Translations under genes and position numbers: made by a program
Shown: positions 1 through 64,000 of the stretch, one piece after another
Position numbering within the stretch: position 1 is the stretch's first letter
Layout: the number at the start of each line of letters is the position of its first letter
The notes under the pieces: generated by a model
Seen by the model: only the letters and a program-made list of their open reading frames with translations
What the model was told of the DNA's origin: nothing
The model's database searches: none
Source of the DNA: a virus
Virus record (IMG/VR): IMGVR_UViG_3300028392_000065
Span: 1 to 64,000 of that record
DNA length: 64,000 bases
Strand: one strand, 5' to 3'

Positions 1-1738
1 TTACATAACGGTCATACATTTGACGAGCACGATCAGTATTAGCCCTGCCGCCACGGAAATTAGGGTCAAACTCAAGAGAAAAGACACCAGAACTAGACAC
101 CACTGTAGCCATACGCGTACCAGTACGAGCAGCCGTGTAAATGTCCTCAGAAGTCAAACCACCCTGCTGGCGAGTACGCACATACTGACCACCTTGTAAA
201 GACTTTAAGTTCTTAAAATCAAAAGGTAAATAATGGTCATCAGCATAACCCACAGACTGAGAAACAACGTCACCATCCGCATCAATAATTACACCCTGAG
301 AAGGAAGGATGTTTCCAGCCTTACGGCTAACTTCAGCAATAAAAGGATCCGTAGGTAAAGTGTTCAACAAGTGACGTGCAGCAACATCCGCACGAACATT
401 TAAACGCAACTCATCTGGTGTAAAAGCGCCCCCACGACTGCGAGAAAGATAATCAATTTCATGACCAGCAGCCTGCATCACTAAATCGTTGCTAGAAGAA
501 CGATTCTTGCCTTCTAATGCTGCGTCACGAATTGTTTGAGCAATTTTACTTTGCGGGTCACGTGATTCGGCAGCAATCTCAACAGCGCGCATGCTATTAC
601 TATTAAACTGCCTAACTAAATCTAAATCTGGTTCTTTTTCCGTACCACGATAACGATATGCGGCTTCTTGAACATAAGGACCTAAAACCTTTTCAGCTTC
701 AGGGCCAACTTCACCCATGAAACGAGCAAAATGACCAAATTGATTAGACGGGTCTATTTCATATAAAACATTTCCACCGGTTCTAACCGTGTCAAAGAAA
801 CGAGAAAGCACAGAACGCGAGCCATCTTTTGGCTTTGCTAGGCTGTTTTGAAAAGCAGTACGAGTTTCAGGGTTAGTCATGTAATACTGCTGAAGAGCAG
901 AGTTATTTGCCAATCCCAAAGTGTTGTAAGCGTCAACACGCCCAATAGTTTCCGAGTTAGTTAGGCCTCGTCGAGGATTGACATCAATAGATAACAAATT
1001 TTCATTAGAACGCCATTGGCCACTATCAAATTTAGCGTGCGGTAAAAATCCGCCATTTTCAGCAATGTCGCTAGCACGAACAGGAATTGATTTAATGTTG
1101 CCTGTGCGAGGATCTTGTACATGCACCGCAATTTCAAGATTTTTGTAATCACCAGGTTGAAAAGCGTTCAGAATGTCACTGACGTGTGTATTGGCTTGGT
1201 CAAACTGTGCCTGATGTGCTTTTATGCGATCAACACGCGCTTTATCATCTTCCGTTTCAACTTTAAAATTCCATTTGCCGTCTTTCATAGCATTAACGGC
1301 AATAGGTGCAATAGCCTTTTTGTTTCTAATATCGCGTGGGTCAATGCGCTCTACGTTTGAAATACCGCGACTAAAACGACCACCAGCACCACGATGAACC
1401 GTAATTTTACGTGTACCGCTACCGTAAGAACGGTCGAAAGTGTCCTCTTCATCCTTACGAATGACATAACTTTCAATACCAGCAATCCACTCAGCATGCT
1501 TTTGCACAGAATCTTCAGGGTAATGCCCCTCAACAATAGACTCAACATAAGACTTAGCAATTTGGCGCTTAGCAACATTCACACGATGAGAAACGTACTG
1601 CCCAATAAGAGCATCAATTTCAGGACGTAATACTTCAGACTGGTCAGAAAGATAAGAGTAAACAACTTCACTCATCAAAGCAGAACCGCCAGCAGGATCA
1701 ACCTCTAACGCTTTAGCAATAACACTCATAATAGACAT
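1..1738 (-). CDS. large virion-block protein, cut by left edge
   Basis: An open frame runs from an ATG at 1738 to the left edge without a stop, giving at least 579 residues; the 3' end lies outside the window. An AGGGG stretch sits six bases before the start, just after the preceding gene ends at 1748. I do not recognise the fold. The protein is soluble, mixed charge, without obvious membrane segments, and contains an RGAGGRF motif near residue 128 that resembles the HPRGEGGRF motif of the 881-residue protein at 60677-63322. Its place downstream of the portal suggests a virion-associated or head-morphogenesis role (inference). It could be the N-terminal part of the protein whose AAA+ domain enters at the right edge, if the genome is circular. 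Confidence 0.8.
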   Translation of the reverse strand, partial: MSIMSVIAKALEVDPAGGSALMSEVVYSYLSDQSEVLRPEIDALIGQYVSHRVNVAKRQIAKSYVESIVEGHYPEDSVQKHAEWIAGIESYVIRKDEEDTFDRSYGSGTRKITVHRGAGGRFSRGISNVERIDPRDIRNKKAIAPIAVNAMKDGKWNFKVETEDDKARVDRIKAHQAQFDQANTHVSDILNAFQPGDYKNLEIAVHVQDPRTGNIKSIPVRASDIAENGGFLPHAKFDSGQWRSNENLLSIDVNPRRGLTNSETIGRVDAYNTLGLANNSALQQYYMTNPETRTAFQNSLAKPKDGSRSVLSRFFDTVRTGGNVLYEIDPSNQFGHFARFMGEVGPEAEKVLGPYVQEAAYRYRGTEKEPDLDLVRQFNSNSMRAVEIAAESRDPQSKIAQTIRDAALEGKNRSSSNDLVMQAAGHEIDYLSRSRGGAFTPDELRLNVRADVAARHLLNTLPTDPFIAEVSRKAGNILPSQGVIIDADGDVVSQSVGYADDHYLPFDFKNLKSLQGGQYVRTRQQGGLTSEDIYTAARTGTRMATVVSSSGVFSLEFDPNFRGGRANTDRARQMYDRYV

Positions 1739-1747
1739 GCGTAACCC

Positions 1748-2917
1748 CTAACCTACTGAACCACGAACAGCGACAGTTTTACCTGACCGTGTACGCATTA
1801 AATGACCAGCCCGTATCCCTGGCCTTCTAATCATACCCTTAGGGACACTCAAATTTAGTGCCTTATCAACATTCCACATAGATTTAGCGACAGTAACTTG
1901 CCTATCCCTGCCCCATTCACCATCACGTTCCCTTTGGTAAGCACGCTCTTTGATTTTCTTAGCCTTAGCGTTCCACACACGCGCCTCATTAGCATTATCG
2001 TGAGCAGTTTTTAAAGCCATAAGGCCACCAACCGCACCCAAACTTGCAATTCCAGGCTTACGCTGAACCAAATCCTTACCACCATAAGCAAGAAGGCCTG
2101 CACCAATAACAGCGTTGCCAGCCGCATCAATAGTACGCGAACGTGCACCTCTACGAAGATGCTTGTAACCCTCCTCCGCTTTAGGGCTAATACGGTTACG
2201 ATACTGAGTCAAAAACTTATCGTCATACTTACTAACACGCTCACGTTTAACTTCTAGATTTTGCATGCGAGCATTATTAAAAGAACCTAACGAACCCACA
2301 CCAATAGCCCCAACACCAAGAGTGTTAGAAGCCTTAGTAGCTTTAGGTTCCAAAGACATAAGATGACTTACCTTTGGGTGAGCAGCAACCTTAGGCACTT
2401 TACGGGCCACAGCATTAGCAATTTCAGGAGAACGTGTAGCCAAAGCTGCCAATCCCAAAGTCCCAGAAACACGAGAAAGATTCTTAGACCTACGTTTAGA
2501 ATTAATTATTCGCTCACGATAATCAGCAGCAGATTCCTTAGAAACGTTATTCTGCAAAACTTTCTGCCCTTTCTTTGCCTGATCCGTTAGCAAAGCGTTG
2601 TGCAAAACAGGCTTAACTACATCTTGGCTGATACTAACAGGGCGAGTCTTTTTAGGTTTAACCATGCCGTGTAAGCCTAAGGCCAATAAAGGTAAACCAG
2701 TCACCTGCAAAGAACGGGCCCCCAACTTGCTACCTGCATAAACCGCATGAGCCCTATTAAGTTTTAGTTCTTTAGCAGCATCAAACAAACCTTTATTACC
2801 AGAACGCGCAAGACGTTGTTCAGTAACCCGGTTAGCGTAAGCACCGCCACCAGTTAAAGCACCACCTACCACAACCTGCCCAACAGCATTGCGTCGATAC
2901 TCACTTTGTTTACTCAT
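1748..2917 (-). CDS. glycine-zipper multi-segment membrane-active protein
   Basis: The 389-residue protein is very basic and carries repeated Gly/Ala-rich hydrophobic segments flanked by Arg/Lys, for example VVVGGALTGGGAYANR near the N-terminus, GVGAIGVGSLGSFNNAR in the middle and AVIGAGLLAYGG later. I chose the ATG at 2917 because GGGGACAG precedes it by a suitable distance; an in-frame ATG at 2932 exists. The start overlaps the previous gene by eight bases, implying translational coupling. It belongs to a set of similar proteins in this window (4720, 5460, 12889, 53176, 56624, 57578, 58708). Function is unknown; insertion into the host membrane during DNA delivery is an inference. Confidence 0.85.
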   Translation of the reverse strand: MSKQSEYRRNAVGQVVVGGALTGGGAYANRVTEQRLARSGNKGLFDAAKELKLNRAHAVYAGSKLGARSLQVTGLPLLALGLHGMVKPKKTRPVSISQDVVKPVLHNALLTDQAKKGQKVLQNNVSKESAADYRERIINSKRRSKNLSRVSGTLGLAALATRSPEIANAVARKVPKVAAHPKVSHLMSLEPKATKASNTLGVGAIGVGSLGSFNNARMQNLEVKRERVSKYDDKFLTQYRNRISPKAEEGYKHLRRGARSRTIDAAGNAVIGAGLLAYGGKDLVQRKPGIASLGAVGGLMALKTAHDNANEARVWNAKAKKIKERAYQRERDGEWGRDRQVTVAKSMWNVDKALNLSVPKGMIRRPGIRAGHLMRTRSGKTVAVRGSVG

Positions 2918-3170
2918 AAACTGTCCCCACAACTAACTCTGAAATAATCGAAGCAAACACATCAGGATCATGTTTAGCGGCCATTAAAGAAACCTTGATA
3001 CCTGCGCGAGCAAGACCTTCAAGCGCATCTTTAAAATCTAAACCTTCAGCCTTACGCTCTTCTAAATAAATGTTCACAATCTTAGTAGCATCAGAATTAT
3101 TGTCCTGAGCAATGTGTGAACAGGCCGCAGCAATAGTTAAATCTGCCTCGTACATAACATGAGCATCCAT
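2910..3170 (-). CDS. small protein after portal, unknown function
   Basis: This 86-residue acidic, helical protein begins at an ATG with AAGGAA nine to ten bases upstream, inside the last codons of the portal gene, and overlaps the next gene by eight bases. It has no cysteine cluster and no clear membrane segment; the C-terminal half (ASIISELVVG) is moderately hydrophobic. The tight packing between portal and a glycine-zipper protein supports it being real. No function is assigned. Confidence 0.7.
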   Translation of the reverse strand: MDAHVMYEADLTIAAACSHIAQDNNSDATKIVNIYLEERKAEGLDFKDALEGLARAGIKVSLMAAKHDPDVFASIISELVVGTVYE

Positions 3171-3171
3171 A

Positions 3172-4719
3172 CTATTTTCCTTGTTGCGGTGGTTGTTGCC
3201 CTTGCGCTTGCTGGGCCTGCATCTGTGCCTGCACCTCAGGTGGTTGTTGATCCATCATTTCAGCCTGAACAAACTGTTGTTTAGCCTGCAAATAAGCTGT
3301 ATTAGCTTGAGCAAACTGAGTAGCCTCAGAACGCATCTGCATTTGGCGACGGCGCTCCTCTTCTTCCTTGTTTAACTTAGGCAAACGAGCAGCATCACGA
3401 ACAAAGTTTTCCATAGTTGGGTCAGGGAACCAAGTAACACCAGTAGAAGCCATAGAAGACATAAACGAAGCCAACTGGTTAATATCTGGGCTATCAACGT
3501 CACCAGGAACAATCTTAGGTAGTTCAGCAAGTTTCCAACCATTAGCCGCAAACAAACGAGGAATTGCATAACGATTCAACGTATCCGCAATAGAACCCGC
3601 AATAGAGTTCAAAGACGTACGAAAGATACCTGTTTTGTCAGTATGCAAACTGTAAGAACCAGCGCCCTGATGGCCCACCATAATAAAATCAGCCAAAATA
3701 GTCATAAGAATGCGCTGCTCATAACGCTGAATAATGGCATCCGTATTAAACGAACGTGAACCACCGCCACCCATAAGTTCAAACGAGTACAAAGGCTGCT
3801 TCGAATCTTGATCGTAAGCCATAGGGAACACGATGCCCTCTTGCTCATCACGACGAACAGACTTGACCATACGCTTAAAAGCTTCAACAGTTTGGGCTTG
3901 CTGAGAACCGGGCTTAGCACGCAAAAACTCTGCTGGAACCTTAACAATAGGTAAGCCCGCCAAGTCACGCTCAACACCAACAGCTTCATACTCTTCAAGA
4001 CGCTTCTTCATATACCAAGGACGGTAAGAGTTACGAAGCATCGACATACCCTCAGGGTTGCCTTTTAAATGACGGTAACGAAACAGTAACGAACGCTCAA
4101 TAGGCAAAACTTTAGTTTCATAACGAGGAGGAGCCAACTGAATCATCGCAGACACGTCACCAGTATCGTCAAAAGCCCAACGCAACAAAGTTTCCTGCGC
4201 ACGAATAGGCATCTTACGCCAACCAATCATGCCATCCGTATACTTAGAACGCTTAGAAGAATCCTTTTCCCAAGGACCAACCCGGCGCTTGTACACAATC
4301 TCGTGCCAAGACCAACCGTAAACAACACACGTCAAAGCCTCAGAAATAAAATCTTTCCATGTATGCGACATATCATCCATACACGTTTCCACAAGCTTAG
4401 CCGCATCAGCATCATCCTTAGACTTACCAGCAGGCTCAACACGCCACTCAATGTTACGAAGCAAACGATCAACAACAAAAATCATTGACCCAACAAGAGG
4501 GTCATTCTCAGACATTTCCTTAAAGACCTGCACAGCCTTACGACCACGCAACTGCGGAAGGAACTGCTCATCAATGTAACCACCAGCACGCTTAAGACCA
4601 GTAGAACCAAGTTCCATAAAAGGCGAAACACTCTTTAACTCTTCCAAAGCCTGCAAATCAGCCGGAGTAGCATTCAAACCATCTGTCTGACGATAAGCCA
4701 GACGAGCATCATCAGCCAT
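3172..4719 (-). CDS. portal protein
   Basis: The 515-residue product fits the phage portal family, the dodecameric ring through which DNA enters and leaves the head. Visible features are an N-terminal segment ENDPLVGSMIFVVDRLLRNI, which matches the typical portal start of the core, a YGWSWHEIVYK segment, the central wing region, and a Gln/Pro-rich C-terminal tail (QAQMQAQQAQGQQPPQQ) of the sort often seen in portals that interact with scaffold. Length is typical. It lies downstream of terminase, holins and the ART-like protein rather than directly after terminase, an unusual spread. The next gene upstream stops at 4720, so the two are back to back. Confidence 0.9.
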   Translation of the reverse strand: MADDARLAYRQTDGLNATPADLQALEELKSVSPFMELGSTGLKRAGGYIDEQFLPQLRGRKAVQVFKEMSENDPLVGSMIFVVDRLLRNIEWRVEPAGKSKDDADAAKLVETCMDDMSHTWKDFISEALTCVVYGWSWHEIVYKRRVGPWEKDSSKRSKYTDGMIGWRKMPIRAQETLLRWAFDDTGDVSAMIQLAPPRYETKVLPIERSLLFRYRHLKGNPEGMSMLRNSYRPWYMKKRLEEYEAVGVERDLAGLPIVKVPAEFLRAKPGSQQAQTVEAFKRMVKSVRRDEQEGIVFPMAYDQDSKQPLYSFELMGGGGSRSFNTDAIIQRYEQRILMTILADFIMVGHQGAGSYSLHTDKTGIFRTSLNSIAGSIADTLNRYAIPRLFAANGWKLAELPKIVPGDVDSPDINQLASFMSSMASTGVTWFPDPTMENFVRDAARLPKLNKEEEERRRQMQMRSEATQFAQANTAYLQAKQQFVQAEMMDQQPPEVQAQMQAQQAQGQQPPQQGK

Positions 4720-5463
4720 TTACATTCCGTTCATTCGGCGATAGCGCTCCATATCCGTAGCAGATTGGTTAATCTCCTGGCGGCGAGCACTTTCGTGTTT
4801 AGACCTAAGACCGGCAACAGTTTGACGGCGTGCACTGATAGTACCACGCGAGCGTTCATGTGCGTAAATAGACCCTGCAGCACCCAAAATACCTGCAGCC
4901 ATAACTCCAGTACCAGTACGTGAAATAAACTTACCTTGACGAGCCAACTTAGCACTTTTAACTCTTTGATCACCATGACGCTGAAGTTCATGCAAAGCAG
5001 CACCACGCAACCCAGAATCTTTACCTTCAGCAGCCAAACGACGACCCGCAACAGTTAGACCGTGCTGAGCACGCGCTGCTTCATTAGCATGTTCGGAAAC
5101 ACGCAAAGGAAAACTTTGATGCTCAGAAGTAGCTTGCATAGTGACATTAGTTCGAGGCTTAGGGCCAGAGTTCCATTTATGATAAGCAGCTTCATTACTA
5201 CGATGTGTTGCCAAATCTTTCAAATTAGTACGGCGCTGACTATTTATGTCTTTAAACTTTTTAGCAGCATGCCGAGATTGAGCACTAGCGCGATCAGAGC
5301 GGTAATTAACCGTACCCCCATAAGCCTTTACACCTAAACCGGAACCAGCAACACCTAAGCCAGCTTCCATACCACGGTTAGTTTGCTTCTTAGAAGACTT
5401 ATCCCACTCAGAATTACGTCCAACTTCAGAGTTACCGCCAAAACGTGACTGCGTAATTGTCAT
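4720..5463 (-). CDS. glycine-zipper protein, 247 aa
   Basis: The ATG at 5463 overlaps the stop of the preceding giant gene (ATGA) and has AAGGAATGGG upstream. The N-terminus shows TQSRFGGNSEVG, close to the AEQSRFGGAGSVG segment inside the neighbouring 1012-residue protein, suggesting shared ancestry. Two Gly/Ala-rich hydrophobic stretches are visible: AGLGVAGSGLGVKAYGG near residue 35 and GTGVMAAGILGAAGSIYAHERS near residue 190. The rest is basic and helical. It is part of the window's glycine-zipper family and lies immediately upstream of the portal gene. Function unknown. Confidence 0.85.
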   Translation of the reverse strand: MTITQSRFGGNSEVGRNSEWDKSSKKQTNRGMEAGLGVAGSGLGVKAYGGTVNYRSDRASAQSRHAAKKFKDINSQRRTNLKDLATHRSNEAAYHKWNSGPKPRTNVTMQATSEHQSFPLRVSEHANEAARAQHGLTVAGRRLAAEGKDSGLRGAALHELQRHGDQRVKSAKLARQGKFISRTGTGVMAAGILGAAGSIYAHERSRGTISARRQTVAGLRSKHESARRQEINQSATDMERYRRMNGM

Positions 5464-8400
5464 GACCCATTCCTTTTAGCCTTAAGTGATCCAACAGCAA
5501 GTGCTGCACCACCAAGTGCAAGACCCGCACCAAGATTACGTCCAGAAACTTGCATGTGGGGAACATTATGTAAAGCATCACGCGCTTCCTTAGCATCAAT
5601 CTTGGCCTTGTTAGCCGCATTTGTTGCATTGTTAGCCAAAGATTCGTGATGCTGCAACATTTTGCGCTCGTTACCTGCCCTAAAGAAACCAAAAGGCTTA
5701 GAACGAGCAGCTTGATAACTGGCTTGAGAACTAGCAACATTCTTATTAGCTTGGTTAGCGAGTTTTTTAGCGGCAGTAGCAGTAGCGTTCTTGGCATCAG
5801 CCGCAACAGGAGCAGTCGTAGGTAACTTGCCAGAATTACCCAAAGTCTTAAGACCATAAGCAGTAGTGCCAATACCCGCAACTAAACCAGTAGTAGAAGC
5901 CTTAGGTGCCCTAAAACCAGACTGGTTGCCATATTCATCGTAAGCCTTGTAAATCTGGCTACCCAGATAACCACCGCCAACAATAGAAGCACCAGCCAAA
6001 GCACGATAATCCCTATTTTCACCAAGATTAGGCTTAGGCTTCACAGATTTAAGAGGTTTGTTCGTATTTTGGCCAACATGAACACCCTTGATTGAATAAA
6101 CACCATTATTAGTAGGAACAATAGAACTACCAGGCTTAGAAGGCGCTGGGACAGCATTACTACCAGCACGAACATTAGTAGCAGTAGCGCGACCGCCAGT
6201 AGGGACAAGACCACCTGCTTTAGGACGAATAGCAAGTTCCTTGCCCTTAACTGCTTGACGATGGTAAGCCATACCAGCCTCATCAGCCATAGCCTTACGA
6301 TCAACAGCAAACGTGCCACCTTGACCACCCGGAACAGCCAACTTAGTGCGAGGCCTAGCAGGAGCAACATCCTTTAACGGTGTACTTGTGCGAGGACCAA
6401 AAGCCTCTGCCCTTTTAGCATCTTTAGCAGCAGAAGCTTGAATGCTCCCAAGAATTTCTGCTGAAGACCGACCGCCACGAGCGCCTGACCTAGCACCTCG
6501 AACTGCATCAGCAGCACCCCGAAGCACACGCGAACCACCAAGCGACGCCTTATTCACACCACCCTGCGACATTCTATGAGCACCATAAACACCACCAGTA
6601 CCAACCAAAGAAGTACCGGCAATAGCAGCATCACGCTTCAACTTCTTAGTAGCCCCATATTTAACACTCATGTAAGGGATATTTTCAGCATCGAGCTTAG
6701 GCTTCTTAGGCACATAATGAACAGGATTTTCAAGATAACGCTGACCAAGTTTAGTTTCAGCAAACCTATCTAAACGAACACCTTTATTTACAGTGCTCAA
6801 ACGATTCTGATTGTACTTATGAGCCCCATAAGCCACCGCACCAATAGCACCAACCCCAAAAGCAGCAGCACCAATACGCCTAGGAGTAAACCGAACATTA
6901 CGAGTAGCAGTACCCTCAACAGAAGGAGAAGCAACAACAACCCCGTGTGTAGGTCGAACCAACGGCTTCACAGTGCTATGGCCATTAGCAGTAGCCGCAG
7001 CATGCTCCGCTTCCATACGCTCAAGATCACGAAAAACACGCTGCTGAGGATTCACCGAAGGCTTACGCTTCTTAGCCTTAGACACCTCATCATACGCATA
7101 ACCAACTGAACCAGCGCCACCAAAACGTGACTGCTCCGCAAGGGTATCGTCACCAAAAGACTTATTAATACCTTGCTTTTTGTAGTGCTTAAGGTACTCA
7201 TCCATGTGCTTCTTACGATGCAAAGTTTGACCTACCATACCGCCGGCAACCGCAGACCCATAACTAGCCGCAATAGCACCACCACCAATAGCCAAAAGAT
7301 GCTTATTCTTAAGGTTAGCAATCTTATTTGGGTGCTTTGCAATATAGTGGCGTGCGCCATATGCAGCGCCAGCCAAAGGCAAAGTGCCTAAAGTGGTACC
7401 AAGGTTTTGACTAGCAGCAGACCTAGCCCTTAAACCAGCAGGCGCTTGCTGAGCAGCTCTAGCCGTACCAATTGCTCTACCTGCAATAGGGATAGTAGAC
7501 AAATAAGCAATCTTACGACCATCACGTAAAACTTTAGACTTAAGTTCTTGATCTGATTTATGCACACTCATAGCAGCAGCCTTTCTTTTAGCGTCAGCCT
7601 TAGACGAAGCGCCCCAAGCATTTAATGATAGCAATAAGCGAGTAGGTTCACCATTAGGTTTATGTTCGGGGCCCGGCATGTTACCCATACGAGCAAGAAA
7701 AGAAGCCCGACGAGGATTATTGCCAGCCTTAACTGGTGGCTTTAAATTATGACCCTCGGCTTTAGCAGAAGCACGACCCTTAGCGTTTAGGCCGCCATTA
7801 GGATTCTTGCCCTCTTCACGAGTCCACGCAGGAGTATCAAACTTTTTTACTTTATGAGCACCATAAGCGCTACCGCCCACCACAGTAGAAGCAACAGCCG
7901 CATCGGTTGCAATGTGCGCAACATGTGCCTCACGCGCATCTTTGACTGGCTTCACTTTACGAGGGTCCCCAAATACATAATGTGACCTATGTGGGGTAAA
8001 ACTAGATACACCGTCATAGCCCATACGTCGTGCCGTTGGCATTTCCCGAATGAAAGCACGAGACTTGCCGCCCATTGCACGTCGTTGTTGCCTATGAAGC
8101 ATCTCTGCGTATAATCGTCTATCATGTTGATCAATGAACTTGGCATCATGAGGAATTTGTACACGCACAACCTGAGGCTCTCCATTGCGCTTGCCCCTAG
8201 CATATTCATTGGCAAGATCACGGTCACGTGTTAAATAAACGCCCGCACCATTGTTACCTGTAGAGCGATTGCGCCCCTTGCGTGTCAACCCATCGCCAGG
8301 TGTATTATCCCCATCAGTTCGGCGTTTGTACGAACTTGACGTCTTGTAGCGAATGTTGGGGTCAGCCAATTTGAAACCGTCCGCATGAATCCTTGCCGCA

Positions 8401-8498
8401 TCAGCACTGTTCGTACCGTGCAAGAATTCGTTAGGTGCCAAAGGCTTATGCGGAAAATAACGCTCAATTAGTTTGCGCTTGGCAGAAAAAGAAGACAT
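5460..8498 (-). CDS. 1012-aa ADP-ribosyltransferase-like plus glycine-zipper protein
   Basis: The N-terminal 190 residues look like an H-Y-[E/D/Q] type ADP-ribosyltransferase: FLHGTNSADAARIHADGF (His27), GAGVYLTRDRDLANEYARG (Tyr88) and a following VVRVQI strand. The third catalytic residue is not certain. Residues about 230-305 (GGLNAKGRASAKA, PRRASFLARMGNMPGP, NGEPTRLLLSLNAW) resemble a conserved phage domain I recall as DUF6321. The remainder carries at least eight Gly/Ala hydrophobic segments with basic ends, such as GVGAIGAVAYGAHKY and IAGTSLVGTGGVYGAHRM, and a basic C-terminus. The ATG shares TAATG with the previous stop. A virion protein injected with the DNA, modifying a host target and spanning membrane, is an inference. 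Confidence 0.85.
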   Translation of the reverse strand: MSSFSAKRKLIERYFPHKPLAPNEFLHGTNSADAARIHADGFKLADPNIRYKTSSSYKRRTDGDNTPGDGLTRKGRNRSTGNNGAGVYLTRDRDLANEYARGKRNGEPQVVRVQIPHDAKFIDQHDRRLYAEMLHRQQRRAMGGKSRAFIREMPTARRMGYDGVSSFTPHRSHYVFGDPRKVKPVKDAREAHVAHIATDAAVASTVVGGSAYGAHKVKKFDTPAWTREEGKNPNGGLNAKGRASAKAEGHNLKPPVKAGNNPRRASFLARMGNMPGPEHKPNGEPTRLLLSLNAWGASSKADAKRKAAAMSVHKSDQELKSKVLRDGRKIAYLSTIPIAGRAIGTARAAQQAPAGLRARSAASQNLGTTLGTLPLAGAAYGARHYIAKHPNKIANLKNKHLLAIGGGAIAASYGSAVAGGMVGQTLHRKKHMDEYLKHYKKQGINKSFGDDTLAEQSRFGGAGSVGYAYDEVSKAKKRKPSVNPQQRVFRDLERMEAEHAAATANGHSTVKPLVRPTHGVVVASPSVEGTATRNVRFTPRRIGAAAFGVGAIGAVAYGAHKYNQNRLSTVNKGVRLDRFAETKLGQRYLENPVHYVPKKPKLDAENIPYMSVKYGATKKLKRDAAIAGTSLVGTGGVYGAHRMSQGGVNKASLGGSRVLRGAADAVRGARSGARGGRSSAEILGSIQASAAKDAKRAEAFGPRTSTPLKDVAPARPRTKLAVPGGQGGTFAVDRKAMADEAGMAYHRQAVKGKELAIRPKAGGLVPTGGRATATNVRAGSNAVPAPSKPGSSIVPTNNGVYSIKGVHVGQNTNKPLKSVKPKPNLGENRDYRALAGASIVGGGYLGSQIYKAYDEYGNQSGFRAPKASTTGLVAGIGTTAYGLKTLGNSGKLPTTAPVAADAKNATATAAKKLANQANKNVASSQASYQAARSKPFGFFRAGNERKMLQHHESLANNATNAANKAKIDAKEARDALHNVPHMQVSGRNLGAGLALGGAALAVGSLKAKRNGS

Positions 8499-9430
8499 TA
8501 TTGTCCGCCCCCAAAAATTCCTTGATGTGTTTTAAGTTTTCTATTACTATGCCCAACTAAATCATTTACATACTTTTGATGTTTAACAGCCTTTTTGTTA
8601 TACATATCAATTTCTTTTTGAAGACTAATTATTGCCGCTTTATGCGCCGCTAATTGTTTTTTAGTTAAAGGTTTACGGCGACCATAAGGATCAGGTGACA
8701 TCTCCATAAACAACCCTAATTGCTTATCTTCCAAAGGATAGGTCCACCGATTTACTTCTTCATCAACCATATTTTGTGTGTAATGAATCTTGTACTCATG
8801 ATCTATTTTAGGCTTACCGCCATAATGAATTCCCTTAACAGCATGTTTAGAATTATGAATAACATCAGACATTGAACCTTTTTTAGGTTTATGCCCCACA
8901 TCTTCATTAAATCTATCTAAAGCTTGACGATTATATTTAGTCGAACTGGTGCCATAAACACTATGCATAACTTTTGAATCATGCAAAGGAACTCTTGTTG
9001 TTCTTCTATTATTTGTATAATCAAAACCTTTTGGTACTGCATTTTTAATTTGCCGCTGAATTGCCCCTAAAGAATGCGCACCATTATGTTCATTAATTTC
9101 TCGGCCACCATGGCCCAAGCGAATATAACCCATACTTGGACGCCCAGTTTTAATTTCATGACGAAGCATGTTAGCAAACTGTGGATTGTGGTTAGGATCA
9201 ATAGCAAGAGTCGTGTAACCACGCTTATGTGCACCCTCACGAAACTCTCGCTTATGATGATTTAACTTATGCTCGACATACTCATCTTTAGTCATAACCA
9301 GCTTAGGCTTACCGCGACCAGTAACAACCAAATGATCACCGGGTTTTAATTTATGTTTGTTCTTATCAAACTCATAAACTTTAGATACTAAAGACTTGGC
9401 AATGTTACCCAAATCAGACAAAGAAGACAT
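8498..9430 (-). CDS. basic His-rich virion-block protein, unknown
   Basis: This 310-residue protein starts at an ATG two bases after the Dps-like gene ends and stops inside the start of the ART-like gene (TAATG). It is strongly basic and rich in histidine, with segments such as HKLNHHKREFREGAHKRG and HNGAHSLGAIQRQIKNAVP. The N-terminus (SSLSDLGNIAKSLVSKVYEFDKNKHKLKPGDHLVV) matches no family I know. Its base composition looks more AT-rich than its neighbours. Coupling to the ART-like gene suggests joint synthesis, possibly as a partner packaged in the head. A second toxin-like enzyme domain cannot be excluded. Confidence 0.75.
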   Translation of the reverse strand: MSSLSDLGNIAKSLVSKVYEFDKNKHKLKPGDHLVVTGRGKPKLVMTKDEYVEHKLNHHKREFREGAHKRGYTTLAIDPNHNPQFANMLRHEIKTGRPSMGYIRLGHGGREINEHNGAHSLGAIQRQIKNAVPKGFDYTNNRRTTRVPLHDSKVMHSVYGTSSTKYNRQALDRFNEDVGHKPKKGSMSDVIHNSKHAVKGIHYGGKPKIDHEYKIHYTQNMVDEEVNRWTYPLEDKQLGLFMEMSPDPYGRRKPLTKKQLAAHKAAIISLQKEIDMYNKKAVKHQKYVNDLVGHSNRKLKTHQGIFGGGQ

Positions 9431-9432
9431 AA

Positions 9433-9867
9433 CTACACCAACGTAGACTTAAGTTGCCAAGCCCACTTCTGATGCATATCAATACGCTCAGCAATAAAAT
9501 TGCATGCACCCTGTTGATTAACCGCATTTCCCTCTTTAAAAGCCTGCATAAGATTCAAAATAACACCATGGTTCAACTCATACAAAGCACGAACCATACC
9601 TAATGCATCCGAAGGATTCTTTTCTGTAGTTCCACGTAAAGAAACAAACTCAGACAAACGAAAAGGGGCAGGCGCATCAAGCTTCCTTAAAATTTCAGCA
9701 ATAGGGTCAATAGAACTGTAAACATCTTCATAAATCTCTTGAAAAAACTCATGCAACTGCGGAAAATCCTTACCCACAACATTCCAATGAAAACCATGCG
9801 CATGAGTGTACTCATTAAAAACATCAGCTAAACAGCGTCTCAACGCCTCAATAAGTTTCGTGTTCAT
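9433..9867 (-). CDS. dps: Dps-like ferritin (DNA starvation protein family)
   Basis: The 144-residue protein keeps the full Dps ferroxidase signature with exact spacing: His27 and His39 (GFHWNVVGKDFPQLHEFF), Asp54 and Glu58 (SSIDPIAEILRKL). Dps proteins form hollow dodecamers that oxidise and store iron using peroxide, protecting DNA; some also bind DNA through an N-terminal tail, which is absent here. The four-helix pattern and a C-terminal WAWQLKSTL complete the fold. It lies between the holin-like genes and the basic 310-residue protein, so it is expressed with late genes. Roles in protecting packaged or replicating DNA from peroxide, or withholding iron, are inferences. Confidence 0.9.
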   Translation of the reverse strand: MNTKLIEALRRCLADVFNEYTHAHGFHWNVVGKDFPQLHEFFQEIYEDVYSSIDPIAEILRKLDAPAPFRLSEFVSLRGTTEKNPSDALGMVRALYELNHGVILNLMQAFKEGNAVNQQGACNFIAERIDMHQKWAWQLKSTLV

Positions 9868-10112
9868 TACTTAGCCTGACTGTGATCTGAATCAATATGC
9901 TGTTCTAACTTAGACTCTACTCTATGCAAAGCCTTGATGACATCAGGCAAACTATTACCCCCATTAGCGTGGGGTTGAATAGCATAGGTCATTTGGTCAA
10001 TGTAAGCCTTAATCGGCTTAACAATACCCCACTTAACTAAAATGCCACCCAACGTAAGGATGGCAACCAAAGCCCCAGCAACTTGACCGGCATGAATAAT
10101 TGAACTATCCAC
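9867..10112 (-). CDS. holin-like membrane protein with coiled tail
   Basis: The 81-residue protein has one transmembrane helix near the N-terminus (VAGALVAILTLGGILVKWGI) followed by a charged helical tail (HRVESKLEQHIDSD), a layout seen in small phage holins or accessory lysis proteins. It starts with GTG, sharing one base with the stop of the upstream gene (TAGTG), so translation is coupled. The pair of adjacent small membrane proteins near the large terminase and lysin supports a lysis role. Which of the two is the pore former is not shown by sequence. Confidence 0.75.
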   Translation of the reverse strand: MDSSIIHAGQVAGALVAILTLGGILVKWGIVKPIKAYIDQMTYAIQPHANGGNSLPDVIKALHRVESKLEQHIDSDHSQAK

Positions 10113-10378
10113 TATGACTTCTTATTTTCTTGAACAGCAGACTCTAAAGCGTCCACAAAATCAGACAGGGACGGGGCTTTACCTTTACCAAAACGAGGAT
10201 CATGAGGATTCAAAGCATCAACAACTACAGGAATTACTGCAACTACAAGCAAAGAAATAGCAGGAGACAAATGAAAAGAATCAACACAATCAATGCCAAC
10301 AGCAAGTAAGCCACCTAAAACAATCTTTAAGGCCGAGGCCGTAGGACTAGTAGCAAGCCACTTAAGAAAAGACTTCAT
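10112..10378 (-). CDS. holin, two transmembrane segments
   Basis: I chose the ATG at 10378 because GAGG lies five bases upstream; the longer frame starting at 10396 adds six unlikely residues. The 88-residue product has two hydrophobic helices (ALKIVLGGLLAVGIDCV and AISLLVVAVIPVVVDAL) and a charged C-terminal tail, typical of small actinophage holins that permeabilise the membrane so the lysin can reach the cell wall. It is coupled to the next small membrane gene. About 65 bases separate it from the end of the terminase gene. Confidence 0.75.
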   Translation of the reverse strand: MKSFLKWLATSPTASALKIVLGGLLAVGIDCVDSFHLSPAISLLVVAVIPVVVDALNPHDPRFGKGKAPSLSDFVDALESAVQENKKS

Positions 10379-10444
10379 ACGAACCTCATAACACAAGAAA
10401 CAGATAATACAAGGCTAAACGCACAAAGCATCTAGTGCAATAGA

Positions 10445-11956
10445 TTAAAGGTAAAAAGCACCAACACCAGCAGTATCGTCAACAAGTTGTACCTCGCCTG
10501 TACGACCAAAGAACTCGTCATCACGCTCAAAGACAGGCGTAATATCTTTAAACTTACTAGCAACATCGTCAGATTTCTTAACACCCTCACCACTAGTAGG
10601 TGGTGCCATACGCTCAGCAGCATGATGCGCTAAAGCAAAAGCTGCAACATCATCAGACAAATGAGCATTCCAACGACCAGGGTTATATACTTCCTCAACA
10701 GTCGTACCCTTATGAGCGTTAAATGCTGGAGTATTGCGAGGCAAACGATACTTATCTTGCTCAACAGCAGTAATGTAATTAGTCAGCATCTCCGTGCGCT
10801 TACCGCCAGACATCACAAATTTAACCACACGCTCATCAACAAGATCGTGAACCACATTGCCAATACCTGTAGCATCATGAACCGCCAAAGCCTGATACTC
10901 AGAAACCACACGATTAAACACACCAATCATGTCAGGCCAAGACTTACGGTTAAACCTACGATAGTAAACAACCCTGCGCTTATCATCATCAATACGATAA
11001 ATAACAATAACCGTCTTATCCTGCTCCTTAGCCCAGTCAGCACCAGCCACATAAGTGCCAGTATTAGAGTGACGCTCAAAAATCCATTCATCATCATTAC
11101 CAGAATGAGTTTCATCAATAGGAACCATGTCAATAAACGTTCTATTCAACTTATCTAAATCAAACGCACGAGAACCACCAGCAGGCTCACCAAGCTCATA
11201 CTCAACACGAAACATTTCAGCCGGCACAGACATACGCTTACGCTCAATAAAATCAGGATCCATCCAGCCATGAGGTTTTAACTGTTCCCTGTAACACCAC
11301 GTACGAACAGGCATACCTTTCTTCAAAGCTTCATCCATCACACTAGAAAAAGTGCCAACAGGGTTCTGCCACGTACTAGAAGCCACAACCATTTCCGCTA
11401 CCTCAACACCACGAGTATTAGGCTTAGTCATAGCCTGACCCATAGCGGCGTCATAAATCTTACGCTCCATTTCATCAATCTCATCCAACAAAGTCATCTG
11501 AGGGTGAGGGCCACGAACAGTCTTTTGAGACGCAGGCAAAGGCCGAATCCAATTACCACCAGAAAACGTAATCTGTGTCTTAATTTGGCTAGCAATAGCA
11601 TGCCTTGGAGCAGTCCGATGCTGAAGCAAAGCCTCAACATGCTCATGAATATTTTGTGACTGAGCCATAGACCCACCAAGCAAAGTCACGTTTATTTCAA
11701 GAATGGCAGCTTTAGTCAAAGCCAACAAAGCCAACATGTAAGACTTACCTGTACCGCGAGAGCCATACCATAAAGCCCAGTTAAACTCATTACCAAAATA
11801 GGCTTCAGCAAAAGCGTCAAACGGGGCAGTGTGATCAGGGCAAACCTGCACCCTAGGAAGTTCGACACCCCACAGTGCTTTAACTGTCCACCACAATTCT
11901 TCAGGGTTAGTTGGGGGTCTAGTAAGACTAAATACAGGTGCGTCTGTGTCTGCCAT
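10445..11956 (-). CDS. terL: terminase large subunit
   Basis: The 503-residue ATPase-nuclease drives DNA into the head. The Walker A motif GSRGTGKS is at residues 65-72 and Walker B MTLLDEID ends near residue 161 with the catalytic Glu159. The C-terminal nuclease domain shows the usual acidic residues in VAGADWAKEQD, VHDATGIGN and HLSDDVAAFALA. Length is normal. A tRNA-Trp gene lies 34 bases upstream. The likely small subunit is not adjacent but on the other strand at 22679-23176. Confidence 0.96.
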   Translation of the reverse strand: MADTDAPVFSLTRPPTNPEELWWTVKALWGVELPRVQVCPDHTAPFDAFAEAYFGNEFNWALWYGSRGTGKSYMLALLALTKAAILEINVTLLGGSMAQSQNIHEHVEALLQHRTAPRHAIASQIKTQITFSGGNWIRPLPASQKTVRGPHPQMTLLDEIDEMERKIYDAAMGQAMTKPNTRGVEVAEMVVASSTWQNPVGTFSSVMDEALKKGMPVRTWCYREQLKPHGWMDPDFIERKRMSVPAEMFRVEYELGEPAGGSRAFDLDKLNRTFIDMVPIDETHSGNDDEWIFERHSNTGTYVAGADWAKEQDKTVIVIYRIDDDKRRVVYYRRFNRKSWPDMIGVFNRVVSEYQALAVHDATGIGNVVHDLVDERVVKFVMSGGKRTEMLTNYITAVEQDKYRLPRNTPAFNAHKGTTVEEVYNPGRWNAHLSDDVAAFALAHHAAERMAPPTSGEGVKKSDDVASKFKDITPVFERDDEFFGRTGEVQLVDDTAGVGAFYL

Positions 11957-11990
11957 GAATAAATCCTTTTGCCGTGTGTATTTAATCTAG

Positions 11991-12061
11991 CACAGTCACT
12001 AGGAGTCGAACCTAGGCTATCGGTTTTGGAGACCGAGGTGCTACCGTAACACTTTGACTGC
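11991..12061 (-). tRNA. tRNA-Trp (CCA anticodon)
   Basis: Read on the minus strand, a full cloverleaf is visible: acceptor GCAGTCA paired with TGACTGT (one G-U), D arm GTG/CAC around TTACGGTAG, anticodon stem TCGGT/ACCGA enclosing CTCCAAA (anticodon CCA), a four-base variable region, and T arm CTAGG/CCTAG enclosing TTCGACT. The discriminator is G, as in bacterial tRNA-Trp. The 3' CCA is not encoded. It lies just upstream of the terminase start and is probably cotranscribed with it. Confidence 0.95.
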
Positions 12062-12085
12062 ATTGCAATGCAACAATTAATGCAC

Positions 12086-12120
12086 TTTTGTTATATTTCA
12101 ATGCAACAAATATAACAAAA
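12086..12120. repeat. perfect 13-bp inverted repeat, 9-nt loop
   Basis: TTTTGTTATATTT at 12086-12098 is the exact reverse complement of 12108-12120. The nine-base loop lies within one copy of CAATGCAACAA (12099-12109), which also occurs at 12066-12076. A 10-bp palindrome CATTGCAATG overlaps the tRNA 5' end at 12061-12070. This AT-rich symmetrical site between lysin and terminase could be an operator, a packaging or origin element, or an RNA hairpin. Confidence 0.85.
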
Positions 12121-12149
12121 CCCAGCCATGAATTAACAGAGGACTGGGT
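12120..12149 (-). terminator. terminator-like hairpin before tRNA-Trp/terminase
   Basis: ACCCAG/CTGGGT forms a six-pair stem with an 18-base loop. On the minus strand it is followed by TTTGTTATATTT, giving a weak intrinsic terminator. It sits just downstream of a possible leftward promoter and upstream of tRNA-Trp, the same promoter-hairpin-gene order seen in the early block. Confidence 0.4.
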
Positions 12150-12161
12150 GTTTATACTTCC

Positions 12162-12189
12162 ATAGTAACACTTACTTGATACTTTCCAA
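12162..12189 (-). promoter_or_regulatory. possible leftward promoter for tRNA-Trp/terminase
   Basis: On the minus strand TTGGAA and TACTAT are 16 bases apart, with AAGTGT directly before the -10. The same AAGTGT motif precedes the -10 in the two rightward promoters at 28693 and 31689. The match is moderate. Confidence 0.35.
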
Positions 12190-12230
12190 GTTACACTACT
12201 AATTTCACAGGTTCTACGCTACTAAAAGCA

Positions 12231-12286
12231 CAAAACCCCTGTCCGGGCTCAAAGGTTTAAAATCGAGCACCGCAACAGGGGTTTTG
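12231..12286. terminator. bidirectional terminator, 12-bp stem
   Basis: CAAAACCCCTGT at 12231-12242 pairs exactly with 12275-12286. The 32-base interior holds a further CTC/GAG-type helix. Each strand ends its stem in TTTTG, with more T residues beyond on the minus strand. It closes the lysin-microprotein transcript and isolates the tRNA-terminase promoter. The 12287-12372 stretch has only an imperfect palindrome around 12295-12311. Confidence 0.65.
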
Positions 12287-12372
12287 GCAGGGCGGTATTG
12301 GTACACCATACGGAGCCACAATACTGCAGGTTAGTGAAGGCTTATCCTAGGCAACCCACACTAAGAGAAATA

Positions 12373-12474
12373 TTACCAGAAGTTATGACCGGTCTTCATC
12401 CAATACAGCGTGTCTAAAAACAGAAACAAAGACACTGCAGCCCAAGCTGCTGCCATCCATACAATTAACTTCAT
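12373..12474 (-). CDS. 33-aa transmembrane microprotein after lysin
   Basis: A short frame starts at an ATG overlapping the lysin stop (ATGA) and ends at a TAA at 12373. The product has one strongly hydrophobic helix (WMAAAWAAVSLFLFLD) followed by a short polar end (YWMKTGHNFW). The coupled start next to the lysin suggests a lysis accessory, such as a pinholin or antiholin (inference). Confidence 0.65.
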   Translation of the reverse strand: MKLIVWMAAAWAAVSLFLFLDTLYWMKTGHNFW

Positions 12475-12887
12475 GACGGCATCTTACTTAACTGGAGATC
12501 AACGTCGTTGTACTGAGAAGCCCAACCAAGGTACTTCTTACCCCAATTCTTAGCAAACCAATCAATGTGCACTTCGCCGATATATCCAGGAGTAGGTGCG
12601 TCCGTAGAAATAACCACATCCTTTTTATCGGACTGCATCGCCACATGCCCATACTGGCCACCATCCCAAAAATGCACAGCACCGATACCAGCCTTCTTCG
12701 AGTCAGTATGGCGGTGTTCCTTAGGGACATGATTCCATGCATCAATAGCTGAGGCGTACTTCACCGGCAAACCCCAAGCGTTCTGGCAAGTTGCATGGCA
12801 ACGACCAATTGCTATTTCTTTATGCTGCAATCTCCACACGTTCATGTGTGAAAATGCCTGTGTGCCTGTTATTCGTGACGTAGGCAT
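12471..12887 (-). CDS. CHAP-like peptidoglycan hydrolase (endolysin)
   Basis: The 138-residue protein resembles actinophage CHAP-type lysins: a helix with the putative nucleophile Cys30 (IGRCHATCQNAWGLP), the following KYASAIDAW, and VHFWDGGQYGHVAMQ with His81, then STDAPTPGYIGEVHI and a C-terminal LGW segment. Such enzymes cut peptide bonds in peptidoglycan. I chose the ATG at 12887, two bases after the previous stop, because the upstream frame duplicates the neighbouring gene. No wall-binding domain is present, so it is a single-domain lysin or a virion-associated hydrolase. Confidence 0.75.
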   Translation of the reverse strand: MPTSRITGTQAFSHMNVWRLQHKEIAIGRCHATCQNAWGLPVKYASAIDAWNHVPKEHRHTDSKKAGIGAVHFWDGGQYGHVAMQSDKKDVVISTDAPTPGYIGEVHIDWFAKNWGKKYLGWASQYNDVDLQLSKMPS

Positions 12888-12888
12888 A

Positions 12889-13206
12889 TTAGTAGCCACC
12901 ATTACGGCGTCGACCCATTGATGCGCCAGTACTGATAAGAGCACCAGTTCCACCTACACCTGCGGCGGCAATACCTGCACGCTTGTAGTCAAGTTGACGT
13001 CCCATAAGTGGGCCACCACCTGGGTTTAGTTTCCCAGGGACTGCGCCACCAGTTCTAGGGGCAAAATAGTCTTTTGCTTTTTCAGCACCACGTGCAAAGC
13101 GTGAAGTTAACTTTTCTGTACCTTTAGCTGCTTCAAGAGCTAGGGCTTTTTCAATTTCTTCAAAGTCGCGGTATGCCTTACTGATGGCGTATGAATGCTG
13201 TGACAT
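12889..13206 (-). CDS. small glycine-zipper protein, first gene of leftward block
   Basis: This 105-residue protein starts at an ATG with AGGAG seven bases upstream. The N-terminal half is helical and charged (YRDFEEIEKALALEAAKG) and the C-terminus holds a Gly/Ala hydrophobic segment (AGIAAAGVGGTGALISTG) ending in MGRRRNGGY. It resembles the ends of the other glycine-zipper proteins. As first gene of the block it precedes the lysin by one base, so a lysis or membrane role is possible, though its relatives lie among virion genes. Confidence 0.8.
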   Translation of the reverse strand: MSQHSYAISKAYRDFEEIEKALALEAAKGTEKLTSRFARGAEKAKDYFAPRTGGAVPGKLNPGGGPLMGRQLDYKRAGIAAAGVGGTGALISTGASMGRRRNGGY

Positions 13207-13497
13207 GTGATCTCCTGCAAATAAAAAATGACACCTATGAGTCTATGCACTTTCTTTATTGTGTGCAATGAATCTAGTGTGTCATTGTTATTATCAGTTT
13301 TTGTGTTGTTAGGGCCTATATGTTCTAGCCTCAGGCCCTTTTTGCTTGCCCTTGATTGCCCTTTTATTTTTTGTACCTCAAAAAAGCCTTCGGCTAAGTC
13401 TAGCATATGCTTTCTAACTGCAACACCAATTATGAACTTTCTTAAATATTGTTATTTGCCCGTAATCAGAAAAGAATTTTAGGAATAAAAAGGCTGG
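13207..13497. promoter_or_regulatory. divergent intergenic control region
   Basis: This stretch separates the leftward and rightward blocks. On the minus strand TTGCAC and TAGACT are 17 bases apart about 40 bases before the 13206 start, a possible promoter. A second TGC-TAGACT and a small GCC-GAA-GGC-T6 hairpin lie further upstream, and GGGCCT/AGGCCC can pair. The frames through it lack ribosome-binding sites, so I call no gene. Confidence 0.4.
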
Positions 13498-13503
13498 TAT
13501 AAT
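13498..13503 (+). promoter_or_regulatory. rightward promoter, extended -10 TATAAT
   Basis: TG-G-TATAAT is a perfect extended -10; no convincing -35 is present. Transcription would begin near 13510 and give a leader of about 125 bases before the helicase gene. Confidence 0.6.
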
Positions 13504-13615
13504 TACAAGTACATGGGGAGGGGGAAAGTATGCCCTCTCTCAGTACCTAAATTTCCCTAAAAGAACCTCAAGCACTACTCTTAGAAACCCTAGGAATAGA
13601 GCTTGGGGTTCTTTT
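13504..13615 (+). ncRNA. structured leader with attenuator-like terminator
   Basis: The leader has two folded parts. The first is closed by GTAC/GTAC with GGGGAGGG pairing CCCTCTC inside. The second is a 13-pair stem AAGAACCTCAAGC (13561-13573) with GCTTGGGGTTCTT (13601-13613), one U-G pair, followed by TTGCATTT, an intrinsic-terminator shape. The helicase Shine-Dalgarno begins about ten bases later. This fits transcription attenuation or release of a small RNA. Confidence 0.55.
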
Positions 13616-13634
13616 GCATTTAAATGGAGAAAAT

Positions 13635-14882
13635 ATGACAGCAACTATTAACAAAGAAGAAATAATCAATGACACTCCAGCAGAAATATTATTCATCTCA
13701 GCCTTAATGGATACAGGTACCTATGTACCTGGTACTTATGGAATTACTACAGAAAAGATTGATAGATTTCGTAATGTTCATGATTATTGTTTAGAACATC
13801 AAGAGAAGGATCATAAAGCACCGACTCCTCAGTTAATTAAGAAAAAGTTTCCTAAGTTTCCTTACATTGCAAATGTAGGTATTAAATTTGCTGCTAATAG
13901 GCTTCATGAGGAACATAGGACAAGAGTTTTGCAAACTGCTCTTGGTTCAGCTGCTCATTCTTTAACTGAAGAAGCAAACGATGAAGCAGTTGCTTTGTTG
14001 AAACAAGCCCTTAGTAAAGTTCAGCCATTGGCTGGTAACGGTGTTAGTGCCTATGACTACAGTTTGTTTGATGAAGACAATGACATAGACATGTGTGCTG
14101 TACCTAAAGGCCCTATTAGAAACATTACTGGTGGCATTGCTCCCGGTGACTTGTGGTTTGTTGCCGCCCGCATGGGTGTCGGTAAATCATGGCGTTTAGT
14201 TGAGCACGCCGTAGCTGCTGCAGAAAGTGGATGGAATATAATTTACTTCAGTTTAGAAATGACTGAGCGCGAAGTTATTGACCGTATCCACCGCGTAGCT
14301 TTAAGTGGTTGGAAAAACAAATGGGGCGAAATTAAATTAGATCAACGCGTCTCGTTATTTGATGAGTTCAAAGAAGCCAACAAAGTTCAAATTGATGTGT
14401 ATTCCAAAGACTTGAAGCGTAGGGACCCAACCATGGTTGAAACTTACGCTAAAGAAAAGACTTTGTACCTCATCGACCATGTTGGTTTGATGAGCACTGA
14501 AAGTGGCTCTCGTTCTGTTGAGGATTGGCGTGCTATGGCTCAAATATCTAACCAGTTGAAAGAAGTGGCTCTCCAGCAAAATGTTCCTATTATTGCCGGA
14601 GCGCAAGTTAATCGTGCAGGTAACAGTTCAACTAGTGCCCCAGGTGCTGAGCATTTAGCACAATCTGACGCATTAGGGCAAGACGCTGATGCTGTAATCA
14701 CATTGATGAAGCAATCTGAGCGAGTCACACTTAACTCAATGGCTAAATACCGTCACGGTAAGTCTGGGTCTAAATGGTACACACTGTTTGAGCCAGACTT
14801 TGGTAACTTTGAGGTTTTAACTCCTGAAGAAGCTTACAAAATCAAAATGGTTGATGAAGCAAGTGCAGGTGAAGAAATTTAG
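13635..14882 (+). CDS. DnaB-like replicative helicase
   Basis: The 415-residue protein has the RecA-like core of DnaB-family helicases, which unwind DNA at the fork. ARMGVGKSW near residue 181 is Walker A, IIYFSLEMTEREVIDRI is the characteristic strand-helix, and YLIDHVGLM is Walker B. VPIIAGAQVNR and DADAVITLM fit later motifs. I chose the ATG at 13635 with GGAG seven bases upstream; the frame opens at 13614. The N-terminal domain is shorter than in bacterial DnaB. The primase gene follows with an overlap. Confidence 0.9.
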   Translation: MTATINKEEIINDTPAEILFISALMDTGTYVPGTYGITTEKIDRFRNVHDYCLEHQEKDHKAPTPQLIKKKFPKFPYIANVGIKFAANRLHEEHRTRVLQTALGSAAHSLTEEANDEAVALLKQALSKVQPLAGNGVSAYDYSLFDEDNDIDMCAVPKGPIRNITGGIAPGDLWFVAARMGVGKSWRLVEHAVAAAESGWNIIYFSLEMTEREVIDRIHRVALSGWKNKWGEIKLDQRVSLFDEFKEANKVQIDVYSKDLKRRDPTMVETYAKEKTLYLIDHVGLMSTESGSRSVEDWRAMAQISNQLKEVALQQNVPIIAGAQVNRAGNSSTSAPGAEHLAQSDALGQDADAVITLMKQSERVTLNSMAKYRHGKSGSKWYTLFEPDFGNFEVLTPEEAYKIKMVDEASAGEEI

Positions 14883-15733
14883 TGGCTAAACCTACTCAAG
14901 ATCAGATAACTAAAATAGTTCAAGAAGCAATCACTTCAGCAAGAGGGGGAGAGGTTGCATTTTGCTGCCCAGTACATGAAGATACAAATGCTTCGGCATC
15001 AGTAAATGTAGAAAAAGGGGTTTGGTATTGCTTTACTTGCCAAGCAAGCGGGAAAGTAGACAAAAAAGCAAAAATCCCTTCGATTACAGAAATAATCAAA
15101 CTTTTATCAGGAAAAACACCTTTAAAGACTTATCCTGAGGCTTGGTTAGATTTGTTCGACATTACTGGGCCTAGTGAGTATTGGGTTAAACGCTATGGTT
15201 TGCGTGTAGCTGCTAAACACAGATGCGGAACGCATTATGAAACTGGTGCCCCAACTTATCCAATACGGCAAGCAGACGGTACATTGTTAGGCGTCGTATC
15301 ACGTCAAGAAGGTAGTAAGGCTAAATACTTATATCCCAGCGGTATTAGGACTTCGGCTACTTTCTACGGCACCTATAAACCATCTAAAGTGATTGTTTTA
15401 GTTGAAGGCGCATCGGATGTCATGGCTTTAGATCAAAGTGGTATACCTCAAGAATGGACAGTTCTTGGGTGCTTTGGTTCTGGGTTGCATGCGCCACAGG
15501 TCGAACTGATACAAGATTTATTGCCAAAGGTAGTAGTTACTGCTTTTGACAATGATAAAGCGGGTTGGAATGCGGCAGATAGAGCCGTACTACAACTTAA
15601 AAGTGTTGCACCAGTTGTAGCACATCAATGGGCGGACTTAAATGTTAATGATCCGGGTGATGCTAAAGTGTCAGACCGAATAGTTAGCATTAGGAAAACC
15701 TTAAGTGAAAGTTCCTACAAAAAATACGCATAA
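14882..15733 (+). CDS. DNA primase, CHC2 zinc finger and Toprim
   Basis: Starting with GTG that overlaps the helicase stop, the 283-residue protein has a CHC2-type zinc finger (Cys29-Pro-Val-His32 and Cys50-Phe-Thr-Cys53) for template recognition. A Toprim domain follows, with VLVEGASDVMAL near residues 172-185 and AFDNDKAGWNA near 220. It makes RNA primers for the DnaE-type polymerase downstream. It is shorter than bacterial DnaG and lacks a helicase-interaction domain, consistent with a compact phage primase. Confidence 0.9.
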   Translation: MAKPTQDQITKIVQEAITSARGGEVAFCCPVHEDTNASASVNVEKGVWYCFTCQASGKVDKKAKIPSITEIIKLLSGKTPLKTYPEAWLDLFDITGPSEYWVKRYGLRVAAKHRCGTHYETGAPTYPIRQADGTLLGVVSRQEGSKAKYLYPSGIRTSATFYGTYKPSKVIVLVEGASDVMALDQSGIPQEWTVLGCFGSGLHAPQVELIQDLLPKVVVTAFDNDKAGWNAADRAVLQLKSVAPVVAHQWADLNVNDPGDAKVSDRIVSIRKTLSESSYKKYA

Positions 15734-15741
15734 GGAGAAAC

Positions 15742-16077
15742 ATGTCAGTCTTTGATGATGACGACACGTTTGAAGGTGAAGAAGAAACGCCTGAATACGT
15801 AAGTGCAATCGACTACGATCAATACCCATTTGTTGTGACTGTTGGGGATAAAGTCGAAGCAAAAGTAAGTCAAGAAATAACAATCAATGGCCGTAAGGTG
15901 TGGGTAACATCTGGCCTCGTATCACAAGCACTTCCAGGTGAAGATGCAGAAGATGCGACCGCAAGAGTAAGAGAAATTGTTCTAAGTAACTATTTTGTTA
16001 TTGAACAAGAGTTCGCAGACCGAATCGATGCAAGAATCATCGAACACCAATCAAACAAGCAAATAGAAGGAAAATAA
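15742..16077 (+). CDS. acidic replication-block protein, unknown
   Basis: The 111-residue protein starts after a strong AAGGAG. It is very acidic at the N-terminus (FDDDDTFEGEEETPEY) and has a central beta-rich part (YPFVVTVGDKVEAKVSQEITINGRKVWVTSG). Its position between primase and the single-strand-binding candidate suggests a replication accessory. I do not recognise a family. Confidence 0.7.
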   Translation: MSVFDDDDTFEGEEETPEYVSAIDYDQYPFVVTVGDKVEAKVSQEITINGRKVWVTSGLVSQALPGEDAEDATARVREIVLSNYFVIEQEFADRIDARIIEHQSNKQIEGK

Positions 16078-16081
16078 GCCA

Positions 16082-16924
16082 ATGCCAATTGACTATTTAA
16101 CAGGCGCACAAGCCTTAAAGAACGCAGCAAACACAGACAAGCCTTCAGCGGGTCAGAGCTTCTACCCAATCTACACATTGAAGAAGGGCGAACCGGTTAA
16201 GGGTTGGTTTGTCACCAGGTACGATGAAAACCTAGATAGCGACTTCCTTGTCTACTCAGAAATCAGCACCTTTGATGGAATGAAGGATGGACGTCAAGCA
16301 CCTAACGGTTTGAAAGAAATCCCAGTTAATGGATACAAGGATTCGCTTGTGAGTCGTGTGAACCGTGGACGCCTAGACATTGACGACGAAGGCAACCCAA
16401 TTGCAGCTCGCCCGAAGGCAAAGATGATGTTCAACTTTGTTACTGACGAAGGAAAGCACATTCTTCTTAAGGTCACGAAGCCTAAAGGCCTAGAACTTTT
16501 AGCTAAGTTTGTTGACGAAGATGATAATTTGGAAGAGGGCTTTGACTGGCTATCTATGCCGTTTACCTTGAGCCTTAAGGGTGAAAAGGGCGATCAGCGT
16601 TTGTCGGTTAAGCCACACCGTGATGAAAACCCGATTGATTTGCCTGAGCCTTACGACTGCCGCAAGGTGATCAATGAACTACGTGACAAGTTTGATGCTT
16701 GGGACACGGGGTTTGAAGCCAGTGAGGAAGCAGATGTTGTTCAGGACGAGGTTGACGACTACATCGCACCGGACCCAGAAAACATGTACGACGTGTACAT
16801 GAACTGCACAAAGGCGCGTTTGCGCACCAAGCTACGCCTTCAGCACCCAGACTTTGACCTTACAGGTTTGGGGCATGAGGAACTGGCCGAACTTGCCGTT
16901 AGCGTCGGTCTAATCCTGACCTAA
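16082..16924 (+). CDS. putative single-stranded DNA-binding protein
   Basis: The 280-residue acidic protein sits between primase and polymerase. Its central part is beta-rich with basic strands (FVTRYDENLDSDFLVYSE, KMMFNFVTDEGKHILLKVTKP), and an acidic stretch (EASEEADVVQDEVDD) lies towards the C-terminus, as in phage ssDNA-binding proteins. No signature is decisive. Codons are more C-ending and AAG-rich than in neighbouring genes, consistent with high expression. A strong terminator follows directly. A processivity factor is an alternative. Confidence 0.55.
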   Translation: MPIDYLTGAQALKNAANTDKPSAGQSFYPIYTLKKGEPVKGWFVTRYDENLDSDFLVYSEISTFDGMKDGRQAPNGLKEIPVNGYKDSLVSRVNRGRLDIDDEGNPIAARPKAKMMFNFVTDEGKHILLKVTKPKGLELLAKFVDEDDNLEEGFDWLSMPFTLSLKGEKGDQRLSVKPHRDENPIDLPEPYDCRKVINELRDKFDAWDTGFEASEEADVVQDEVDDYIAPDPENMYDVYMNCTKARLRTKLRLQHPDFDLTGLGHEELAELAVSVGLILT

Positions 16925-16942
16925 CAGTCAAACCACTCATTA

Positions 16943-16982
16943 AAAGAGGGGGAAGGCCACACAAGGTCTTCCCTCTCTTTTT
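16943..16982 (+). terminator. strong intrinsic terminator before DnaE gene
   Basis: AGAGGGGGAAGGCC (16945-16958) pairs with GGTCTTCCCTCTCT (16965-16978) through 14 pairs including two G-U, with a six-base loop and a run of five T. It lies 15 bases before the polymerase start and would favour expression of the upstream gene over the polymerase. Confidence 0.9.
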
Positions 16983-16997
16983 ACACAAAGGAAAAAC

Positions 16998-19658
16998 ATG
17001 GGAAAGTTTTGGAGCGCGCATACTCACAGTAAGTTTTCTGCGAAAGACGGGCTCTCACCTGTAAAGGAAATAGTTGAAAGAGCCAAAGTCTTAGAGTATC
17101 CCGCATTAGGGCTTACTGATCATGGAAACATGGCAGGTGCAGTCCAGTTGTACACAAACTGTAAGAAAAACGACATCAAGCCTTTACCTGGAATTGAAGC
17201 TTACGTGGCTTTTGAACGAAACGGTAAAGAAACCAAAACAATGCACCTAGGTTTGCTTTCCATAAGTGAAAAAGGCTACCGAAACCTTGTAGGTTTAAGT
17301 AATCACGCACATAAGGAATGGGCAAGGCTTCGTGCATTAAAACGTTCTCCTGGCAAAGCAGTTATGGACTTTGTTGATTTCGCTAGAGCATCGGAAGATG
17401 GAAGGCTCGAAGGAATCGTAGCAATGACCGGATGCTGGTTCGGGCTACTACCAGAAATGCTTAAAGTAAAAAGTAATACGGTAGATGTACGTGTGGCAAA
17501 CGTATTGAACACGTTAAGGGAATGGTTTGATGACAATCTTTACCTTGAGATACAAAATCATGGAATCAAAACACCTACACAGGATGAAGAAAAGCATGCA
17601 GAGTTTCTTTATCAAATAGCGCAAAAGCAAGGCTTGCCGATAGTTATCAATCAGGATTCGCATTATGTGTATCCGACAGAACAAGCAATACATGACACCA
17701 TGAAACGCTTAACTTCTTTTTCTGAAGATCCAGAAGAAGGACTGTTTCCAGGTGATGGTTATCATATGGTTGATGACATTTGGATGCAGGACTATCACGA
17801 ACCACACATTTACAAAGCTGGAATGGAAGGTTTAGACGACCTTGCTTCCAAAGCAAACGTGGTTATTCCAGAACTAGACACATTTAAATTAAAAGTGCCT
17901 GACACAACCTACAGCGGCAACCCCGATGTAGAACTGGAAGAAACAGCATCTGCTGCTTTGTCTAAAAAAATTGACACTGGCGCAATACCCGCATCTAAGA
18001 AAGCAAAGTATCTAAACCGTATCGACGAAGAGTTAGAGATTATTTATTCTGCCGGATTTGCTGGCTATTTAATGTACGCATACACCTTGTGTAAATACAT
18101 GAGAGAAAACGACATTATTTACAATGCACGTGGTTCGGCGGCAGGCTCAATGCTCTGCTGGCTACTAGAAATCACTCCAGTAGATCCAATTAAATACGAT
18201 TTACTCTTTGACAGATTCTTGTCAAAAGACCGCACTAAACCACCAGACATCGACCTGGACGTAGAACACACACGTAGAAATGACGTTATTCAATGGATGG
18301 ACGAAAACTTCAACATTGTAAACATTTCCACGTGGATGAAAATGCGTGCACAAGAAGATGAATACGGAAAATTAGTAGGCAGTTTGGCAGTCAGGTACAA
18401 CACTTACGCCAACAAGATGGGTATAAAAGATTTACCCATGGACCATAAGATGAAAGAAAACCTTATGGATTTGTCGGTGAAAGAAGCGTTTTCTGGATAC
18501 GGGACACACGCCGCTGGCTTGCTCGTCACACCGGATGAGCATGTTGCAGGTGTGGTGCCGCTTTTGCACGTAGTTTCAAGTGAAGCGATGGTTTCATCTT
18601 TTGATAAAGACGACATTGAAACATTAGGTTTGTTAAAGATTGACCTTTTGGGACTTAAAACACTGTCGGCTTTGCGAAAGATGGAAGAATACACCGGAGT
18701 AAAGCGGACAGATATTCCGTTTAACGACTCCAAAGTGTTTTCCAAAATGTCCAAAGGTGAAACTGCTGGATTGTTCCAACTTGAAGGTGGATCTAGCCGT
18801 AACGGTATTAGGCGACTAAAACCAAAAAACCTTAACGACGTTATTGCTTCAATGGCGCTGTTTAGGCCAGGAACAATGGACTCCGGAGCCACCGAAGATT
18901 TCATTAACCGTAGGCACAAACTAGCCCCTATTCCAGAACGGCACGAAATAATTTCTACACACACAAAATCAACATATGGCGTATTGCTTTATCAAGAACA
19001 AGTAATCAATGTAATGCGTAGTGTTGGTCTTGCTGCTGAAGAAATTGAAAAAGTAAGAAAAATCATCAAGTCATCAAGAGGTCTAAGTCCCGAACTTGAA
19101 AAACTGCAAGAAGGCATTGCTGTACTTGCAAGAAGTAAAGGGATGAGCGATTCAGATATTGCTTGGTTAAAAGAAGCGTTTGATGCATACGCTGGATACG
19201 GCTTTAACAAAGCTCACGCCACATCGTACGGCATTGTCGCCTACCAAACAGGTTACTACGCAGTCCATTACCCACTAGAGTTTTGGACCGCAATGCTTGA
19301 AGCATACATAGGAAGTGACCAAGAAAAAATCTATCTTGTAGAAGCCGTCAAACAAGGAATACGCATCTTTGATGCACACGTAAACCTTTCGGGCGTCAAC
19401 TATTCGCTAGATAAAAAATACAAAGCAATAAGAAAAGGTCTACTCGCCGTACCAGGTGTAGGCCCGTCAGCTGCAGAAGAAATTGTGAAATACGCACCGT
19501 ACGCAAACCTTGACGAGTTAGCACTAAAAGTTAACGGTACAAGAGTTAAAGGCTCCAAAGACCTTGGGGTTGGAAAACATCCATCGGAATGTGGTTCACA
19601 AATCCAAGCGCTATTCGAACACAACGCACTAACTGACCTAGAAAGAGAAGCAAAGTGA
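16998..19658 (+). CDS. dnaE: DNA polymerase III alpha subunit (DnaE type)
   Basis: The 886-residue polymerase starts with a PHP domain (SAHTHSKFSAKDG, LTDHGNMAG, GIEAYVAF). The family-C catalytic core shows RGSAAGS near residue 378, PDIDLD near 416-421 with the metal-binding aspartates, and KIDLLGLKTLS near 547. A helix-hairpin region follows (FNKAHATSYGIVAYQTGYYAVHYP). It is shorter than bacterial DnaE (about 1160), lacking much of the C-terminal OB/tau-binding part. AAAGGA precedes the ATG. It replicates the phage genome together with the upstream helicase and primase. Confidence 0.95.
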   Translation: MGKFWSAHTHSKFSAKDGLSPVKEIVERAKVLEYPALGLTDHGNMAGAVQLYTNCKKNDIKPLPGIEAYVAFERNGKETKTMHLGLLSISEKGYRNLVGLSNHAHKEWARLRALKRSPGKAVMDFVDFARASEDGRLEGIVAMTGCWFGLLPEMLKVKSNTVDVRVANVLNTLREWFDDNLYLEIQNHGIKTPTQDEEKHAEFLYQIAQKQGLPIVINQDSHYVYPTEQAIHDTMKRLTSFSEDPEEGLFPGDGYHMVDDIWMQDYHEPHIYKAGMEGLDDLASKANVVIPELDTFKLKVPDTTYSGNPDVELEETASAALSKKIDTGAIPASKKAKYLNRIDEELEIIYSAGFAGYLMYAYTLCKYMRENDIIYNARGSAAGSMLCWLLEITPVDPIKYDLLFDRFLSKDRTKPPDIDLDVEHTRRNDVIQWMDENFNIVNISTWMKMRAQEDEYGKLVGSLAVRYNTYANKMGIKDLPMDHKMKENLMDLSVKEAFSGYGTHAAGLLVTPDEHVAGVVPLLHVVSSEAMVSSFDKDDIETLGLLKIDLLGLKTLSALRKMEEYTGVKRTDIPFNDSKVFSKMSKGETAGLFQLEGGSSRNGIRRLKPKNLNDVIASMALFRPGTMDSGATEDFINRRHKLAPIPERHEIISTHTKSTYGVLLYQEQVINVMRSVGLAAEEIEKVRKIIKSSRGLSPELEKLQEGIAVLARSKGMSDSDIAWLKEAFDAYAGYGFNKAHATSYGIVAYQTGYYAVHYPLEFWTAMLEAYIGSDQEKIYLVEAVKQGIRIFDAHVNLSGVNYSLDKKYKAIRKGLLAVPGVGPSAAEEIVKYAPYANLDELALKVNGTRVKGSKDLGVGKHPSECGSQIQALFEHNALTDLEREAK

Positions 19659-20569
19659 GTATAAAAGAAACATTAATTCAAAAACTGCACGATAAAGAAA
19701 AGTCGCGCCCACGATCAACACAAACAGAGGTTGGTCCAAGCGAAATTGGTGGCTGTGCAACAAAAGTGTGGCATCGAGTCAACCAGACGGAAGAAACCAA
19801 CTTTGATACCTTAAAGCTAGCGTCAATGATGGGCACTGCAATTCATTCAATGATTGAAGATGCTTTCCAAGGTGATCCAAGATACGTACTCGAAGAAGAA
19901 CTTGAGTACAACGGAATCATGGGGCACGTTGACCTAATTGACACTGAAACCAACACCATTTGGGACTGGAAAACCACAACCAAAAAGTCACTGGCATATT
20001 TTGGTAGCAATAAGCAGTACGAGTCACAAATTCAACTGTACGCATACATTGCCAACATGAACGGCATCCCAATCGAATGGGTTGGTCTTGTGGCTATCTC
20101 AAGGGACGGAAACGAACTAGACATTGTTGAAAAAGTGCTACCGTATGATGAATCCGTAGCCCTTAAGGCTTTGGAGAGATACGCGCACATCAAATCGCTT
20201 GAGGAACCACCTGCTCCTGAAAAAGAAGCGTCTTTCTGTGCTGATTACTGCCAGTTTTATGGCGCATGCGAAGGCATCCAGTACCCATCTAACGAAGCAT
20301 TGATTGAAAACATTGAACTCATTGAAATGATTGAGGATTACACCGAACTTCAAAATGAGTCAAAGAAAATTGCTGCGCAACTGGACTACATCAAAACACA
20401 ACTTACTGGAACTAATGGAATAACTCCTGACGGAACAACCGTAAGGTGGTCTGAAGTTTCAGGTAGATCTTCAATCGATGAAGATGAAGTAATGAAAAAA
20501 CTTGGATACTTACCTAAAAAGACCGGGCAGCCATCTAAGCGTTTCACAATCAAACCAACTAAGGGGTAA
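19655..20569 (+). CDS. Cas4/RecB-like PD-(D/E)XK nuclease
   Basis: The 304-residue protein starts with GTG overlapping the polymerase stop. Nuclease motifs are in order: GTAIHSMIED with His64, GHVDLID with Asp93, WDWK with Asp104 and Lys106, and QYESQIQLYAYI. Cys34 together with a later FCADYCQFYGACEG cluster could hold an iron-sulfur cluster as in Cas4 and AddB. Such nucleases act in phage recombination or end processing. The C-terminal 90 residues are helical and unassigned. Confidence 0.85.
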   Translation: MSIKETLIQKLHDKEKSRPRSTQTEVGPSEIGGCATKVWHRVNQTEETNFDTLKLASMMGTAIHSMIEDAFQGDPRYVLEEELEYNGIMGHVDLIDTETNTIWDWKTTTKKSLAYFGSNKQYESQIQLYAYIANMNGIPIEWVGLVAISRDGNELDIVEKVLPYDESVALKALERYAHIKSLEEPPAPEKEASFCADYCQFYGACEGIQYPSNEALIENIELIEMIEDYTELQNESKKIAAQLDYIKTQLTGTNGITPDGTTVRWSEVSGRSSIDEDEVMKKLGYLPKKTGQPSKRFTIKPTKG

Positions 20570-20571
20570 AA

Positions 20572-20814
20572 ATGTCAAAGAAAATTGACAAACCGTGGCT
20601 AAAAGAACCTTTACAAGAAGGAGAGTGTGGCCCATGCAAAATGGTTAACCAGTGGTTACCACCAGCGCAATCAATTCTCTGTATTGAACATGCTAATAAT
20701 CAAATTAAAAAAATTAGTTCACTCATGTTTAAGTTATCCACAAACAGAGATGAAAGCATTACTTACAGCACATTAGAAATAGTCAAAATGATTAAGCAAG
20801 CATTGGGTAGTTAA
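20572..20814 (+). CDS. small Cys/His protein, possible zinc binder
   Basis: An 80-residue protein begins after AAGGGG. It has ECGPCKMVNQWLPPAQSILCIEH, a CxxC...CxxH pattern that could bind zinc, then a helical tail. It lies between nuclease and zinc-finger genes. Function unknown. Confidence 0.7.
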   Translation: MSKKIDKPWLKEPLQEGECGPCKMVNQWLPPAQSILCIEHANNQIKKISSLMFKLSTNRDESITYSTLEIVKMIKQALGS

Positions 20815-20818
20815 ATCT

Positions 20819-21469
20819 ATGCGAATTAATAAAAAACCTTGGTATGAACTAAAGTGCAATGTAGTAATAAATGAAGATGGAGATAGGTGTACGCGCTTTG
20901 AATATAGTAAAACTAAGCAGTACACAAAATTCCTAATGAATAAACACAGAATGATGGCACATAAGGAGAAAGAAATGACAAACTATAAAGAAGCGTTAGT
21001 TGTTACTGCCGAAATGGGTATAAAAATTATGCCTTTTGAAACAGATAACGCACACGTTATGTTGCATGATGAAGTTCAAGGATTCATTGAGCGAGTGCAA
21101 CTACCTACGCTTGGCGTAGACATGTGGCTAAACGAAAATGGTAAAAACACTGGACTTCCGCAAAACAATTTTGCTACTTTTTTGTTTGAAAAAGAACACA
21201 AAAGTTTTGATTCAATTCGTGGAAATGTTGTTTTTACTGGCGAAGCAGATGAAAAAGGCGAAACCTTAGGTCTTACTAGTTCAAAAATTAAACAACTGTT
21301 GGATTTTTTAGCTCGGATGACTAAGTTGATAGAAAGCACTGAGTTGACTGACGATCAGTTGGCTAATTGCCGTAGACATGGCGGAGCCATTAATCCCGTA
21401 AATTGCTGGGAATGTCTAGTTGAAGCACGAGAAGAAAACGATGAGCCTGATTGGGGAACAGAAGAATGA
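20819..21469 (+). CDS. zinc-finger plus DUF3846-like protein with internal start
   Basis: The 216-residue frame has an N-terminal Cys/His pattern (LKCNVV, RCTRFEY, NKHRMMAHK) resembling a C2H2-type finger. A later region (MPFETDNAHVMLHDEVQGFIERVQL, WLNENGKNTGLPQN) looks like DUF3846, known from phages and plasmids. An in-frame ATG at 20975 has AAGGAG in ideal position, much better than the weak site before 20819, so a 164-residue form is probably also made or is the main product. The end overlaps the next gene by four bases. Confidence 0.7.
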   Translation: MRINKKPWYELKCNVVINEDGDRCTRFEYSKTKQYTKFLMNKHRMMAHKEKEMTNYKEALVVTAEMGIKIMPFETDNAHVMLHDEVQGFIERVQLPTLGVDMWLNENGKNTGLPQNNFATFLFEKEHKSFDSIRGNVVFTGEADEKGETLGLTSSKIKQLLDFLARMTKLIESTELTDDQLANCRRHGGAINPVNCWECLVEAREENDEPDWGTEE

Positions 21470-21852
21470 ACGCAGAACAACTAGCGTATCGTATCGAAGA
21501 AATGATACGTACCGTAAAACACCGCATCATGAACGTTGGCGTCGCGGAATATGATGAAGGCGAAGTTCAAAAAATTGAGCAAAAGTCCACTCCAAATTTG
21601 ATAAGAGAAACAATTGAAGAAGTAGACGACGCCATTGTTTACTTGGCTTTTCTCCGAACAAAACTAAGTGAGTCACAAAGCGAATGGTTACAGTCAATGG
21701 GAAAAACTTACGTCTTTGACTTAGACGAAGATTCAGTGCCGTTGCCAGGACAAATAATGGTCACAACCTTTGGGGATGACGTTAGCCGCATAGCTTGGCG
21801 TTCAGATAAATTTGATCGCTGGGGACCACCGATTGAGGGCAAAAATGGCTGA
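21466..21852 (+). CDS. MazG-like / NTP pyrophosphohydrolase-like protein
   Basis: The ATG at 21466 overlaps the previous stop (ATGA). The 128-residue protein begins with a helical region containing YDEGEVQKIEQKSTPNLIRETIEEVDDAIVYLAFL, reminiscent of MazG-type folds in which EExxD helices bind magnesium and nucleotides. The C-terminus (FGDDVSRIAWRSDKFDRWGPP) is unassigned. The match is by general pattern only, so a non-enzymatic helical protein remains possible. Confidence 0.55.
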   Translation: MNAEQLAYRIEEMIRTVKHRIMNVGVAEYDEGEVQKIEQKSTPNLIRETIEEVDDAIVYLAFLRTKLSESQSEWLQSMGKTYVFDLDEDSVPLPGQIMVTTFGDDVSRIAWRSDKFDRWGPPIEGKNG

Positions 21853-21922
21853 AACGATTGCTTTTCTTGTCACATTGGGTCTACTTACTATCGTTTTGTA
21901 CATTCAGAAGCAAAACTGGTAG
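21845..21922 (+). CDS. 25-aa transmembrane microprotein
   Basis: A short frame overlaps the end of the previous gene by eight bases and has GAGGG four bases upstream. It encodes one hydrophobic helix (IAFLVTLGLLTIVLYI) with a short polar end. Size and composition fit a single-pass membrane peptide. Function unknown. Confidence 0.6.
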   Translation: MAETIAFLVTLGLLTIVLYIQKQNW

Positions 21923-21931
21923 AAATGTAGT

Positions 21932-22399
21932 ATGAATTCAGCCGGAGTAGATTATGGGGTAAGGCGAATAGCCTATGCTCATCCACACGTTAATGTGTTT
22001 GAAGAGTTGATTTTGCCTAGTGGCGACGACTTAACAAACATTTACCGTATGGCTACTTGGTTGAAAGAACAAATTACGAAGACGCGCCCTGAGTTGACTG
22101 TTATTGAGCAGCCAATTCAGGGCGTTAGTCGTAACGTAAGGACAGGGTTATCCCTTGGAATGGTAGCCGGAGCATTATCCTATGTAGCGCAAGATGTAGG
22201 ATCTAAAGTAGTAACGATTGGACCTTCATCATGGAAAAAAGCGGTAATTGGTAATGGACATGCAGATAAGCAAGCCGTCGCAAAATGGCTTGAAACCAGG
22301 CATCCTTCATACTACGAATACTGCCTTAAACACAAAAAACCCCAAGACATCATCGATTCCACCTGCTTGGCGCTATACGGCGAGGCGCGACTGGCGTGA
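21932..22399 (+). CDS. RuvC-like Holliday junction resolvase
   Basis: The 155-residue protein shows the RNase H-like fold of RuvC: VDYGVRRIAYA with Asp7, LTVIEQP with Glu59, and a C-terminal DIIDSTCLALYG with Asp139 and Asp142. It would cut branched DNA before packaging or during recombination, alongside the Cas4-like nuclease. Its last 146 bases overlap the frame of the WhiB-like gene. Confidence 0.9.
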   Translation: MNSAGVDYGVRRIAYAHPHVNVFEELILPSGDDLTNIYRMATWLKEQITKTRPELTVIEQPIQGVSRNVRTGLSLGMVAGALSYVAQDVGSKVVTIGPSSWKKAVIGNGHADKQAVAKWLETRHPSYYEYCLKHKKPQDIIDSTCLALYGEARLA

Positions 22400-22682
22400 T
22401 GATGCAGAGTGCAAAGGTTTACCTTTAGAAATCTTTTACGGGACTGACGATGCGCCTATGACCGCATATCAGATTAAAACCGCCAAAAAGATTTGTGGCA
22501 CTTGCGATGTTCAAAGAGACTGCTTAATAACTTCGTTAATTGATAGAGAACCACACGGAGTTTGGGGTGGTTACACCAGTTTTGAAAGACGAGCTGCTCT
22601 AGATAGAAACATTAATTACAAAGCGTGTATAGATGATTACGATGACGGGTCATTTATCGAACCGCGTAGGAGAAAGAAATGA
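22254..22682 (+). CDS. WhiB-family [4Fe-4S] transcription factor
   Basis: The domain is clear: DAECKG (Cys53), KKICGTCDVQRDC (Cys81, Cys84, Cys90) and the GVWGG turn at 102-106, followed by a basic tail (EPRRRKK). WhiB proteins bind a redox-sensitive iron-sulfur cluster and partner with the primary sigma factor; they are confined to actinobacteria and their phages. The only upstream starts in frame are inside the resolvase gene (ATG 22254 or 22260, TTG 22290), giving about 46 extra residues without a good Shine-Dalgarno. The start is therefore uncertain. The gene overlaps the next one (ATGA). Confidence 0.85.
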   Translation: MDMQISKPSQNGLKPGILHTTNTALNTKNPKTSSIPPAWRYTARRDWRDDAECKGLPLEIFYGTDDAPMTAYQIKTAKKICGTCDVQRDCLITSLIDREPHGVWGGYTSFERRAALDRNINYKACIDDYDDGSFIEPRRRKK

Positions 22683-23176
22683 CGGTTAAAAAATCTGCCG
22701 TAGCAAAAAGCGTAGCAAAATCTAAAAAAGTTACAGCTCTTTCTATTGTGCAAGAAAAATACAATGCTGACGCTAAACGTGCCTTGGAGTTAAAAAGACA
22801 ATTTAAGACCACCGCACAAATTGCTAGAGAACTTGATCTTACTGAGCGTGAAGTGTCCGCAATGACAACTGAAGCTATCCGTAAAGCCGCAATGCTTGTT
22901 GATGAAGGCGCAAAACAAGAAATTCTTTCTTTAGAACTTGAAAGCTACGACATGATGCAACAAGCAGTGTATCAAGATGCACTTATGGGTGATGTTAAAG
23001 CCATTGAAACGGTGCTTAAAATTAGCGCAATGAGAACAAAGATTTTAGGTATTGATAACAATCAGGCAAGCAATGTCACTAACAACACAATTGTTGTTTC
23101 AGGAACATCTGAAGAATATGTAAACGCTTTGCGTAAAGTAGCCGAACTACCAGTTATAAAGCATGAGGAACAATGA
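22679..23176 (+). CDS. putative terminase small subunit
   Basis: The 165-residue protein has a basic N-terminus, a helix-turn-helix-like part (QFKTTAQIARELDLTEREVSAMTTEAIRKA), then a helical stretch ending KAIETVLKISAMRTKILGID, a layout typical of small terminase or related phage DNA-binding proteins. It would recognise the packaging site for the large terminase at 10445, which lies 11 kb away on the other strand. A transcription regulator is the alternative. Confidence 0.6.
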   Translation: MTVKKSAVAKSVAKSKKVTALSIVQEKYNADAKRALELKRQFKTTAQIARELDLTEREVSAMTTEAIRKAAMLVDEGAKQEILSLELESYDMMQQAVYQDALMGDVKAIETVLKISAMRTKILGIDNNQASNVTNNTIVVSGTSEEYVNALRKVAELPVIKHEEQ

Positions 23177-24330
23177 GTTTAAGTAATAAAGGAACCGTTA
23201 ATAACACGGATGGGCCGTCGGGACACAACCATTCTTTAAATAATCTTTTTGACGTTGAACCTGACAGTGCAGTAAATGGCGAAATCTTGCGTTCACAAAA
23301 CGGATATTGGGTGCCAAAACAAGCCTTGCAAACCCCAGCGGGAATAAATTTTACTAACGCAACCGTTACAAGCGGGGGTTCTTCTGTACAAACAGAAATA
23401 GGGTCGCTAACTGTTAATTTAGAATATCCTTCATACACGTTAATTAATTTTGCTGCCGAAATTTCTGTTCCTAGCGGGCAAACTACAGGTACTGCTTTAA
23501 GAACAAACATTAGCGGTACATCAATAGCAGACATTAAAGCTGGCGGATTATTTACGAACGTTAACTATGGTGGAACCCCACCAGCAAGTTTCAATAACTA
23601 CATCACTTACGTTGCGGACAATAACTTCGTGGAAAACCAACTAGTAACCATTTCTGGTACCAGCAACTCAACATATTTTGATTCAACTTCCGGTAAACCT
23701 GGTTTAGTAGTTAACACTGACACTTATCCTTTAAGTGACACGCAATTTACTGTTTTAATGTACAAAAATCCGCCTTTAACAAATCAAACTATACCTACTG
23801 ATGGGGGAACGGCTACAGCAGTTTCGTGGGTAGGAATCAATGATTCAAACAACGTGGCTATTTCAAGTGCCGCAGACGCAGGTATTGATGCTAATGGTGA
23901 TTCACTAGTAACATTTACCACTTCAGCTAGCCACAATTTGTCGGTAGGCCAGTCAATAGTTATCGAAACAACAGGCACTGCTAACGCATGGACAAATGCT
24001 GTGCCGCAAAAAGTAATTTCTATACCGTGGGATTCAAGCACTGGAAGTGCATCGACAACCCAGTTCAAAGTCATCAACAGCGGTGGCACAGGATCTTCAA
24101 TCACAAATACAAACGTAAACTTTGGATCGCCATTAAACTTTAATCCGGCCCAATTTATTTCTGTAACGCAATCAGAAACAGGTGTTACAGGTAGCCATCA
24201 ACGAACAGGCTATTTAATAAAATATTTGCCAAAAGGTAAAACAAAAATTACTTTAAACTCTTATACAACTTTTACTGTTGGCACAGTAAGTTTCAACAAT
24301 GCTTCAATGCATGTAATCCCGTTAGGATAA
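23173..24330 (+). CDS. virion/fibre-like beta protein in the early block
   Basis: The 385-residue Ser/Thr/Asn/Gly-rich beta protein starts with ATG overlapping the previous stop. It contains repeated small beta modules: NNFVENQLVTISGT...TQFTVLMY and ASHNLSVGQSIVIETTGT...TQFKVIN, closely like the NHGLSVGDTVYIANTGT module of the decoration protein at 55694. The C-terminus (GYLIKYLPKGKTKITLNSY) resembles fibre-tip sheets. It is a structural protein by composition, yet lies among DNA-metabolism genes and after the small-terminase candidate. Confidence 0.75.
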   Translation: MSLSNKGTVNNTDGPSGHNHSLNNLFDVEPDSAVNGEILRSQNGYWVPKQALQTPAGINFTNATVTSGGSSVQTEIGSLTVNLEYPSYTLINFAAEISVPSGQTTGTALRTNISGTSIADIKAGGLFTNVNYGGTPPASFNNYITYVADNNFVENQLVTISGTSNSTYFDSTSGKPGLVVNTDTYPLSDTQFTVLMYKNPPLTNQTIPTDGGTATAVSWVGINDSNNVAISSAADAGIDANGDSLVTFTTSASHNLSVGQSIVIETTGTANAWTNAVPQKVISIPWDSSTGSASTTQFKVINSGGTGSSITNTNVNFGSPLNFNPAQFISVTQSETGVTGSHQRTGYLIKYLPKGKTKITLNSYTTFTVGTVSFNNASMHVIPLG

Positions 24331-24333
24331 AAA

Positions 24334-24552
24334 GTGAAGAAAAACAAAGATAACAGTTGCCACTTTATTGAGGCACCGCGCCTAATCAATGCCGAAGTGT
24401 TATTCATTAGAAGACATGCAGGGTGCGTATGCGGTTGGCAATCCGAAGAGCACTCAAAAGATAAAACCGAACGTAAACAAATGTGGGCTGACCACAAAGC
24501 TAATCTTCAGAATCCCAATATTCAACAGACCATGGAGTCCCAAAGCCAATAG
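24334..24552 (+). CDS. small Cys-containing protein, unknown
   Basis: The 72-residue frame starts with GTG, five bases after AGGAT. It holds SCHF and GCVCGWQSEEH motifs that could bind metal, then a charged helix. It converges with, and overlaps by 53 bases, the leftward gene ending at 24500. Confidence 0.6.
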   Translation: MKKNKDNSCHFIEAPRLINAEVLFIRRHAGCVCGWQSEEHSKDKTERKQMWADHKANLQNPNIQQTMESQSQ

Positions 24553-24697
24553 TGCTTCGACCAGAGGAAGTTGAATCTGCGTTCAAAGCATTAATGTTTT
24601 CAACTTCCTCTGCATCCTCTGTGTCACTTTCAGATTCTTCTATGAGTACATTGACAATTTCGTCACCAAACAATTTAATGACGATTTGTCTTTTCAT
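24500..24697 (-). CDS. acidic small protein coupled to phosphoesterase
   Basis: The ATG shares TAATG with the stop of the phosphoesterase gene. The 65-residue protein has a short beta start (MKRQIVIKLFGDEIVNVLI) and a very acidic centre (EESESDTEDAEEVEN). It is the last gene of the leftward three-gene cassette. Function unknown. Confidence 0.6.
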   Translation of the reverse strand: MKRQIVIKLFGDEIVNVLIEESESDTEDAEEVENINALNADSTSSGRSTIGFGTPWSVEYWDSED

Positions 24698-25881
24698 TAG
24701 AGAATACTCATTTCATACCAAGCGCCGTTCGCTGTAACAAAGTTTAGCAAACCGGCTTTAGCATCCTCACCTCTGCGGTGCCTATACCAAGTAGACCCAC
24801 CATCAAGTGCAGGCACCTGCATAAACACGCGGTCTTTACCGCTGTCCTGAACTTTATGGTGATGTAGATGCGCCCCAAGTAAAATGTGCGCTTCACCTAC
24901 AGGCTGCCTGCCGTGGGACTGTTCCTGCCACCACTTCACAGGATCACGACCAAACTGGTGCCCGTGAGCCATAGCAAGAATAGTCCCGCTAGTTTCTAAA
25001 GTTACGGTTAATTCGTCAGGGTGCGGAAAAATAAAAGATACATTGCCGTAAACTTCAGGGTTTTGTTCGCAAGCATCTTTTACAGCAACCCCGGCTTCAA
25101 TAGCCCAAGAGTCGGTGTAAGACCTAACTATCCCGCCTCTACGCTCCGCCTCATCATGATTACCGGGAATTACCGGAATTACTAAATTTTCCACCATTGG
25201 AGCAAGGGTTTTTATCTGATACATCATTGCACGGCGCAAAACTCGATACTGCTCAGTGATAGTCAAGTCGATACGCCCAGCTGCCGCCGCATTGCCGTGC
25301 TGGCTCTGATTACCTTCAAGACAGTCGCCAAGCCAAGGAGCCACAACTTCACCAATACCGTAGCCAAGTTTACGTATGTCTTTAAGTCGATAAACAGAAG
25401 CGTCAAAACGACTCAACATGTTATCTAGAATGACTGCTGAGCCACCGCCATCAACTTTGCCTATCTGAGTGTCGCCTACAGCAAAAACGGCTGTAAAGTC
25501 CCCCGTAGGTGCTTGCCGCTTAGATGGTTTATGCTTTCTAACTTCGTCTATTAAAGCCTCGGCATCTAAACGCATTTCTTGACTAAATTTGGCTTTAGGG
25601 ACAAAAGTGGCTCTAAAAGACTCAAGCCACTCACCGTTGAAAGTTTGCCAACTAGAGCGGCGTAAATTAGTAATACTCCAATGATCAGGGTTCAAATTAA
25701 ATTGGTCAAAGATTTCTGTAGCTTCAGGATCATCTTGATTAAGTTCCCTAGGCTTTGTGATAGCAACCCCGCCACTATTGTCATATTCAATCTTGGGTTC
25801 CCAACCCTTAGGGATATTTGGGTGCTTGCCACGCGGGTCCGGACTACCTGGCCCCATATCAACGAAATCGTTAAGAGCCAC
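24697..25881 (-). CDS. calcineurin-like metallophosphoesterase
   Basis: The 394-residue protein carries the binuclear-metal motifs in order: VGDTQIGK with Asp137, LGDCLEG with Asp186, PGNHDEAERR with Asn241-His242, MAHGHQF near 305 and GAHLHHHK near 335. Such phage enzymes are relatives of SbcD/Mre11 nucleases or phosphatases. The N-terminal 125 residues are a separate domain with WSITNLRRSSWQTFNGEWLES. It follows the HTH gene with an 11-base overlap. Substrate unknown. Confidence 0.88.
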   Translation of the reverse strand: MALNDFVDMGPGSPDPRGKHPNIPKGWEPKIEYDNSGGVAITKPRELNQDDPEATEIFDQFNLNPDHWSITNLRRSSWQTFNGEWLESFRATFVPKAKFSQEMRLDAEALIDEVRKHKPSKRQAPTGDFTAVFAVGDTQIGKVDGGGSAVILDNMLSRFDASVYRLKDIRKLGYGIGEVVAPWLGDCLEGNQSQHGNAAAAGRIDLTITEQYRVLRRAMMYQIKTLAPMVENLVIPVIPGNHDEAERRGGIVRSYTDSWAIEAGVAVKDACEQNPEVYGNVSFIFPHPDELTVTLETSGTILAMAHGHQFGRDPVKWWQEQSHGRQPVGEAHILLGAHLHHHKVQDSGKDRVFMQVPALDGGSTWYRHRRGEDAKAGLLNFVTANGAWYEMSIL

Positions 25882-26092
25882 AAATACACCAGCCGTTCAA
25901 GTGTTCGTAAACGGTTTGTCGCCCTATTGAATGGCCGTCGCGCTTTAATGCTTGAAAGATTTTATACGGGGTTACATGAACCTCAATCCAACCATTCAAT
26001 ATGTGTTGATCTGAAGCGTCTAGATTGTCATAAAGACGTTGAAAAGAACACATTTTTATCTTTTTTACGGGTTCGTCAAGTCGGAGAGCCAT
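25871..26092 (-). CDS. helix-turn-helix protein, partner of phosphoesterase
   Basis: I placed the start at the ATG at 26092, which has AAAGGTAAGG upstream, rather than the longer frame from 26290 that runs through the promoter region and an opposing gene. The 73-residue product has an HTH pattern (TPYKIFQALKRDGHSIGRQTVYEHLNG) ending CICGS. In related phages the same HTH is adjacent to or fused with the phosphoesterase (recalled, not checked). It could target the enzyme to DNA. Confidence 0.7.
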   Translation of the reverse strand: MALRLDEPVKKIKMCSFQRLYDNLDASDQHILNGWIEVHVTPYKIFQALKRDGHSIGRQTVYEHLNGWCICGS

Positions 26093-26123
26093 TACCTTAC
26101 CTTTCTTGTCGGGGTTTACCTTT

Positions 26124-26151
26124 AGCATACTTGTTAAGGAAACAAAGTCAA
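26124..26151 (-). promoter_or_regulatory. leftward promoter for HTH-phosphoesterase cassette
   Basis: On the minus strand TTGACT (26151-26146) and TATGCT (26129-26124) are 16 bases apart, about 32 bases before the HTH start. Confidence 0.6.
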
Positions 26152-26180
26152 GAAGTCGCAACACACCGAAAGGAGGAAAA

Positions 26181-26312
26181 ATGCCTACATATGAAGTAGA
26201 GGCTGTAGTGCGAGTTACTATTGACGCACCAAGTCCGGATGAAGCAAGCGAGCGAGTTGAGCAAGAATTGGAAAACCACTGCTCAGACATTAAGATAACT
26301 GCAGTAATGTAA
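26181..26312 (+). CDS. 43-aa small protein
   Basis: A perfect AAAGGAGG precedes this ATG. The product begins with a strand (YEVEAVVRVTIDA), then a helix (SPDEASERVEQELENHC) and a short final strand, a compact beta-alpha-beta layout. A terminator follows at once. Function unknown. Confidence 0.7.
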   Translation: MPTYEVEAVVRVTIDAPSPDEASERVEQELENHCSDIKITAVM

Positions 26313-26343
26313 AAGACCCTCTAGAAAACTAGAGGGCCTTTTA
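26313..26343 (+). terminator. intrinsic terminator between small genes
   Basis: CCCTCTAG (26317-26324) pairs exactly with CTAGAGGG (26329-26336) around an AAAA loop, followed by CCTTTT. It is 30 bases before the next start. Confidence 0.8.
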
Positions 26344-26372
26344 CTCAACATAACAAAGGAGAAAGAAACGCA

Positions 26373-26894
26373 ATGGATAACGCAACCAACGAATCTAATG
26401 TACCACAAGATTCCAACAGTTCTTCGCGTTTTATTGAGATATTGAGTAAAATAAAAAGTTTTTCTTTATCTCAACCAAAACAACAAGCGGAAGCATATAA
26501 GCGTCTTATCGACGGAACTATGGACTTAGCTTTAGGCTTACGTCGAATACAGTTAGAGTATGGCGATAATGCTAAAGTGCCAAACCCTAAGTTAAGCGCC
26601 CAAATCCAGTTGATTCTAGACAAAGCATCGGATTCTTTAACTGCAAAGAAATCTTATGTATCTGCGTACGAACAGAACCCTAACGCTTTTTCGTATGAAA
26701 AAAATGCCCCTAAAAAGCATTTTGATCAATGGTATGAAGAACACGGAAAATACACGACTAAAACATCAATCAGCACAACTGTAAGTGAACCCGAAGCCGA
26801 TAAAACTTCGGAAACAGAAGTTATGCTTGAAATTGCTGATGATTTAAGTAATGCCCTACTGAAACTAGTTAAAAGGATCAAAGGAAAGCGATGA
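26373..26894 (+). CDS. helical protein, unknown
   Basis: The 173-residue protein starts after AAAGGAG. It is mostly helical, with polar Asn/Ser-rich N-terminus, a middle (PNPKLSAQIQLILDKASDSLTAKK) and a basic C-terminus (LVKRIKGKR). It overlaps the next gene by four bases. No family recognised. Confidence 0.7.
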   Translation: MDNATNESNVPQDSNSSSRFIEILSKIKSFSLSQPKQQAEAYKRLIDGTMDLALGLRRIQLEYGDNAKVPNPKLSAQIQLILDKASDSLTAKKSYVSAYEQNPNAFSYEKNAPKKHFDQWYEEHGKYTTKTSISTTVSEPEADKTSETEVMLEIADDLSNALLKLVKRIKGKR

Positions 26895-27235
26895 ACCCCT
26901 TCTCCGGATTTATTAGGAAATTTGAACTGCTAGACCAGGACTTACAAGACATTGCTGAAGAAATTGAAACCTACAGCAGTGATTTGAAAGATGCTATTGG
27001 TAAATATGAAAAAGCCAGAGCGGAAGCGACACTAACTGTTACAGGTACTGTGCTTGAAAAAGAATCACAAGCCACTCTTGCCACTATGGGAGAAAGATGG
27101 GGTGTGTTAGAAGCCAAGCACATGTTCGATGTTTGTAAAATACGCATCGGGATACTTGAAACACGCGTGGCCGCTGTCCAGTCGGCATCATCACTGGTTA
27201 AAGCAGAAGCCTCTCTATCCGGAGCCTATAACTAA
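26891..27235 (+). CDS. coiled-coil protein, unknown
   Basis: The 114-residue product is almost entirely helical with heptad-like spacing (LDQDLQDIAEEIETYSSDLKDAIGKYEKARAEA). Its start overlaps the previous stop and its stop overlaps the HNH start, so the three genes are coupled. Function unknown. Confidence 0.7.
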   Translation: MNPFSGFIRKFELLDQDLQDIAEEIETYSSDLKDAIGKYEKARAEATLTVTGTVLEKESQATLATMGERWGVLEAKHMFDVCKIRIGILETRVAAVQSASSLVKAEASLSGAYN

Positions 27236-27561
27236 TGACTATTGACCGTAAAAACCTTTACAAAAGGTGCAACGGTCACTGCGAAAAATGCGGTGGTGCG
27301 TTACCTGAAAGCTGGGCTGCGCACCACCGTAAACTCCGCTCACAAGGCGGAAAAGACACTCTCGACAATGTTGTAGCTCTGCACCATGAATGCCACAACC
27401 TAGGCACCAAAAGTGTTCACTTGAATCCAAAAGTTTCATATGAATCAGGACACATGGTCAGGTCATACAGCAACCCAGAAGAAACACCAATAGAAATACC
27501 ATTTACCGGTCTTGTTTTACTTAACAAGGAAGGTGAATACGTTATAACCAACACAACATAA
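27235..27561 (+). CDS. HNH endonuclease
   Basis: The 108-residue protein has a compact HNH fold: CEKCGG (Cys16, Cys19), the core AAHHRKLRSQGG with His30-His31, DN at 44-45, and HHECHN with Cys53 and His54 completing the zinc site. HNH proteins may act with terminase, as homing nucleases, or in defence. Coupling to two helical proteins and distance from the large terminase leave the role open. Confidence 0.85.
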   Translation: MTIDRKNLYKRCNGHCEKCGGALPESWAAHHRKLRSQGGKDTLDNVVALHHECHNLGTKSVHLNPKVSYESGHMVRSYSNPEETPIEIPFTGLVLLNKEGEYVITNTT

Positions 27562-27573
27562 CAGGAGAAACAC

Positions 27574-28569
27574 ATGGCACACCACTTCGACTCAGGAATG
27601 TTTGCACGCAAACCAGCCTGGCACGAATTAGGAACCGTACTAGACACTTGGCCAGGCTCTTTTGAAGAAGCCCGTATCCAAGCAGGTCTCACTTGGGACC
27701 CAGTAACAACCCGCCTTTGGGCAGCCGACACAGACGAAATGGATGATGTAGCGTTTAATGCTGATCACCAGCTTGTTGAAGGTTGGAAAAGAATCGTACG
27801 TAGCGACAATAAAGAACTGCTGTCTATTCAGCGTGATTCGTACGCTGTCATTACTAATGGCGAATTTGGAAACATTATCGATTATGTTTTAGGTGATAAT
27901 GACATGGTTGGAACTTCTAACCTAAAGTTTGAAACACTTATTAGTTTGCATGGTGGTAAGCAAATTATTGCCACGATGTACCTTGATGAACCAGTCGTAC
28001 TCCCTAACGATCCTTCAGCAACCTACCCGTACCTGGTGTTTATTTCACGCCATGATGGGCAAGGTGGTTTGAAGTTAGGGCCTACAGCAGTACGGGTAGT
28101 TTGTGCTAATACCCAAGCTATTGCGGAAAGCGAAATGGAATCACATAAGTTTGCTTTCACTATTAAGCACACTAAAGACTGGGCGTCTAAGTTAACTAAC
28201 GCTAAGTTGGCTATTCAGCGCAGTTTGACTTCATTTAAGGGCTGGGAAGAGTACGCACGATACATGGCAACTCAAAATGCACCTCAAAGTATGGCGGAAG
28301 ATTTCCTAGATAAATGGATTCCGTACTCAACTGACATGTCAGACGTGGAAAGGAACAACGCGACTAAGAAGCGGAGTACTTTTTGGTCTGTTTACTACAG
28401 CAATACTTGTGAGGGCATTGTTGGAACTAAATGGGGGCTTTTGCAGGCTGCTATTGAGATTGAGGATCACTTTGTTCGGGCTAATTCCCTTGATACACGT
28501 GTTACCCGTACGTTAACTCGTTTGGATAACAATAAAGGTAATGCGTACAAGGTTCTTGCACAGCTTTAA
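27574..28569 (+). CDS. DUF932 family phage/plasmid protein
   Basis: The 331-residue protein matches the DUF932 pattern: start MAHHFDSGMFARKPAWHELG, QRDSYAVITNGE, AVRVVCANTQAIAES with the conserved VCxNT, and FTIKHTKDW. Family members are common in actinophages; their biochemical function is not known to me. The gene has AGGAG seven bases upstream and is followed by two hairpins. Confidence 0.88.
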   Translation: MAHHFDSGMFARKPAWHELGTVLDTWPGSFEEARIQAGLTWDPVTTRLWAADTDEMDDVAFNADHQLVEGWKRIVRSDNKELLSIQRDSYAVITNGEFGNIIDYVLGDNDMVGTSNLKFETLISLHGGKQIIATMYLDEPVVLPNDPSATYPYLVFISRHDGQGGLKLGPTAVRVVCANTQAIAESEMESHKFAFTIKHTKDWASKLTNAKLAIQRSLTSFKGWEEYARYMATQNAPQSMAEDFLDKWIPYSTDMSDVERNNATKKRSTFWSVYYSNTCEGIVGTKWGLLQAAIEIEDHFVRANSLDTRVTRTLTRLDNNKGNAYKVLAQL

Positions 28570-28580
28570 CCTATAAAGGC

Positions 28581-28650
28581 GGCGTAGGGCCAGGAAACAC
28601 GGCAAAACTGGCCCTACGCCACTTGGGAAGAGACCAGCCTTCCCCAATAT
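28581..28650 (+). other. two stable hairpins after DUF932 gene
   Basis: GGCGTAGGGCCAG (28581-28593) pairs perfectly over 13 bases with 28608-28620 around a 14-base loop. TTGGGAAG (28623-28630) then pairs with CTTCCCCAA with one bulge. No T run follows, so this is either a factor-assisted terminator or an mRNA 3'-end protector. Confidence 0.6.
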
Positions 28651-28692
28651 AACCTTATGTTTAAATTACTTTGTTTTCTATCCCAATTGGTG

Positions 28693-28722
28693 TTGCATAA
28701 CTGTCACAAAGTGTGCTATAAT
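28693..28722 (+). promoter_or_regulatory. rightward promoter for ribozyme-separated gene cluster
   Basis: TTGCAT and TATAAT are 18 bases apart, with AAGTGTG before the -10 and AATAGA at its end. It closely resembles the promoter at 31689 and would drive the six small genes with hammerhead spacers. Confidence 0.75.
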
Positions 28723-28791
28723 AGAAGTATTCGAGCGGTAATCGTGCTGCCCGAAAATACCCCATCAAACGCCCTGTTTGGTGGGTTTTTT
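28723..28791 (+). ncRNA. short leader ending in an intrinsic terminator
   Basis: The leader begins with an imperfect hairpin (TTCG...CGAA, GGTA...TGCC). It ends in CCCATCAAAC (28761-28770) paired with GTTTGGTGGG (28776-28785), one U-G pair, and six T. The Shine-Dalgarno AAGGAG of the first cluster gene starts seven bases later. Readthrough is required, so this is an attenuator or a source of a small RNA of about 65 bases. Confidence 0.65.
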
Positions 28792-28812
28792 CTATTTAAG
28801 GAGAAAATAGAA

Positions 28813-29112
28813 ATGACCACAACATCCACAAGTGAACACCACGATTGCGCACATAGTCAGTGCCAGCACGTTGTTGCGTACAGCGACGAGCGTTACTGCT
28901 ACATGCATGAACCACCAGTTTTTGATGATCATAACTGTGTGGTTCTTAATTGTGCTCACTGGAAGACAGGCAAGACATTCCGTCCGCTTGAACAACCAGT
29001 TGCTGTTGCTGCAGGTCCAAGTTATTCAGAGCAAGTATTGGCCGATGCTAAAGCAGAAGCAGCCAAGCTTGCAGATGACTGGGACTGGCCACTGCCAAAC
29101 GACGATTTCTAA
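28813..29112 (+). CDS. Cys/His-rich small protein, first of ribozyme cluster
   Basis: The 99-residue protein has a Cys/His-rich N-terminus (HHDCAHSQCQHVVAYSDERYCYMHEPPVF, then HNCVVLNCAHW), which could bind one or two zinc ions, and an acidic helical tail (ADDWDWPLPNDDF). AAGGAG precedes the ATG. Its stop codon abuts the first hammerhead ribozyme. Function unknown. Confidence 0.8.
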   Translation: MTTTSTSEHHDCAHSQCQHVVAYSDERYCYMHEPPVFDDHNCVVLNCAHWKTGKTFRPLEQPVAVAAGPSYSEQVLADAKAEAAKLADDWDWPLPNDDF

Positions 29113-29173
29113 GTCGAAACCGCCTAGTGCGGTCCATCAGGATTAACCACCTGATGCTGATGAGACAGGTTAA
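29113..29173 (+). ncRNA. type II hammerhead ribozyme A with pseudoknot
   Basis: GAAA is at 29116-29119. Stem III pairs ACCGC (29119-29123) with GCGGU (29129-29133). The cleavage dinucleotide UC ends at 29134. Stem I CATCAGG (29135-29141) pairs perfectly with 29150-29156. CUGAUGA is at 29157-29163. Stem II is GTC (29113-29115) with GAC (29164-29166). Loop TTAACC (29143-29148) pairs with GGTTAA (29168-29173), touching the next Shine-Dalgarno. Every conserved core base is present. Confidence 0.93.
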
Positions 29174-29184
29174 AGGAGACAGAA

Positions 29185-29361
29185 ATGAACAACAACACAA
29201 GTAGAGCTCAAGAACTTATTGGCGTTGGCAAAGCTACTTTGCTCCTACCAATAGTTCTAATCGGCCTTGGCTTTATCGCCCTCAAGGATGTTGTACGCCG
29301 CACAAACCGTGTTGCAGAGATCCTAGACGGTGCCATCGAAGAGTCGAAACTTCCTCAATAG
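29185..29361 (+). CDS. 58-aa single-pass membrane protein ending inside a ribozyme
   Basis: The frame starts after AAAGGAG and encodes one transmembrane helix (LLLPIVLIGLGFIAL) flanked by a short N-terminus and a basic then acidic tail (VVRRTNRVAEILDGAIEE). The last codons (Ser-Lys-Leu-Pro-Gln-stop) are also the core and stem III of hammerhead B; the stop is in the stem III loop. Function unknown. Confidence 0.8.
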   Translation: MNNNTSRAQELIGVGKATLLLPIVLIGLGFIALKDVVRRTNRVAEILDGAIEESKLPQ

Positions 29362-29405
29362 GGGAAGTCTGCTGGGGTAACCGCCCAGCACTGATGAGAC
29401 AGGTT
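29343..29405 (+). ncRNA. type II hammerhead ribozyme B overlapping coding end
   Basis: GAAA is at 29346-29349. Stem III pairs ACTTCC (29349-29354) with GGAAGT (29363-29368), and the cleavage base is C29369. Stem I TGCTGGG (29370-29376) pairs perfectly with 29384-29390. CUGAUGA is at 29391-29397. Stem II is GTC (29343-29345) with GAC (29398-29400). Loop AACC (29379-29382) pairs with GGTT (29402-29405). The 5' part is translated as the end of the preceding gene. Confidence 0.9.
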
Positions 29406-29435
29406 CCCAATAGCAATCCTGCTGTTGGGCTTTTT
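29406..29435 (+). terminator. intrinsic terminator directly after ribozyme B
   Basis: CCCAATAGCA (29406-29415) pairs with TGCTGTTGGG (29420-29429) around ATCC, one U-G pair, then C and five T. It begins at the base after the pseudoknot strand of ribozyme B, and the next Shine-Dalgarno lies about six bases after the T run. Confidence 0.85.
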
Positions 29436-29451
29436 CTTTTAAGGAGAAAAC

Positions 29452-29799
29452 ATGAACGACGATAACAAGGTACGTGGCCTCGGAGAAATCTTCCTACAGG
29501 CATTGTTCGAAGCACCTGGTGTTCTAGTTGCTTCAGCCCAGCGTATCCAACAGCGTGAGCTTGAAGAAGCAGTTCTGGCACATGTGCGCAACCAGCCACA
29601 CAACCAGACCATCTGCAGCTCATGCGCACCAACGGTCCCAGCCACCGCAGTCAAGGACTGCACTGTCCACGACTTCGGCAAGTGTGTTGTTGACTGCCGT
29701 TACCGCACAGGCTTCCCAGGCAAGTGCACCAAAGAGAAGGACTGGCCTTACTCGCACGGTGACGGTAACTGCAAGCCAGACTGCTACGGTCGCCCGTAA
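29452..29799 (+). CDS. Cys-rich small protein in ribozyme cluster
   Basis: The 115-residue protein has a helical N-terminus (GEIFLQALFEAPGVLVASAQRIQQRELEEAVL) and a Cys-rich C-terminus with at least seven cysteines (ICSSCAP, DCTVHDFGKCVVDCRY, GKCTKEKDW, NCKPDCYG), suggesting metal binding. AAGGAG precedes the ATG. Function unknown. Confidence 0.78.
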   Translation: MNDDNKVRGLGEIFLQALFEAPGVLVASAQRIQQRELEEAVLAHVRNQPHNQTICSSCAPTVPATAVKDCTVHDFGKCVVDCRYRTGFPGKCTKEKDWPYSHGDGNCKPDCYGRP

Positions 29800-29802
29800 C
29801 AA

Positions 29803-29862
29803 GTCGAAACGCCGTGAGGCGTCTGCCGGAACTGACCTACCGGTACTGAGGATGACAGGTCA
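29803..29862 (+). ncRNA. type II hammerhead ribozyme C with pseudoknot
   Basis: GAAA is at 29806-29809. Stem III pairs ACGCC (29809-29813) with GGCGT (29818-29822) around GTGA; the cleavage base is C29823. Stem I TGCCGG (29824-29829) pairs with CCGGTA (29840-29845), one G-U. CUGAGGA is at 29846-29852. One extra U (29853) precedes stem II GAC (29854-29856), which pairs with GTC (29803-29805). Loop TGACCT (29833-29838) pairs with AGGTCA (29857-29862). The extra U may lower activity. Confidence 0.85.
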
Positions 29863-29878
29863 AAAAAAGGAGACGGAA

Positions 29879-30160
29879 ATGTTTTGGACAATTGCAACCT
29901 ACATTTGGCGCATCGCAGAAGTGCTAGTTTTACTCGTACTAGCCCCAGTGTTGTACCGCATGACCAAAGAACTGTTCGATGACACAAAGTGCCTCAGCTG
30001 TTCACGTGTAAGCATCGAAGTATGGGCATGTCATGCTGATCGCAAATATTGCATCAACTGCTGTGGCTGCCCAGAGCATGCAGATACAACGCATCCATAT
30101 CGTCACTGCAGCACAGCGCCAGCAAACACGTGGTGCGGTAAATGTGCTGAAGTTGATTAG
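29879..30160 (+). CDS. membrane-anchored Cys-rich protein
   Basis: The 93-residue protein has an N-terminal transmembrane helix (IAEVLVLLVLAPVLYRM) and a Cys/His-rich domain behind it (KCLSCSR, WACHADRKYCINCCGCPEH, HCSTAP, WCGKCAEVD), likely a metal-bound cytoplasmic or periplasmic head. AGGAG lies eight bases upstream. The last base of its stop codon is the first base of ribozyme D stem II. Confidence 0.8.
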   Translation: MFWTIATYIWRIAEVLVLLVLAPVLYRMTKELFDDTKCLSCSRVSIEVWACHADRKYCINCCGCPEHADTTHPYRHCSTAPANTWCGKCAEVD

Positions 30161-30219
30161 TCGAAACGCCGCGAGGCGTCTGCTGGGATTGACCTACCAG
30201 CACTGAGGAGATAGGTCAA
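30160..30219 (+). ncRNA. type II hammerhead ribozyme D with pseudoknot
   Basis: GAAA is at 30163-30166. Stem III pairs ACGCC (30166-30170) with GGCGT (30175-30179) around the GNRA loop GCGA; the cleavage base is C30180. Stem I TGCTGG (30181-30186) pairs perfectly with 30197-30202. CUGAGGA is at 30203-30209. Stem II GTC (30160-30162, first base from the stop codon) pairs with GAT. Loop TTGACCT (30189-30195) pairs with AGGTCAA (30213-30219), the longest pseudoknot of the set. Confidence 0.93.
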
Positions 30220-30230
30220 AGGAGAAAGAA

Positions 30231-30413
30231 ATGGATGCTAAGACAGCATTGGAACATGCAATCGAAGACGCCGAATACATGGCAAAGCGTTTTGGGCGAG
30301 GTTCACAAGAACTTGCAGTCCAATACAAAGAAACAGCAATTGCTCTGCGTAAGGTTCACTCTGCACTGTTCGCAACTAAGCGCGTTTACAAGAAGCGCGA
30401 AGCTACTAACTAA
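30231..30413 (+). CDS. 60-aa helical protein
   Basis: AAAGGAG precedes the ATG. The product is helical and ends basic (TKRVYKKREATN), with EHAIEDAEYMAKRFG and VQYKETAIALRKVHSAL segments. No family recognised. It lies between ribozymes D and E. Confidence 0.75.
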   Translation: MDAKTALEHAIEDAEYMAKRFGRGSQELAVQYKETAIALRKVHSALFATKRVYKKREATN

Positions 30414-30415
30414 AA

Positions 30416-30473
30416 ATCGAAACGCCGTGAGGCGTCTGCCGGCATAGCCAACTGGCACTGATGAGACAGGCTA
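30416..30473 (+). ncRNA. type II hammerhead ribozyme E with pseudoknot
   Basis: GAAA is at 30419-30422. Stem III pairs ACGCC (30422-30426) with GGCGT (30431-30435) around GTGA; the cleavage base is C30436. Stem I TGCCGG (30437-30442) pairs with CTGGCA (30452-30457), one G-U. CUGAUGA is at 30458-30464. Stem II has only two pairs (TC with GA). Loop TAGCC (30445-30449) pairs with GGCTA (30469-30473). Confidence 0.88.
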
Positions 30474-30484
30474 AAGGAGAAGAA

Positions 30485-30751
30485 ATGACTACTCAAGTAA
30501 CGTACAAGTCGATCAAAGATTTGTACAAAGTAATTGCTGAAATTGACGAAAACCAAATGGTTACAGTCACACTCATCCCTTGGGCTTACGAGCCAATCAA
30601 ATACGTCAACACATTTGATATGACAACCGCTCCATACATGGAAGTCGTAAACTCTCTCAGCGGATTAGTTGACATCTCTATCGCAGAATACAACAGCAAT
30701 CCCCACGACGATAAATATCAAGACTCAGATCATAAAGTAGAAGGTGAGTAA
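30485..30751 (+). CDS. 88-aa acidic protein, last of ribozyme cluster
   Basis: The ATG at 30485 has AAAGGAG eight bases upstream; an earlier frame start at 30461 lies in ribozyme E and is rejected. The product mixes beta and alpha (NQMVTVTLIPWAYEPIKYVN) with an acidic tail (NSNPHDDKYQDSDHKVEGE). Function unknown. Confidence 0.75.
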   Translation: MTTQVTYKSIKDLYKVIAEIDENQMVTVTLIPWAYEPIKYVNTFDMTTAPYMEVVNSLSGLVDISIAEYNSNPHDDKYQDSDHKVEGE

Positions 30752-30752
30752 C

Positions 30753-31205
30753 ATGGCTAAAGCAAATCGAATCAAAAGTTTGCTAGCAATGGGTGTTAAC
30801 AAAGAAGAACTAAAAATTCACATTGTTATGCAAGATGTAGATAACTACATAGTTCAAATCATGTTAGACAATGATTTAGCGAGGAGGTTACATTCCAAAC
30901 TTGAACAAAAATTACTTGACTTGGATTTAGAAATTCATATTCAACGCCAGCAAAAAAATAACAATGTGCCAAAATTAAAAGAATTAACACTAGTTACACG
31001 CACATGTCCTGTTTGTAATTTGTCTAACAATGTTTATGTGAAAACAGAAGGTTTAAGAAAGTGGGAATTTGAAGGGTACAAAATCCAAGACGCTTTCCCA
31101 GAACTTACTGCTGAACAACGCGAAACGTTAAAGAGCGGATTCCACAACAAATGTTGGGAAGAAGTATTTGCTGATTTAGAAGAAATGGACGATTATGCAG
31201 ATTAA
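30753..31205 (+). CDS. small zinc-motif protein
   Basis: The ATG at 30753 follows AAGGTGAG, just after the previous stop. The 150-residue protein has a long helical first half and a CPVC motif (VTRTCPVCNLSNNVYV), followed by FHNKCWEEVFADLEE, which may complete a metal site. Function unknown. Confidence 0.72.
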   Translation: MAKANRIKSLLAMGVNKEELKIHIVMQDVDNYIVQIMLDNDLARRLHSKLEQKLLDLDLEIHIQRQQKNNNVPKLKELTLVTRTCPVCNLSNNVYVKTEGLRKWEFEGYKIQDAFPELTAEQRETLKSGFHNKCWEEVFADLEEMDDYAD

Positions 31206-31386
31206 TAAAAAAATGTTTAATGCTTCACAGAAAGAATTATCTTTTCTACTCATTAAACACCAAGACCTTTTGCCGCTATTAACAAACCCGTTAAAAAAGG
31301 TAGAAGATCGGCTAGACGAGTTTTGTGTAGCTTGGCTAACCAAAAGAAACAAAATCCAAATCAATCAGGAGAAAAATAATGGATAA
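31195..31386 (+). CDS. 63-aa helical protein
   Basis: The start overlaps the previous gene by 11 bases and the end overlaps the next by 8. The product is helical and Lys/Leu-rich (KKMFNASQKELSFLLIKHQDLLPLL). No strong Shine-Dalgarno is visible, so coupling is likely. Function unknown. Confidence 0.6.
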   Translation: MQINKKMFNASQKELSFLLIKHQDLLPLLTNPLKKVEDRLDEFCVAWLTKRNKIQINQEKNNG

Positions 31387-31687
31387 CTCAATTGGAGTAT
31401 TTGTTGCAACTATCGCGTTTATTTTAGGCGTTATAGCTTGCTACACTTTTCTAAACAACAAGTTAATTGAAGCAAACGGCACCATTCAATTGCTGAAAAA
31501 TTCAATCGAAATCAAAAACATCGTCACTAAGTCGCTACAAAAAGAATTAACAAGTTTGCAGTTTGATTTAGATAACTGGGTTTGCGATAGGCCGCATCTT
31601 GGCGACATCAATACTTTGATGCAAGACATGCCGAGATTTACATTAGATCAACAAATTGAAGAAGTTAAAGAAACGTTTGACATTTGA
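31379..31687 (+). CDS. membrane-anchored coiled-coil protein
   Basis: The 102-residue protein has an N-terminal transmembrane helix (VFVATIAFILGVIACYTFL) and a helical tail with heptad-like spacing (IQLLKNSIEIKNIVTKSLQKELTSLQFDL). AGGAG lies eight to nine bases before the ATG. The shape resembles spanin or anchor proteins, but no lipobox is present and it is in the early block. Function unknown. Confidence 0.7.
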   Translation: MDNSIGVFVATIAFILGVIACYTFLNNKLIEANGTIQLLKNSIEIKNIVTKSLQKELTSLQFDLDNWVCDRPHLGDINTLMQDMPRFTLDQQIEEVKETFDI

Positions 31688-31688
31688 T

Positions 31689-31718
31689 TTGCGTACCGTT
31701 GTGTAAGTGTGGTACAAT
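31689..31718 (+). promoter_or_regulatory. rightward promoter, twin of 28693
   Basis: TTGCGT and TACAAT are 18 bases apart, with AAGTGTGG before the -10 and AATAGA at its end, matching the promoter at 28693 in spacing and motif. Confidence 0.72.
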
Positions 31719-31724
31719 AGATAC

Positions 31725-31860
31725 ATCGGGTTGGGACAACTCTATCCGATACTAAATACACCGCCTAGGAGGATAACCTAAGCTACACAATGTAAGTAGC
31801 CGGACAAACCTTAAGGCAAAAAAACTACAAGCTCTGACACAAATTGTGTCGGGGCTTTTT
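31725..31860 (+). ncRNA. structured leader with three-way junction and terminator
   Basis: A first hairpin pairs ATCGG (31725-31729) with CCGAT (31746-31750), containing GTTG/CAAC. Next, CCG (31761-31763) and CGG (31801-31803) close a junction with TAGG/CCTA (31766-31769, 31777-31780) and GCTAC/GTAGC (31782-31786, 31796-31800). Finally GCTCTGACAC (31831-31840) pairs with GTGTCGGGGC (31846-31855) before five T. The next Shine-Dalgarno starts seven bases later. It looks like a riboswitch-style attenuator or a small RNA gene; no known class is recognised. Confidence 0.6.
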
Positions 31861-31875
31861 CTATTTGGAGGGCAA

Positions 31876-32265
31876 GTGGAGAAATCAAAAAACTATGCAC
31901 AATGGCTAATTAAGCGTTCTAGAAACAGAAACACGCAGTTAGTTACAGAAGCAATACAAAAAGCCCATGAAAAATACGTAAAGCAAATCAACTCTGATCT
32001 TTACGATGTTTGCATGGAGCAAGTCGGTCGCATCCTAGAAGATTATTTACCTACAGAATCTGCCACCATCCAAGCCTCAAACGTAGCCGAAAACATTAAA
32101 TTTCATTTGCACGATTCGCTTTCAGACATACACAAAGACATGCGACAGCAAATGGTCAACATTTCTAACACGCTCCTAACGCAGTTTAGCCTTAACGTAC
32201 ATGAGTTAGAAGAACTAATGAACAATGAGAAAGCAGGTCCAGGTGGATACGCCATTAGTAAATAG
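31876..32265 (+). CDS. helical protein, unknown
   Basis: I chose the GTG at 31876 with GGAGGG just upstream; the frame opens inside the leader terminator. The 129-residue product is helical throughout and has no cysteine pairs or membrane segment. It overlaps the next gene by 41 bases. Function unknown. Confidence 0.65.
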   Translation: MEKSKNYAQWLIKRSRNRNTQLVTEAIQKAHEKYVKQINSDLYDVCMEQVGRILEDYLPTESATIQASNVAENIKFHLHDSLSDIHKDMRQQMVNISNTLLTQFSLNVHELEELMNNEKAGPGGYAISK

Positions 32266-32488
32266 GCAATACCCATTCGGATCTGTTGAAGTGCACTACA
32301 ACGAAAAAGAAGGTGTGTCTGGACGTTACATCGTAATTGCGACAAGCAATAACGGTGACATCAAAGCACGCCTTTTTGAAAACGAAACCGCATGGTCCGA
32401 TGCAGAACGATACGCAAACGACTGCTTACACAAAATACTCAAAGACGCAGGTCGCGACTTTGACTACACACAAAACATCAGCCTCTAA
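32225..32488 (+). CDS. 87-aa protein, unknown
   Basis: The frame starts within the previous gene. It has a beta-rich first half (FGSVEVHYNEKEGVSGRYIVIATS) and a helical end (AWSDAERYANDCLHKILKDAG). The overlap suggests coupling. Function unknown. Confidence 0.62.
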   Translation: MRKQVQVDTPLVNRQYPFGSVEVHYNEKEGVSGRYIVIATSNNGDIKARLFENETAWSDAERYANDCLHKILKDAGRDFDYTQNISL

Positions 32489-32497
32489 GGAGAAAAC

Positions 32498-32719
32498 ATG
32501 GCAAAGAAAACTAAGCCAATGGTTTGGCTACGTAACCGAATGAGTGAACTTGGATACAGTTCGTTAGAACAAGTTGCCCAAGCCGTAGGTATTAACCGCG
32601 GAAACCTTTACAGGTACTTCACTTTAGAAACCCGCCCAAGCATCGCACTGCTACCAGCGCTATGCAAGGCCCTCGATGTTGATTACGAAACAATGCTAAA
32701 AGCACTACACGTTTCTTAA
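32498..32719 (+). CDS. Cro/CI-type HTH regulator
   Basis: The 73-residue protein is a complete XRE-type helix-turn-helix: WLRNRMSELGYSSLEQVAQAVGINRGNLYRYF, then PSIALLPALCKALDVDYETMLKAL. AAGGAG precedes the ATG. A small phage regulator of this kind binds operator DNA as a dimer; its target is not visible, though palindromes near 12061-12120 and 12295 are candidates. Confidence 0.85.
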   Translation: MAKKTKPMVWLRNRMSELGYSSLEQVAQAVGINRGNLYRYFTLETRPSIALLPALCKALDVDYETMLKALHVS

Positions 32720-32727
32720 TTGCCTAC

Positions 32728-32757
32728 GATGCTCAGCTACTTCCCTGGCTGAGCATC
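32728..32757 (+). terminator. 10-bp hairpin after HTH gene
   Basis: GATGCTCAGC (32728-32737) pairs exactly with GCTGAGCATC (32748-32757). No T run follows. A second hairpin (GCACACC/GGTGTGTG region, about 32785-32810) lies before the next gene, so the 114-base spacer is largely folded. Confidence 0.55.
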
Positions 32758-32833
32758 TAGGGGAAATAAGAAACACCTTATTACCCGCACACCACAGAGG
32801 TGTGTGTAACAAAAAAAACAAGGAGAAAGTAGC

Positions 32834-33742
32834 ATGAACGCTACAACCCCAGACGGTGTAACCGTCGCCCAAGCTGCAAAAGAAATGGCAGCAAACGTAC
32901 GAACCAAGGCTGCAATCAAACTGCAGTACCTACGCACACTAGCAGGCAAAATCATTGCCGACACCGCTGCATCACGCAGCAAGATTGTTTCATACTTCAA
33001 AGGTGCTTTTGGTTTCATTTGGAACGCTATCCCGCACACGGTACGTGGAACAATCCTTTCATCAATGATGGCCACACGAGAAGGCTATCTAGCACTCGTA
33101 CACCTCATCAAAACCGCAGTTGGTTTTGTAACTAAAGGGCTTGCAAAAGTTAACCACTTTGTTGATCGCGCAATTTTCAAAGCCGGAACAATGTTTGCTA
33201 AATTAGTCGGTATCTTCTCAAAGAAAGCTTCAGAGAAGGTAACTACATGGAACATCAAGTTCTCTGGTGTACGCGCCAAGGTTACAAACTTCCTAACAAT
33301 CAGCACAACCATTATCAGCACCAAGTTGACGCAAGCATTTACAGGCACAAAAGCTGTAAACTTCACCACAACTGGTGCTTCCGTGTTCACTGGTCTTGTT
33401 GCCGCTAATGCTCTTACAAAGGGTGCGGTTTCTAGTGCAATTAAGTTGATTCCATTCGTAGGAAAAATTGTTGCTGCCGGTATGTCTGGCCTAGGTGTTT
33501 TAGCGTCACTACTTGCTATCGCAACTGCTGGCGCGGTTATTGGTGCAGTAAGTTACTTCAAATTTAACTTTCCTTGGAACCGCAAGTCTGAGGATGCTGA
33601 AGTAATTGATCTTAGTGACATTGCGATTAACGACTCTGTTGAAACGGTAGAAACTTTCTTAGCTTCAGAGGAAGAGTCACTGGCCGCTATTGTTAACCAG
33701 TACCGTCCTACCAACATCAACAAGGGCAAGAAGCGCAAATAG
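32834..33742 (+). CDS. membrane-associated helical protein, 302 aa
   Basis: AAGGAG precedes the ATG. The protein is helical with repeated amphipathic stretches and hydrophobic segments (FVGKIVAAGMSGLGVLASLLAIATAGAVIGAVSYF near residues 215-250), then an acidic tail and a basic end (NINKGKKRK). Parts resemble tape-measure-like helices but the gene is in the early block. A membrane remodelling or superinfection role is possible but not shown. A strong terminator follows. Confidence 0.72.
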   Translation: MNATTPDGVTVAQAAKEMAANVRTKAAIKLQYLRTLAGKIIADTAASRSKIVSYFKGAFGFIWNAIPHTVRGTILSSMMATREGYLALVHLIKTAVGFVTKGLAKVNHFVDRAIFKAGTMFAKLVGIFSKKASEKVTTWNIKFSGVRAKVTNFLTISTTIISTKLTQAFTGTKAVNFTTTGASVFTGLVAANALTKGAVSSAIKLIPFVGKIVAAGMSGLGVLASLLAIATAGAVIGAVSYFKFNFPWNRKSEDAEVIDLSDIAINDSVETVETFLASEEESLAAIVNQYRPTNINKGKKRK

Positions 33743-33756
33743 TGCTTATAAGACAA

Positions 33757-33804
33757 GCGATGAGGAGTCAGGTCGATGATTGGCTTGACTCCTCATCGCC
33801 TTTT
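33757..33804 (+). terminator. strong 14-bp intrinsic terminator
   Basis: GCGATGAGGAGTCA (33757-33770) pairs perfectly with TGACTCCTCATCGC (33786-33799), followed by CTTTTC. It falls inside the formal start of the next open frame, so that gene probably starts later. Confidence 0.85.
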
Positions 33805-33819
33805 CTCAAAGAACCTTTA

Positions 33820-34704
33820 ATGGGGTATGAACGATGGGAATCAAACGATAGCGGTGTTTGGTATCCTATGGTTCAACCCCGTTCTAAAGGCTATGGGATA
33901 CACGTGGCGCAACTTTTGGCAGTCAACCACCACAGTTTTTATAGCGCGGTAAACGAGGTGTCTCTGGAAGTAAAGCCAGATGTACCTTACCTGTATCCCG
34001 TAATAGTTCAATGGGAATCCTTGATTGAAATAAACAATAAAGGAAAACGTGCCCCTACCGAACATGCCGCTTCATTTATGATGGACTACCCGTGCGTAGC
34101 AATCACACGATTCGATAGCCCAGCATCAGATGAAAGGTACGCGCAAGACAACATCCACTTGGAATTTGATTCAGATCGTCACCCATACGGAGACTTAATA
34201 CAAATAAGTCCAGAAATTGTGTGCCATGGATTTGTACCAATGTGGACCGTAATACCGATTAGTGAAAAGATAGCCAAACATCTAATTCATTCAGTCAGGG
34301 CATTAGAAAGCCAAGACTCAATGGGCATGCTGCAGTTTGACTGCATATGCGAACTGGAAGGCTATCACGAAGAAGATTGTGCATACGAAAACGATTACCA
34401 CAAAGATTGTGACTGTTACTTTACAGAAAACATTATGGCTACCGTTGAACGTCTGTACGATAAACCACCAAACCCACAAAAACGAATGGACAACCTAGGC
34501 TTGGAATTATGGGACATGGCTCTCGATAGTTTTCATAAAGGCTGGGAAGTTATTCATAACACGGAAGGACCAGAATGGGTCTCTTACTCACGGCTGTATC
34601 AATCGCCGTTCTTGGATTCTCCTGGGCTAAGCGCCAAGGAGTTGAAGGAATGGCAAGACTCAACCACTTCTCAAATGCAGCAGGAATACTCACGCGTATC
34701 CTGA
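33820..34704 (+). CDS. unknown protein, 294 aa
   Basis: The frame opens at a GTG at 33742, but a terminator hairpin occupies the first codons, so I prefer the ATG at 33820. The protein is acidic with many aromatic residues, a Cys-rich part near the middle (FDCICELEGYHEEDCAYENDYHKDCDCYF) and a Gln/Ser-rich end. No family recognised. Its last 130 bases overlap the next gene. Confidence 0.6.
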   Translation: MGYERWESNDSGVWYPMVQPRSKGYGIHVAQLLAVNHHSFYSAVNEVSLEVKPDVPYLYPVIVQWESLIEINNKGKRAPTEHAASFMMDYPCVAITRFDSPASDERYAQDNIHLEFDSDRHPYGDLIQISPEIVCHGFVPMWTVIPISEKIAKHLIHSVRALESQDSMGMLQFDCICELEGYHEEDCAYENDYHKDCDCYFTENIMATVERLYDKPPNPQKRMDNLGLELWDMALDSFHKGWEVIHNTEGPEWVSYSRLYQSPFLDSPGLSAKELKEWQDSTTSQMQQEYSRVS

Positions 34705-34880
34705 CAGTATTTGATGCGCTACGGCAAGTAGCGATGTGGTTTACCGGAGGCGGTGTGGGTTCCGGCCCACTCGGCGTTCCAATACCGGCAAAGGCTAGTA
34801 CACCAGCACCCGGACCAGCACCGCGACTATTTGGGGATAGCATTAAACCCGAACCCCGAATAGAAACTGTGTTTTCTTAA
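34575..34880 (+). CDS. small membrane protein overlapping previous gene
   Basis: The frame has GGAAGGA before an ATG at 34575 and a second site AAGGAG before an in-frame ATG at 34650. The product has an N-terminal hydrophobic helix (GLLLTAVSIAVLGFSWA), a helical middle and a Pro/Ala-rich tail (IPAKASTPAPGPAPR). The 130-base overlap with the preceding gene is unusual. If the second start is used the protein is 76 residues without the first helix. Confidence 0.6.
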   Translation: MGLLLTAVSIAVLGFSWAKRQGVEGMARLNHFSNAAGILTRILTVFDALRQVAMWFTGGGVGSGPLGVPIPAKASTPAPGPAPRLFGDSIKPEPRIETVFS

Positions 34881-34884
34881 TAGG

Positions 34885-34956
34885 TGCACGCCTGATCCTA
34901 TTCCTAGAGGGATGAACGACAACCTGCAGCTACTGTGCATGATAGTACAAGGTTGT
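34885..34956 (+). ncRNA. pseudoknotted 3' RNA element
   Basis: TGCAC (34885-34889) pairs with GTGCA (34935-34939), and ACAACCT (34919-34925) pairs with AGGTTGT (34950-34956). The two helices interleave, forming an H-type pseudoknot, with a small ATCC/GGAT hairpin inside. It lies after the last rightward gene and before the terminator. It could protect the mRNA 3' end or be a small RNA. Confidence 0.5.
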
Positions 34957-34981
34957 TTGGCTACTTGTTAAGTAAAGCCAA

Positions 34982-35009
34982 TTAGGGCACCCCTTCGGGG
35001 GTGCCCTAA
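34982..35009. terminator. bidirectional terminator between convergent blocks
   Basis: TTAGGGCACCCC (34982-34993) pairs perfectly over 12 bases with 34998-35009 around the stable loop TTCG. A run of nine T follows on the plus strand after a short gap. It separates the rightward early block from the leftward tail-fibre block. The 35010-35052 remainder holds no gene. Confidence 0.88.
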
Positions 35010-35052
35010 CTTGGTCTTTTTTTTTGCCCAAAAACAGGTCATTTTGCCACTT

Positions 35053-36468
35053 TTAAATAACCAAACACCTAAAAGCAATAGCAGTAGAATTAAGCCCAAA
35101 ATAAATATAAGTGAGCGTAGTAGCACCATCAGTGTACTTAACAGAAAATGCCTTATTACCAACCGTAGCTGTACCTTGAGTAAATGGAAGCAAACTCCAA
35201 GGCAGCAAAGCGTTAGCCATGCAATCAAACTTGAAAAAACGACCAGTAGCATCTTTTTGAAGGTAAATTAACCCATTACTACCATTCTCAAATGCAGTAC
35301 CAGTAGTGACAGTTTCCGAACCACCATACTGGTAACTGGTTAGTAAAGAAGTCCATGTATTAGTAGGAATGTCGTAATAGTCTAAGTTTCCTGTAGCGCC
35401 TCCTCTGAAAGAGTACAAACGGCGACCATTAATAATTGCAGACTCGTTAGTCCATGTAGTGTTGGTAGATGATCTGACCCAGTTGAGACTTACCCCTCCA
35501 GCACCAGCTGCTGATGCGCGTGCGCCACTAAGTGTAGACCATGTATTACCCGAAATAGAATATCTATAGATGGCAGTAGAAGCATTGCCAGTTAAATAAA
35601 TAAAATCATCATTACCTTCAATAGTGAAAGTGTTGGCTGAAGAAGGCGTCGCTGACCAACCTGACACAGTAAGAGATGTAGCATCATTTGCGGTAATAGT
35701 CCTGACTTGGCCAGTAGCTGTGTTTGTTCCATTAATACGAACCTGAAAGTTTACCCACTGGTTAGTAGCCCAAGTTTTGGAAGAAGAAACTAAAGTAGTA
35801 GAAGTTCCTGTGTTGACGGTGCCTGTAGAAAAAGACGCTAAATAACCACATGTAGTTTTCATAGCTAAATCTGCCGCGGCTCCCGTAGGTGCGCCTGTAA
35901 TGCTTAACGCAGCAGACCACGTATTAGTGGCAACATCGTAATACTTAAAGCCTGGTGTAGTCGCACCAGGCAAAAATACATAGTAGCGCCCAGTAAGTAG
36001 CAGGTATGTGCTTGTGCTGTCCGGGGCTGTAGTAAACGCCGAAGAAACTGTAAAAGTAGCGTTAGTTCCAACTGTATTAGAAGCAATTACGCGGTCCTGT
36101 CCCGCACCAGTGCCACCCGTAATACGAATAGTATATCCAGCAAGAGATCCAACAGTTGTAACGGCGGAGTTTAAAGTTGTTGTGGAGCCACCTGTAGCAG
36201 TACCAGTAGGCCCATTAGTATGATAAGCCCCGCAAACACCGGTACCAAAAGTACCATTCGCGAATGAAGGAGTTGGTAAAAGCACATAAGCGTCTTCATT
36301 AGGATCATACAAATATACAGACGTAGAACTAGCCACATACATTACCTGCTGGTCAGGTCCTTCTGACTGAATAAACGTTGAACCTGTAGCAGGAGTAGCA
36401 GGAAGGTTATTCACCATTTCCCACTGCTTGCGGTCAAGAATTTTTCTAAGATTTACCGTAGTTGCCAT
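35053..36468 (-). CDS. kelch-like beta-propeller tail fibre/tip protein
   Basis: The 471-residue protein has repeated motifs of the form YYDVATNTWSAAL, YRYSISGNTWSTLSG and DYYDIPTNTWTSL, typical of kelch/galactose-oxidase propeller blades. It starts with a helical stretch (NLRKILDRKQWEMVNNLPATP) and is very Thr/Ser/Gly-rich. As last gene of the leftward block it is a likely receptor-binding component. Confidence 0.8.
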   Translation of the reverse strand: MATTVNLRKILDRKQWEMVNNLPATPATGSTFIQSEGPDQQVMYVASSTSVYLYDPNEDAYVLLPTPSFANGTFGTGVCGAYHTNGPTGTATGGSTTTLNSAVTTVGSLAGYTIRITGGTGAGQDRVIASNTVGTNATFTVSSAFTTAPDSTSTYLLLTGRYYVFLPGATTPGFKYYDVATNTWSAALSITGAPTGAAADLAMKTTCGYLASFSTGTVNTGTSTTLVSSSKTWATNQWVNFQVRINGTNTATGQVRTITANDATSLTVSGWSATPSSANTFTIEGNDDFIYLTGNASTAIYRYSISGNTWSTLSGARASAAGAGGVSLNWVRSSTNTTWTNESAIINGRRLYSFRGGATGNLDYYDIPTNTWTSLLTSYQYGGSETVTTGTAFENGSNGLIYLQKDATGRFFKFDCMANALLPWSLLPFTQGTATVGNKAFSVKYTDGATTLTYIYFGLNSTAIAFRCLVI

Positions 36469-36480
36469 AAGTTATTTTCC

Positions 36481-36750
36481 TTAAGATACGACTATTGATT
36501 GCCGCAGAACACCCGCGGTATTAGCAAATTGTGAATATTGGTCCATAATTGCAGACACACCACCAAAGTTAGAAACGCTAGTAACAGTTCCTGCAGTAAC
36601 GGCAACACGCTGTGCACCAACCGATTGATCACGAAACCCTTGATTCTGAGCAATATCAGCCAAAAGAATCTCAATATTGTTCAAAATAGACAGCACACTT
36701 TGCTGCGTTACTTCAACGTTTAAATCACCAAACGCATTACGTACTGCCAT
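36481..36750 (-). CDS. small tail-fibre-associated protein
   Basis: The 89-residue product starts in TAATG with the previous gene. It is helical first (QQSVLSILNNIEILLADIAQN), then AVTAGTVTSVSNFGGVSAI, a beta pattern common in small tail proteins. It probably trims or connects fibres. Confidence 0.7.
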   Translation of the reverse strand: MAVRNAFGDLNVEVTQQSVLSILNNIEILLADIAQNQGFRDQSVGAQRVAVTAGTVTSVSNFGGVSAIMDQYSQFANTAGVLRQSIVVS

Positions 36751-37841
36751 TATGTTCCATCCTCAATCCAAAGAGTCAAACTAGACTGCGAAGTATCCCA
36801 CCACAAATACTTTGTACCTAATGATACCGTAGGGGAACTTGCCTGCACATATGTTTGTATCACAGACGCACCCAGCATATTTGAAGAAACAGTGCCTACA
36901 TCAGCTTGGGTTACTGCAGTACCAGAAATTTTACTAGGTAAAATTCCTGCACTAGTAGCAATGTCAGCATTAACAATGCTTGAAGAAGTTAAATTACCAG
37001 AACTATCGGCATGAACAACACCCGGTTGGCCTGAAGGATAAGTTCCTACCTGCGTATACATAACTTGTTGAACAGTAACAATCATTGAGGCAACAGCCGG
37101 AGACGCAGGCGATGTAGTCGCTGCTTGAGCCTCTAAAGTATTCGCCGCATCATTACTCATCCACACAAACTCAAGATAATCATTAGCCGCCAAGGTAAGC
37201 ACATAATTCCAAGCAGGAAGAACATGATGATTCTGGTTAGAAGTAGTTACCTCACCATTAGTCCAAGTTAAATCTGTACCATTTTTACGCAACCAAAAAT
37301 TTGCTATAGAAGTTCCATTATTTGAAACTTGTGCGGAAAACTGGATATTGTATGTTCCTGCGTAATTAAACGTAATTCTCGATTTATAGGTGGAATTTAT
37401 AGTAATTCCGTTATTTTCCGCAGTTGTGTTTAATGTAATGACTTTAGGGGTATTAGCGGCAGTTAATGTTTGTGTTGTCGTGTCATAAAAAGACCCATAA
37501 TAACCTAAAGCACCGCCAGCACCAGTCGCTCCTGTAGCACCATTAGCACCGTTAACTACGTTAAATGTTGATGTCGCTGAATCAGAATACGTAATCGTGT
37601 AGGTATCTGTTGTACCAGCTGCGCCAGTACCTGAAGTACGAACAATACTAGAAATACCATTACCAGTGGGACCAGGGACAGTACTATCCGCACCATCAGA
37701 ACCTTTAAGTCCTTGAGGGCCCTGGGGGCCCACAGAAGCCGCTGTGAGGCTTACAGAAGACGTCTGAACATCAAGAGTAATGTTATTGTCAACAACCGTC
37801 AGATTGACCGTATCCTTGCCAATTTCGACAATTTCACTCAT
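36750..37841 (-). CDS. collagen-like tail fibre protein
   Basis: The 363-residue protein has a beta start, a short collagen-like stretch (GPQGPQGLKGSDGADS, then PGPTGNG), and GANGATGATGAGGALG further on. A jelly-roll-like domain follows (TYNIQFSAQVSNNG, NYVLTLAANDYLEFVWMS), resembling C1q/TNF-type heads. It ends TKYLWWDTSQSSLTLWIEDGT. Trimeric fibre with a receptor-binding head is the likely role. The start overlaps the previous stop (ATGA). Confidence 0.82.
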   Translation of the reverse strand: MSEIVEIGKDTVNLTVVDNNITLDVQTSSVSLTAASVGPQGPQGLKGSDGADSTVPGPTGNGISSIVRTSGTGAAGTTDTYTITYSDSATSTFNVVNGANGATGATGAGGALGYYGSFYDTTTQTLTAANTPKVITLNTTAENNGITINSTYKSRITFNYAGTYNIQFSAQVSNNGTSIANFWLRKNGTDLTWTNGEVTTSNQNHHVLPAWNYVLTLAANDYLEFVWMSNDAANTLEAQAATTSPASPAVASMIVTVQQVMYTQVGTYPSGQPGVVHADSSGNLTSSSIVNADIATSAGILPSKISGTAVTQADVGTVSSNMLGASVIQTYVQASSPTVSLGTKYLWWDTSQSSLTLWIEDGT

Positions 37842-38182
37842 CGAGTAACCTCAGGAACAATAGTCACATCACCGCGAAGAAGCTTGCGAACCTCACTACC
37901 CGTATAAAGTTCAAGATCATAAACACCCGTACCAGGAGGCATAGCGGCAGTTAAAGCAGCTGAAGCAGTAATAGTAACCAACCCATCAGCACCTAAAGCA
38001 ATACCGCCATTTTCAGTAGTTAACAACAAAACAGGAGAAGTATCCGTATAGTTCTTACGAACCATCAGAGATGCAGTAAAGCCACTAAAATTAACAGCAA
38101 CATTATTGATTTTGTACGTAAAAGCAAGAGACCAAGTTCCACCTTGATCAATTTTTATCGGATAAACATGAGCGTTAGCCAT
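37838..38182 (-). CDS. baseplate/BppU-like small tail protein
   Basis: The 114-residue protein (IDQGGTWSLAFTYKINNVAVNFSGFTASLMVRKNYTD, ending LYTGSEVRKLLRGDVTIVPEVTR) matches the all-beta pattern of BppU-like N-terminal or fibre-adaptor domains. It is coupled to both neighbours (TAATG, ATGA). Confidence 0.72.
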   Translation of the reverse strand: MANAHVYPIKIDQGGTWSLAFTYKINNVAVNFSGFTASLMVRKNYTDTSPVLLLTTENGGIALGADGLVTITASAALTAAMPPGTGVYDLELYTGSEVRKLLRGDVTIVPEVTR

Positions 38183-38661
38183 TAGACAGGCCCAGACCTT
38201 CCCATTTCAATAAGGTTTGTACCATCAGAAATAAAATTAACCACCCAATATTTACCTGTAACAGCACCAGTAACTATAGTAGAAGCGGCCTTAAAACCCG
38301 TACTAAAAGTAATCGTATAAGACGTAGTGCCAGAAGTTAAAATCATTACAGCCGCCCTAGTACCTGCCACAGGAACAGTAGTCGTATAAGACGCGTTAGC
38401 GGTTGGGGTGACAACAACAGAATTACTAGAAGCCAAAGCCAAAGCAGTAGTGCCGTTAGCTAGCACAGTATGCTTGTTAGCAATTTTTGTAAAATCAGTA
38501 GCGTAAGACAAAAAATTCCAAGTCGTAACACCATCACCAATTTTAAACAAACCTGTATCAGTACCTGAAATAACACAACCAATTTCGCCTTGCGCTAAAA
38601 CAGGGTTGGCAGAATTCCAATTTGAATACGAATCTCGCCGTAACTGTATTTGAGTAGCCAT
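38182..38661 (-). CDS. tail fibre protein with conserved N-terminal attachment domain
   Basis: The N-terminus (QIQLRRDSYSNWNSANPVLAQGEIGCVISGTDTGLFKIGDGVTTWNFLSY) is the well-known small phage fibre attachment domain found at the start of many tail fibres and tropism proteins. The remaining 110 residues form beta structure. Total 159 residues. Confidence 0.85.
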   Translation of the reverse strand: MATQIQLRRDSYSNWNSANPVLAQGEIGCVISGTDTGLFKIGDGVTTWNFLSYATDFTKIANKHTVLANGTTALALASSNSVVVTPTANASYTTTVPVAGTRAAVMILTSGTTSYTITFSTGFKAASTIVTGAVTGKYWVVNFISDGTNLIEMGRSGPV

Positions 38662-39116
38662 TAACTAATTACCCCAACCCATGATGTCGTATTTGCAAGC
38701 CCGCCATCAATACTATCAACAATGCTTGTATTTACAGAGTCAATAAGAACAGACAAGCCAAACGGGGCAATCGTGTAACTACGGGCGGTACCACCAATAA
38801 CAACTGGCGAAGAAAGTGGCACAGTAAACAGCAAACTGCCACCAGTTAAAGCTGTACAAACCCCAATGTGAGTAATGGTTTTATTTGTGATGTTTGAAAA
38901 AGTAAGCGCACCAGTGTTTGCCGTAGCATTACCACTAGGACTAGTCCAACTAATTAACTGCCTACTAATACCGGGAATTTGGTTAGTTGCAGTATTAGAA
39001 GGATCAGGTTGCGCACTATAAATAGAAGCATAAGATGCGATAGCGCTAGGAGTCGTTCCGTTAAAACTATTAAAAAAAGCAGTAACTGCTGCACTGGATA
39101 CTGTACCTAAAGCCAT
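38661..39116 (-). CDS. minor tail protein
   Basis: The 151-residue protein has ISRQLISWTSPSGNATANTGALTFSNITNKTITHIGVCTALTGGSLLF, a pattern common in actinophage tail-tip proteins and shared with the 130-residue product at 43636. The two may be paralogues. It is coupled with the fibre gene downstream. Confidence 0.75.
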   Translation of the reverse strand: MALGTVSSAAVTAFFNSFNGTTPSAIASYASIYSAQPDPSNTATNQIPGISRQLISWTSPSGNATANTGALTFSNITNKTITHIGVCTALTGGSLLFTVPLSSPVVIGGTARSYTIAPFGLSVLIDSVNTSIVDSIDGGLANTTSWVGVIS

Positions 39117-39125
39117 AACAACATC

Positions 39126-42071
39126 CTACATCCCTGGGGGCTGACGATACAGACGTCCCAAAAAATGTACACTATTCTTACGAGGAACTAATTGGCCCAA
39201 GGTATCGTCCCACTCTTGATCACAATAAAACATAGCATACGCTGTAATACGAGCCGGAGCGGGCTGCTTATATACCTTGTAATGCTGATTGTTTTCAGGC
39301 GTATCGTTAGCAATAACGCCAACAGATTGCGAAGTAAAGTCATAAGAAAAAGGAGTAGTGTCTTGGAATTGCCCAGTGGGTATAGAAGTTTCTGAAGAAA
39401 CATTAGGCCAATAACCCGCTTTTTCGTAATAAGTACCCCAAGCCACAATTGGCGTATTAGACGTATAAGTTGCAGAATCCGTAGCGTTAGAACCAGTAGG
39501 CAATTTAGTTTCCCAAGCTTGTTCAAAAAACGGATAAGCCTGACCATACTTATATGAAAAGCCATCATTTCCAGAGTAAGTACCGTTAGACAAAATTTTA
39601 TTGATGCTTACAGTAGCCGTACTTGTATCATTTTTAGCAATGTGGACATCTGAAGTTTTTACATAAAACGTTAAAGTATTAGCACCAGTTCTGTTTTTAA
39701 CAGTGTAAATAACTCCAGTAGGTATTTTGTTTGTACCAGTTTTAATGTAAAAAGTATCACCCTTATACATTTTGTGCGCGTCTTTAAAAGTTGCGGTAAT
39801 AAGTCTTTTGGAAACCCCACCCACCAGTGCAGAAGGAGCGATACTTAACTTCACTCCAGCAAAACCTTTACCAGCAGTTGAAGTAAGAGGTGCAGGAATA
39901 TGCGGCATGTGAAAAGCAGAAATAGTATCTTCATACCAAATAGATACGTGGAAAGGCACTTTATAAAGCGTTCCATCATCTTTATACGCCGCAAAATTAG
40001 AGTTAATAATAGTCCCTTTAGAACTTAATAAAATAGGAACTTTAACCCAATTTTTGTTGGAAAAAGTAGTGCTAGCTGCACCAATTAGAGACGCATAAGG
40101 CGCAGCCGCAGAATTATGTGGACCGCTTTTAAGATTTACCCCGTTGTACACACTGCTAGGAGAATAACTAGAAGTTAAGTTAGTCCAAGGGAAAGCATCA
40201 ACGTTCGACACTTTATCCCAAACACGTACCTTAGAAGCGATAGGGACATAGCCAGATGCTGGTTTGCCATCACCAGGAGCATAAGTCCATGGATACAATA
40301 AATCCTCAACCGCAGGCGCGTACTTACCTATCTGTAACTGACGGGCCACAATCAAAGAATCCCTACCCCGTTTACGAATTTCTTGAACAGTTAGTTGATC
40401 CCTAAACTTAGAATCAATAACCAAAGTAACGGTATTATCTTCCCCGCTGTAAGAGTGTTCAGTAATGTGAAATAGCGTTCCTTGACGATTACCAAACAAA
40501 CCACGAACCAAAATACTCATACCGGCAGTAATCATCTGGCGTGCAAAACCAGCACCACTGTTTAACTGCGGGTCGGTATGCAAAGTAATGCTTCCAGTCA
40601 TACCAGGATCAGAAAGCATGTCTAATTGTTTCTGGGCAACTAACTTAGCACTGCTGGCACTCAAACCGTCATAAAATTGCAAAGACGCTTCTTTAGCCAT
40701 ATGCGATTTATTAAAATCTGGATTAGTAGGAGTAGCAGGATAGTTAACAGAATTAGCGGCAAAAGGCTCAAAAGTTGCAGCCGTACCATTAGCATTAAAA
40801 GTAATATTATTAAAAGCTTGGCCACTTAAAGTCTTACCGCTACCATAAACCGTATTTACTTCCTGCGAATAATCTTTAGTAATAGAAACTTTTACACCCG
40901 GCCACAGCAAATCAACAATCAAAGTATCAGAAGCTGGAGTGTTCAATCTAGTTCGATGTTTAAAATACGGCACTCGCCCTTTATCAAGAAGCAAACTAAA
41001 ACAGCCACGCTGAGTTTGCATAGACGACAATAAGTTTTGAATATAGTTAGACAAAACAGGCTCAAAATTGCCAGTAGATCGTGTGAGCATCCCAGACCAC
41101 ACATCACCTTTTTTAATAAAACTAGGGTCAGGAGTGTACACATAAGAATACGTAGAGTTAGCACTTTGAGAAGAAGTTTTAACCGTAAAATCTGCAGGAT
41201 CATAAATATGTTCAGGCATCGACTTATACCAATAAGGAACAGCAGTATCAAAAGCCCGACAAGGTGCCAACCTAGAAGAAGGATACTTCAAAAACTGACT
41301 AGCAATAGCATGTTCATAAGTCATAGGACGAGATAAATACTCTGGCTTAGCCAAAAAATTATCCATTTGTTTCATAGCACCATTACAAGTAATGGTTAAA
41401 GTATTTCCTGCTTCAGTTTCCTCATAATCAAAAGAAACAAAATAACCTTCCCATTTATACAGCACATCACCAGTCGGAGCGCCACGTAAAGTCCAATGTG
41501 TAGTGTCAGTATTAGGTTGCCAATTGAAAAGCGACCAATGTGTAGTGTCAATTTGTGGAGTATTAAACGCAGTTGTCGCACTTCTATTTACAATGCAAAC
41601 ATAAACGTTACCATTTGTAGATAATACGTAATCACCAACGGAATAAGTATCTAAACGGTTCCAACTAGTCCAAGTAGCAGGAAAAGGCCCAACACTTAAC
41701 TTAGAAACGTAATAAGAGCCATTGTAAGAAACCGTAGTCCCCACATTGTAAGTATTGGTTTGAGACCACGCAGACACGTTGCTTGTCAAATACTGCGGGG
41801 ACATCCAACAAATATCAACATTAGCTTCAGGTACAAGCCACTTCAAATCACCCATACCTGGAGTATCAAGCAAAGTAATGCTGTGAAAAGATAAAGTGGC
41901 AACACCTGGACCAAAAGGATCCGTAGTGGTCAAATTTTCAACATTGGTAGCAGCATTGCGAAAAAATGTAACATCAGTCGGCACACTATCCTCAGAAGGT
42001 AGTGGGTCAACTAAAATCCTCCAATAACCAGATTCAGTTAAACTAGTTGTGTTAATGACAGGCGGTTTCAT
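39126..42071 (-). CDS. large minor tail / tail-tip protein
   Basis: The 981-residue protein follows the two proteins after the tape measure, as for tail-hub or tip proteins. It has beta-rich N-terminal domains, paired VYKWEGYFVSFDYEETEAGNTLTITCNGAMKQMDNFLAKPEYL (a pattern of actinophage minor tail proteins), and a C-terminal Thr-rich region with Trp/Tyr repeats. The start overlaps the previous stop (ATGA). Likely part of the baseplate. Confidence 0.82.
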   Translation of the reverse strand: MKPPVINTTSLTESGYWRILVDPLPSEDSVPTDVTFFRNAATNVENLTTTDPFGPGVATLSFHSITLLDTPGMGDLKWLVPEANVDICWMSPQYLTSNVSAWSQTNTYNVGTTVSYNGSYYVSKLSVGPFPATWTSWNRLDTYSVGDYVLSTNGNVYVCIVNRSATTAFNTPQIDTTHWSLFNWQPNTDTTHWTLRGAPTGDVLYKWEGYFVSFDYEETEAGNTLTITCNGAMKQMDNFLAKPEYLSRPMTYEHAIASQFLKYPSSRLAPCRAFDTAVPYWYKSMPEHIYDPADFTVKTSSQSANSTYSYVYTPDPSFIKKGDVWSGMLTRSTGNFEPVLSNYIQNLLSSMQTQRGCFSLLLDKGRVPYFKHRTRLNTPASDTLIVDLLWPGVKVSITKDYSQEVNTVYGSGKTLSGQAFNNITFNANGTAATFEPFAANSVNYPATPTNPDFNKSHMAKEASLQFYDGLSASSAKLVAQKQLDMLSDPGMTGSITLHTDPQLNSGAGFARQMITAGMSILVRGLFGNRQGTLFHITEHSYSGEDNTVTLVIDSKFRDQLTVQEIRKRGRDSLIVARQLQIGKYAPAVEDLLYPWTYAPGDGKPASGYVPIASKVRVWDKVSNVDAFPWTNLTSSYSPSSVYNGVNLKSGPHNSAAAPYASLIGAASTTFSNKNWVKVPILLSSKGTIINSNFAAYKDDGTLYKVPFHVSIWYEDTISAFHMPHIPAPLTSTAGKGFAGVKLSIAPSALVGGVSKRLITATFKDAHKMYKGDTFYIKTGTNKIPTGVIYTVKNRTGANTLTFYVKTSDVHIAKNDTSTATVSINKILSNGTYSGNDGFSYKYGQAYPFFEQAWETKLPTGSNATDSATYTSNTPIVAWGTYYEKAGYWPNVSSETSIPTGQFQDTTPFSYDFTSQSVGVIANDTPENNQHYKVYKQPAPARITAYAMFYCDQEWDDTLGQLVPRKNSVHFLGRLYRQPPGM

Positions 42072-43636
42072 TGAGTAAGTACCCCGTAAATTCGGTCAAG
42101 TTTAGCAATTTCGTTTTTAATAGCACCATCAGTTAAAACAGATAACGGTTGATAGTAACCCAAAATATCATAAACATACATGTCACTAGAACAATCAACA
42201 CTATAAGGATTAGAAGTTAAACTGTCATTACCGGCTAAATATGTGGGACTAATACCAACAAACAGATTTGCTGTCGAACCAACTAAATCCGTTCCAGTAC
42301 GTGGAGAATAACTAGCAAACTTAGATAAATGCACGGTGCCATCAGCAACAATAAGACGGACTCTTTTGTTACCATAATCTAAACTAAAACCAACAACTAG
42401 TGGCTGCATCTTTCCAATAAAAAAGTTAGTTTTTAAACTAGCCAATTTACTTTCGCCATAGTTTAAAGACACAATGCCATTTTGATACCACCTTACAGTC
42501 ATCCTGTTATCGGAATCTTTATAAATAGTTGGGGTAGTGCTATTAGTCATGTAGCCAATAGAAAAAATCGTTGACCAATCTTTGTCGACATCAAAGCCAG
42601 TATCAACCCCATTTTGATAAAGAGTGTCTTGGCCGGCAGCATCAGGCATAACTACAGCCAAAGCTGTAAAAGTTGTATCAGAATTTAAATTCCACGGAGT
42701 ATAAGTCGTATAAAGAAAATCGCCGTTAAACAGTGGGACAGTAGGAAAACCATATTCTGTATCATTTAAAACAATTTCGTTAGAAATAGTGGCCGCTGGA
42801 TAACGGCCAGTAACCGTACTCAAACTACGAGCAGTTCCAGAATAAGAAGACCATGAACCACTTGAATAACCAGACTGAGCAACCCAGCGGTTACTTGAAG
42901 AAAACGTCGAACTAGGTAGAGTGTTAGAAGAATCGTTATAAGACAAATAGTTAGAATCGCTGGTGTAACCCAAAACTTTTGTTGCCGCGTAACTAATAAC
43001 CGATAATCCACTAGTTACATAAGCATCCCCGGTGTCTAAAGTTTGTTCAACACCTGACGCGTCATATGGAAAACCGTTAATAACCACATAACTACCAGTG
43101 CTAAAAAGCGCTTGTTTTAAAGGAACAATATTTGAATTGTAAACAATAGGTGGTGTTACAGAAAGAGAAAGCGATGCCCTAGCAGTAGTAAAAGTGCTAC
43201 CTAAACTTAAACTTTGCTCTAAATAATCCGAAGTTTGAAAAAACTCCCATTCGGTAATTGCAAAAGAAGTAGAAATAGGATCACTAGGGTTATTAACAAC
43301 CGAAACTACATTTAACTGAACAATGTTAAGTGTTTCGTTCAACCCGCCAACAGTAGCAGTAAAATAGTAACGCGACCTATTATCAACGCTACTCGCAATA
43401 GTGCTTAAACTTGCACCGCTAATTGCTGCAGCAGTAGGAACAACTTTATATACAGACGCCGAAGGAAAATCGCGCGGAAATGGGCCAAAAGTTGAAATAT
43501 TTAAATACAAAGTGCCAGAAATACCAGCAAAAGTTAAACTGCCCGTACTAGTAGCGTTTGTTAGGCTCGTAGCTTTAGTAGAAAGATTAGCAATAAGCCC
43601 TGACTCGTTGGCAGCAGACGCAGGAAGATAAGACAT
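42068..43636 (-). CDS. minor tail protein, possible lectin-like domain
   Basis: The 522-residue Ser/Thr-rich beta protein contains a section (TFTALAVVMPDAAGQDTLYQNGVDTGF, MTVRWYQNGIVSLNYGESK, VVGFSLDYGNKRVRLIVADGT) reminiscent of LamG/concanavalin-type sheets. It starts in TAATG with the preceding gene. Carbohydrate binding is an inference. Confidence 0.75.
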   Translation of the reverse strand: MSYLPASAANESGLIANLSTKATSLTNATSTGSLTFAGISGTLYLNISTFGPFPRDFPSASVYKVVPTAAAISGASLSTIASSVDNRSRYYFTATVGGLNETLNIVQLNVVSVVNNPSDPISTSFAITEWEFFQTSDYLEQSLSLGSTFTTARASLSLSVTPPIVYNSNIVPLKQALFSTGSYVVINGFPYDASGVEQTLDTGDAYVTSGLSVISYAATKVLGYTSDSNYLSYNDSSNTLPSSTFSSSNRWVAQSGYSSGSWSSYSGTARSLSTVTGRYPAATISNEIVLNDTEYGFPTVPLFNGDFLYTTYTPWNLNSDTTFTALAVVMPDAAGQDTLYQNGVDTGFDVDKDWSTIFSIGYMTNSTTPTIYKDSDNRMTVRWYQNGIVSLNYGESKLASLKTNFFIGKMQPLVVGFSLDYGNKRVRLIVADGTVHLSKFASYSPRTGTDLVGSTANLFVGISPTYLAGNDSLTSNPYSVDCSSDMYVYDILGYYQPLSVLTDGAIKNEIAKLDRIYGVLTQ

Positions 43637-44028
43637 TACAACAACCGCAAAACAAGAGACTCTTTAGGCAAAGTAACAGAAGAACCACTCTGTACAACCA
43701 AAGTTTGTACTAATTCCCCACAAGCAATAACATTGCCGCCAGTCAAAGCGTCACACAAAGCCCACCCAACAATGCGCCCCCAATCTGCACTAGCAGTGTT
43801 AAAAACTGCGGAATAAGCATTAGAAGCACTACTCTGGCCATATTTCCAATATGCCGACCCAGCACTAATCGCAATTCTTGAATAGCCCCCACCAGAAGGT
43901 TCTACCAAAGTTGCCGAAGTAGCATTCTGATCCGGTAAAGCAGTGACTAAACCCAAATAAAACGTTCCAGAACCATTAAAAACACTTTGTAACATTAAAT
44001 TATTACCGTAGTTAGTAAATGCGCCCAT
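43636..44028 (-). CDS. minor tail protein, paralogue-like to 38661
   Basis: The 130-residue protein (LYLGLVT-type start, PSGGGYSRIAISAGSAYWKYG, DWGRIVGWALCDALTGGNVIACGEL) shows the same small tail domain as the protein at 38661-39116. It directly follows the distal-tail candidate. Confidence 0.75.
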   Translation of the reverse strand: MGAFTNYGNNLMLQSVFNGSGTFYLGLVTALPDQNATSATLVEPSGGGYSRIAISAGSAYWKYGQSSASNAYSAVFNTASADWGRIVGWALCDALTGGNVIACGELVQTLVVQSGSSVTLPKESLVLRLL

Positions 44029-44529
44029 TTATGCTCCTGTAGTAACTGAAGAATCAGTAGACAAAATAACTGTAGGGTTACGAGTTACAGTCATGTTGAC
44101 AGTAGCACGCCGGCTGTGCAAAAACTCTAACTGCGTGTTAATAGTAAAGTCGGCAGCAAAACACTGCCAAATTTGTTGTGCATTACCTAAAGTAACTTTA
44201 ATCAAAAACTGGTTAGCTCGAATAGCGTCAACCAAAGTTTGAATACGATTACGAACAGTAATGTTATCCGTACCCAAAACATAAATATTTAATGCCTCTG
44301 TCACATTTTCGCGCAAAGCATTTACCACATACTTACCTTCAACAAATGGGTTAGTAACCTCGTCTTTACGAAAAGTAGTAGCAGAATTTTCAAAAGAACC
44401 TTTAGCGATTTTGTAAGAAGAACCGTCATTAACATTTAACCATGCGCCAGTATAAGCAGAAACACCGCCACTGTTATAAATGTTGTCAGTAGAAATACTA
44501 ACCTTTACACTTAAACCTGCATCAGCCAT
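44029..44529 (-). CDS. distal tail-like protein
   Basis: The 166-residue protein starts with ATG in TAATG at the end of the tape measure gene. Beta strands (GLSVKVSISTDNIY, LIKVTLGNAQQIWQCFAADFTI, RATVNMTVTRNPTVIL) and position fit a distal tail protein or tail-tube terminator partner. Confidence 0.7.
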   Translation of the reverse strand: MADAGLSVKVSISTDNIYNSGGVSAYTGAWLNVNDGSSYKIAKGSFENSATTFRKDEVTNPFVEGKYVVNALRENVTEALNIYVLGTDNITVRNRIQTLVDAIRANQFLIKVTLGNAQQIWQCFAADFTINTQLEFLHSRRATVNMTVTRNPTVILSTDSSVTTGA

Positions 44530-47500
44530 TAGTTACCCACCGGTTGCATCAAACGTTGAAGTTTTTGCTTAGCGTTAACCTTACGTAAAAATTCCTCAGG
44601 ATCATTAGACTGAACTGTAATAGGCCCATTGATTTGCGTTGAATGGTCATACTGTTGACTCGTCACATTACTCACGTGACTAGTGTAAGAAGCCATGCGA
44701 GAAGTAATAGCTTCACCACTGCTCACATAACCGCCACTAGCAAACTTATTATTGTTCAAAGCATCAAGGAACTGAACACCATAATTCTTGACAGCATCAG
44801 CCTTAACCACATACTCGCCGTTAGAAAGCATTGCGGGAATAGAGTCAGACTTACCCGTACCAGGCCCAGTAATAAAACCGCCTTCGGCTTTGTACTTTAC
44901 CGTACCATCTGGATTTGTTTTAGGGTTAACTTCGCTAGGAGCAACAGAAAAGTGGGCTGCCCCGCCACGCCCACCTTTAATCTTTGTTGACCAATGCCCC
45001 TGATGATAAGTATAAGTTGCTCCCTTATAAACACCAGTGTCGCCTTCTTCAGGGGAACGAACCGTAATTGTTCCACCATGATTAGGGGCAGTATATTGCC
45101 CGGCTACGCGAATGTTGATATCAGGAATATTGCCCAACTCATCGTTAATACCTTGGATTAAAGAATTCATAGTGTCAGTAGCAGCTTTACCCGCAACAGT
45201 AGGCATGCCATTCAAAGCAGCTTGCAAACGCCCAGAAGCACTATCCCCAGCAACCTGAACATTATCGCCAAAATTTAAAATATCATTATATGCGCGAGAT
45301 TGCTGAGTAGCCAACTGCTGCCTCATATCAGCAATTTGAGTTTCATGAATAGTTTTAGCACGCGCAACAGCTTTCTTATAATCTTTCTCAGAATAATCCA
45401 TTTGCTGTTTAAGATTTTCACGATCACGCTCAGCCTGAGTGTTGAACGGACTCTTTTGATACTCTTTAGACAAATTCATACGAGTTTGAACTTCTTTATT
45501 TGTATCGGCAACCAAACCCTTATTTTGCGACATATCCTGCAACAAACGCGCAACTTCTTGAGCATTATTAGGGTTCATCAAATCCAAAGTGCGAATAGCG
45601 TCATCAGAAAGACCCATCTTCTTCAGTTTTTTAATATTAGCCATTTGCTGACCCAAAGAAATGTTTTGCTGCTTCAAATTACCCACAGTACTATAAGCAT
45701 CCGTAGTTCGAGCGGCCGCAATACGTTCAAAAGGATTACTAAAAGACTTAGCAAAATCTTGCGTCTGACGCTTAACATTCAAATAAAACGCTTTATATTG
45801 GCGTTGACGATTTTCAAGATAATCAGCCTCTTGATACGCAGATTGACGCTGATAATCACGGCTAGCATGAGAAAGACTAACTTGAAAATCTTCATTTTGT
45901 TCAGCAACCTGATGATTCAAATTAGCAATTTGCTTAGCCAAACTATTAGCCCTGGCTAAACCGCTCGCAGTGATGTCAACTTCAGCTTGACGCGCATCCT
46001 TAGCACCTTGTTCAGTAGGAGCAGCGCTTTTAATAGCATGAACACCGACACCAACATCGGAAATAATGTTTTGAATACCTCCGGTGCCAGATTGCTGTAA
46101 AGAACGCGTCTGCATAGTCTGACTAAAAGCAGTAGTCAAACCAGCAAATTCAGAAGATGAAGCAGCAAGATCCTTGTTACCTAATTGCTCACTTAAACGC
46201 TGCAGTGCCAAAGTAGCGTCACCGCCAGCTTTCGCTAAATACTGGTTTGACAAAGAAGCCCCATAAGCAGCTTGAGCCGCTAAATCGTTTTGTTTAACGT
46301 AAGCATCAATTGCTTTTTTAGTGTCCGAACTAGCGCTGTTATACAAAACAGGCGAAGCAGCAATTTGTTGAACAGTTTTCTTTTTACTTGAAGCATAATC
46401 TTCCGCAGCAAAAAGCGAACTAGTACTAGATAAATCTTCTCCTCCAGCTTTACTAGCAGAAATACGCAGAGACTCTGCTTCAGCAGGAGTAGTTTCAGAA
46501 GACTTTAAAGACAAGCGAGTTCTAGCTAAATCTTTCCAATTGTGTTCAGTCAGATATTTGCCAGTAGCGTTTAAATTCTTTTTGTTAAAAAAGCCATTTT
46601 TTATAAGCTCATCCCAAGTTTCTGGAAGAGATCCATAACCTTTCGACATCAATCCTTCAACGTCTCCAACGTTAACAACAGTAGTTCCAGTTTTTGCCAA
46701 AGTTTCATTAAGCAACTTAGTCAAAATAATGCCTACTTTTTCGTTGGCTGTCTTACCACCAAAACCAAGCACACCGCCAGTATTAACATCCCCGTGGTCT
46801 GCAACTCTACGCGCACCAGCAATCAAATCAAGAGTTGTCTTTGTGTTAATTAGTAAAGGATTTTTATATACAGATCCTGCCGTATCCTCAGTTGTCTGTA
46901 TCTCACCACGAATTAACTGAACAGCATTATTAAACCTATCGCTAGATCCAGTTCTAGGCATAGCGTTTGCTGCAGCACGGAACAAACCAGCAAACTCTTT
47001 AACAGCATCAGGCTTTTTTAAATAAGTAGTAATTTCGTTTTCAACATCTTTTTGAAACAGCGAGTCACGCGTATGTATGACATCCTGCATCATCCTACTT
47101 AATTGCGCTGGGTTGTTGCCAGAAGCATGATAAAGAGCAGTTATTTGAGCCGCAACATCTTTAGCACTAGTTTGCGGGCCAAAATCTTGACCAGCCGCAT
47201 AAGAAGAAGATTGCGCGTTAGCAATAGCATCATTGGCTGCACGATCATTACCATCAAAATGTATCGCATGCTGCCAATCTCTTTGCTCGTTAGCGTAACT
47301 CGTAGCCTTAGCATTAACGTCCGTAGTTGATGAAGCCGTAACGGTTTGGTAACCCAAAGTGTTAGTTTTTGCTGCGTAAGCATTGTAAACAGAGTTAGCA
47401 TCAGCCATACCAGTACCATTGAGACTTTTATTAAATTCATTCCTTTGCTGCTGCATTTTAGAAAAAATAGCCATGCCAGCCATAACAGCAAACATAGGTA

Positions 47501-49520
47501 GCATTTGCCCAAGCATTGTTTGATTACCCTCAGCAGTACGTAAAATGCCCATAGGGCCAGAAGCTCCACCTGCACCACGAGTGTTTACAAACTGCCCAAC
47601 AGCACCAATTTTCTTAGCAGTATCTTTCAAATTAACGGCAGCATCCTGCGCAGCATAACCTAAAGCTTTAAGGTTCTTAGCAAAACCTGCAGTGCCGGCA
47701 TCAGAAACAAACCCAGTCATTGCAGCGATACGCTTCTGCATGTTAGTCATGTCGGCCGGCAAATTACCCAAAGGCATAGGAGCATGCACATTTGCGTTAT
47801 AAGCGTTTAACTGGCCACGAGCATTTTCGCCAACAATTGCACGCTGCTGCTCCATAGGTAAAATACCACCACCAGCCTTCAAAGAAGCCATGTTATTTTT
47901 GTAAGCTTGGCTCTCATCAATCCTTAACAAAGGCTTTGAAATAGAATCACGAGTCCAATTAGACTCAAGATTAGCTACGCCACGTATGGCAGCGCCTGCA
48001 ACACCAAAAGGATTACGCACAACTTCTTTGGCAACACCCACAGGAGTAGGAATACTTTGATACTGCTTATATAACTTTTCAGCTTGATTGATCATAGACA
48101 TTTCTTTAGTCTGCGCACCAAGCCTATACAGTAGGCTAGATGGTGGCGGACCAGTCATGCCTGCCGCCAAACGACCTTCGGTAGTGGCAATACCTTGAGC
48201 CGCTTCAGAACGACCCAACCTAAACATAGACATCTTAGAAGAATCTTTAAGCCAACTTAAAGCCAAACTACCCATAGAAAGCAAAGCAAGAGTTTTTAAA
48301 ACACCAGCAATAGCAGAAAGAACGGGCAATACAGGACCAAAACCAGCAAAAACCCCAACAAGTTTTCCAATAGCGGAAGCGGCACCATTAGCTAAACCTA
48401 AAACACCACCCAAAAAGCCCAAAAAAGGTTTGCCTGCAGTAGCAGCAGTTTGAGAAACTTTTTCGTTCAACGTTTGTATTTTGTCATTTACACCATTCAA
48501 TGCATCAGACGCTGCAACGTTAGTAGACCCATTATTAAAAGCAGCAGTAGCAGCACCAACTACTTGACGCAAATCACCCTGCTTGGCAATAGCCTGAATA
48601 GACTTCAAAGCATTAACAGACCCAATACCCAAATTATCAAGCGTCTGAGCCGCAGCAGGGCCCTGCTTATTAATAGCATCAGTAAAACGGTAAATAACTT
48701 CAGTAGGATCATTCTTAAAAAGTTCAGCCAAAGAATCCGTAGTCATATTCATGGCCTTGGCATATTCTTTAATTTCAGGAGAACCTGTAGTTACAGACTT
48801 TTGCAAATCCAGCAAAACCTTGTTAAAAGCATTAGCAGATCTAAAACCATCCTCGCCCATGCGAGAAAACGCTGTAGACATGCCAAAAACGGCACCTTCG
48901 CTTACACCAGCAATAGACGCAATAGGCGCAATAGCTTTTGAAAAAGCCAAAACTGAAGATGCCGAAGCACCAAACTTAGCCGAAACAGTAACTAAAGAGT
49001 CACTAAAACCCTTAACCATACTATTTGAATTACCAAAAGACTTAGTAAGGTTAAGCATGTCAGTAACCATGCCAGAACCCCACTCACCAGTGGCGGCTTG
49101 AAGTTTAATAAACTCACTGCCAAGTTTGCCTACCTCTTTAGTAGTCGTAACACCAGCCGTAGTCAAAGTTTTAGTGGTAGCGATTGCCTTGTCCATACCT
49201 ACAGGAAAGTCTTTAGCAAACTTCATAGTAATGTCAGACAGACCTTTAAACTGTTTACCAGCGGCTACAGCCGTTGCAGACACAGTAGACAACTGCTGCT
49301 GATAAGCCGCAGCAGTAGCAACAGCAACCTTATTAGACCCAGCAACACTTTGCAGACGTTGAGTAAGACTTAAAAAAGCACTATTAAGCCCATTTAATTT
49401 ACCAACAGCACTGTCCGTGCTTTTAGCCATTTGCTGGACTTGAGCAATACCTTGAGAAAGAGCAGCGTTAAGAGGAGCAACATTAGCATTAAAATCAATT
49501 GAAACATCTTGATTAAGCAT
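44529..49520 (-). CDS. tape measure protein
   Basis: At 1663 residues it is the longest gene, sets tail length, and follows the chaperone frames. The N-terminus is helical; a TP901-type core is visible (SKFGASASSVLAFSKAIAPIASIAGVSEGAV, FNKVLLDLQKS). Hydrophobic stretches lie near residues 370-430, and coiled coil near 1250-1400. The C-terminus has GGFITGPGTGKSDSIPAMLSNGEYVVKADAVKNYG, a widespread tape-measure end motif. AAAGGAG precedes the ATG. Confidence 0.97.
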   Translation of the reverse strand: MLNQDVSIDFNANVAPLNAALSQGIAQVQQMAKSTDSAVGKLNGLNSAFLSLTQRLQSVAGSNKVAVATAAAYQQQLSTVSATAVAAGKQFKGLSDITMKFAKDFPVGMDKAIATTKTLTTAGVTTTKEVGKLGSEFIKLQAATGEWGSGMVTDMLNLTKSFGNSNSMVKGFSDSLVTVSAKFGASASSVLAFSKAIAPIASIAGVSEGAVFGMSTAFSRMGEDGFRSANAFNKVLLDLQKSVTTGSPEIKEYAKAMNMTTDSLAELFKNDPTEVIYRFTDAINKQGPAAAQTLDNLGIGSVNALKSIQAIAKQGDLRQVVGAATAAFNNGSTNVAASDALNGVNDKIQTLNEKVSQTAATAGKPFLGFLGGVLGLANGAASAIGKLVGVFAGFGPVLPVLSAIAGVLKTLALLSMGSLALSWLKDSSKMSMFRLGRSEAAQGIATTEGRLAAGMTGPPPSSLLYRLGAQTKEMSMINQAEKLYKQYQSIPTPVGVAKEVVRNPFGVAGAAIRGVANLESNWTRDSISKPLLRIDESQAYKNNMASLKAGGGILPMEQQRAIVGENARGQLNAYNANVHAPMPLGNLPADMTNMQKRIAAMTGFVSDAGTAGFAKNLKALGYAAQDAAVNLKDTAKKIGAVGQFVNTRGAGGASGPMGILRTAEGNQTMLGQMLPMFAVMAGMAIFSKMQQQRNEFNKSLNGTGMADANSVYNAYAAKTNTLGYQTVTASSTTDVNAKATSYANEQRDWQHAIHFDGNDRAANDAIANAQSSSYAAGQDFGPQTSAKDVAAQITALYHASGNNPAQLSRMMQDVIHTRDSLFQKDVENEITTYLKKPDAVKEFAGLFRAAANAMPRTGSSDRFNNAVQLIRGEIQTTEDTAGSVYKNPLLINTKTTLDLIAGARRVADHGDVNTGGVLGFGGKTANEKVGIILTKLLNETLAKTGTTVVNVGDVEGLMSKGYGSLPETWDELIKNGFFNKKNLNATGKYLTEHNWKDLARTRLSLKSSETTPAEAESLRISASKAGGEDLSSTSSLFAAEDYASSKKKTVQQIAASPVLYNSASSDTKKAIDAYVKQNDLAAQAAYGASLSNQYLAKAGGDATLALQRLSEQLGNKDLAASSSEFAGLTTAFSQTMQTRSLQQSGTGGIQNIISDVGVGVHAIKSAAPTEQGAKDARQAEVDITASGLARANSLAKQIANLNHQVAEQNEDFQVSLSHASRDYQRQSAYQEADYLENRQRQYKAFYLNVKRQTQDFAKSFSNPFERIAAARTTDAYSTVGNLKQQNISLGQQMANIKKLKKMGLSDDAIRTLDLMNPNNAQEVARLLQDMSQNKGLVADTNKEVQTRMNLSKEYQKSPFNTQAERDRENLKQQMDYSEKDYKKAVARAKTIHETQIADMRQQLATQQSRAYNDILNFGDNVQVAGDSASGRLQAALNGMPTVAGKAATDTMNSLIQGINDELGNIPDINIRVAGQYTAPNHGGTITVRSPEEGDTGVYKGATYTYHQGHWSTKIKGGRGGAAHFSVAPSEVNPKTNPDGTVKYKAEGGFITGPGTGKSDSIPAMLSNGEYVVKADAVKNYGVQFLDALNNNKFASGGYVSSGEAITSRMASYTSHVSNVTSQQYDHSTQINGPITVQSNDPEEFLRKVNAKQKLQRLMQPVGN

Positions 49521-49532
49521 CAGTCACTCCTT

Positions 49533-49886
49533 TCACATAGGTCTTTTAACCTCGGCGCCACGCATTTGCTCAGCTTGATAAGCCGGCATTAATACCATTG
49601 TAGAGCCTGGAAGCCTATCATTCTCGTCTGTAGCACGATCCTTTGTGTAACAGCCCCAACACTGCTTAACAACAGGCTCGTATGCATGACGGTCCTGTTC
49701 CCACTCCCAATCAGAAGTACCACACAATTGACAGCGAGAACCATTTTCTAAAAGATAAGCCGCCAACTTGGCTCTATCCTCACCAGCCCACTCCAACAAC
49801 GCTGAATGAGGCATGCCGTTTTCGGAACACCACTGCACCTCCATAAAGAAGGTTGGGTCATACCTTAGACGGCTTCGGTGAAAGGG
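49533..49886 (-). CDS. tail assembly chaperone, second frame (via -1 frameshift)
   Basis: This frame is open from the slippery site and ends at 49533. Translation after the slip gives HRSRLRYDPTFFMEVQWC and then a zinc ribbon CQLCGTSDWEWEQDRHAYEPVVKQCWGCYTKD, the characteristic second chaperone frame of many actinophages. An internal ATG at 49844 lacks a clear ribosome site. The product is made as a fusion with the upstream chaperone and helps load tail tube protein on the tape measure. Confidence 0.88.
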   Translation of the reverse strand, partial: PFHRSRLRYDPTFFMEVQWCSENGMPHSALLEWAGEDRAKLAAYLLENGSRCQLCGTSDWEWEQDRHAYEPVVKQCWGCYTKDRATDENDRLPGSTMVLMPAYQAEQMRGAEVKRPM

Positions 49887-50251
49887 ACATCAAGCCCGCT
49901 AGAGTTCACCTCAACACAACCAAGAAACAGTTCAGTCAACTCGCCACGAGACCAGTCATTAGAAGTCCAAATTTGCGTAGCCTGATCAAGAGTCAAAGCG
50001 GGAGTGACAGCAGAAGCCGCAATCAAAGCAGGAGCAAAAGTATCAGAATTATAAGTAATACCTTCACGCTTTTGAGCCGGGGTAGGCGGATGAGCCGCCA
50101 ACAAATCATCATAAGCCTTCGAGCCAATAGCCCTAAGAGTGACAACAAAATCAGTCGTACCAGACTTACCAGTAGGTACATTAATAGTAATTTCCTTGGT
50201 GCGAGCAGGCTTCTGAAGCAAGTCTTCCAAAGTAGCAATCTTACGTGCCAT
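49865..50251 (-). CDS. tail assembly chaperone, first frame
   Basis: I chose the ATG at 50251, with AAGGA eight bases upstream, over the frame opening at 50314 inside a terminator. The 128-residue product (TLEDLLQKPARTKEITINVP, LRAIGSKAYDDLLAAHPPT, DWSRGELTELFLGCVEVN) fits a G-type chaperone. It ends at TAA at 49865 unless the ribosome slips back one base at 49880-49886. Confidence 0.85.
   Translation of the reverse strand: MARKIATLEDLLQKPARTKEITINVPTGKSGTTDFVVTLRAIGSKAYDDLLAAHPPTPAQKREGITYNSDTFAPALIAASAVTPALTLDQATQIWTSNDWSRGELTELFLGCVEVNSSGLDVPFTEAV
49880..49886 (-). promoter_or_regulatory. -1 frameshift slippery heptamer CCCTTTC
   Basis: On the minus strand the heptamer reads C CCT TTC in the first frame, matching X XXY YYZ. 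After a one-base backward slip both codons remain Pro and Phe. The new frame is open through to 49533. The normal stop is 13 bases downstream. Confidence 0.85.
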
Positions 50252-50313
50252 GATATATTTCCTTCGCTTGGTCTGTTTAAGCTTACGCTTATTACGAGGT
50301 GTAGGGCCTGACA

Positions 50314-50364
50314 TAAAAAAAGTATAGGGGGAACGCCGAGAGAGGAACGACGCGCCCCCTATAC
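50314..50364 (-). terminator. strong terminator between major tail and chaperone genes
   Basis: On the minus strand GTATAGGGGG pairs perfectly with CCCCCTATAC (50364-50355 and 50331-50322) and is followed by seven T at 50320-50314. It would cut transcription after the major tail gene and lower chaperone and tape measure levels. Confidence 0.9.
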
Positions 50365-50373
50365 AAGATTAGA

Positions 50374-51372
50374 TTAACCGTGAACGGCTGCTACAGAAAC
50401 AACGTTACTGTAAGTACCGACACCGTTAGCGTTACGCGCAGCAACACGGAAGTACAGAGTCTTTGAAGTACCCTGTGAAGTCGTGAGAGCAACGCTACCG
50501 CTAGTTACAGGAGTAGTTGGTGTAGTGTTCAATACTTGAGCCACGGAGTCAACATACAGCGAACCAGTCGAAGCCGAGATTGAAGTCGCAGTCAACTGAG
50601 TAATCGTATTAAACGTACCGTTTGAAGTTGTCGAAACCTGAACGACGTAAGGCGTGGCCGCTTCCGAACCACCAGCAGTTAGCGTACCAGTGTAAGAAGG
50701 AACATCCCAGTCCAGACCAATCGAAGGCGTAGTGCCAGATGCAGTCTGAGTCAAACGAACAGCAGTCAAGTTAAGAGGAGCAGAAGGTGCAGCAGTAGAT
50801 GAAGTAACCGTAGCAGCCTCAGCAGGTTCCTGAGGAACAGCAGCAGTCACCGTGAAAGTCTGAACAGTGTTAGACGTAATTGCACCAGCAGTACGAGCAG
50901 TCACAACAACAGGCCAAATTTCAACAATGTTGTTAGTTGCAGGCTCCTGGTTAGTACCTTGTGAAACCGAAGTCGGGTTAGCAAAACGAGAAACAACAAT
51001 GTATCCCTTAGTTCCGCGAGCCAACTTAGTCCAAGCAAAGTCAACAGCAGACTGCGAAGTGTTAACGTCAGTGTAAGAAGCATCATCACGGTAAAAATCT
51101 GCAGTAAACGAAGCATTTACAGTACCAGGGATATTGCCTTCAAAAAGAGTGTCAATAGTAGGTGTAGGAACAGTGTTACCAGTTGACTGAGCGGTAATAG
51201 AAATCACAAAAGGAGTGAGATCGTAACATGTATCAATCTCGGCTTGAGTGATAGTAGCACTACCACCAGTCACTGAATTCCAAGCTGTTGAATAACCGCT
51301 AAGTCCAGCGAAAGCACCCGTGACTGGGTAAAACCCAATCCACGTATTGTTATTCGGAATAATTCTTGCCAT
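50374..51372 (-). CDS. major tail protein with C-terminal Ig/FN3-like domain
   Basis: The 332-residue protein has a tail-tube N-terminal part (GTVNASFTADFYRDD, VDFAWTKLARGTKGYIVVSR, WPVVVTARTAGAI) and a C-terminal beta domain with FN3 traits (PSAPLNLTAVRLTQTASGTTPSIGLDWDVP, TPYVVQVSTTSNG, YFRVAARNANGVGTYSN). Such surface domains are dispensable decorations in other phages. AGGAGG precedes the ATG. Confidence 0.93.
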   Translation of the reverse strand: MARIIPNNNTWIGFYPVTGAFAGLSGYSTAWNSVTGGSATITQAEIDTCYDLTPFVISITAQSTGNTVPTPTIDTLFEGNIPGTVNASFTADFYRDDASYTDVNTSQSAVDFAWTKLARGTKGYIVVSRFANPTSVSQGTNQEPATNNIVEIWPVVVTARTAGAITSNTVQTFTVTAAVPQEPAEAATVTSSTAAPSAPLNLTAVRLTQTASGTTPSIGLDWDVPSYTGTLTAGGSEAATPYVVQVSTTSNGTFNTITQLTATSISASTGSLYVDSVAQVLNTTPTTPVTSGSVALTTSQGTSKTLYFRVAARNANGVGTYSNVVSVAAVHG

Positions 51373-51429
51373 GGGTTGTGGCCTCCTAAGCCATTCGTAC
51401 GAAAATAAATACCGGTATATCCGATACTA

Positions 51430-51900
51430 CTACAAAGTCGGGGTAAAACTATTACGGGAACAAACAAGTCCAAACGAATCATAAACCTGCCAATAAGGCG
51501 GATTTACCGTATCCACACGCGAAACAGCACCCAAATTAGTCCACTGCACAGCCGTAATCTTAAATGGCTGATTCACCCCAAAAGTATTATGCAAAACATT
51601 ATTAGGACCACCATCAATAGCATTACGAGCCTTATTAGCAATCCAATCAACCTGCTTACGCGACCCACCAAAATAGCGAAGCGACCAATTAACAGTCCAA
51701 TCCAAATTACCGTCAAGGTCATTAATCATTACGCTAGCCCCACCAGAAACCAAAACCATGTACGGAACATAAACACTTTGGTTAGGTTGACCTTTAAGCC
51801 AACCACCCTCAGCAGGAGCAATACCATCCCCAACAAGTTCGCCAGTATCAGTAGAAAGCTGGTAAATAAGCAAATCCGTTAAAGCACCATGATCAATCAT
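51430..51900 (-). CDS. tail completion/terminator-like protein
   Basis: The 156-residue protein starts with ATGA overlap and has the layout of tail terminator proteins (ALTDLLIYQLSTDTGELVGDG at the start, mixed alpha-beta after). Its position between the gp10-like gene and the major tail gene agrees. Confidence 0.7.
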   Translation of the reverse strand: MIDHGALTDLLIYQLSTDTGELVGDGIAPAEGGWLKGQPNQSVYVPYMVLVSGGASVMINDLDGNLDWTVNWSLRYFGGSRKQVDWIANKARNAIDGGPNNVLHNTFGVNQPFKITAVQWTNLGAVSRVDTVNPPYWQVYDSFGLVCSRNSFTPTL

Positions 51901-52175
51901 TCAACGATACCTTTAGCAATCTCACTCGAACGTTCATCAAACTTTTTAGACAAAGAAACAGCGTGCCGAGACAACTTAGCAGAATCAACATTAGCGCCCA
52001 CAACAGGGCTTACCGTAGCCACAACACCCGTAGACGTCTGATGAAGCGTAGTCACCACATTACCCTCATGTGCAGCCCCCACAACAGCCTGGGCCTCACG
52101 ATACATCCTCTGCGGCACCATCTCAGCCTTCTGGCGCATAACCAAAAGCATTTGCTCAAACTCTGTCAAATTCAT
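51897..52175 (-). CDS. HK97 gp10-like head-tail protein
   Basis: The ATG at 52175 has GGAG eight bases upstream and is preferred to a GTG at 52184. The 92-residue protein begins NLTEFEQMLLVMRQKAEMVPQRMYREAQAVV and has THRQ-type strands (HQTSTGVVATVSP), consistent with the HK97 gp10 fold in small form. It joins head and tail. Confidence 0.65.
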   Translation of the reverse strand: MNLTEFEQMLLVMRQKAEMVPQRMYREAQAVVGAAHEGNVVTTLHQTSTGVVATVSPVVGANVDSAKLSRHAVSLSKKFDERSSEIAKGIVE

Positions 52176-52639
52176 ACATACCACTCCGAAGGAATAGCAG
52201 GAGAAGCCTCCCAGCCCTCCCAGCGCTGAACACCCGTAACAGACATGTTACGCACAGCCTCAAGTTGCCCAGAAGCCTGAACATCCATCACACGAAAAGC
52301 ACGATTAACCATCAACACATCATGATGAGCAGTCACAATAACCACATCATTAACCTGAGGCATAGTTGGCTGTCCCTCCTCATCAAACAAAGGAATAGAC
52401 ACAGAACCACTAGAAAAATATTGTGGCTCTTCACCCAAAGAATACTGCTGAGGGCCACCAACAGTAGTCACACGCGCCTTACCAGCATAAACAGTAGAAA
52501 GCACAGTAGCTGTAGCATCACCAGTAGTAGTGTCCAAAGTAGGTTTACCTGGACGATCAATACGTACTTCAGAAGCCATGTTCATTTCCGCATACTTACG
52601 GGCATAACGGCGTACAAGATTAGTGTTAATTTTGTACAC
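52172..52639 (-). CDS. head-tail stopper-like protein
   Basis: I prefer the GTG at 52639 with GGGGG before it over the TTG at 52651. The 155-residue product is mostly beta (SEVRIDRPGKPTLDTTTGDATATVLSTVYAGKARVTTVGG, DVVIVTAHHDVLMVNRAFRVMDV), typical of stopper proteins that close the connector. It overlaps the next gene by four bases. Confidence 0.7.
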   Translation of the reverse strand: MYKINTNLVRRYARKYAEMNMASEVRIDRPGKPTLDTTTGDATATVLSTVYAGKARVTTVGGPQQYSLGEEPQYFSSGSVSIPLFDEEGQPTMPQVNDVVIVTAHHDVLMVNRAFRVMDVQASGQLEAVRNMSVTGVQRWEGWEASPAIPSEWYV

Positions 52640-52641
52640 AA

Positions 52642-53142
52642 TTACCCCCAAACAATCGGCTCATTCTGCACATCAGAATGCCACCAATCCACAGCACGCC
52701 CAGGATGATAATCACCATAATTTTGACGGCCAGCAAGATAATTATCATTAAAGCCAATACCAAACACCAAAGGTGCAATCTCAGGATCCCAATTAACGCT
52801 CAAAACATTATTAGCAACCACAGGGTCAAACCAGCCATACTGAGCCTTATACTGGTCACGCAAAGACTGAGCCAAATCATTAAACCGCTGCTGCAACTGA
52901 CCAATCTGCACAGACACACCATCAGCAGAAACATCAACCTCGCGAGCAAACCTCGAAGCTACAACCTCCGCAGCAACAGCCGCCGTATACAAAGGGGCAC
53001 CATAAATGTCAGCCCACTCACTATTAAGGAAAGTAATTTCCTCATCAGTCAGCAAAGGAAAATTAGGGTCAACATCACCCAAATAGAAACGGATAGTATC
53101 CTTTTCAGAAGTACTTGGATCACCACTATAAGTCCACGACAT
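52642..53142 (-). CDS. head-tail connector (gp6-like adaptor)
   Basis: The 166-residue protein has the gp6 adaptor start (SEKDTIRFYLGDVDPNFPLLTDEEITFLNSEW), helices (AVAAEVVASRFAREVDVSADGVSVQIGQLQQRFNDLAQSLRDQY) and a polar tail. This adaptor attaches below the portal. Confidence 0.85.
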   Translation of the reverse strand: MSWTYSGDPSTSEKDTIRFYLGDVDPNFPLLTDEEITFLNSEWADIYGAPLYTAAVAAEVVASRFAREVDVSADGVSVQIGQLQQRFNDLAQSLRDQYKAQYGWFDPVVANNVLSVNWDPEIAPLVFGIGFNDNYLAGRQNYGDYHPGRAVDWWHSDVQNEPIVWG

Positions 53143-53175
53143 AGGACAATCCTAACTTAAAATAGTTACTATTTA

Positions 53176-53673
53176 TTAATGGCGGCCATGTTTCTTATCG
53201 TGAGCAATACCAGCAACGCCAGCGCCAAATAACGACCCACCAGCAATACCCCCTGCAAGCCGTTGTCTGCCTTTAAGTTCAGCAACACGAGTGTTAACTC
53301 TGCCCGTATTGAATTCATTCATTGCAGCACGGTGAGGAGCATCATAATGACCGTACTTTAAACTACTGCTTCCAGTTTTTAGTTGGTCTCTTGCTTTGCC
53401 GCGCAATCCGCGTTCATTAGCTGTTTGAAGACGCTGCAACAAACGCGTTTTACCATATCTATGATCACCCATAGCGCGAGTAAAGCCACGCGTATAAGCA
53501 GACTTCTCAACATCATCAAGAGCACCAACAACACCATCAAAGCCACGCAAAGCTTTAGAAACTAGAAACGATTTTTCAACAGACATACGAGCCTCCCGGC
53601 AATCTTTACATTTACAAGTACAGCCCTTTGCTGCAATCCCATGCTTACAACCACAACCACACGCAGCACACAT
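53176..53673 (-). CDS. Cys-rich plus glycine-zipper protein
   Basis: The 165-residue protein starts with a Cys cluster (CAACGCGCKHGIAAKGCTCKCKDC, nine cysteines in 24 residues), likely a metal-binding knuckle. A helical basic middle follows, and then a C-terminal Gly/Ala membrane-like segment (AGGIAGGSLFGAGVAGIAHDKKHGRH). It is the smallest member of the window's glycine-zipper family within head genes. It could anchor in membrane on DNA exit (inference). Confidence 0.8.
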   Translation of the reverse strand: MCAACGCGCKHGIAAKGCTCKCKDCREARMSVEKSFLVSKALRGFDGVVGALDDVEKSAYTRGFTRAMGDHRYGKTRLLQRLQTANERGLRGKARDQLKTGSSSLKYGHYDAPHRAAMNEFNTGRVNTRVAELKGRQRLAGGIAGGSLFGAGVAGIAHDKKHGRH

Positions 53674-53675
53674 AA

Positions 53676-53978
53676 CTAATCCTTTTCCTCAATCCAACGA
53701 TTAGCAATCCACGTTTCAAGACGAAGCCAATTAGCCGCGCCAACAACTTCCTGACCCTGAGTATAAACAGCGCCATTATAAGTTAAAGTTTTCATAGCCA
53801 AATACTTCTTGGCCTTACCGGTATCCGCAGCAATGTCATTACGCGTAGCAACACGCTGCAACTCTTTATTAGCCACAGAAACATCATTCTGACTCGCAGT
53901 AGAAGCACGCGTCGTCTTAGACGTAGCTTTACGAATAGGAGTCTGAGTCTTACCATTAACAGCCTTGGTCTGAGGCAT
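53676..53978 (-). CDS. small head protein, unknown
   Basis: The 100-residue protein has a basic Thr/Ser-rich N-terminal tail (KTQTPIRKATSKTTRASTAS) and a compact C-terminus (TYNGAVYTQGQEVVGAANWLRLETWIANRWIEEKD), a pattern of small head-completion proteins. Confidence 0.68.
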   Translation of the reverse strand: MPQTKAVNGKTQTPIRKATSKTTRASTASQNDVSVANKELQRVATRNDIAADTGKAKKYLAMKTLTYNGAVYTQGQEVVGAANWLRLETWIANRWIEEKD

Positions 53979-53986
53979 AATAAACC

Positions 53987-54610
53987 CTACTTAACGTAAG
54001 TGCTAAAAACAGCAGAATAAGTGCCCGTAATACCACCAACAACAGCAGCAACACGGAAATCATACATTGAAGTCGTATTCAAACCAGAAATAACTTGACT
54101 TTCAGTTTTAGACCCGACAGCAGAATTAGTAGTCCAACTAGTAGCGGAAGACAGCTTGTACTGAACATAATAATCCGTCACCGTAATAGCGCCAGACGTA
54201 CTATCAATAGGCTCATACCAAGACAAAGAAAACGCCCCAGCAGCTTGACCAACAATAGTGCCATTAACTGCGTAAGGAACACCCGCAACAGCATAAGCAT
54301 TAACAACCGCAGGATTTAAATACGTTGGCATAGGTGTGTACTTTACAGAACTATTATTTGACGTATCCGCAAGACCATTAAGGTCCAACACACCATTATT
54401 GTACGTACCACTCTTAGAACGCTGACGTGCATTTGGAAGCCGGCGGGCGCTGGGGTCCTGAACAGGAACAACCCAGCGCTTCGCCAACAACGATTGAAGT
54501 GTCTTCATACCTAGTACTTGGGCATCAGTAAGAACCGTACCCTTAGCGATAGTTGTATTACGGTACGCCAAATCACGCGCAGCACGTAGGACAGTAGACA
54601 CTCGGTACAT
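53987..54610 (-). CDS. head protein with FN3-like domain
   Basis: The 207-residue protein has a helical/basic first half with GTVLTDAQVLGMKTLQSLLAKRWVVPV, resembling the end of the neighbouring 100-residue protein in function. An FN3-like C-terminus follows (FSLSWYEPIDSTSGAITVTDYYVQYKLSS, ISGLNTTSMYDFRVAAVVGG). A capsid decoration or connector role is likely. Confidence 0.72.
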   Translation of the reverse strand: MYRVSTVLRAARDLAYRNTTIAKGTVLTDAQVLGMKTLQSLLAKRWVVPVQDPSARRLPNARQRSKSGTYNNGVLDLNGLADTSNNSSVKYTPMPTYLNPAVVNAYAVAGVPYAVNGTIVGQAAGAFSLSWYEPIDSTSGAITVTDYYVQYKLSSATSWTTNSAVGSKTESQVISGLNTTSMYDFRVAAVVGGITGTYSAVFSTYVK

Positions 54611-54612
54611 AA

Positions 54613-55674
54613 TTACGCAACCAAACTCGGGAAGAATACACCCATGTCAGGCGCAACAATCTTCATGTCGTAAGTCATTTCAGCTTCAATACGATCAGAA
54701 GCAATATGCTCCATACGGAAACGCTTAATCTTAATACCTTCAGAATTACCACCAAGGTAGCCGTTCCACGTAAACGTGTAACCAGCAGAAGGTGTCATCA
54801 GCGAAGGAGCAGACGGAGCGTAGCAAAGAAGAGCAGACTTCGAATCATTAATGAAGTTGAAGTTAGCACGAGCATCCTGAGCCTTAGCATCAGGAATCTG
54901 AATGCCAGTACCATCGCCAGCAGCAGTAGTGCTAGTAGTAGTAGCAGTAGCATACGAAGTGTACAGTTCCTTAACACCAAACATCGTAGCAATAAGGTCC
55001 TCAGTCACAATACCGCGCTGAGTGTACTTAATACGATCAATGATATCTGGGTGCTGCTTAAGAGCGGTCATAACATCCGCACCAAGAACCATGATGTTAG
55101 GAGCAAAACCAGTGTTCTTACGGAAAGCAATAACAGCACGAGCAACGTCACCAATAGGGTCAGAACCAGCATCAGACCACTTTGAATAAGGCACAGTTCC
55201 AGAAAAACCAGTCTGCGTCAAACCATTGTAAACGGGATTAGAGTTACCAGCAGTAAGATCAACATCCCAAGTATTAGAAGTAAAGTACTTAGCAGCCCAA
55301 TCAACATCGCGCTTAAGAAGCAATTGGTTAGTTACAAACTCGGTGCTGTCGCGGTCGAGGATAAAGTTGCTATCAGCATTCGCACGTAGCTGATCATCAA
55401 TGTCCTTATGAACACCATAGACATGGGCAAAGTACTGGTCCGTAGTAACGTTCCAACCCACACCAGGAGTCTCAGTAGAAGGAGCACGACGAGCAACGTC
55501 AGTACGACGCCAATCGCTCTTGCTGTACTTCCAGTACAAGTCAGACTGCTTCTTAACAGGAACCTTAGGGAACACCTTATCGGCAATGTAAGAATCAGCA
55601 GACTGCATGTATGCGACGCTGACATTAGTCAACGGCACATTTACGTGCAAATCGGATTGTGATGGATTTGGCAT
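54613..55674 (-). CDS. major capsid protein
   Basis: The 353-residue protein carries the start of a common phage capsid family (VAYMQSADSYIADKVFPKVPVKKQSDLYWKYSKSDWRR, then HKDIDDQLRANAD and FVTNQLLLKRDVDWAAKYF). Mid parts (FAPNIMVLGADVMTALKQHPDIIDRIKYTQRG) and the end (RMEHIASDRIEAEMTYDMKIVAPDMG) agree with the HK97 fold. It follows scaffold and decoration genes. Confidence 0.96.
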   Translation of the reverse strand: MPNPSQSDLHVNVPLTNVSVAYMQSADSYIADKVFPKVPVKKQSDLYWKYSKSDWRRTDVARRAPSTETPGVGWNVTTDQYFAHVYGVHKDIDDQLRANADSNFILDRDSTEFVTNQLLLKRDVDWAAKYFTSNTWDVDLTAGNSNPVYNGLTQTGFSGTVPYSKWSDAGSDPIGDVARAVIAFRKNTGFAPNIMVLGADVMTALKQHPDIIDRIKYTQRGIVTEDLIATMFGVKELYTSYATATTTSTTAAGDGTGIQIPDAKAQDARANFNFINDSKSALLCYAPSAPSLMTPSAGYTFTWNGYLGGNSEGIKIKRFRMEHIASDRIEAEMTYDMKIVAPDMGVFFPSLVA

Positions 55675-55693
55675 TAGTTAATTCACCTATTCC

Positions 55694-56620
55694 TTATCGG
55701 GCGGCCAGTAGGACTGGGATCAGTTCGCCTGGAGTAGACGAAGAAGCGAGAGCAACGCCAGCAATAACCGGCTGACGAACAGTAGAGATTGTTGTCGTAG
55801 CAGTACCATTAGCAGTTGTCGGTGCAGCACTATTAGTCCACGACAAAGTGTCATTCGTGTTAGTAGTAGTGGTTACCGAGTTTAGGTAGAACGAACCATT
55901 ATGTAGTCCAGGACCGCCAGAAACAGTAATCAAGTCACCAACCTTAAACGTTGTGGCAGCACCAATAGTGGTTGTAACAGTAGTTGTACTTGAAACAGTA
56001 AGCGCAACAGTGCTTGTAGCCACTGCATAAACCGAACTCACACCAGCCTTAGCGGCAGCACCAAGAGTATCTGAAGCAAGCTTGTCACCCGCAGAAATTG
56101 CGGTAGCAGCCGTACCAACAGCCTGACCGGTAATTACATACGAAACGCCAAGGAAACCAACCTGAGCAGCAGCGCCTTCATACTGCGGCTTGTTCTGTAG
56201 AACACCAATTGAATAATCAGCGCTTGAAGTGCAAAGGCCTGCCTTCTTAGCACCAGTAATCTTAACAAAACGGTACTGCTGATTGTAGATAGCCTTAGTA
56301 ACAGTACCAACAGCAGCAGTAGTTGTACCACTTGAGTTAGAAACCGTGAAAGTGTTAGCAGCAGTAATCGTAGCAACTACGAAACCGCCATTATTACCAG
56401 AATTAGTTCCAGTATTAGCGATGTAAACAGTGTCACCAACAGACAAACCATGATTAGTTGTTGTAACAACAGTGTTAGTTCCACCGCTAGCAGTAATGCT
56501 AGTAATTTTAAAGAACGTGGAAGGACCGCCACCTGCAGCAACACCAGAAACACCGGTGTAGCCAGAGATAGAAGCATCCGCATTCAGAGAAAGGGATTTG
56601 AGGGAATCTTCAAAAGCCAT
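55694..56620 (-). CDS. capsid decoration/stabilising protein
   Basis: The 308-residue protein combines the DUF2190-like decoration pattern (YRFVKITGAKKAGLCTSSADYSIGVLQNKPQYEGAAAQVGFLGVSYVITG, ISAGDKLASDTLG) with two inserted beta modules (TNHGLSVGDTVYIANTG and TTFKVGDLITVSGGPGLHNGSFYLN). Position directly before the capsid gene agrees. Confidence 0.85.
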   Translation of the reverse strand: MAFEDSLKSLSLNADASISGYTGVSGVAAGGGPSTFFKITSITASGGTNTVVTTTNHGLSVGDTVYIANTGTNSGNNGGFVVATITAANTFTVSNSSGTTTAAVGTVTKAIYNQQYRFVKITGAKKAGLCTSSADYSIGVLQNKPQYEGAAAQVGFLGVSYVITGQAVGTAATAISAGDKLASDTLGAAAKAGVSSVYAVATSTVALTVSSTTTVTTTIGAATTFKVGDLITVSGGPGLHNGSFYLNSVTTTTNTNDTLSWTNSAAPTTANGTATTTISTVRQPVIAGVALASSSTPGELIPVLLAAR

Positions 56621-56623
56621 GGT

Positions 56624-57520
56624 TTAGTACCGTCCTTCTGATAAGTAAGCATCGTATGCGCTTGGATTGGCTTCGAACATAGCCGAATAAGCCTGCTCGT
56701 ATGAAACATCTGACTTGCCAACAAATTCTTGCGCAAGACCATCAACAGTATCAAGAACAGAAACATTAGCTGTATCGCCAACATAACCAATCTCGTTGTA
56801 CAAAGAATCACCAACAGAAGCAAACAATTCATCAAGAATGTCTAACTCCTCATCAGTCAAAGTTTCAGCAATAGACTTCAAAATTGGGCCAAGAACCTCA
56901 GGGCTCACAGGCAGATTGTATTCAGCAGCCTTAGAAATGAAAGCATCCTCAATGCGCGCATCTTCAATAGCAGCCGCATACTCAAACGCTTCAGCAGCCT
57001 GAGCCTTAGCAATCTCAACTTCATCCATAGCCTTAGCAATAACCATTTCACGATCATAATCGGTTACAGCCTTGCTCAAATCTTCAAGAACAGAATCACC
57101 AAGTGACTTCTTCATGTGCTGACTACGGTAACGACCAGCGCCATAACCTGCACCAGCCAAGCCAGTACCACCAGCTGCAGCACCAGCTGCAAGCTTACGC
57201 TTACGCGACCGAACAAAAGCTTCAGCAGCTTCCTCAGCATTACTACCAAAACGAGCGCCAGCCTGACCAGCACCCTTTTCTACGTCTCCGTCTTCAACAA
57301 AGACAAACTCATTACCTTCGGCGTCATAAACTACATCGCCATGCTCAAGGACATCGATGTCTACAGACTCTCCGACCTCATCATATACTTCCGGCACTTG
57401 GCCCTCCTCATTGAAGCCTTCGTCATTTTTGGCGAAAGCGATTAAACCATGCTGGTTAGCAGGTCGGTCAACTACTGAAACCTCATCGATTTCAATGTCA
57501 AAAAGTTTCTTAATACTCAT
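56624..57520 (-). CDS. scaffold-like protein with glycine-zipper segment
   Basis: The ATG at 57520 has AAGGA about ten bases upstream; the frame opens at 57541. The 298-residue protein starts with KKLFDIEIDEVSVVDRPANQHG, typical of XkdF-type prohead protease/scaffold proteins, and continues acidic and helical like a scaffold. Unusually it contains the hydrophobic segment LAAGAAAGGTGLAGAGYGAGRYRSQHMKKS near residue 110, the hallmark of the window's glycine-zipper family, so the segment travels as a module. Confidence 0.8.
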   Translation of the reverse strand: MSIKKLFDIEIDEVSVVDRPANQHGLIAFAKNDEGFNEEGQVPEVYDEVGESVDIDVLEHGDVVYDAEGNEFVFVEDGDVEKGAGQAGARFGSNAEEAAEAFVRSRKRKLAAGAAAGGTGLAGAGYGAGRYRSQHMKKSLGDSVLEDLSKAVTDYDREMVIAKAMDEVEIAKAQAAEAFEYAAAIEDARIEDAFISKAAEYNLPVSPEVLGPILKSIAETLTDEELDILDELFASVGDSLYNEIGYVGDTANVSVLDTVDGLAQEFVGKSDVSYEQAYSAMFEANPSAYDAYLSEGRY

Positions 57521-57577
57521 CGTATTCCAATCCTTACGCAAATCAACAGAGTTTGCATTAGCCTTAACAAAAAAGTT

Positions 57578-58708
57578 TTACGTCCAAGGCTGATTACGAG
57601 CCGAGATACCATGGCGATAAGTAGCAACACTAGCCCCTGCAAGAGCCGCAGCCCCCGTAGCAAGCAAAGCGCCCTTCTTATTTCCCCGAACATTAATACT
57701 ACTAGTACCAGCAGGTTTAGTAATTTTAATATGATTGGCAGCACGATTAGCTGCAACTAAAGACCCGCCACCTGCAAGACCAGAATACATGCCTATACGA
57801 CGTTGACGGTCAGCCTCAGGATCAACACGACGGTAAGCCTTTTCAACACCAGAAACCTTTTTGTTTCGGTTAGCATAAATCAAAGCACCACCACCAGCAA
57901 TACCAGCCAAACCAGCCCCGCGAAAACGCTTAAGCTGCTTGTACTTACGATGTAATCTGCTTATGTCACCTGCAACATCTGTGTTAGTTTTGCTGCTTTG
58001 GCCATGCATAACAAAAGCAGTGTCTCTTAACACGTTATTCATAGCCAAATGCCCACCCGTCGCAGCAGTTTGACCCACTAAAACAGCGCCCAAACCCGCT
58101 GTAGTACCAGCCCGCTGCCGATTAGTACGACCACTACTCAAACTTTTGCCATGCCCATTACCACTAACAGAACCGCTAGCCTTACTAATCAAAGTCATAT
58201 CATTCTTAGCCATAGACCCAACCTTACCTTTACTAGAGTTCGTACGCGCTAACTGTCCATTAATAGATCTACGTGCCATAACATCGCCAGCCAACTCAGC
58301 ACCATGCAAAGTAAGCCAACCACCCGCAGCAACAGCACCAGCAATCTTAGCTGGCTTACCAGCCTTAGGCATCAACTGAGCAACCTTAGGCGGCAAAGGC
58401 TTCTTCACATGAGATACCGGCTCATTCAACCAACCAGAACTCACAAGTTTCTTACGACCAGGAACCTTAGACCGCCACGCAGCAGGAGTAGAAGCCAAAA
58501 TAGCATGACCAGCACCAATAGTAGCCAAAGTATTTAAAGTGCGAGCAGTCTTCAACTCACGCTGCGATTGCTCCTTGCCAGAAGAAACCCCAGATTTAGA
58601 AACCTTACGCTTACGCACCAACATACCTGGGCGATAATGCCCCTCAACACCATGAAGACCAGCAGGGTTATTAGGTAAATTAGAATCATTTTGATCATAA
58701 ACAGACAT
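57578..58708 (-). CDS. glycine-zipper multi-segment protein, 376 aa
   Basis: The basic protein begins in TAATG after its neighbour. It has six or so Gly/Ala-rich hydrophobic segments (AGAVAAGGWLTLHGAEL, AGTTAGLGAVLVGQTAATGG, AGLAGIAGGGALIYANR, GMYSGLAGGGSLVAANRAAN, GALLATGAAALAGASVATYR), each followed by Asn/Arg-rich turns. A role in membrane penetration of the phage DNA is an inference. Confidence 0.82.
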   Translation of the reverse strand: MSVYDQNDSNLPNNPAGLHGVEGHYRPGMLVRKRKVSKSGVSSGKEQSQRELKTARTLNTLATIGAGHAILASTPAAWRSKVPGRKKLVSSGWLNEPVSHVKKPLPPKVAQLMPKAGKPAKIAGAVAAGGWLTLHGAELAGDVMARRSINGQLARTNSSKGKVGSMAKNDMTLISKASGSVSGNGHGKSLSSGRTNRQRAGTTAGLGAVLVGQTAATGGHLAMNNVLRDTAFVMHGQSSKTNTDVAGDISRLHRKYKQLKRFRGAGLAGIAGGGALIYANRNKKVSGVEKAYRRVDPEADRQRRIGMYSGLAGGGSLVAANRAANHIKITKPAGTSSINVRGNKKGALLATGAAALAGASVATYRHGISARNQPWT

Positions 58709-59922
58709 TAGGTCATCATCGTCCCTCTACCCGCAGGGGCATTCATAATCAAACCATACGCATTAGCATTAGAAACACCAAGACCACGACGATTTAACGT
58801 ACTTGACATTAACATTTCACCACGACCATAAGCTTGTGCTTTAGCCTGCAAAACACCTGCAGACAACATTTGCAAAGGCGAAATAGGATTACGGCGAATA
58901 GGCAAAGCGTTATCCATCCACGCATAAATATTTTCATCCAAATCAGAATGCGAACGAATGTTCGAACTCTTAGACACACTATTCCCCGAATAATGATGCC
59001 TAGAATTTTGGTAAGCAGCCGCACCTGTAGCTGCCGCTGCCAAACCAGTTAAAGCCATACCAGAAGGACCAGTATGCGTATGAGCAAGAACCCTTTTCAT
59101 ACGACCACCAGGCAAATTTGTAGGATAAGTTTTGAAATAATTACGCCACTCAGCAGCACCCGCAACAGGCGTACCTTTAGGGAAACCAGAAGCCTTCTTA
59201 TGCTCCTGTAAAATCTTTCTACCCTCAGCACCACGAACCTTTTGCCCAAACAAACGATCCGAATACCGACTTAACTTATTTTCGGCAGGACCTTTACCCG
59301 CATCACGTAACTTTTTCCACTCATCAATAGAGCGAAGATCCACCCTAGGTGAACCAGATTTTCTACGACCACTTGCACGGCCCGCAGTTTCCTCACGCAA
59401 CTGGCGCTCAAAATGGCGATCAAGTGGCTTCAACGCATAACTAGCGCCCTGATAAGCAGCACCGCCAACAGCAGCACCAGCCACACCCGAATCAACATCA
59501 TGCCGTTTAAGTGACTTATCAACAGAGTAATGCGCGCCCAAAACAGTAGCAGGAATAGCTAGAGCAGTAGTAGCACCAATAAACTTACCGCGAGTCCTCA
59601 AAGACCAAGGAACGTTCTTACGCTTCTGGCCCAAATCACGCAATGCCGTACCCTTACGCTTACCAGCCAAACGGTTCTCATACTGAGCTTCAATCTTTTG
59701 GCGATGCTTATACATGCCTTCGGTAGGAATCTTATCTACCGGATTTCCATGAACATCAAGACCATACTTACCATTTTTAAGCGCATTAATTTTGGCATCA
59801 TACTTAGCTTCATGCAGAGCATTATGGTGATTAGCAATACGGTTTGCGTTAACCGCTGCAGTACCAGAAACAAGCCCTGCACCTAAAGTTGCTTGACCAT
59901 ACCTTTTACTTTTCTCTGACAT
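58708..59922 (-). CDS. glycine-zipper multi-segment protein, 404 aa
   Basis: The protein starts ATG soon after the prohead protease ends and has segments TLGAGLVSGTAAVNANRIAN, GATTALAIPATVLGAHYS, AGAAVGGAAYQGASYALK and ALTGLAAAATGAAAYQNSRHH. The rest is basic. The N-terminal segment is close in pattern to that of the 389-residue protein at 1748. It lies between protease and scaffold in the head block. Confidence 0.82.
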   Translation of the reverse strand: MSEKSKRYGQATLGAGLVSGTAAVNANRIANHHNALHEAKYDAKINALKNGKYGLDVHGNPVDKIPTEGMYKHRQKIEAQYENRLAGKRKGTALRDLGQKRKNVPWSLRTRGKFIGATTALAIPATVLGAHYSVDKSLKRHDVDSGVAGAAVGGAAYQGASYALKPLDRHFERQLREETAGRASGRRKSGSPRVDLRSIDEWKKLRDAGKGPAENKLSRYSDRLFGQKVRGAEGRKILQEHKKASGFPKGTPVAGAAEWRNYFKTYPTNLPGGRMKRVLAHTHTGPSGMALTGLAAAATGAAAYQNSRHHYSGNSVSKSSNIRSHSDLDENIYAWMDNALPIRRNPISPLQMLSAGVLQAKAQAYGRGEMLMSSTLNRRGLGVSNANAYGLIMNAPAGRGTMMT

Positions 59923-59924
59923 AG

Positions 59925-60608
59925 CTAAGCATCGATTTCTTTACGCTTGCCTTTACCATGAATAGAAAAGCCAGTAACTTCGCCCTTCTTAACCTTCTGC
60001 CAAGCCTCATCATCATGAATCTTATAACCAACCCACCAGCCAACAGGAGTTGAATCAGGCAAACCCATCTTTTCAATCTTTTCAGGAGTCATAACAAAAG
60101 ACTCAATCATGTCAGAAGCATGGAAAGGATTTTCCCCATCGCGGCGATGCTGATGCCCACCCTTACGAGACTTCAACACATACTCGTAAGCAGCGCGTTC
60201 CATCTCATCAGGAGAAATCCAATCACCTTGACGATCAACAACAGGCTGACCATTAAGTTCAACAACCGAAGCCCAACCAAAAACTTGTCGCTTATCCTCA
60301 TCAGTCTTAGCAAACTCGCCAGCCCAAACAACAGAAACCCCATCGTTCTTACTCATGGCATCAGTATTATCAACAATGACGCCATTCTTTTTAGGGTTAA
60401 TCATTTTAGGAACCAAACGACCCTTACGGCCACTCCCCCGCGTATTAACATCTGACGGATCAGGGTTCATTTTAGAAATACCATCAACCGTGTACAAATA
60501 TTCCCATACTTCTTCGGCATGAACCGAATCACCAAAAAGGGTTTTGCAAAGCTCGACAAAGCCAGGGTCAACTTCGTGTAGTGCCTTAACAATTTTTTGG
60601 GAATCCAT
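59925..60608 (-). CDS. prohead protease (XkdF-like)
   Basis: I chose the ATG at 60608 because AGGAGG is four bases upstream; the frame opens at 60665. The 227-residue protein shows the XkdF-type pattern: RQVFGWASVVELNGQPVVDRQGDWISPDEMERAAYEYVLKSRKGGHQH, ASDMIESFVMTPEKIEKMGL, GWWVGYKIHDDEAWQKVKKGEVTGFSIHGKGKR. These enzymes cleave scaffold and capsid during head maturation. Confidence 0.88.
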   Translation of the reverse strand: MDSQKIVKALHEVDPGFVELCKTLFGDSVHAEEVWEYLYTVDGISKMNPDPSDVNTRGSGRKGRLVPKMINPKKNGVIVDNTDAMSKNDGVSVVWAGEFAKTDEDKRQVFGWASVVELNGQPVVDRQGDWISPDEMERAAYEYVLKSRKGGHQHRRDGENPFHASDMIESFVMTPEKIEKMGLPDSTPVGWWVGYKIHDDEAWQKVKKGEVTGFSIHGKGKRKEIDA

Positions 60609-60676
60609 TGAGCCTCCTGAATACATACTTACCTCTATTCTGCTACCTTTTAAACCTAAATGCATTAGTCCGCAGG

Positions 60677-63322
60677 TTACTTATTTAACATTTTGACCCT
60701 AAAAGCATTAACCGGTGGGTTACTAATGATATCTTGCTCGCCAGCATCTTCCATGAACTCTAAATCTACATCTGGCGTTCTTAAAGAAAGCAAATCTGTT
60801 AAATCATATACATCGTCAATTTGCTCAATAATACCATTGCCGCTCGCCAACGACTCAAGCTCTTCTTTGCTGCCTAAAATTATTGTAAAACAATTAGATG
60901 CGTCTACTTCAGTCTGGCGACCGTGTTCATCTTCTATTGTCACCAAACTTTCGCGTGGAATCTCAAATACTTCCACCTTGTAGTAAGTACTGTCGCCATC
61001 AAACGGAACAACGCGATACTCAGTAGTTTGGAACGACCTCCAGTTTGTGTCGCGTTTATCAATAACGTTTTTTCTATTTGCTTCACGCGCAATAAGTAAA
61101 GCGTCTTCATGGTTTAAATGCTTTCGCAAATGAGAAGGGGATGATCCAAAATCTTCTAAATTGTTCGGATCAGCGAAAGACGCAAAATCTGCACCCTTAG
61201 AATAAGAGTAAGGCATTTCTGCAAACGCCCAATCATCCATGTAATAATCCGACTGCGTGATAATTTCATCAATGACACTGTGTTTCAAATCTTCAGGATT
61301 AGGTGCAAAAAAACCGTGGTAAGCAAAAAGGGCGTCAAACTCTTTCTGATAATCTCCACTATGCGCCTTACTTGAAGATGCTTGCTTGGCAAAACTATCT
61401 GCAAAATTCATCAAATCGTTATTGTCATAAATACCATAAACGTCAGATTCCTCGCGCAATATTCCAGGGGAAAAATACAATGCGCGAGTATCCTCGTCAA
61501 ACTCAGGAGGTTTAGATTCATTAATAGCATAAGCACCATACGAACGGCTCTTCATTTGACGGTTCTCATATCCGCGAGATTCTAAAACCTTCTCAGCATT
61601 TTTAGGCTTAAACAAATCCTTAACATTATCTTGCTTAGGTTTAAAAGCACTTTTTAAATCAGACAACTTAGCTTCCGGCTTTTGTGCTGCAACCTTACGC
61701 GACTCAGCCAAACGACGAGACTCAGCCAGATACTTAGCATCCTTAGCGTCACGCCTATCACGACGCTCACGGCGAGCCTTACGATCCTCTGGAGTTCTTG
61801 TCTTATCCTTAAAACGCCCACCTTCACCGCGAGGATGCTCGTTATTAAAATCTTGTAACTGTTCCCCATCAAGATTTTTATAAATGTTAGGACCAACTGG
61901 CTCAACAAATTGACCTTCATTGGCTAATTCCACGTCAATAGTCTCAAGGTACAAGCCAGTACCAAACCCATTAATTTCATAAGGCTCCAAACGGGCATTT
62001 TCTATGTACCCATTGGGAGCAATACGATTAATGTTTGAAAAAGTAAACCTAGCGTTAGGCACTATTTCTTTAACATCAAAACCTTTGTCATCATTGTGCG
62101 CAGAGCCCACACGAGGCATATCCGCATTAACAGGAGCACCTGGAGGAATACGTACCATGTAGTAATCATTATCAAGGGTACGAGCAGTCACGTCACCAAA
62201 AAGATACTTACCATTAATAGACAAATCTTTTTTAGTAAACCCTGTTAAACCAAACTCAATTGCCAACCCAGTATAAAAACTTCCACTTTGGCTAACAACA
62301 GAATTAGCAATAGTTTTAGGGATTAAACAATAAAGTTCCATATCAGCAATAACATAAGGAGGGGTCTTTTCTCCTGGTGGACTATCGTAAGCGCCCATAT
62401 GGAAATTAGTTGGCATTTTAGTCAAAGCCATACCTTCATATGCTCGACTCTTCATTTCACGATTCTCATAACCACGAGACTCTAAAACTGGAGCACTAGT
62501 CTCCTGTGGTTTAGGTTTAAATAAATCTCTAACGCTACTCGCAGGTTTAAAAAGGTCTTTTAAATTACTTTGTGTAGACCTATCTTGCGTAACTGCTGGC
62601 TTACCTACCTGACGATCACGAACATACTTAGCGTCTTTAGCATCTTTAGCATCACGACGATCACGCCTATCCCGGCGAGCACGCCTATCACTAATCTCAG
62701 AAATAGGCTTAGGCCCATCAGGCTTATCAGTAAAACGCCCACCCTCACCGCGAGGATGCTCTCTTTCATTAAAATTTTGTTTAGAAATTAACTCATCAGT
62801 CATTAAAGCTTCTCGATTACCTAAAGTAGACGCATAGTTCATCAACTCGCGATCAGCGTAATCTTCACGAACAATAGGCTGCACAGTTGCCGACTTCATG
62901 ACAGTTGCATACTTACCTAAACGGTCAAGTGGCACCCCGTGAACCTCAGCAGCACGCTCAATAGCATTAGGCCACGGCATGCCTCCATTAGTCCACGTAG
63001 TAATCAATCGCTCTGTAGCTTCCACGGCTTGCTTATGAATAGCCTCAGCCAATAACTCACCGTACTTCTTAGAAGCATCGCCCATCACAGGCTTAGTTGC
63101 ATTACCAAGTGCTTTTGAAATTGGCTCTAAATCAACACCGGAAAGTACTTCGTGTACATGATGTACATCAATAAGCGTAGAGTTTGCCAAAGGTTTTAAA
63201 ACATTTTGCACAAGCCCGTGATAGCCCAATACAGCAACACCAACGCCATTAACTACATCAGAATCATCAACAAGCGCTAAGGCATCACGCGAAGACTGCG
63301 AATCTGCCCACCATCGGTTCAT
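60677..63322 (-). CDS. 881-aa virion-associated protein with duplicated cassette
   Basis: The protein has a helical N-terminal 180 residues, then HPRGEGGRF followed by an Arg/Asp/Lys-rich charged run and LKDLFKP motifs. Next comes VLESRGYENREMKSRAY and a 190-residue enzyme-like domain (YYMVRIPPGAPVNADMPRVGS, GFGTGLYLETIDVEL). The cassette is then repeated (HPRGEGGRF near 497, VLESRGYENRQMKSRSY near 580), followed by another domain of 280 residues. HPR-GRF linkers occur in head-morphogenesis proteins. Enzyme identity is not determined. The start overlaps the AAA+ gene by four bases. Confidence 0.8.
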   Translation of the reverse strand: MNRWWADSQSSRDALALVDDSDVVNGVGVAVLGYHGLVQNVLKPLANSTLIDVHHVHEVLSGVDLEPISKALGNATKPVMGDASKKYGELLAEAIHKQAVEATERLITTWTNGGMPWPNAIERAAEVHGVPLDRLGKYATVMKSATVQPIVREDYADRELMNYASTLGNREALMTDELISKQNFNEREHPRGEGGRFTDKPDGPKPISEISDRRARRDRRDRRDAKDAKDAKYVRDRQVGKPAVTQDRSTQSNLKDLFKPASSVRDLFKPKPQETSAPVLESRGYENREMKSRAYEGMALTKMPTNFHMGAYDSPPGEKTPPYVIADMELYCLIPKTIANSVVSQSGSFYTGLAIEFGLTGFTKKDLSINGKYLFGDVTARTLDNDYYMVRIPPGAPVNADMPRVGSAHNDDKGFDVKEIVPNARFTFSNINRIAPNGYIENARLEPYEINGFGTGLYLETIDVELANEGQFVEPVGPNIYKNLDGEQLQDFNNEHPRGEGGRFKDKTRTPEDRKARRERRDRRDAKDAKYLAESRRLAESRKVAAQKPEAKLSDLKSAFKPKQDNVKDLFKPKNAEKVLESRGYENRQMKSRSYGAYAINESKPPEFDEDTRALYFSPGILREESDVYGIYDNNDLMNFADSFAKQASSSKAHSGDYQKEFDALFAYHGFFAPNPEDLKHSVIDEIITQSDYYMDDWAFAEMPYSYSKGADFASFADPNNLEDFGSSPSHLRKHLNHEDALLIAREANRKNVIDKRDTNWRSFQTTEYRVVPFDGDSTYYKVEVFEIPRESLVTIEDEHGRQTEVDASNCFTIILGSKEELESLASGNGIIEQIDDVYDLTDLLSLRTPDVDLEFMEDAGEQDIISNPPVNAFRVKMLNK
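61532..61852 (-). repeat. second copy of internal cassette
   Basis: This encodes residues 491-597 of the 881-residue protein: HPRGEGGRF, an RRDRRDAKDAK charged run, DLKSAFKPK and VKDLFKP, then ESRGYENRQMKSRSY. It parallels the copy at 62423-62776 in the same order. DNA around HPRGEGGRF is nearly identical in both. Confidence 0.85.
62423..62776 (-). repeat. first copy of internal cassette
   Basis: This encodes residues 183-300: HPRGEGGRF, RRDRRDRRDAKDAKDAK, LKDLFKP and VRDLFKP, then ESRGYENREMKSRAY. It differs from the other copy mainly in length of the charged linker. Confidence 0.85.
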
Positions 63323-64000
63323 GACTTAACCAAACTACCCTTTTTAGTAGGAACAATACCCAACGAACTTAAAGCACTTTTAACGTCTTGCGCAATAAAA
63401 GTCGATGAACCAACCTTATCAGGAGACGTACCACGTAAACGTCTAGCCCTAGCAACAACTAGAGCATCATGATAATTACGTACACCACCAGCATTATCAC
63501 CCAAAGCCGCCACATACTTCATAGCCGCCACAGAGGCTTTCTGACTATCAGCATTAGCAAACTTATCGCCATTCTTATCCATAATAGAACCAAGAATTTT
63601 ATTATGATCTGCAACCGAATAATCAGGGAAATGAATAGTCTTAGGAAAACGCCTATTAAAGCCAGGGTTAACATCCATAAGTTGCTTCAACTCATTAGGA
63701 TAACCAGCAATAATAACTACCGTATCTGAACGGTTTTCTTCCATTTCCTTCATCAACTGGTTAGCGGCGCGTTTACCGTATTCATCTTGAGCAAGCATGT
63801 AAGCCTCGTCAACAAAGACGACACCGCCCTTAGCTTCCTTAAAGATTTCTTTAACCTTTTGTTCAACAGTATTTGAATATCCACCTGCAAGGTCAGCGCG
63901 GTCAACAACCGTAACCTTATTAGTAGGCAAGATGCCAGTAGCGTGATACAAGTCAGCAATGCTATGCGCAACCGTAGTCTTACCGGTACCCGGATTACCA
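63319..64000 (-). CDS. CbbX-type AAA+ ATPase, cut by right edge
   Basis: The frame continues beyond 64000; 227 codons are visible. Walker A GNPGTGKTTVAH lies at the very edge, Walker B is GGVVFVDEAYML, then VIIAGYPNELKQLMDVNPGFNRRFPKTIHFPDY with sensor and arginine-finger features. This matches the CbxX/SpoVK branch of AAA+ proteins, which remodel protein complexes. The following gene overlaps by four bases, suggesting that it acts on that product or on capsid assembly. The N-terminus is missing. Confidence 0.88.
   Translation of the reverse strand, partial: GNPGTGKTTVAHSIADLYHATGILPTNKVTVVDRADLAGGYSNTVEQKVKEIFKEAKGGVVFVDEAYMLAQDEYGKRAANQLMKEMEENRSDTVVIIAGYPNELKQLMDVNPGFNRRFPKTIHFPDYSVADHNKILGSIMDKNGDKFANADSQKASVAAMKYVAALGDNAGGVRNYHDALVVARARRLRGTSPDKVGSSTFIAQDVKSALSSLGIVPTKKGSLVKS

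What the first reader, a model, noticed from the sequence alone, without database searches (positions are those of the whole stretch)
29113..30473. Tandem array of five type II hammerhead ribozymes separating six small genes
Seen: five consecutive intergenic spacers carry GAAA, a stem III ending in UC, a stem I of 6-7 pairs, and CUGANGA (three CUGAUGA, two CUGAGGA), in the type II order with stem II open. Predicted cleavage follows C29134, C29369, C29823, C30180 and C30436. Established: these are the universal hammerhead core positions. Inference: one RNA from the promoter at 28693 is self-cut into single-gene pieces. Each internal piece would start with 5'-OH and a hairpin and end with a hairpin and cyclic phosphate, protecting it from RNases. 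Five copies in 1.4 kb makes this an RNA-processing operon.
Basis: partly seen in the sequence, partly recalled or inferred. Interest (0 to 1): 0.97.

Follow-up and report, generated by a model that had tools for sequence, protein, structure and literature searches.

The report
Phage operon cut by hammerhead ribozymes
In this phage, five self-cutting RNA motifs (hammerhead ribozymes) sit between six small neighbouring genes; the arrangement has been known in phages since 2011, but comparison with related phages points to real cutting of the mRNA at gene borders and names lab-grown phages in which its unknown purpose can be tested.

Summary
Confirmed. Rfam RF02276 finds all five (46.8-29.0 bits; two pass the 37-bit cut-off). 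My stricter descriptor finds exactly these five in 64 kb, against one weaker hit in 18 Mb of random sequence. Stems I and III covary; each element has a loop I-3' tail pseudoknot. Hammerhead clusters in prophages, and the idea that they cut phage RNA into single-gene mRNAs, date from Perreault 2011: a new member of a known kind.

Added here: (1) A sister phage has orthologs of three of the genes behind a similar leader, in another order, without ribozymes. (2) Six Streptomyces phages (R4 group) carry 9-12 each, mostly at conserved junctions; all 61 cores are intact and no single-core mutants exist, so catalysis is selected. (3) Related Streptomyces phages without hammerheads carry an unrelated tRNA-like element at the same junctions (family-level p = 0.0003), never both.

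Best reading: interchangeable RNA-processing punctuation at phage gene borders. That cleavage protects the mRNA is unproven (glmS 5'-OH ends are destabilising). Two intrinsic terminators argue against one simple transcript.

The parts
28693..28722 (+). Promoter-like site TTGCAT-18-TATAAT with extended -10 (TGCTATAAT)
   Evidence: Sequence; similar site at the same place in L126 and L131. Below the threshold of the consensus scan.
28731..28785 (+). Leader with a hairpin (28731-28754) and an intrinsic terminator (28761-28785) just before the SD of gene 1
   Evidence: Fold z = -4.67; terminator scan; similar leader in relatives
28813..29112 (+). Gene 1, 99 aa, unknown function
   Evidence: ORF; no family
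29113..29173 (+). Hammerhead 1; cleavage after C29134; pseudoknot 3' strand GGTTAA 29168-29173
   Evidence: Rfam 37.2 bits; descriptor
29185..29361 (+). Gene 2, 58 aa, unknown function; its stop codon lies inside loop III of hammerhead 2
29343..29405 (+). Hammerhead 2; cleavage after C29369; pseudoknot AACC/GGTT
   Evidence: Rfam 46.8 bits; descriptor
29406..29429 (+). Intrinsic terminator directly after hammerhead 2
29452..29799 (+). Gene 3, 115 aa, Cys-rich, unknown function; ortholog in L127 (39%)
29803..29862 (+). Hammerhead 3; cleavage after C29823; extra U before stem II; pseudoknot TGACCT/AGGTCA
   Evidence: Rfam 30.8 bits; descriptor
29879..30160 (+). Gene 4, 93 aa, Cys-rich, unknown function; ortholog in L127 (58%)
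30160..30219 (+). Hammerhead 4; cleavage after C30180; pseudoknot TTGACCTA/TAGGTCAA
   Evidence: Rfam 29.0 bits; descriptor
30231..30413 (+). Gene 5, 60 aa, unknown function
30416..30473 (+). Hammerhead 5; cleavage after C30436; pseudoknot TAGCC/GGCTA
   Evidence: Rfam 35.4 bits; descriptor
30485..30751 (+). Gene 6, 88 aa, unknown function; ortholog in L127 (72%)

Best explanation
The five elements are self-cleaving type II hammerhead ribozymes that act as RNA punctuation in a phage operon of small genes. Each folds in the polycistronic RNA between the stop codon of one gene and the SD of the next and cuts after C17. The 5' product ends with stem III and a 2',3'-cyclic phosphate. The 3' product, the next gene's mRNA, starts with a 5'-OH and the stem I/pseudoknot structure a few nt before its SD. 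The operon is thereby split into single-gene mRNAs with defined, structured ends, uncoupling their decay and translation. Shown here: presence, pairing, covariation, position, selection on the catalytic core in relatives, and another repeated RNA element in the same slots of related operons. Inferred: that these five RNAs cleave, that they cut in infected cells, and the effect on expression, whose sign is open.
For: All five match Rfam and a strict descriptor with negligible chance expectation. Pairs and pseudoknots change in step. Each element fits between stop codon and SD; in 161 IMG/VR elements the medians are 1 nt from the stop and 25 nt to the start codon, an SD plus gene follows in 81% against 18% at random places, and no locus has elements on both strands. 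In Streptomyces R4-group phages 61 elements all have intact catalytic cores and none has a single core change, though the scan recovers 549 of 549 artificial mutants; IMG/VR: 164 intact, 9 changed. Related phages without hammerheads carry a tRNA-like element at the same junctions. Clustered phage-type hammerheads cleave in vitro and in E. coli (PMC3088659).
Against: No cleavage data for these RNAs. Three of five score below Rfam's cut-off. Two intrinsic terminators argue against a simple single transcript. Sister phages run orthologs of three of the genes without ribozymes, so the benefit is not general. Element 1 has a competing fold in which stem I pairs with its core.
Confidence: 0.72

Rival explanations
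1. Cleavage lowers expression: as with glmS, the 5'-OH end marks the downstream mRNA for 5'-3' decay, and the array turns down these genes or limits them in time.
For: glmS precedent with RNase J1 in B. subtilis (PMC3328962). The anatomy does not tell stabilising from destabilising.
Against: The 3' product begins with a hairpin and pseudoknot directly at its 5' end. In related phages the slots hold a tRNA-like element; if RNase P cuts it, the 5' end would be a phosphate, so a 5'-OH would not be the common point.
Confidence: 0.13
2. Passenger repeats: the elements spread by recombination at gene borders as cassette boundaries and their cleavage has little effect.
For: Elements 3-5 are 79-87% identical. 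Gene order is shuffled relative to L127 (genes 6-4-3 against 3-4-6), and the sister phages lack the elements.
Against: Compensatory stem and pseudoknot changes and strict conservation of unpaired catalytic nucleotides in relatives show selection on the working ribozyme. An unrelated element occupies the same junctions in related phages.
Confidence: 0.08
3. Structural insulators: the hairpins protect 3' ends or block translational coupling without needing cleavage.
For: Stable stems I and III at gene ends.
Against: Strict conservation of unpaired catalytic nucleotides in relatives is not explained by structure alone.
Confidence: 0.04
4. Chance or degenerate hammerhead-like sequence.
For: Three elements score below Rfam's curated cut-off.
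Against: Five on one strand in five consecutive junctions against 1 weaker hit in 17.9 Mb of random sequence; covariation.
Confidence: 0.01

Closest known systems
Clustered hammerhead ribozymes of prophages (Perreault et al. 2011, PMC3088659)
   Same: Several hammerheads, many of type II with the loop I-tail pseudoknot, flanking single phage genes; processing into single-gene mRNAs was already proposed there.
   Different: Five here in 1.4 kb, with a sister operon that has none. The tandem cases tested there come from Clostridium scindens, Azorhizobium and Agrobacterium (a triple).
glmS ribozyme
   Same: Self-cleaving RNA before a bacterial gene; leaves a 5'-OH on the downstream mRNA.
   Different: Metabolite-controlled, unrelated fold; its cleavage destabilises the mRNA (PMC3328962).
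RNase III sites of the phage T7 early operon (own knowledge)
   Same: Phage operon cut at gene junctions into smaller stable mRNAs with hairpin ends.
   Different: Cut by a host protein enzyme, leaving 5'-phosphate and 3'-OH; no ribozyme.
tRNA punctuation of mitochondrial transcripts (own knowledge)
   Same: tRNA-shaped elements between genes are cut out to free mRNAs, as proposed here for the tRNA-like elements of related Streptomyces phages.
   Different: Full tRNAs in mitochondria; the phage element has no anticodon arm and its cleavage is untested.

Membership tests
Hammerhead ribozyme, type II (Rfam RF02276) | Core C3-UGANGA-9, G12-A13-A14, A15.1-U16.1 and H17 at the cleavage site | tested here: met
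   All five
Hammerhead ribozyme, type II (Rfam RF02276) | Stems I and III closed by loops, stem II open, in the type II order | tested here: met
   Stem I 6-7 bp, stem III 5-8 bp, stem II 2-3 bp
Hammerhead ribozyme, type II (Rfam RF02276) | Covariance score at or above Rfam's gathering score | tested here: inconclusive
   46.8 and 37.2 pass; 35.4, 30.8, 29.0 do not, though E is 4e-7 to 2e-5 for this record
Hammerhead ribozyme, type II (Rfam RF02276) | Pseudoknot between loop I and the tail after stem II (common, not universal) | tested here: met
   4-8 bp in all five, differing in step between copies. In 161 IMG/VR elements own loop and tail pair better than mismatched ones: 5.3 against 4.35 bp
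Hammerhead ribozyme, type II (Rfam RF02276) | Self-cleavage | not testable with these tools
   Needs in vitro transcription
Phage hammerhead clusters (Perreault 2011) | Several hammerheads on one strand flanking individual genes or short gene blocks of a phage | tested here: met
   Five consecutive junctions; phage terminase, portal and tail genes in the window
RNase P substrate (the tRNA-like element of related phages, not of the window) | Acceptor-like stem stacked on a T-arm | tested here: met
   Pairing 100% in 38 distinct copies, 9 of 13 pairs with changes on both sides; the two stems were demanded by the search, pairs 7-13 and 14-29 were not
RNase P substrate (the tRNA-like element of related phages, not of the window) | Cleavage by RNase P | not testable with these tools
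   No biochemical or RNA-end data available

The most novel reading that the evidence does not exclude
Phages use interchangeable RNA-cleavage elements as punctuation at gene borders: one lineage uses self-cleaving hammerheads, and related phages put a minimal tRNA-like element, probably a substrate of host RNase P, at the same junctions. The shared, selected function would be to give each gene's mRNA a defined, structured 5' end.
Probability: 0.55. Interest if true: 0.85.

Novelty: new member of a known kind. Interest (0 to 1): 0.66.

Why it matters
Reviews still call the role of bacterial and phage hammerheads an open question (PMC6155905; PMC10085705). This locus and its relatives make it testable in three ways: a sister phage with orthologous genes but no ribozymes; cultured Streptomyces phages (R4, Hank144, Pablito, Alvy) with 9-11 ribozymes each; and related phages in which another probable processing element fills the same slots, which suggests that cleavage itself is what is selected.

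Tried and rejected
Chance: rejected. Relatives in the phage collection by DNA of the operon: none. Family searches of the six genes gave no function. Two elements in phage Wentworth (L261) are weak (25.7 and 23.9 bits, pseudoknot 2-3 bp) and left out. A weak hit in relative record G004 (25.6 bits) is not found by the descriptor. The genome contigs pattern scan gave mostly chance matches: 14 of 118 loci survive the descriptor, against 100 of 120 viral loci, so type II hammerheads of this pattern behave as a phage feature. An Oceanotoga phage ribozyme beside a promoter (L260:61) first looked like a 5' cap, but the likely start site falls inside the element, so I do not use it. MFE folding cannot represent the pseudoknot; without it the hammerhead fold is within 0.5-2.7 kcal/mol of the minimum. 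phiC31 showed neither element type on the strand reported. Aminoglycoside inhibition of Streptomyces phages (PMC9239200) cites hammerhead binding only in passing and was not pursued.

Full report
WHAT IS THERE. The window is most of a 66,844-base IMG/VR virus record of a tailed phage: terminase, Mu-type portal, minor tail protein, DnaB-like helicase, primase domains, DnaE-like polymerase. The best polymerase matches among cultured phages are actinophages at about 33% identity; the host is unknown. At 28813-30751 six small genes of unknown function follow a DUF932 gene. At their five junctions lie five type II hammerheads, all on the + strand. Rfam scores are 46.8, 37.2, 35.4, 30.8 and 29.0 bits, and a strict descriptor finds exactly these five in the window, against one weaker hit in 17.9 Mb of random sequence. 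Stems covary. Elements 3-5 are 79-87% identical and look like recent copies; 1 and 2 are 61-69% identical to the others.

FIT TO THE GENES. From stop codon to ribozyme the distances are 0, inside loop III, 3, -1 and 2 nt; from ribozyme (stem II) to start codon 18, 51, 22, 18 and 17 nt (read). The element thus fills the space between stop codon and SD, and the 3' strand of the pseudoknot abuts the SD. Junction 2 is longer because an intrinsic terminator follows the ribozyme (29406-29429); another terminator sits in the leader (28761-28785). The same fit is general: in 161 distinct elements from 97 IMG/VR loci the medians are 1 nt (IQR -1 to 4) and 25 nt (22-29), an SD plus gene follows in 81% (random places 18%), 30 loci have two or more elements, 12 three or more, and none has elements on both strands. 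These loci were chosen by a sequence pattern, so this is not an unbiased census, and the gene calls are heuristic.

A SISTER OPERON WITHOUT RIBOZYMES. Contigs L126-L128 carry the DUF932 gene (60% identity) and a similar promoter-hairpin-terminator leader. L126/L127 have orthologs of genes 6, 4 and 3 (72, 58, 39%) in that, reversed, order, separated by 0 to about 18 nt, with no hammerhead. The records hold none elsewhere either, though records may be incomplete. The ribozymes are therefore lineage-specific and not needed for the genes as such.

CULTURED PHAGES WITH MORE. IMG/VR locus L083 is Streptomyces phage Hank144. Hank144, R4 and Pablito carry nine type II hammerheads each, SqueakyClean and Alvy 11, Salutena 12, all on one strand in the operon that includes ThyX, dNMP kinase and acetyltransferase genes, mostly at orthologous junctions. 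Rfam agrees (R4: nine of nine over the cut-off). I found no report of this in the open-access library, which is not a full literature search. All 61 have intact catalytic cores. A scan that tolerates one core change, and recovers 549 of 549 artificial single mutants, finds no changed element in these phages; in IMG/VR it finds 164 intact and 9 changed. Unpaired catalytic nucleotides are kept, which argues for cleavage and not merely for structure.

A SWAP AT THE SAME JUNCTIONS. Related phages of the same subfamily (Sujidade, Zemlya, Caliburn, BroPlease, Amela, phiScoe55) have no hammerhead but 5-10 copies of a 43-nt element such as GGGTGACCGGCAGGCACCGAGGTTCGAGCCCTCGGCACCCACT: a 5-bp acceptor-like stem, a GGCA loop and a 6-bp T-arm with a TTCGA loop. 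All 13 pairs hold in 38 distinct copies, 9 of them with changes on both sides; the descriptor demanded the two stems, but pairs 7-13 and 14-29, not demanded, also covary without exception. ARAGORN finds no tRNA in four of these six loci, and three in the other two; I did not check those three against the elements. No genome has both kinds of element. Across 21 ortholog families spanning both groups, the gene is preceded by both kinds (each in its own group) in 5 families, by the hammerhead only in 1, by the tRNA-like element only in 0, by neither in 15 (Fisher p = 0.0003). That the element is an RNase P substrate is inference from its shape. Intergenic space itself may be conserved at these junctions, which weakens the test somewhat. 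The simplest reading is that both are RNA-processing devices.

MECHANISM. Best reading: self-cleavage at each junction, giving single-gene mRNAs with a structured 5' end. The chemistry of the ends is established; activity of clustered hammerheads in vivo was shown for the Agrobacterium triple in E. coli (PMC3088659). The effect on stability is open: glmS shows destabilisation. Because each stop codon touches or enters the ribozyme, a terminating ribosome should cover it and delay folding (inference). The two terminators mean that readthrough or antitermination is needed for all six genes to be made from one promoter.

VERDICT. Observation confirmed; the processing interpretation is supported, protection is not shown; the kind has been known since 2011. 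The value lies in making the function testable.

Noticed in passing
L268, L269, L270, L272, L273, L274 (Streptomyces phages BroPlease, Sujidade, Caliburn, Zemlya, phiScoe55, Amela): Arrays of 5-10 copies of a 43-nt tRNA-like element (acceptor-like stem, GGCA loop, T-arm, no anticodon arm) at gene junctions, some just behind a repeated promoter-like sequence. I found no report of it in the open-access library.
   Followed up: partly
L263 (phage R4) 3763-3846, 6126-6218, 9074-9175, 11204-11494: Annotated small CDSs (gp60.1, gp67.1, gp75.1, gp81) contain a hammerhead and its cleavage site; at least the short ones are probably not genes.
   Followed up: partly
window 28570-28655: Two hairpins after the DUF932 gene; the first, with a loop like GAAACACGGCAAAAC, recurs at the same place in L126 and L131, the second (GAGACCAG loop) in L131. 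Possible unnamed structured RNA; no Rfam match.
   Followed up: no
window 31690-31860: A second promoter-like site with a long leader (GGAGGATAACCTAAG ... GGACAAACCTTAAG, then terminator) recurs in L126 and in part in L131; candidate regulatory leader RNA without Rfam match.
   Followed up: no
window 29854; L263; L260: An extra U between A9 and stem II recurs in element 3, in several R4-group elements and in an Oceanotoga phage element, so it is a recurrent variant and not a defect.
   Followed up: partly
window 29135-29163: In hammerhead 1 the 5' strand of stem I (CAUCAG) can also pair with the core CUGAUG; a competing fold or switch is possible.
   Followed up: no
L260:1-150 (Oceanotoga phage UFV02): A type II hammerhead overlaps a promoter-like sequence (GTGACA-17-TAGAAT), so it may be whole only in transcripts from further upstream.
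   Followed up: no
window 13559-13615: Near-perfect 57-base inverted repeat just before the helicase gene, probably a terminator of the genes on either side (one search lists it as a weak microRNA-precursor match).
   Followed up: no
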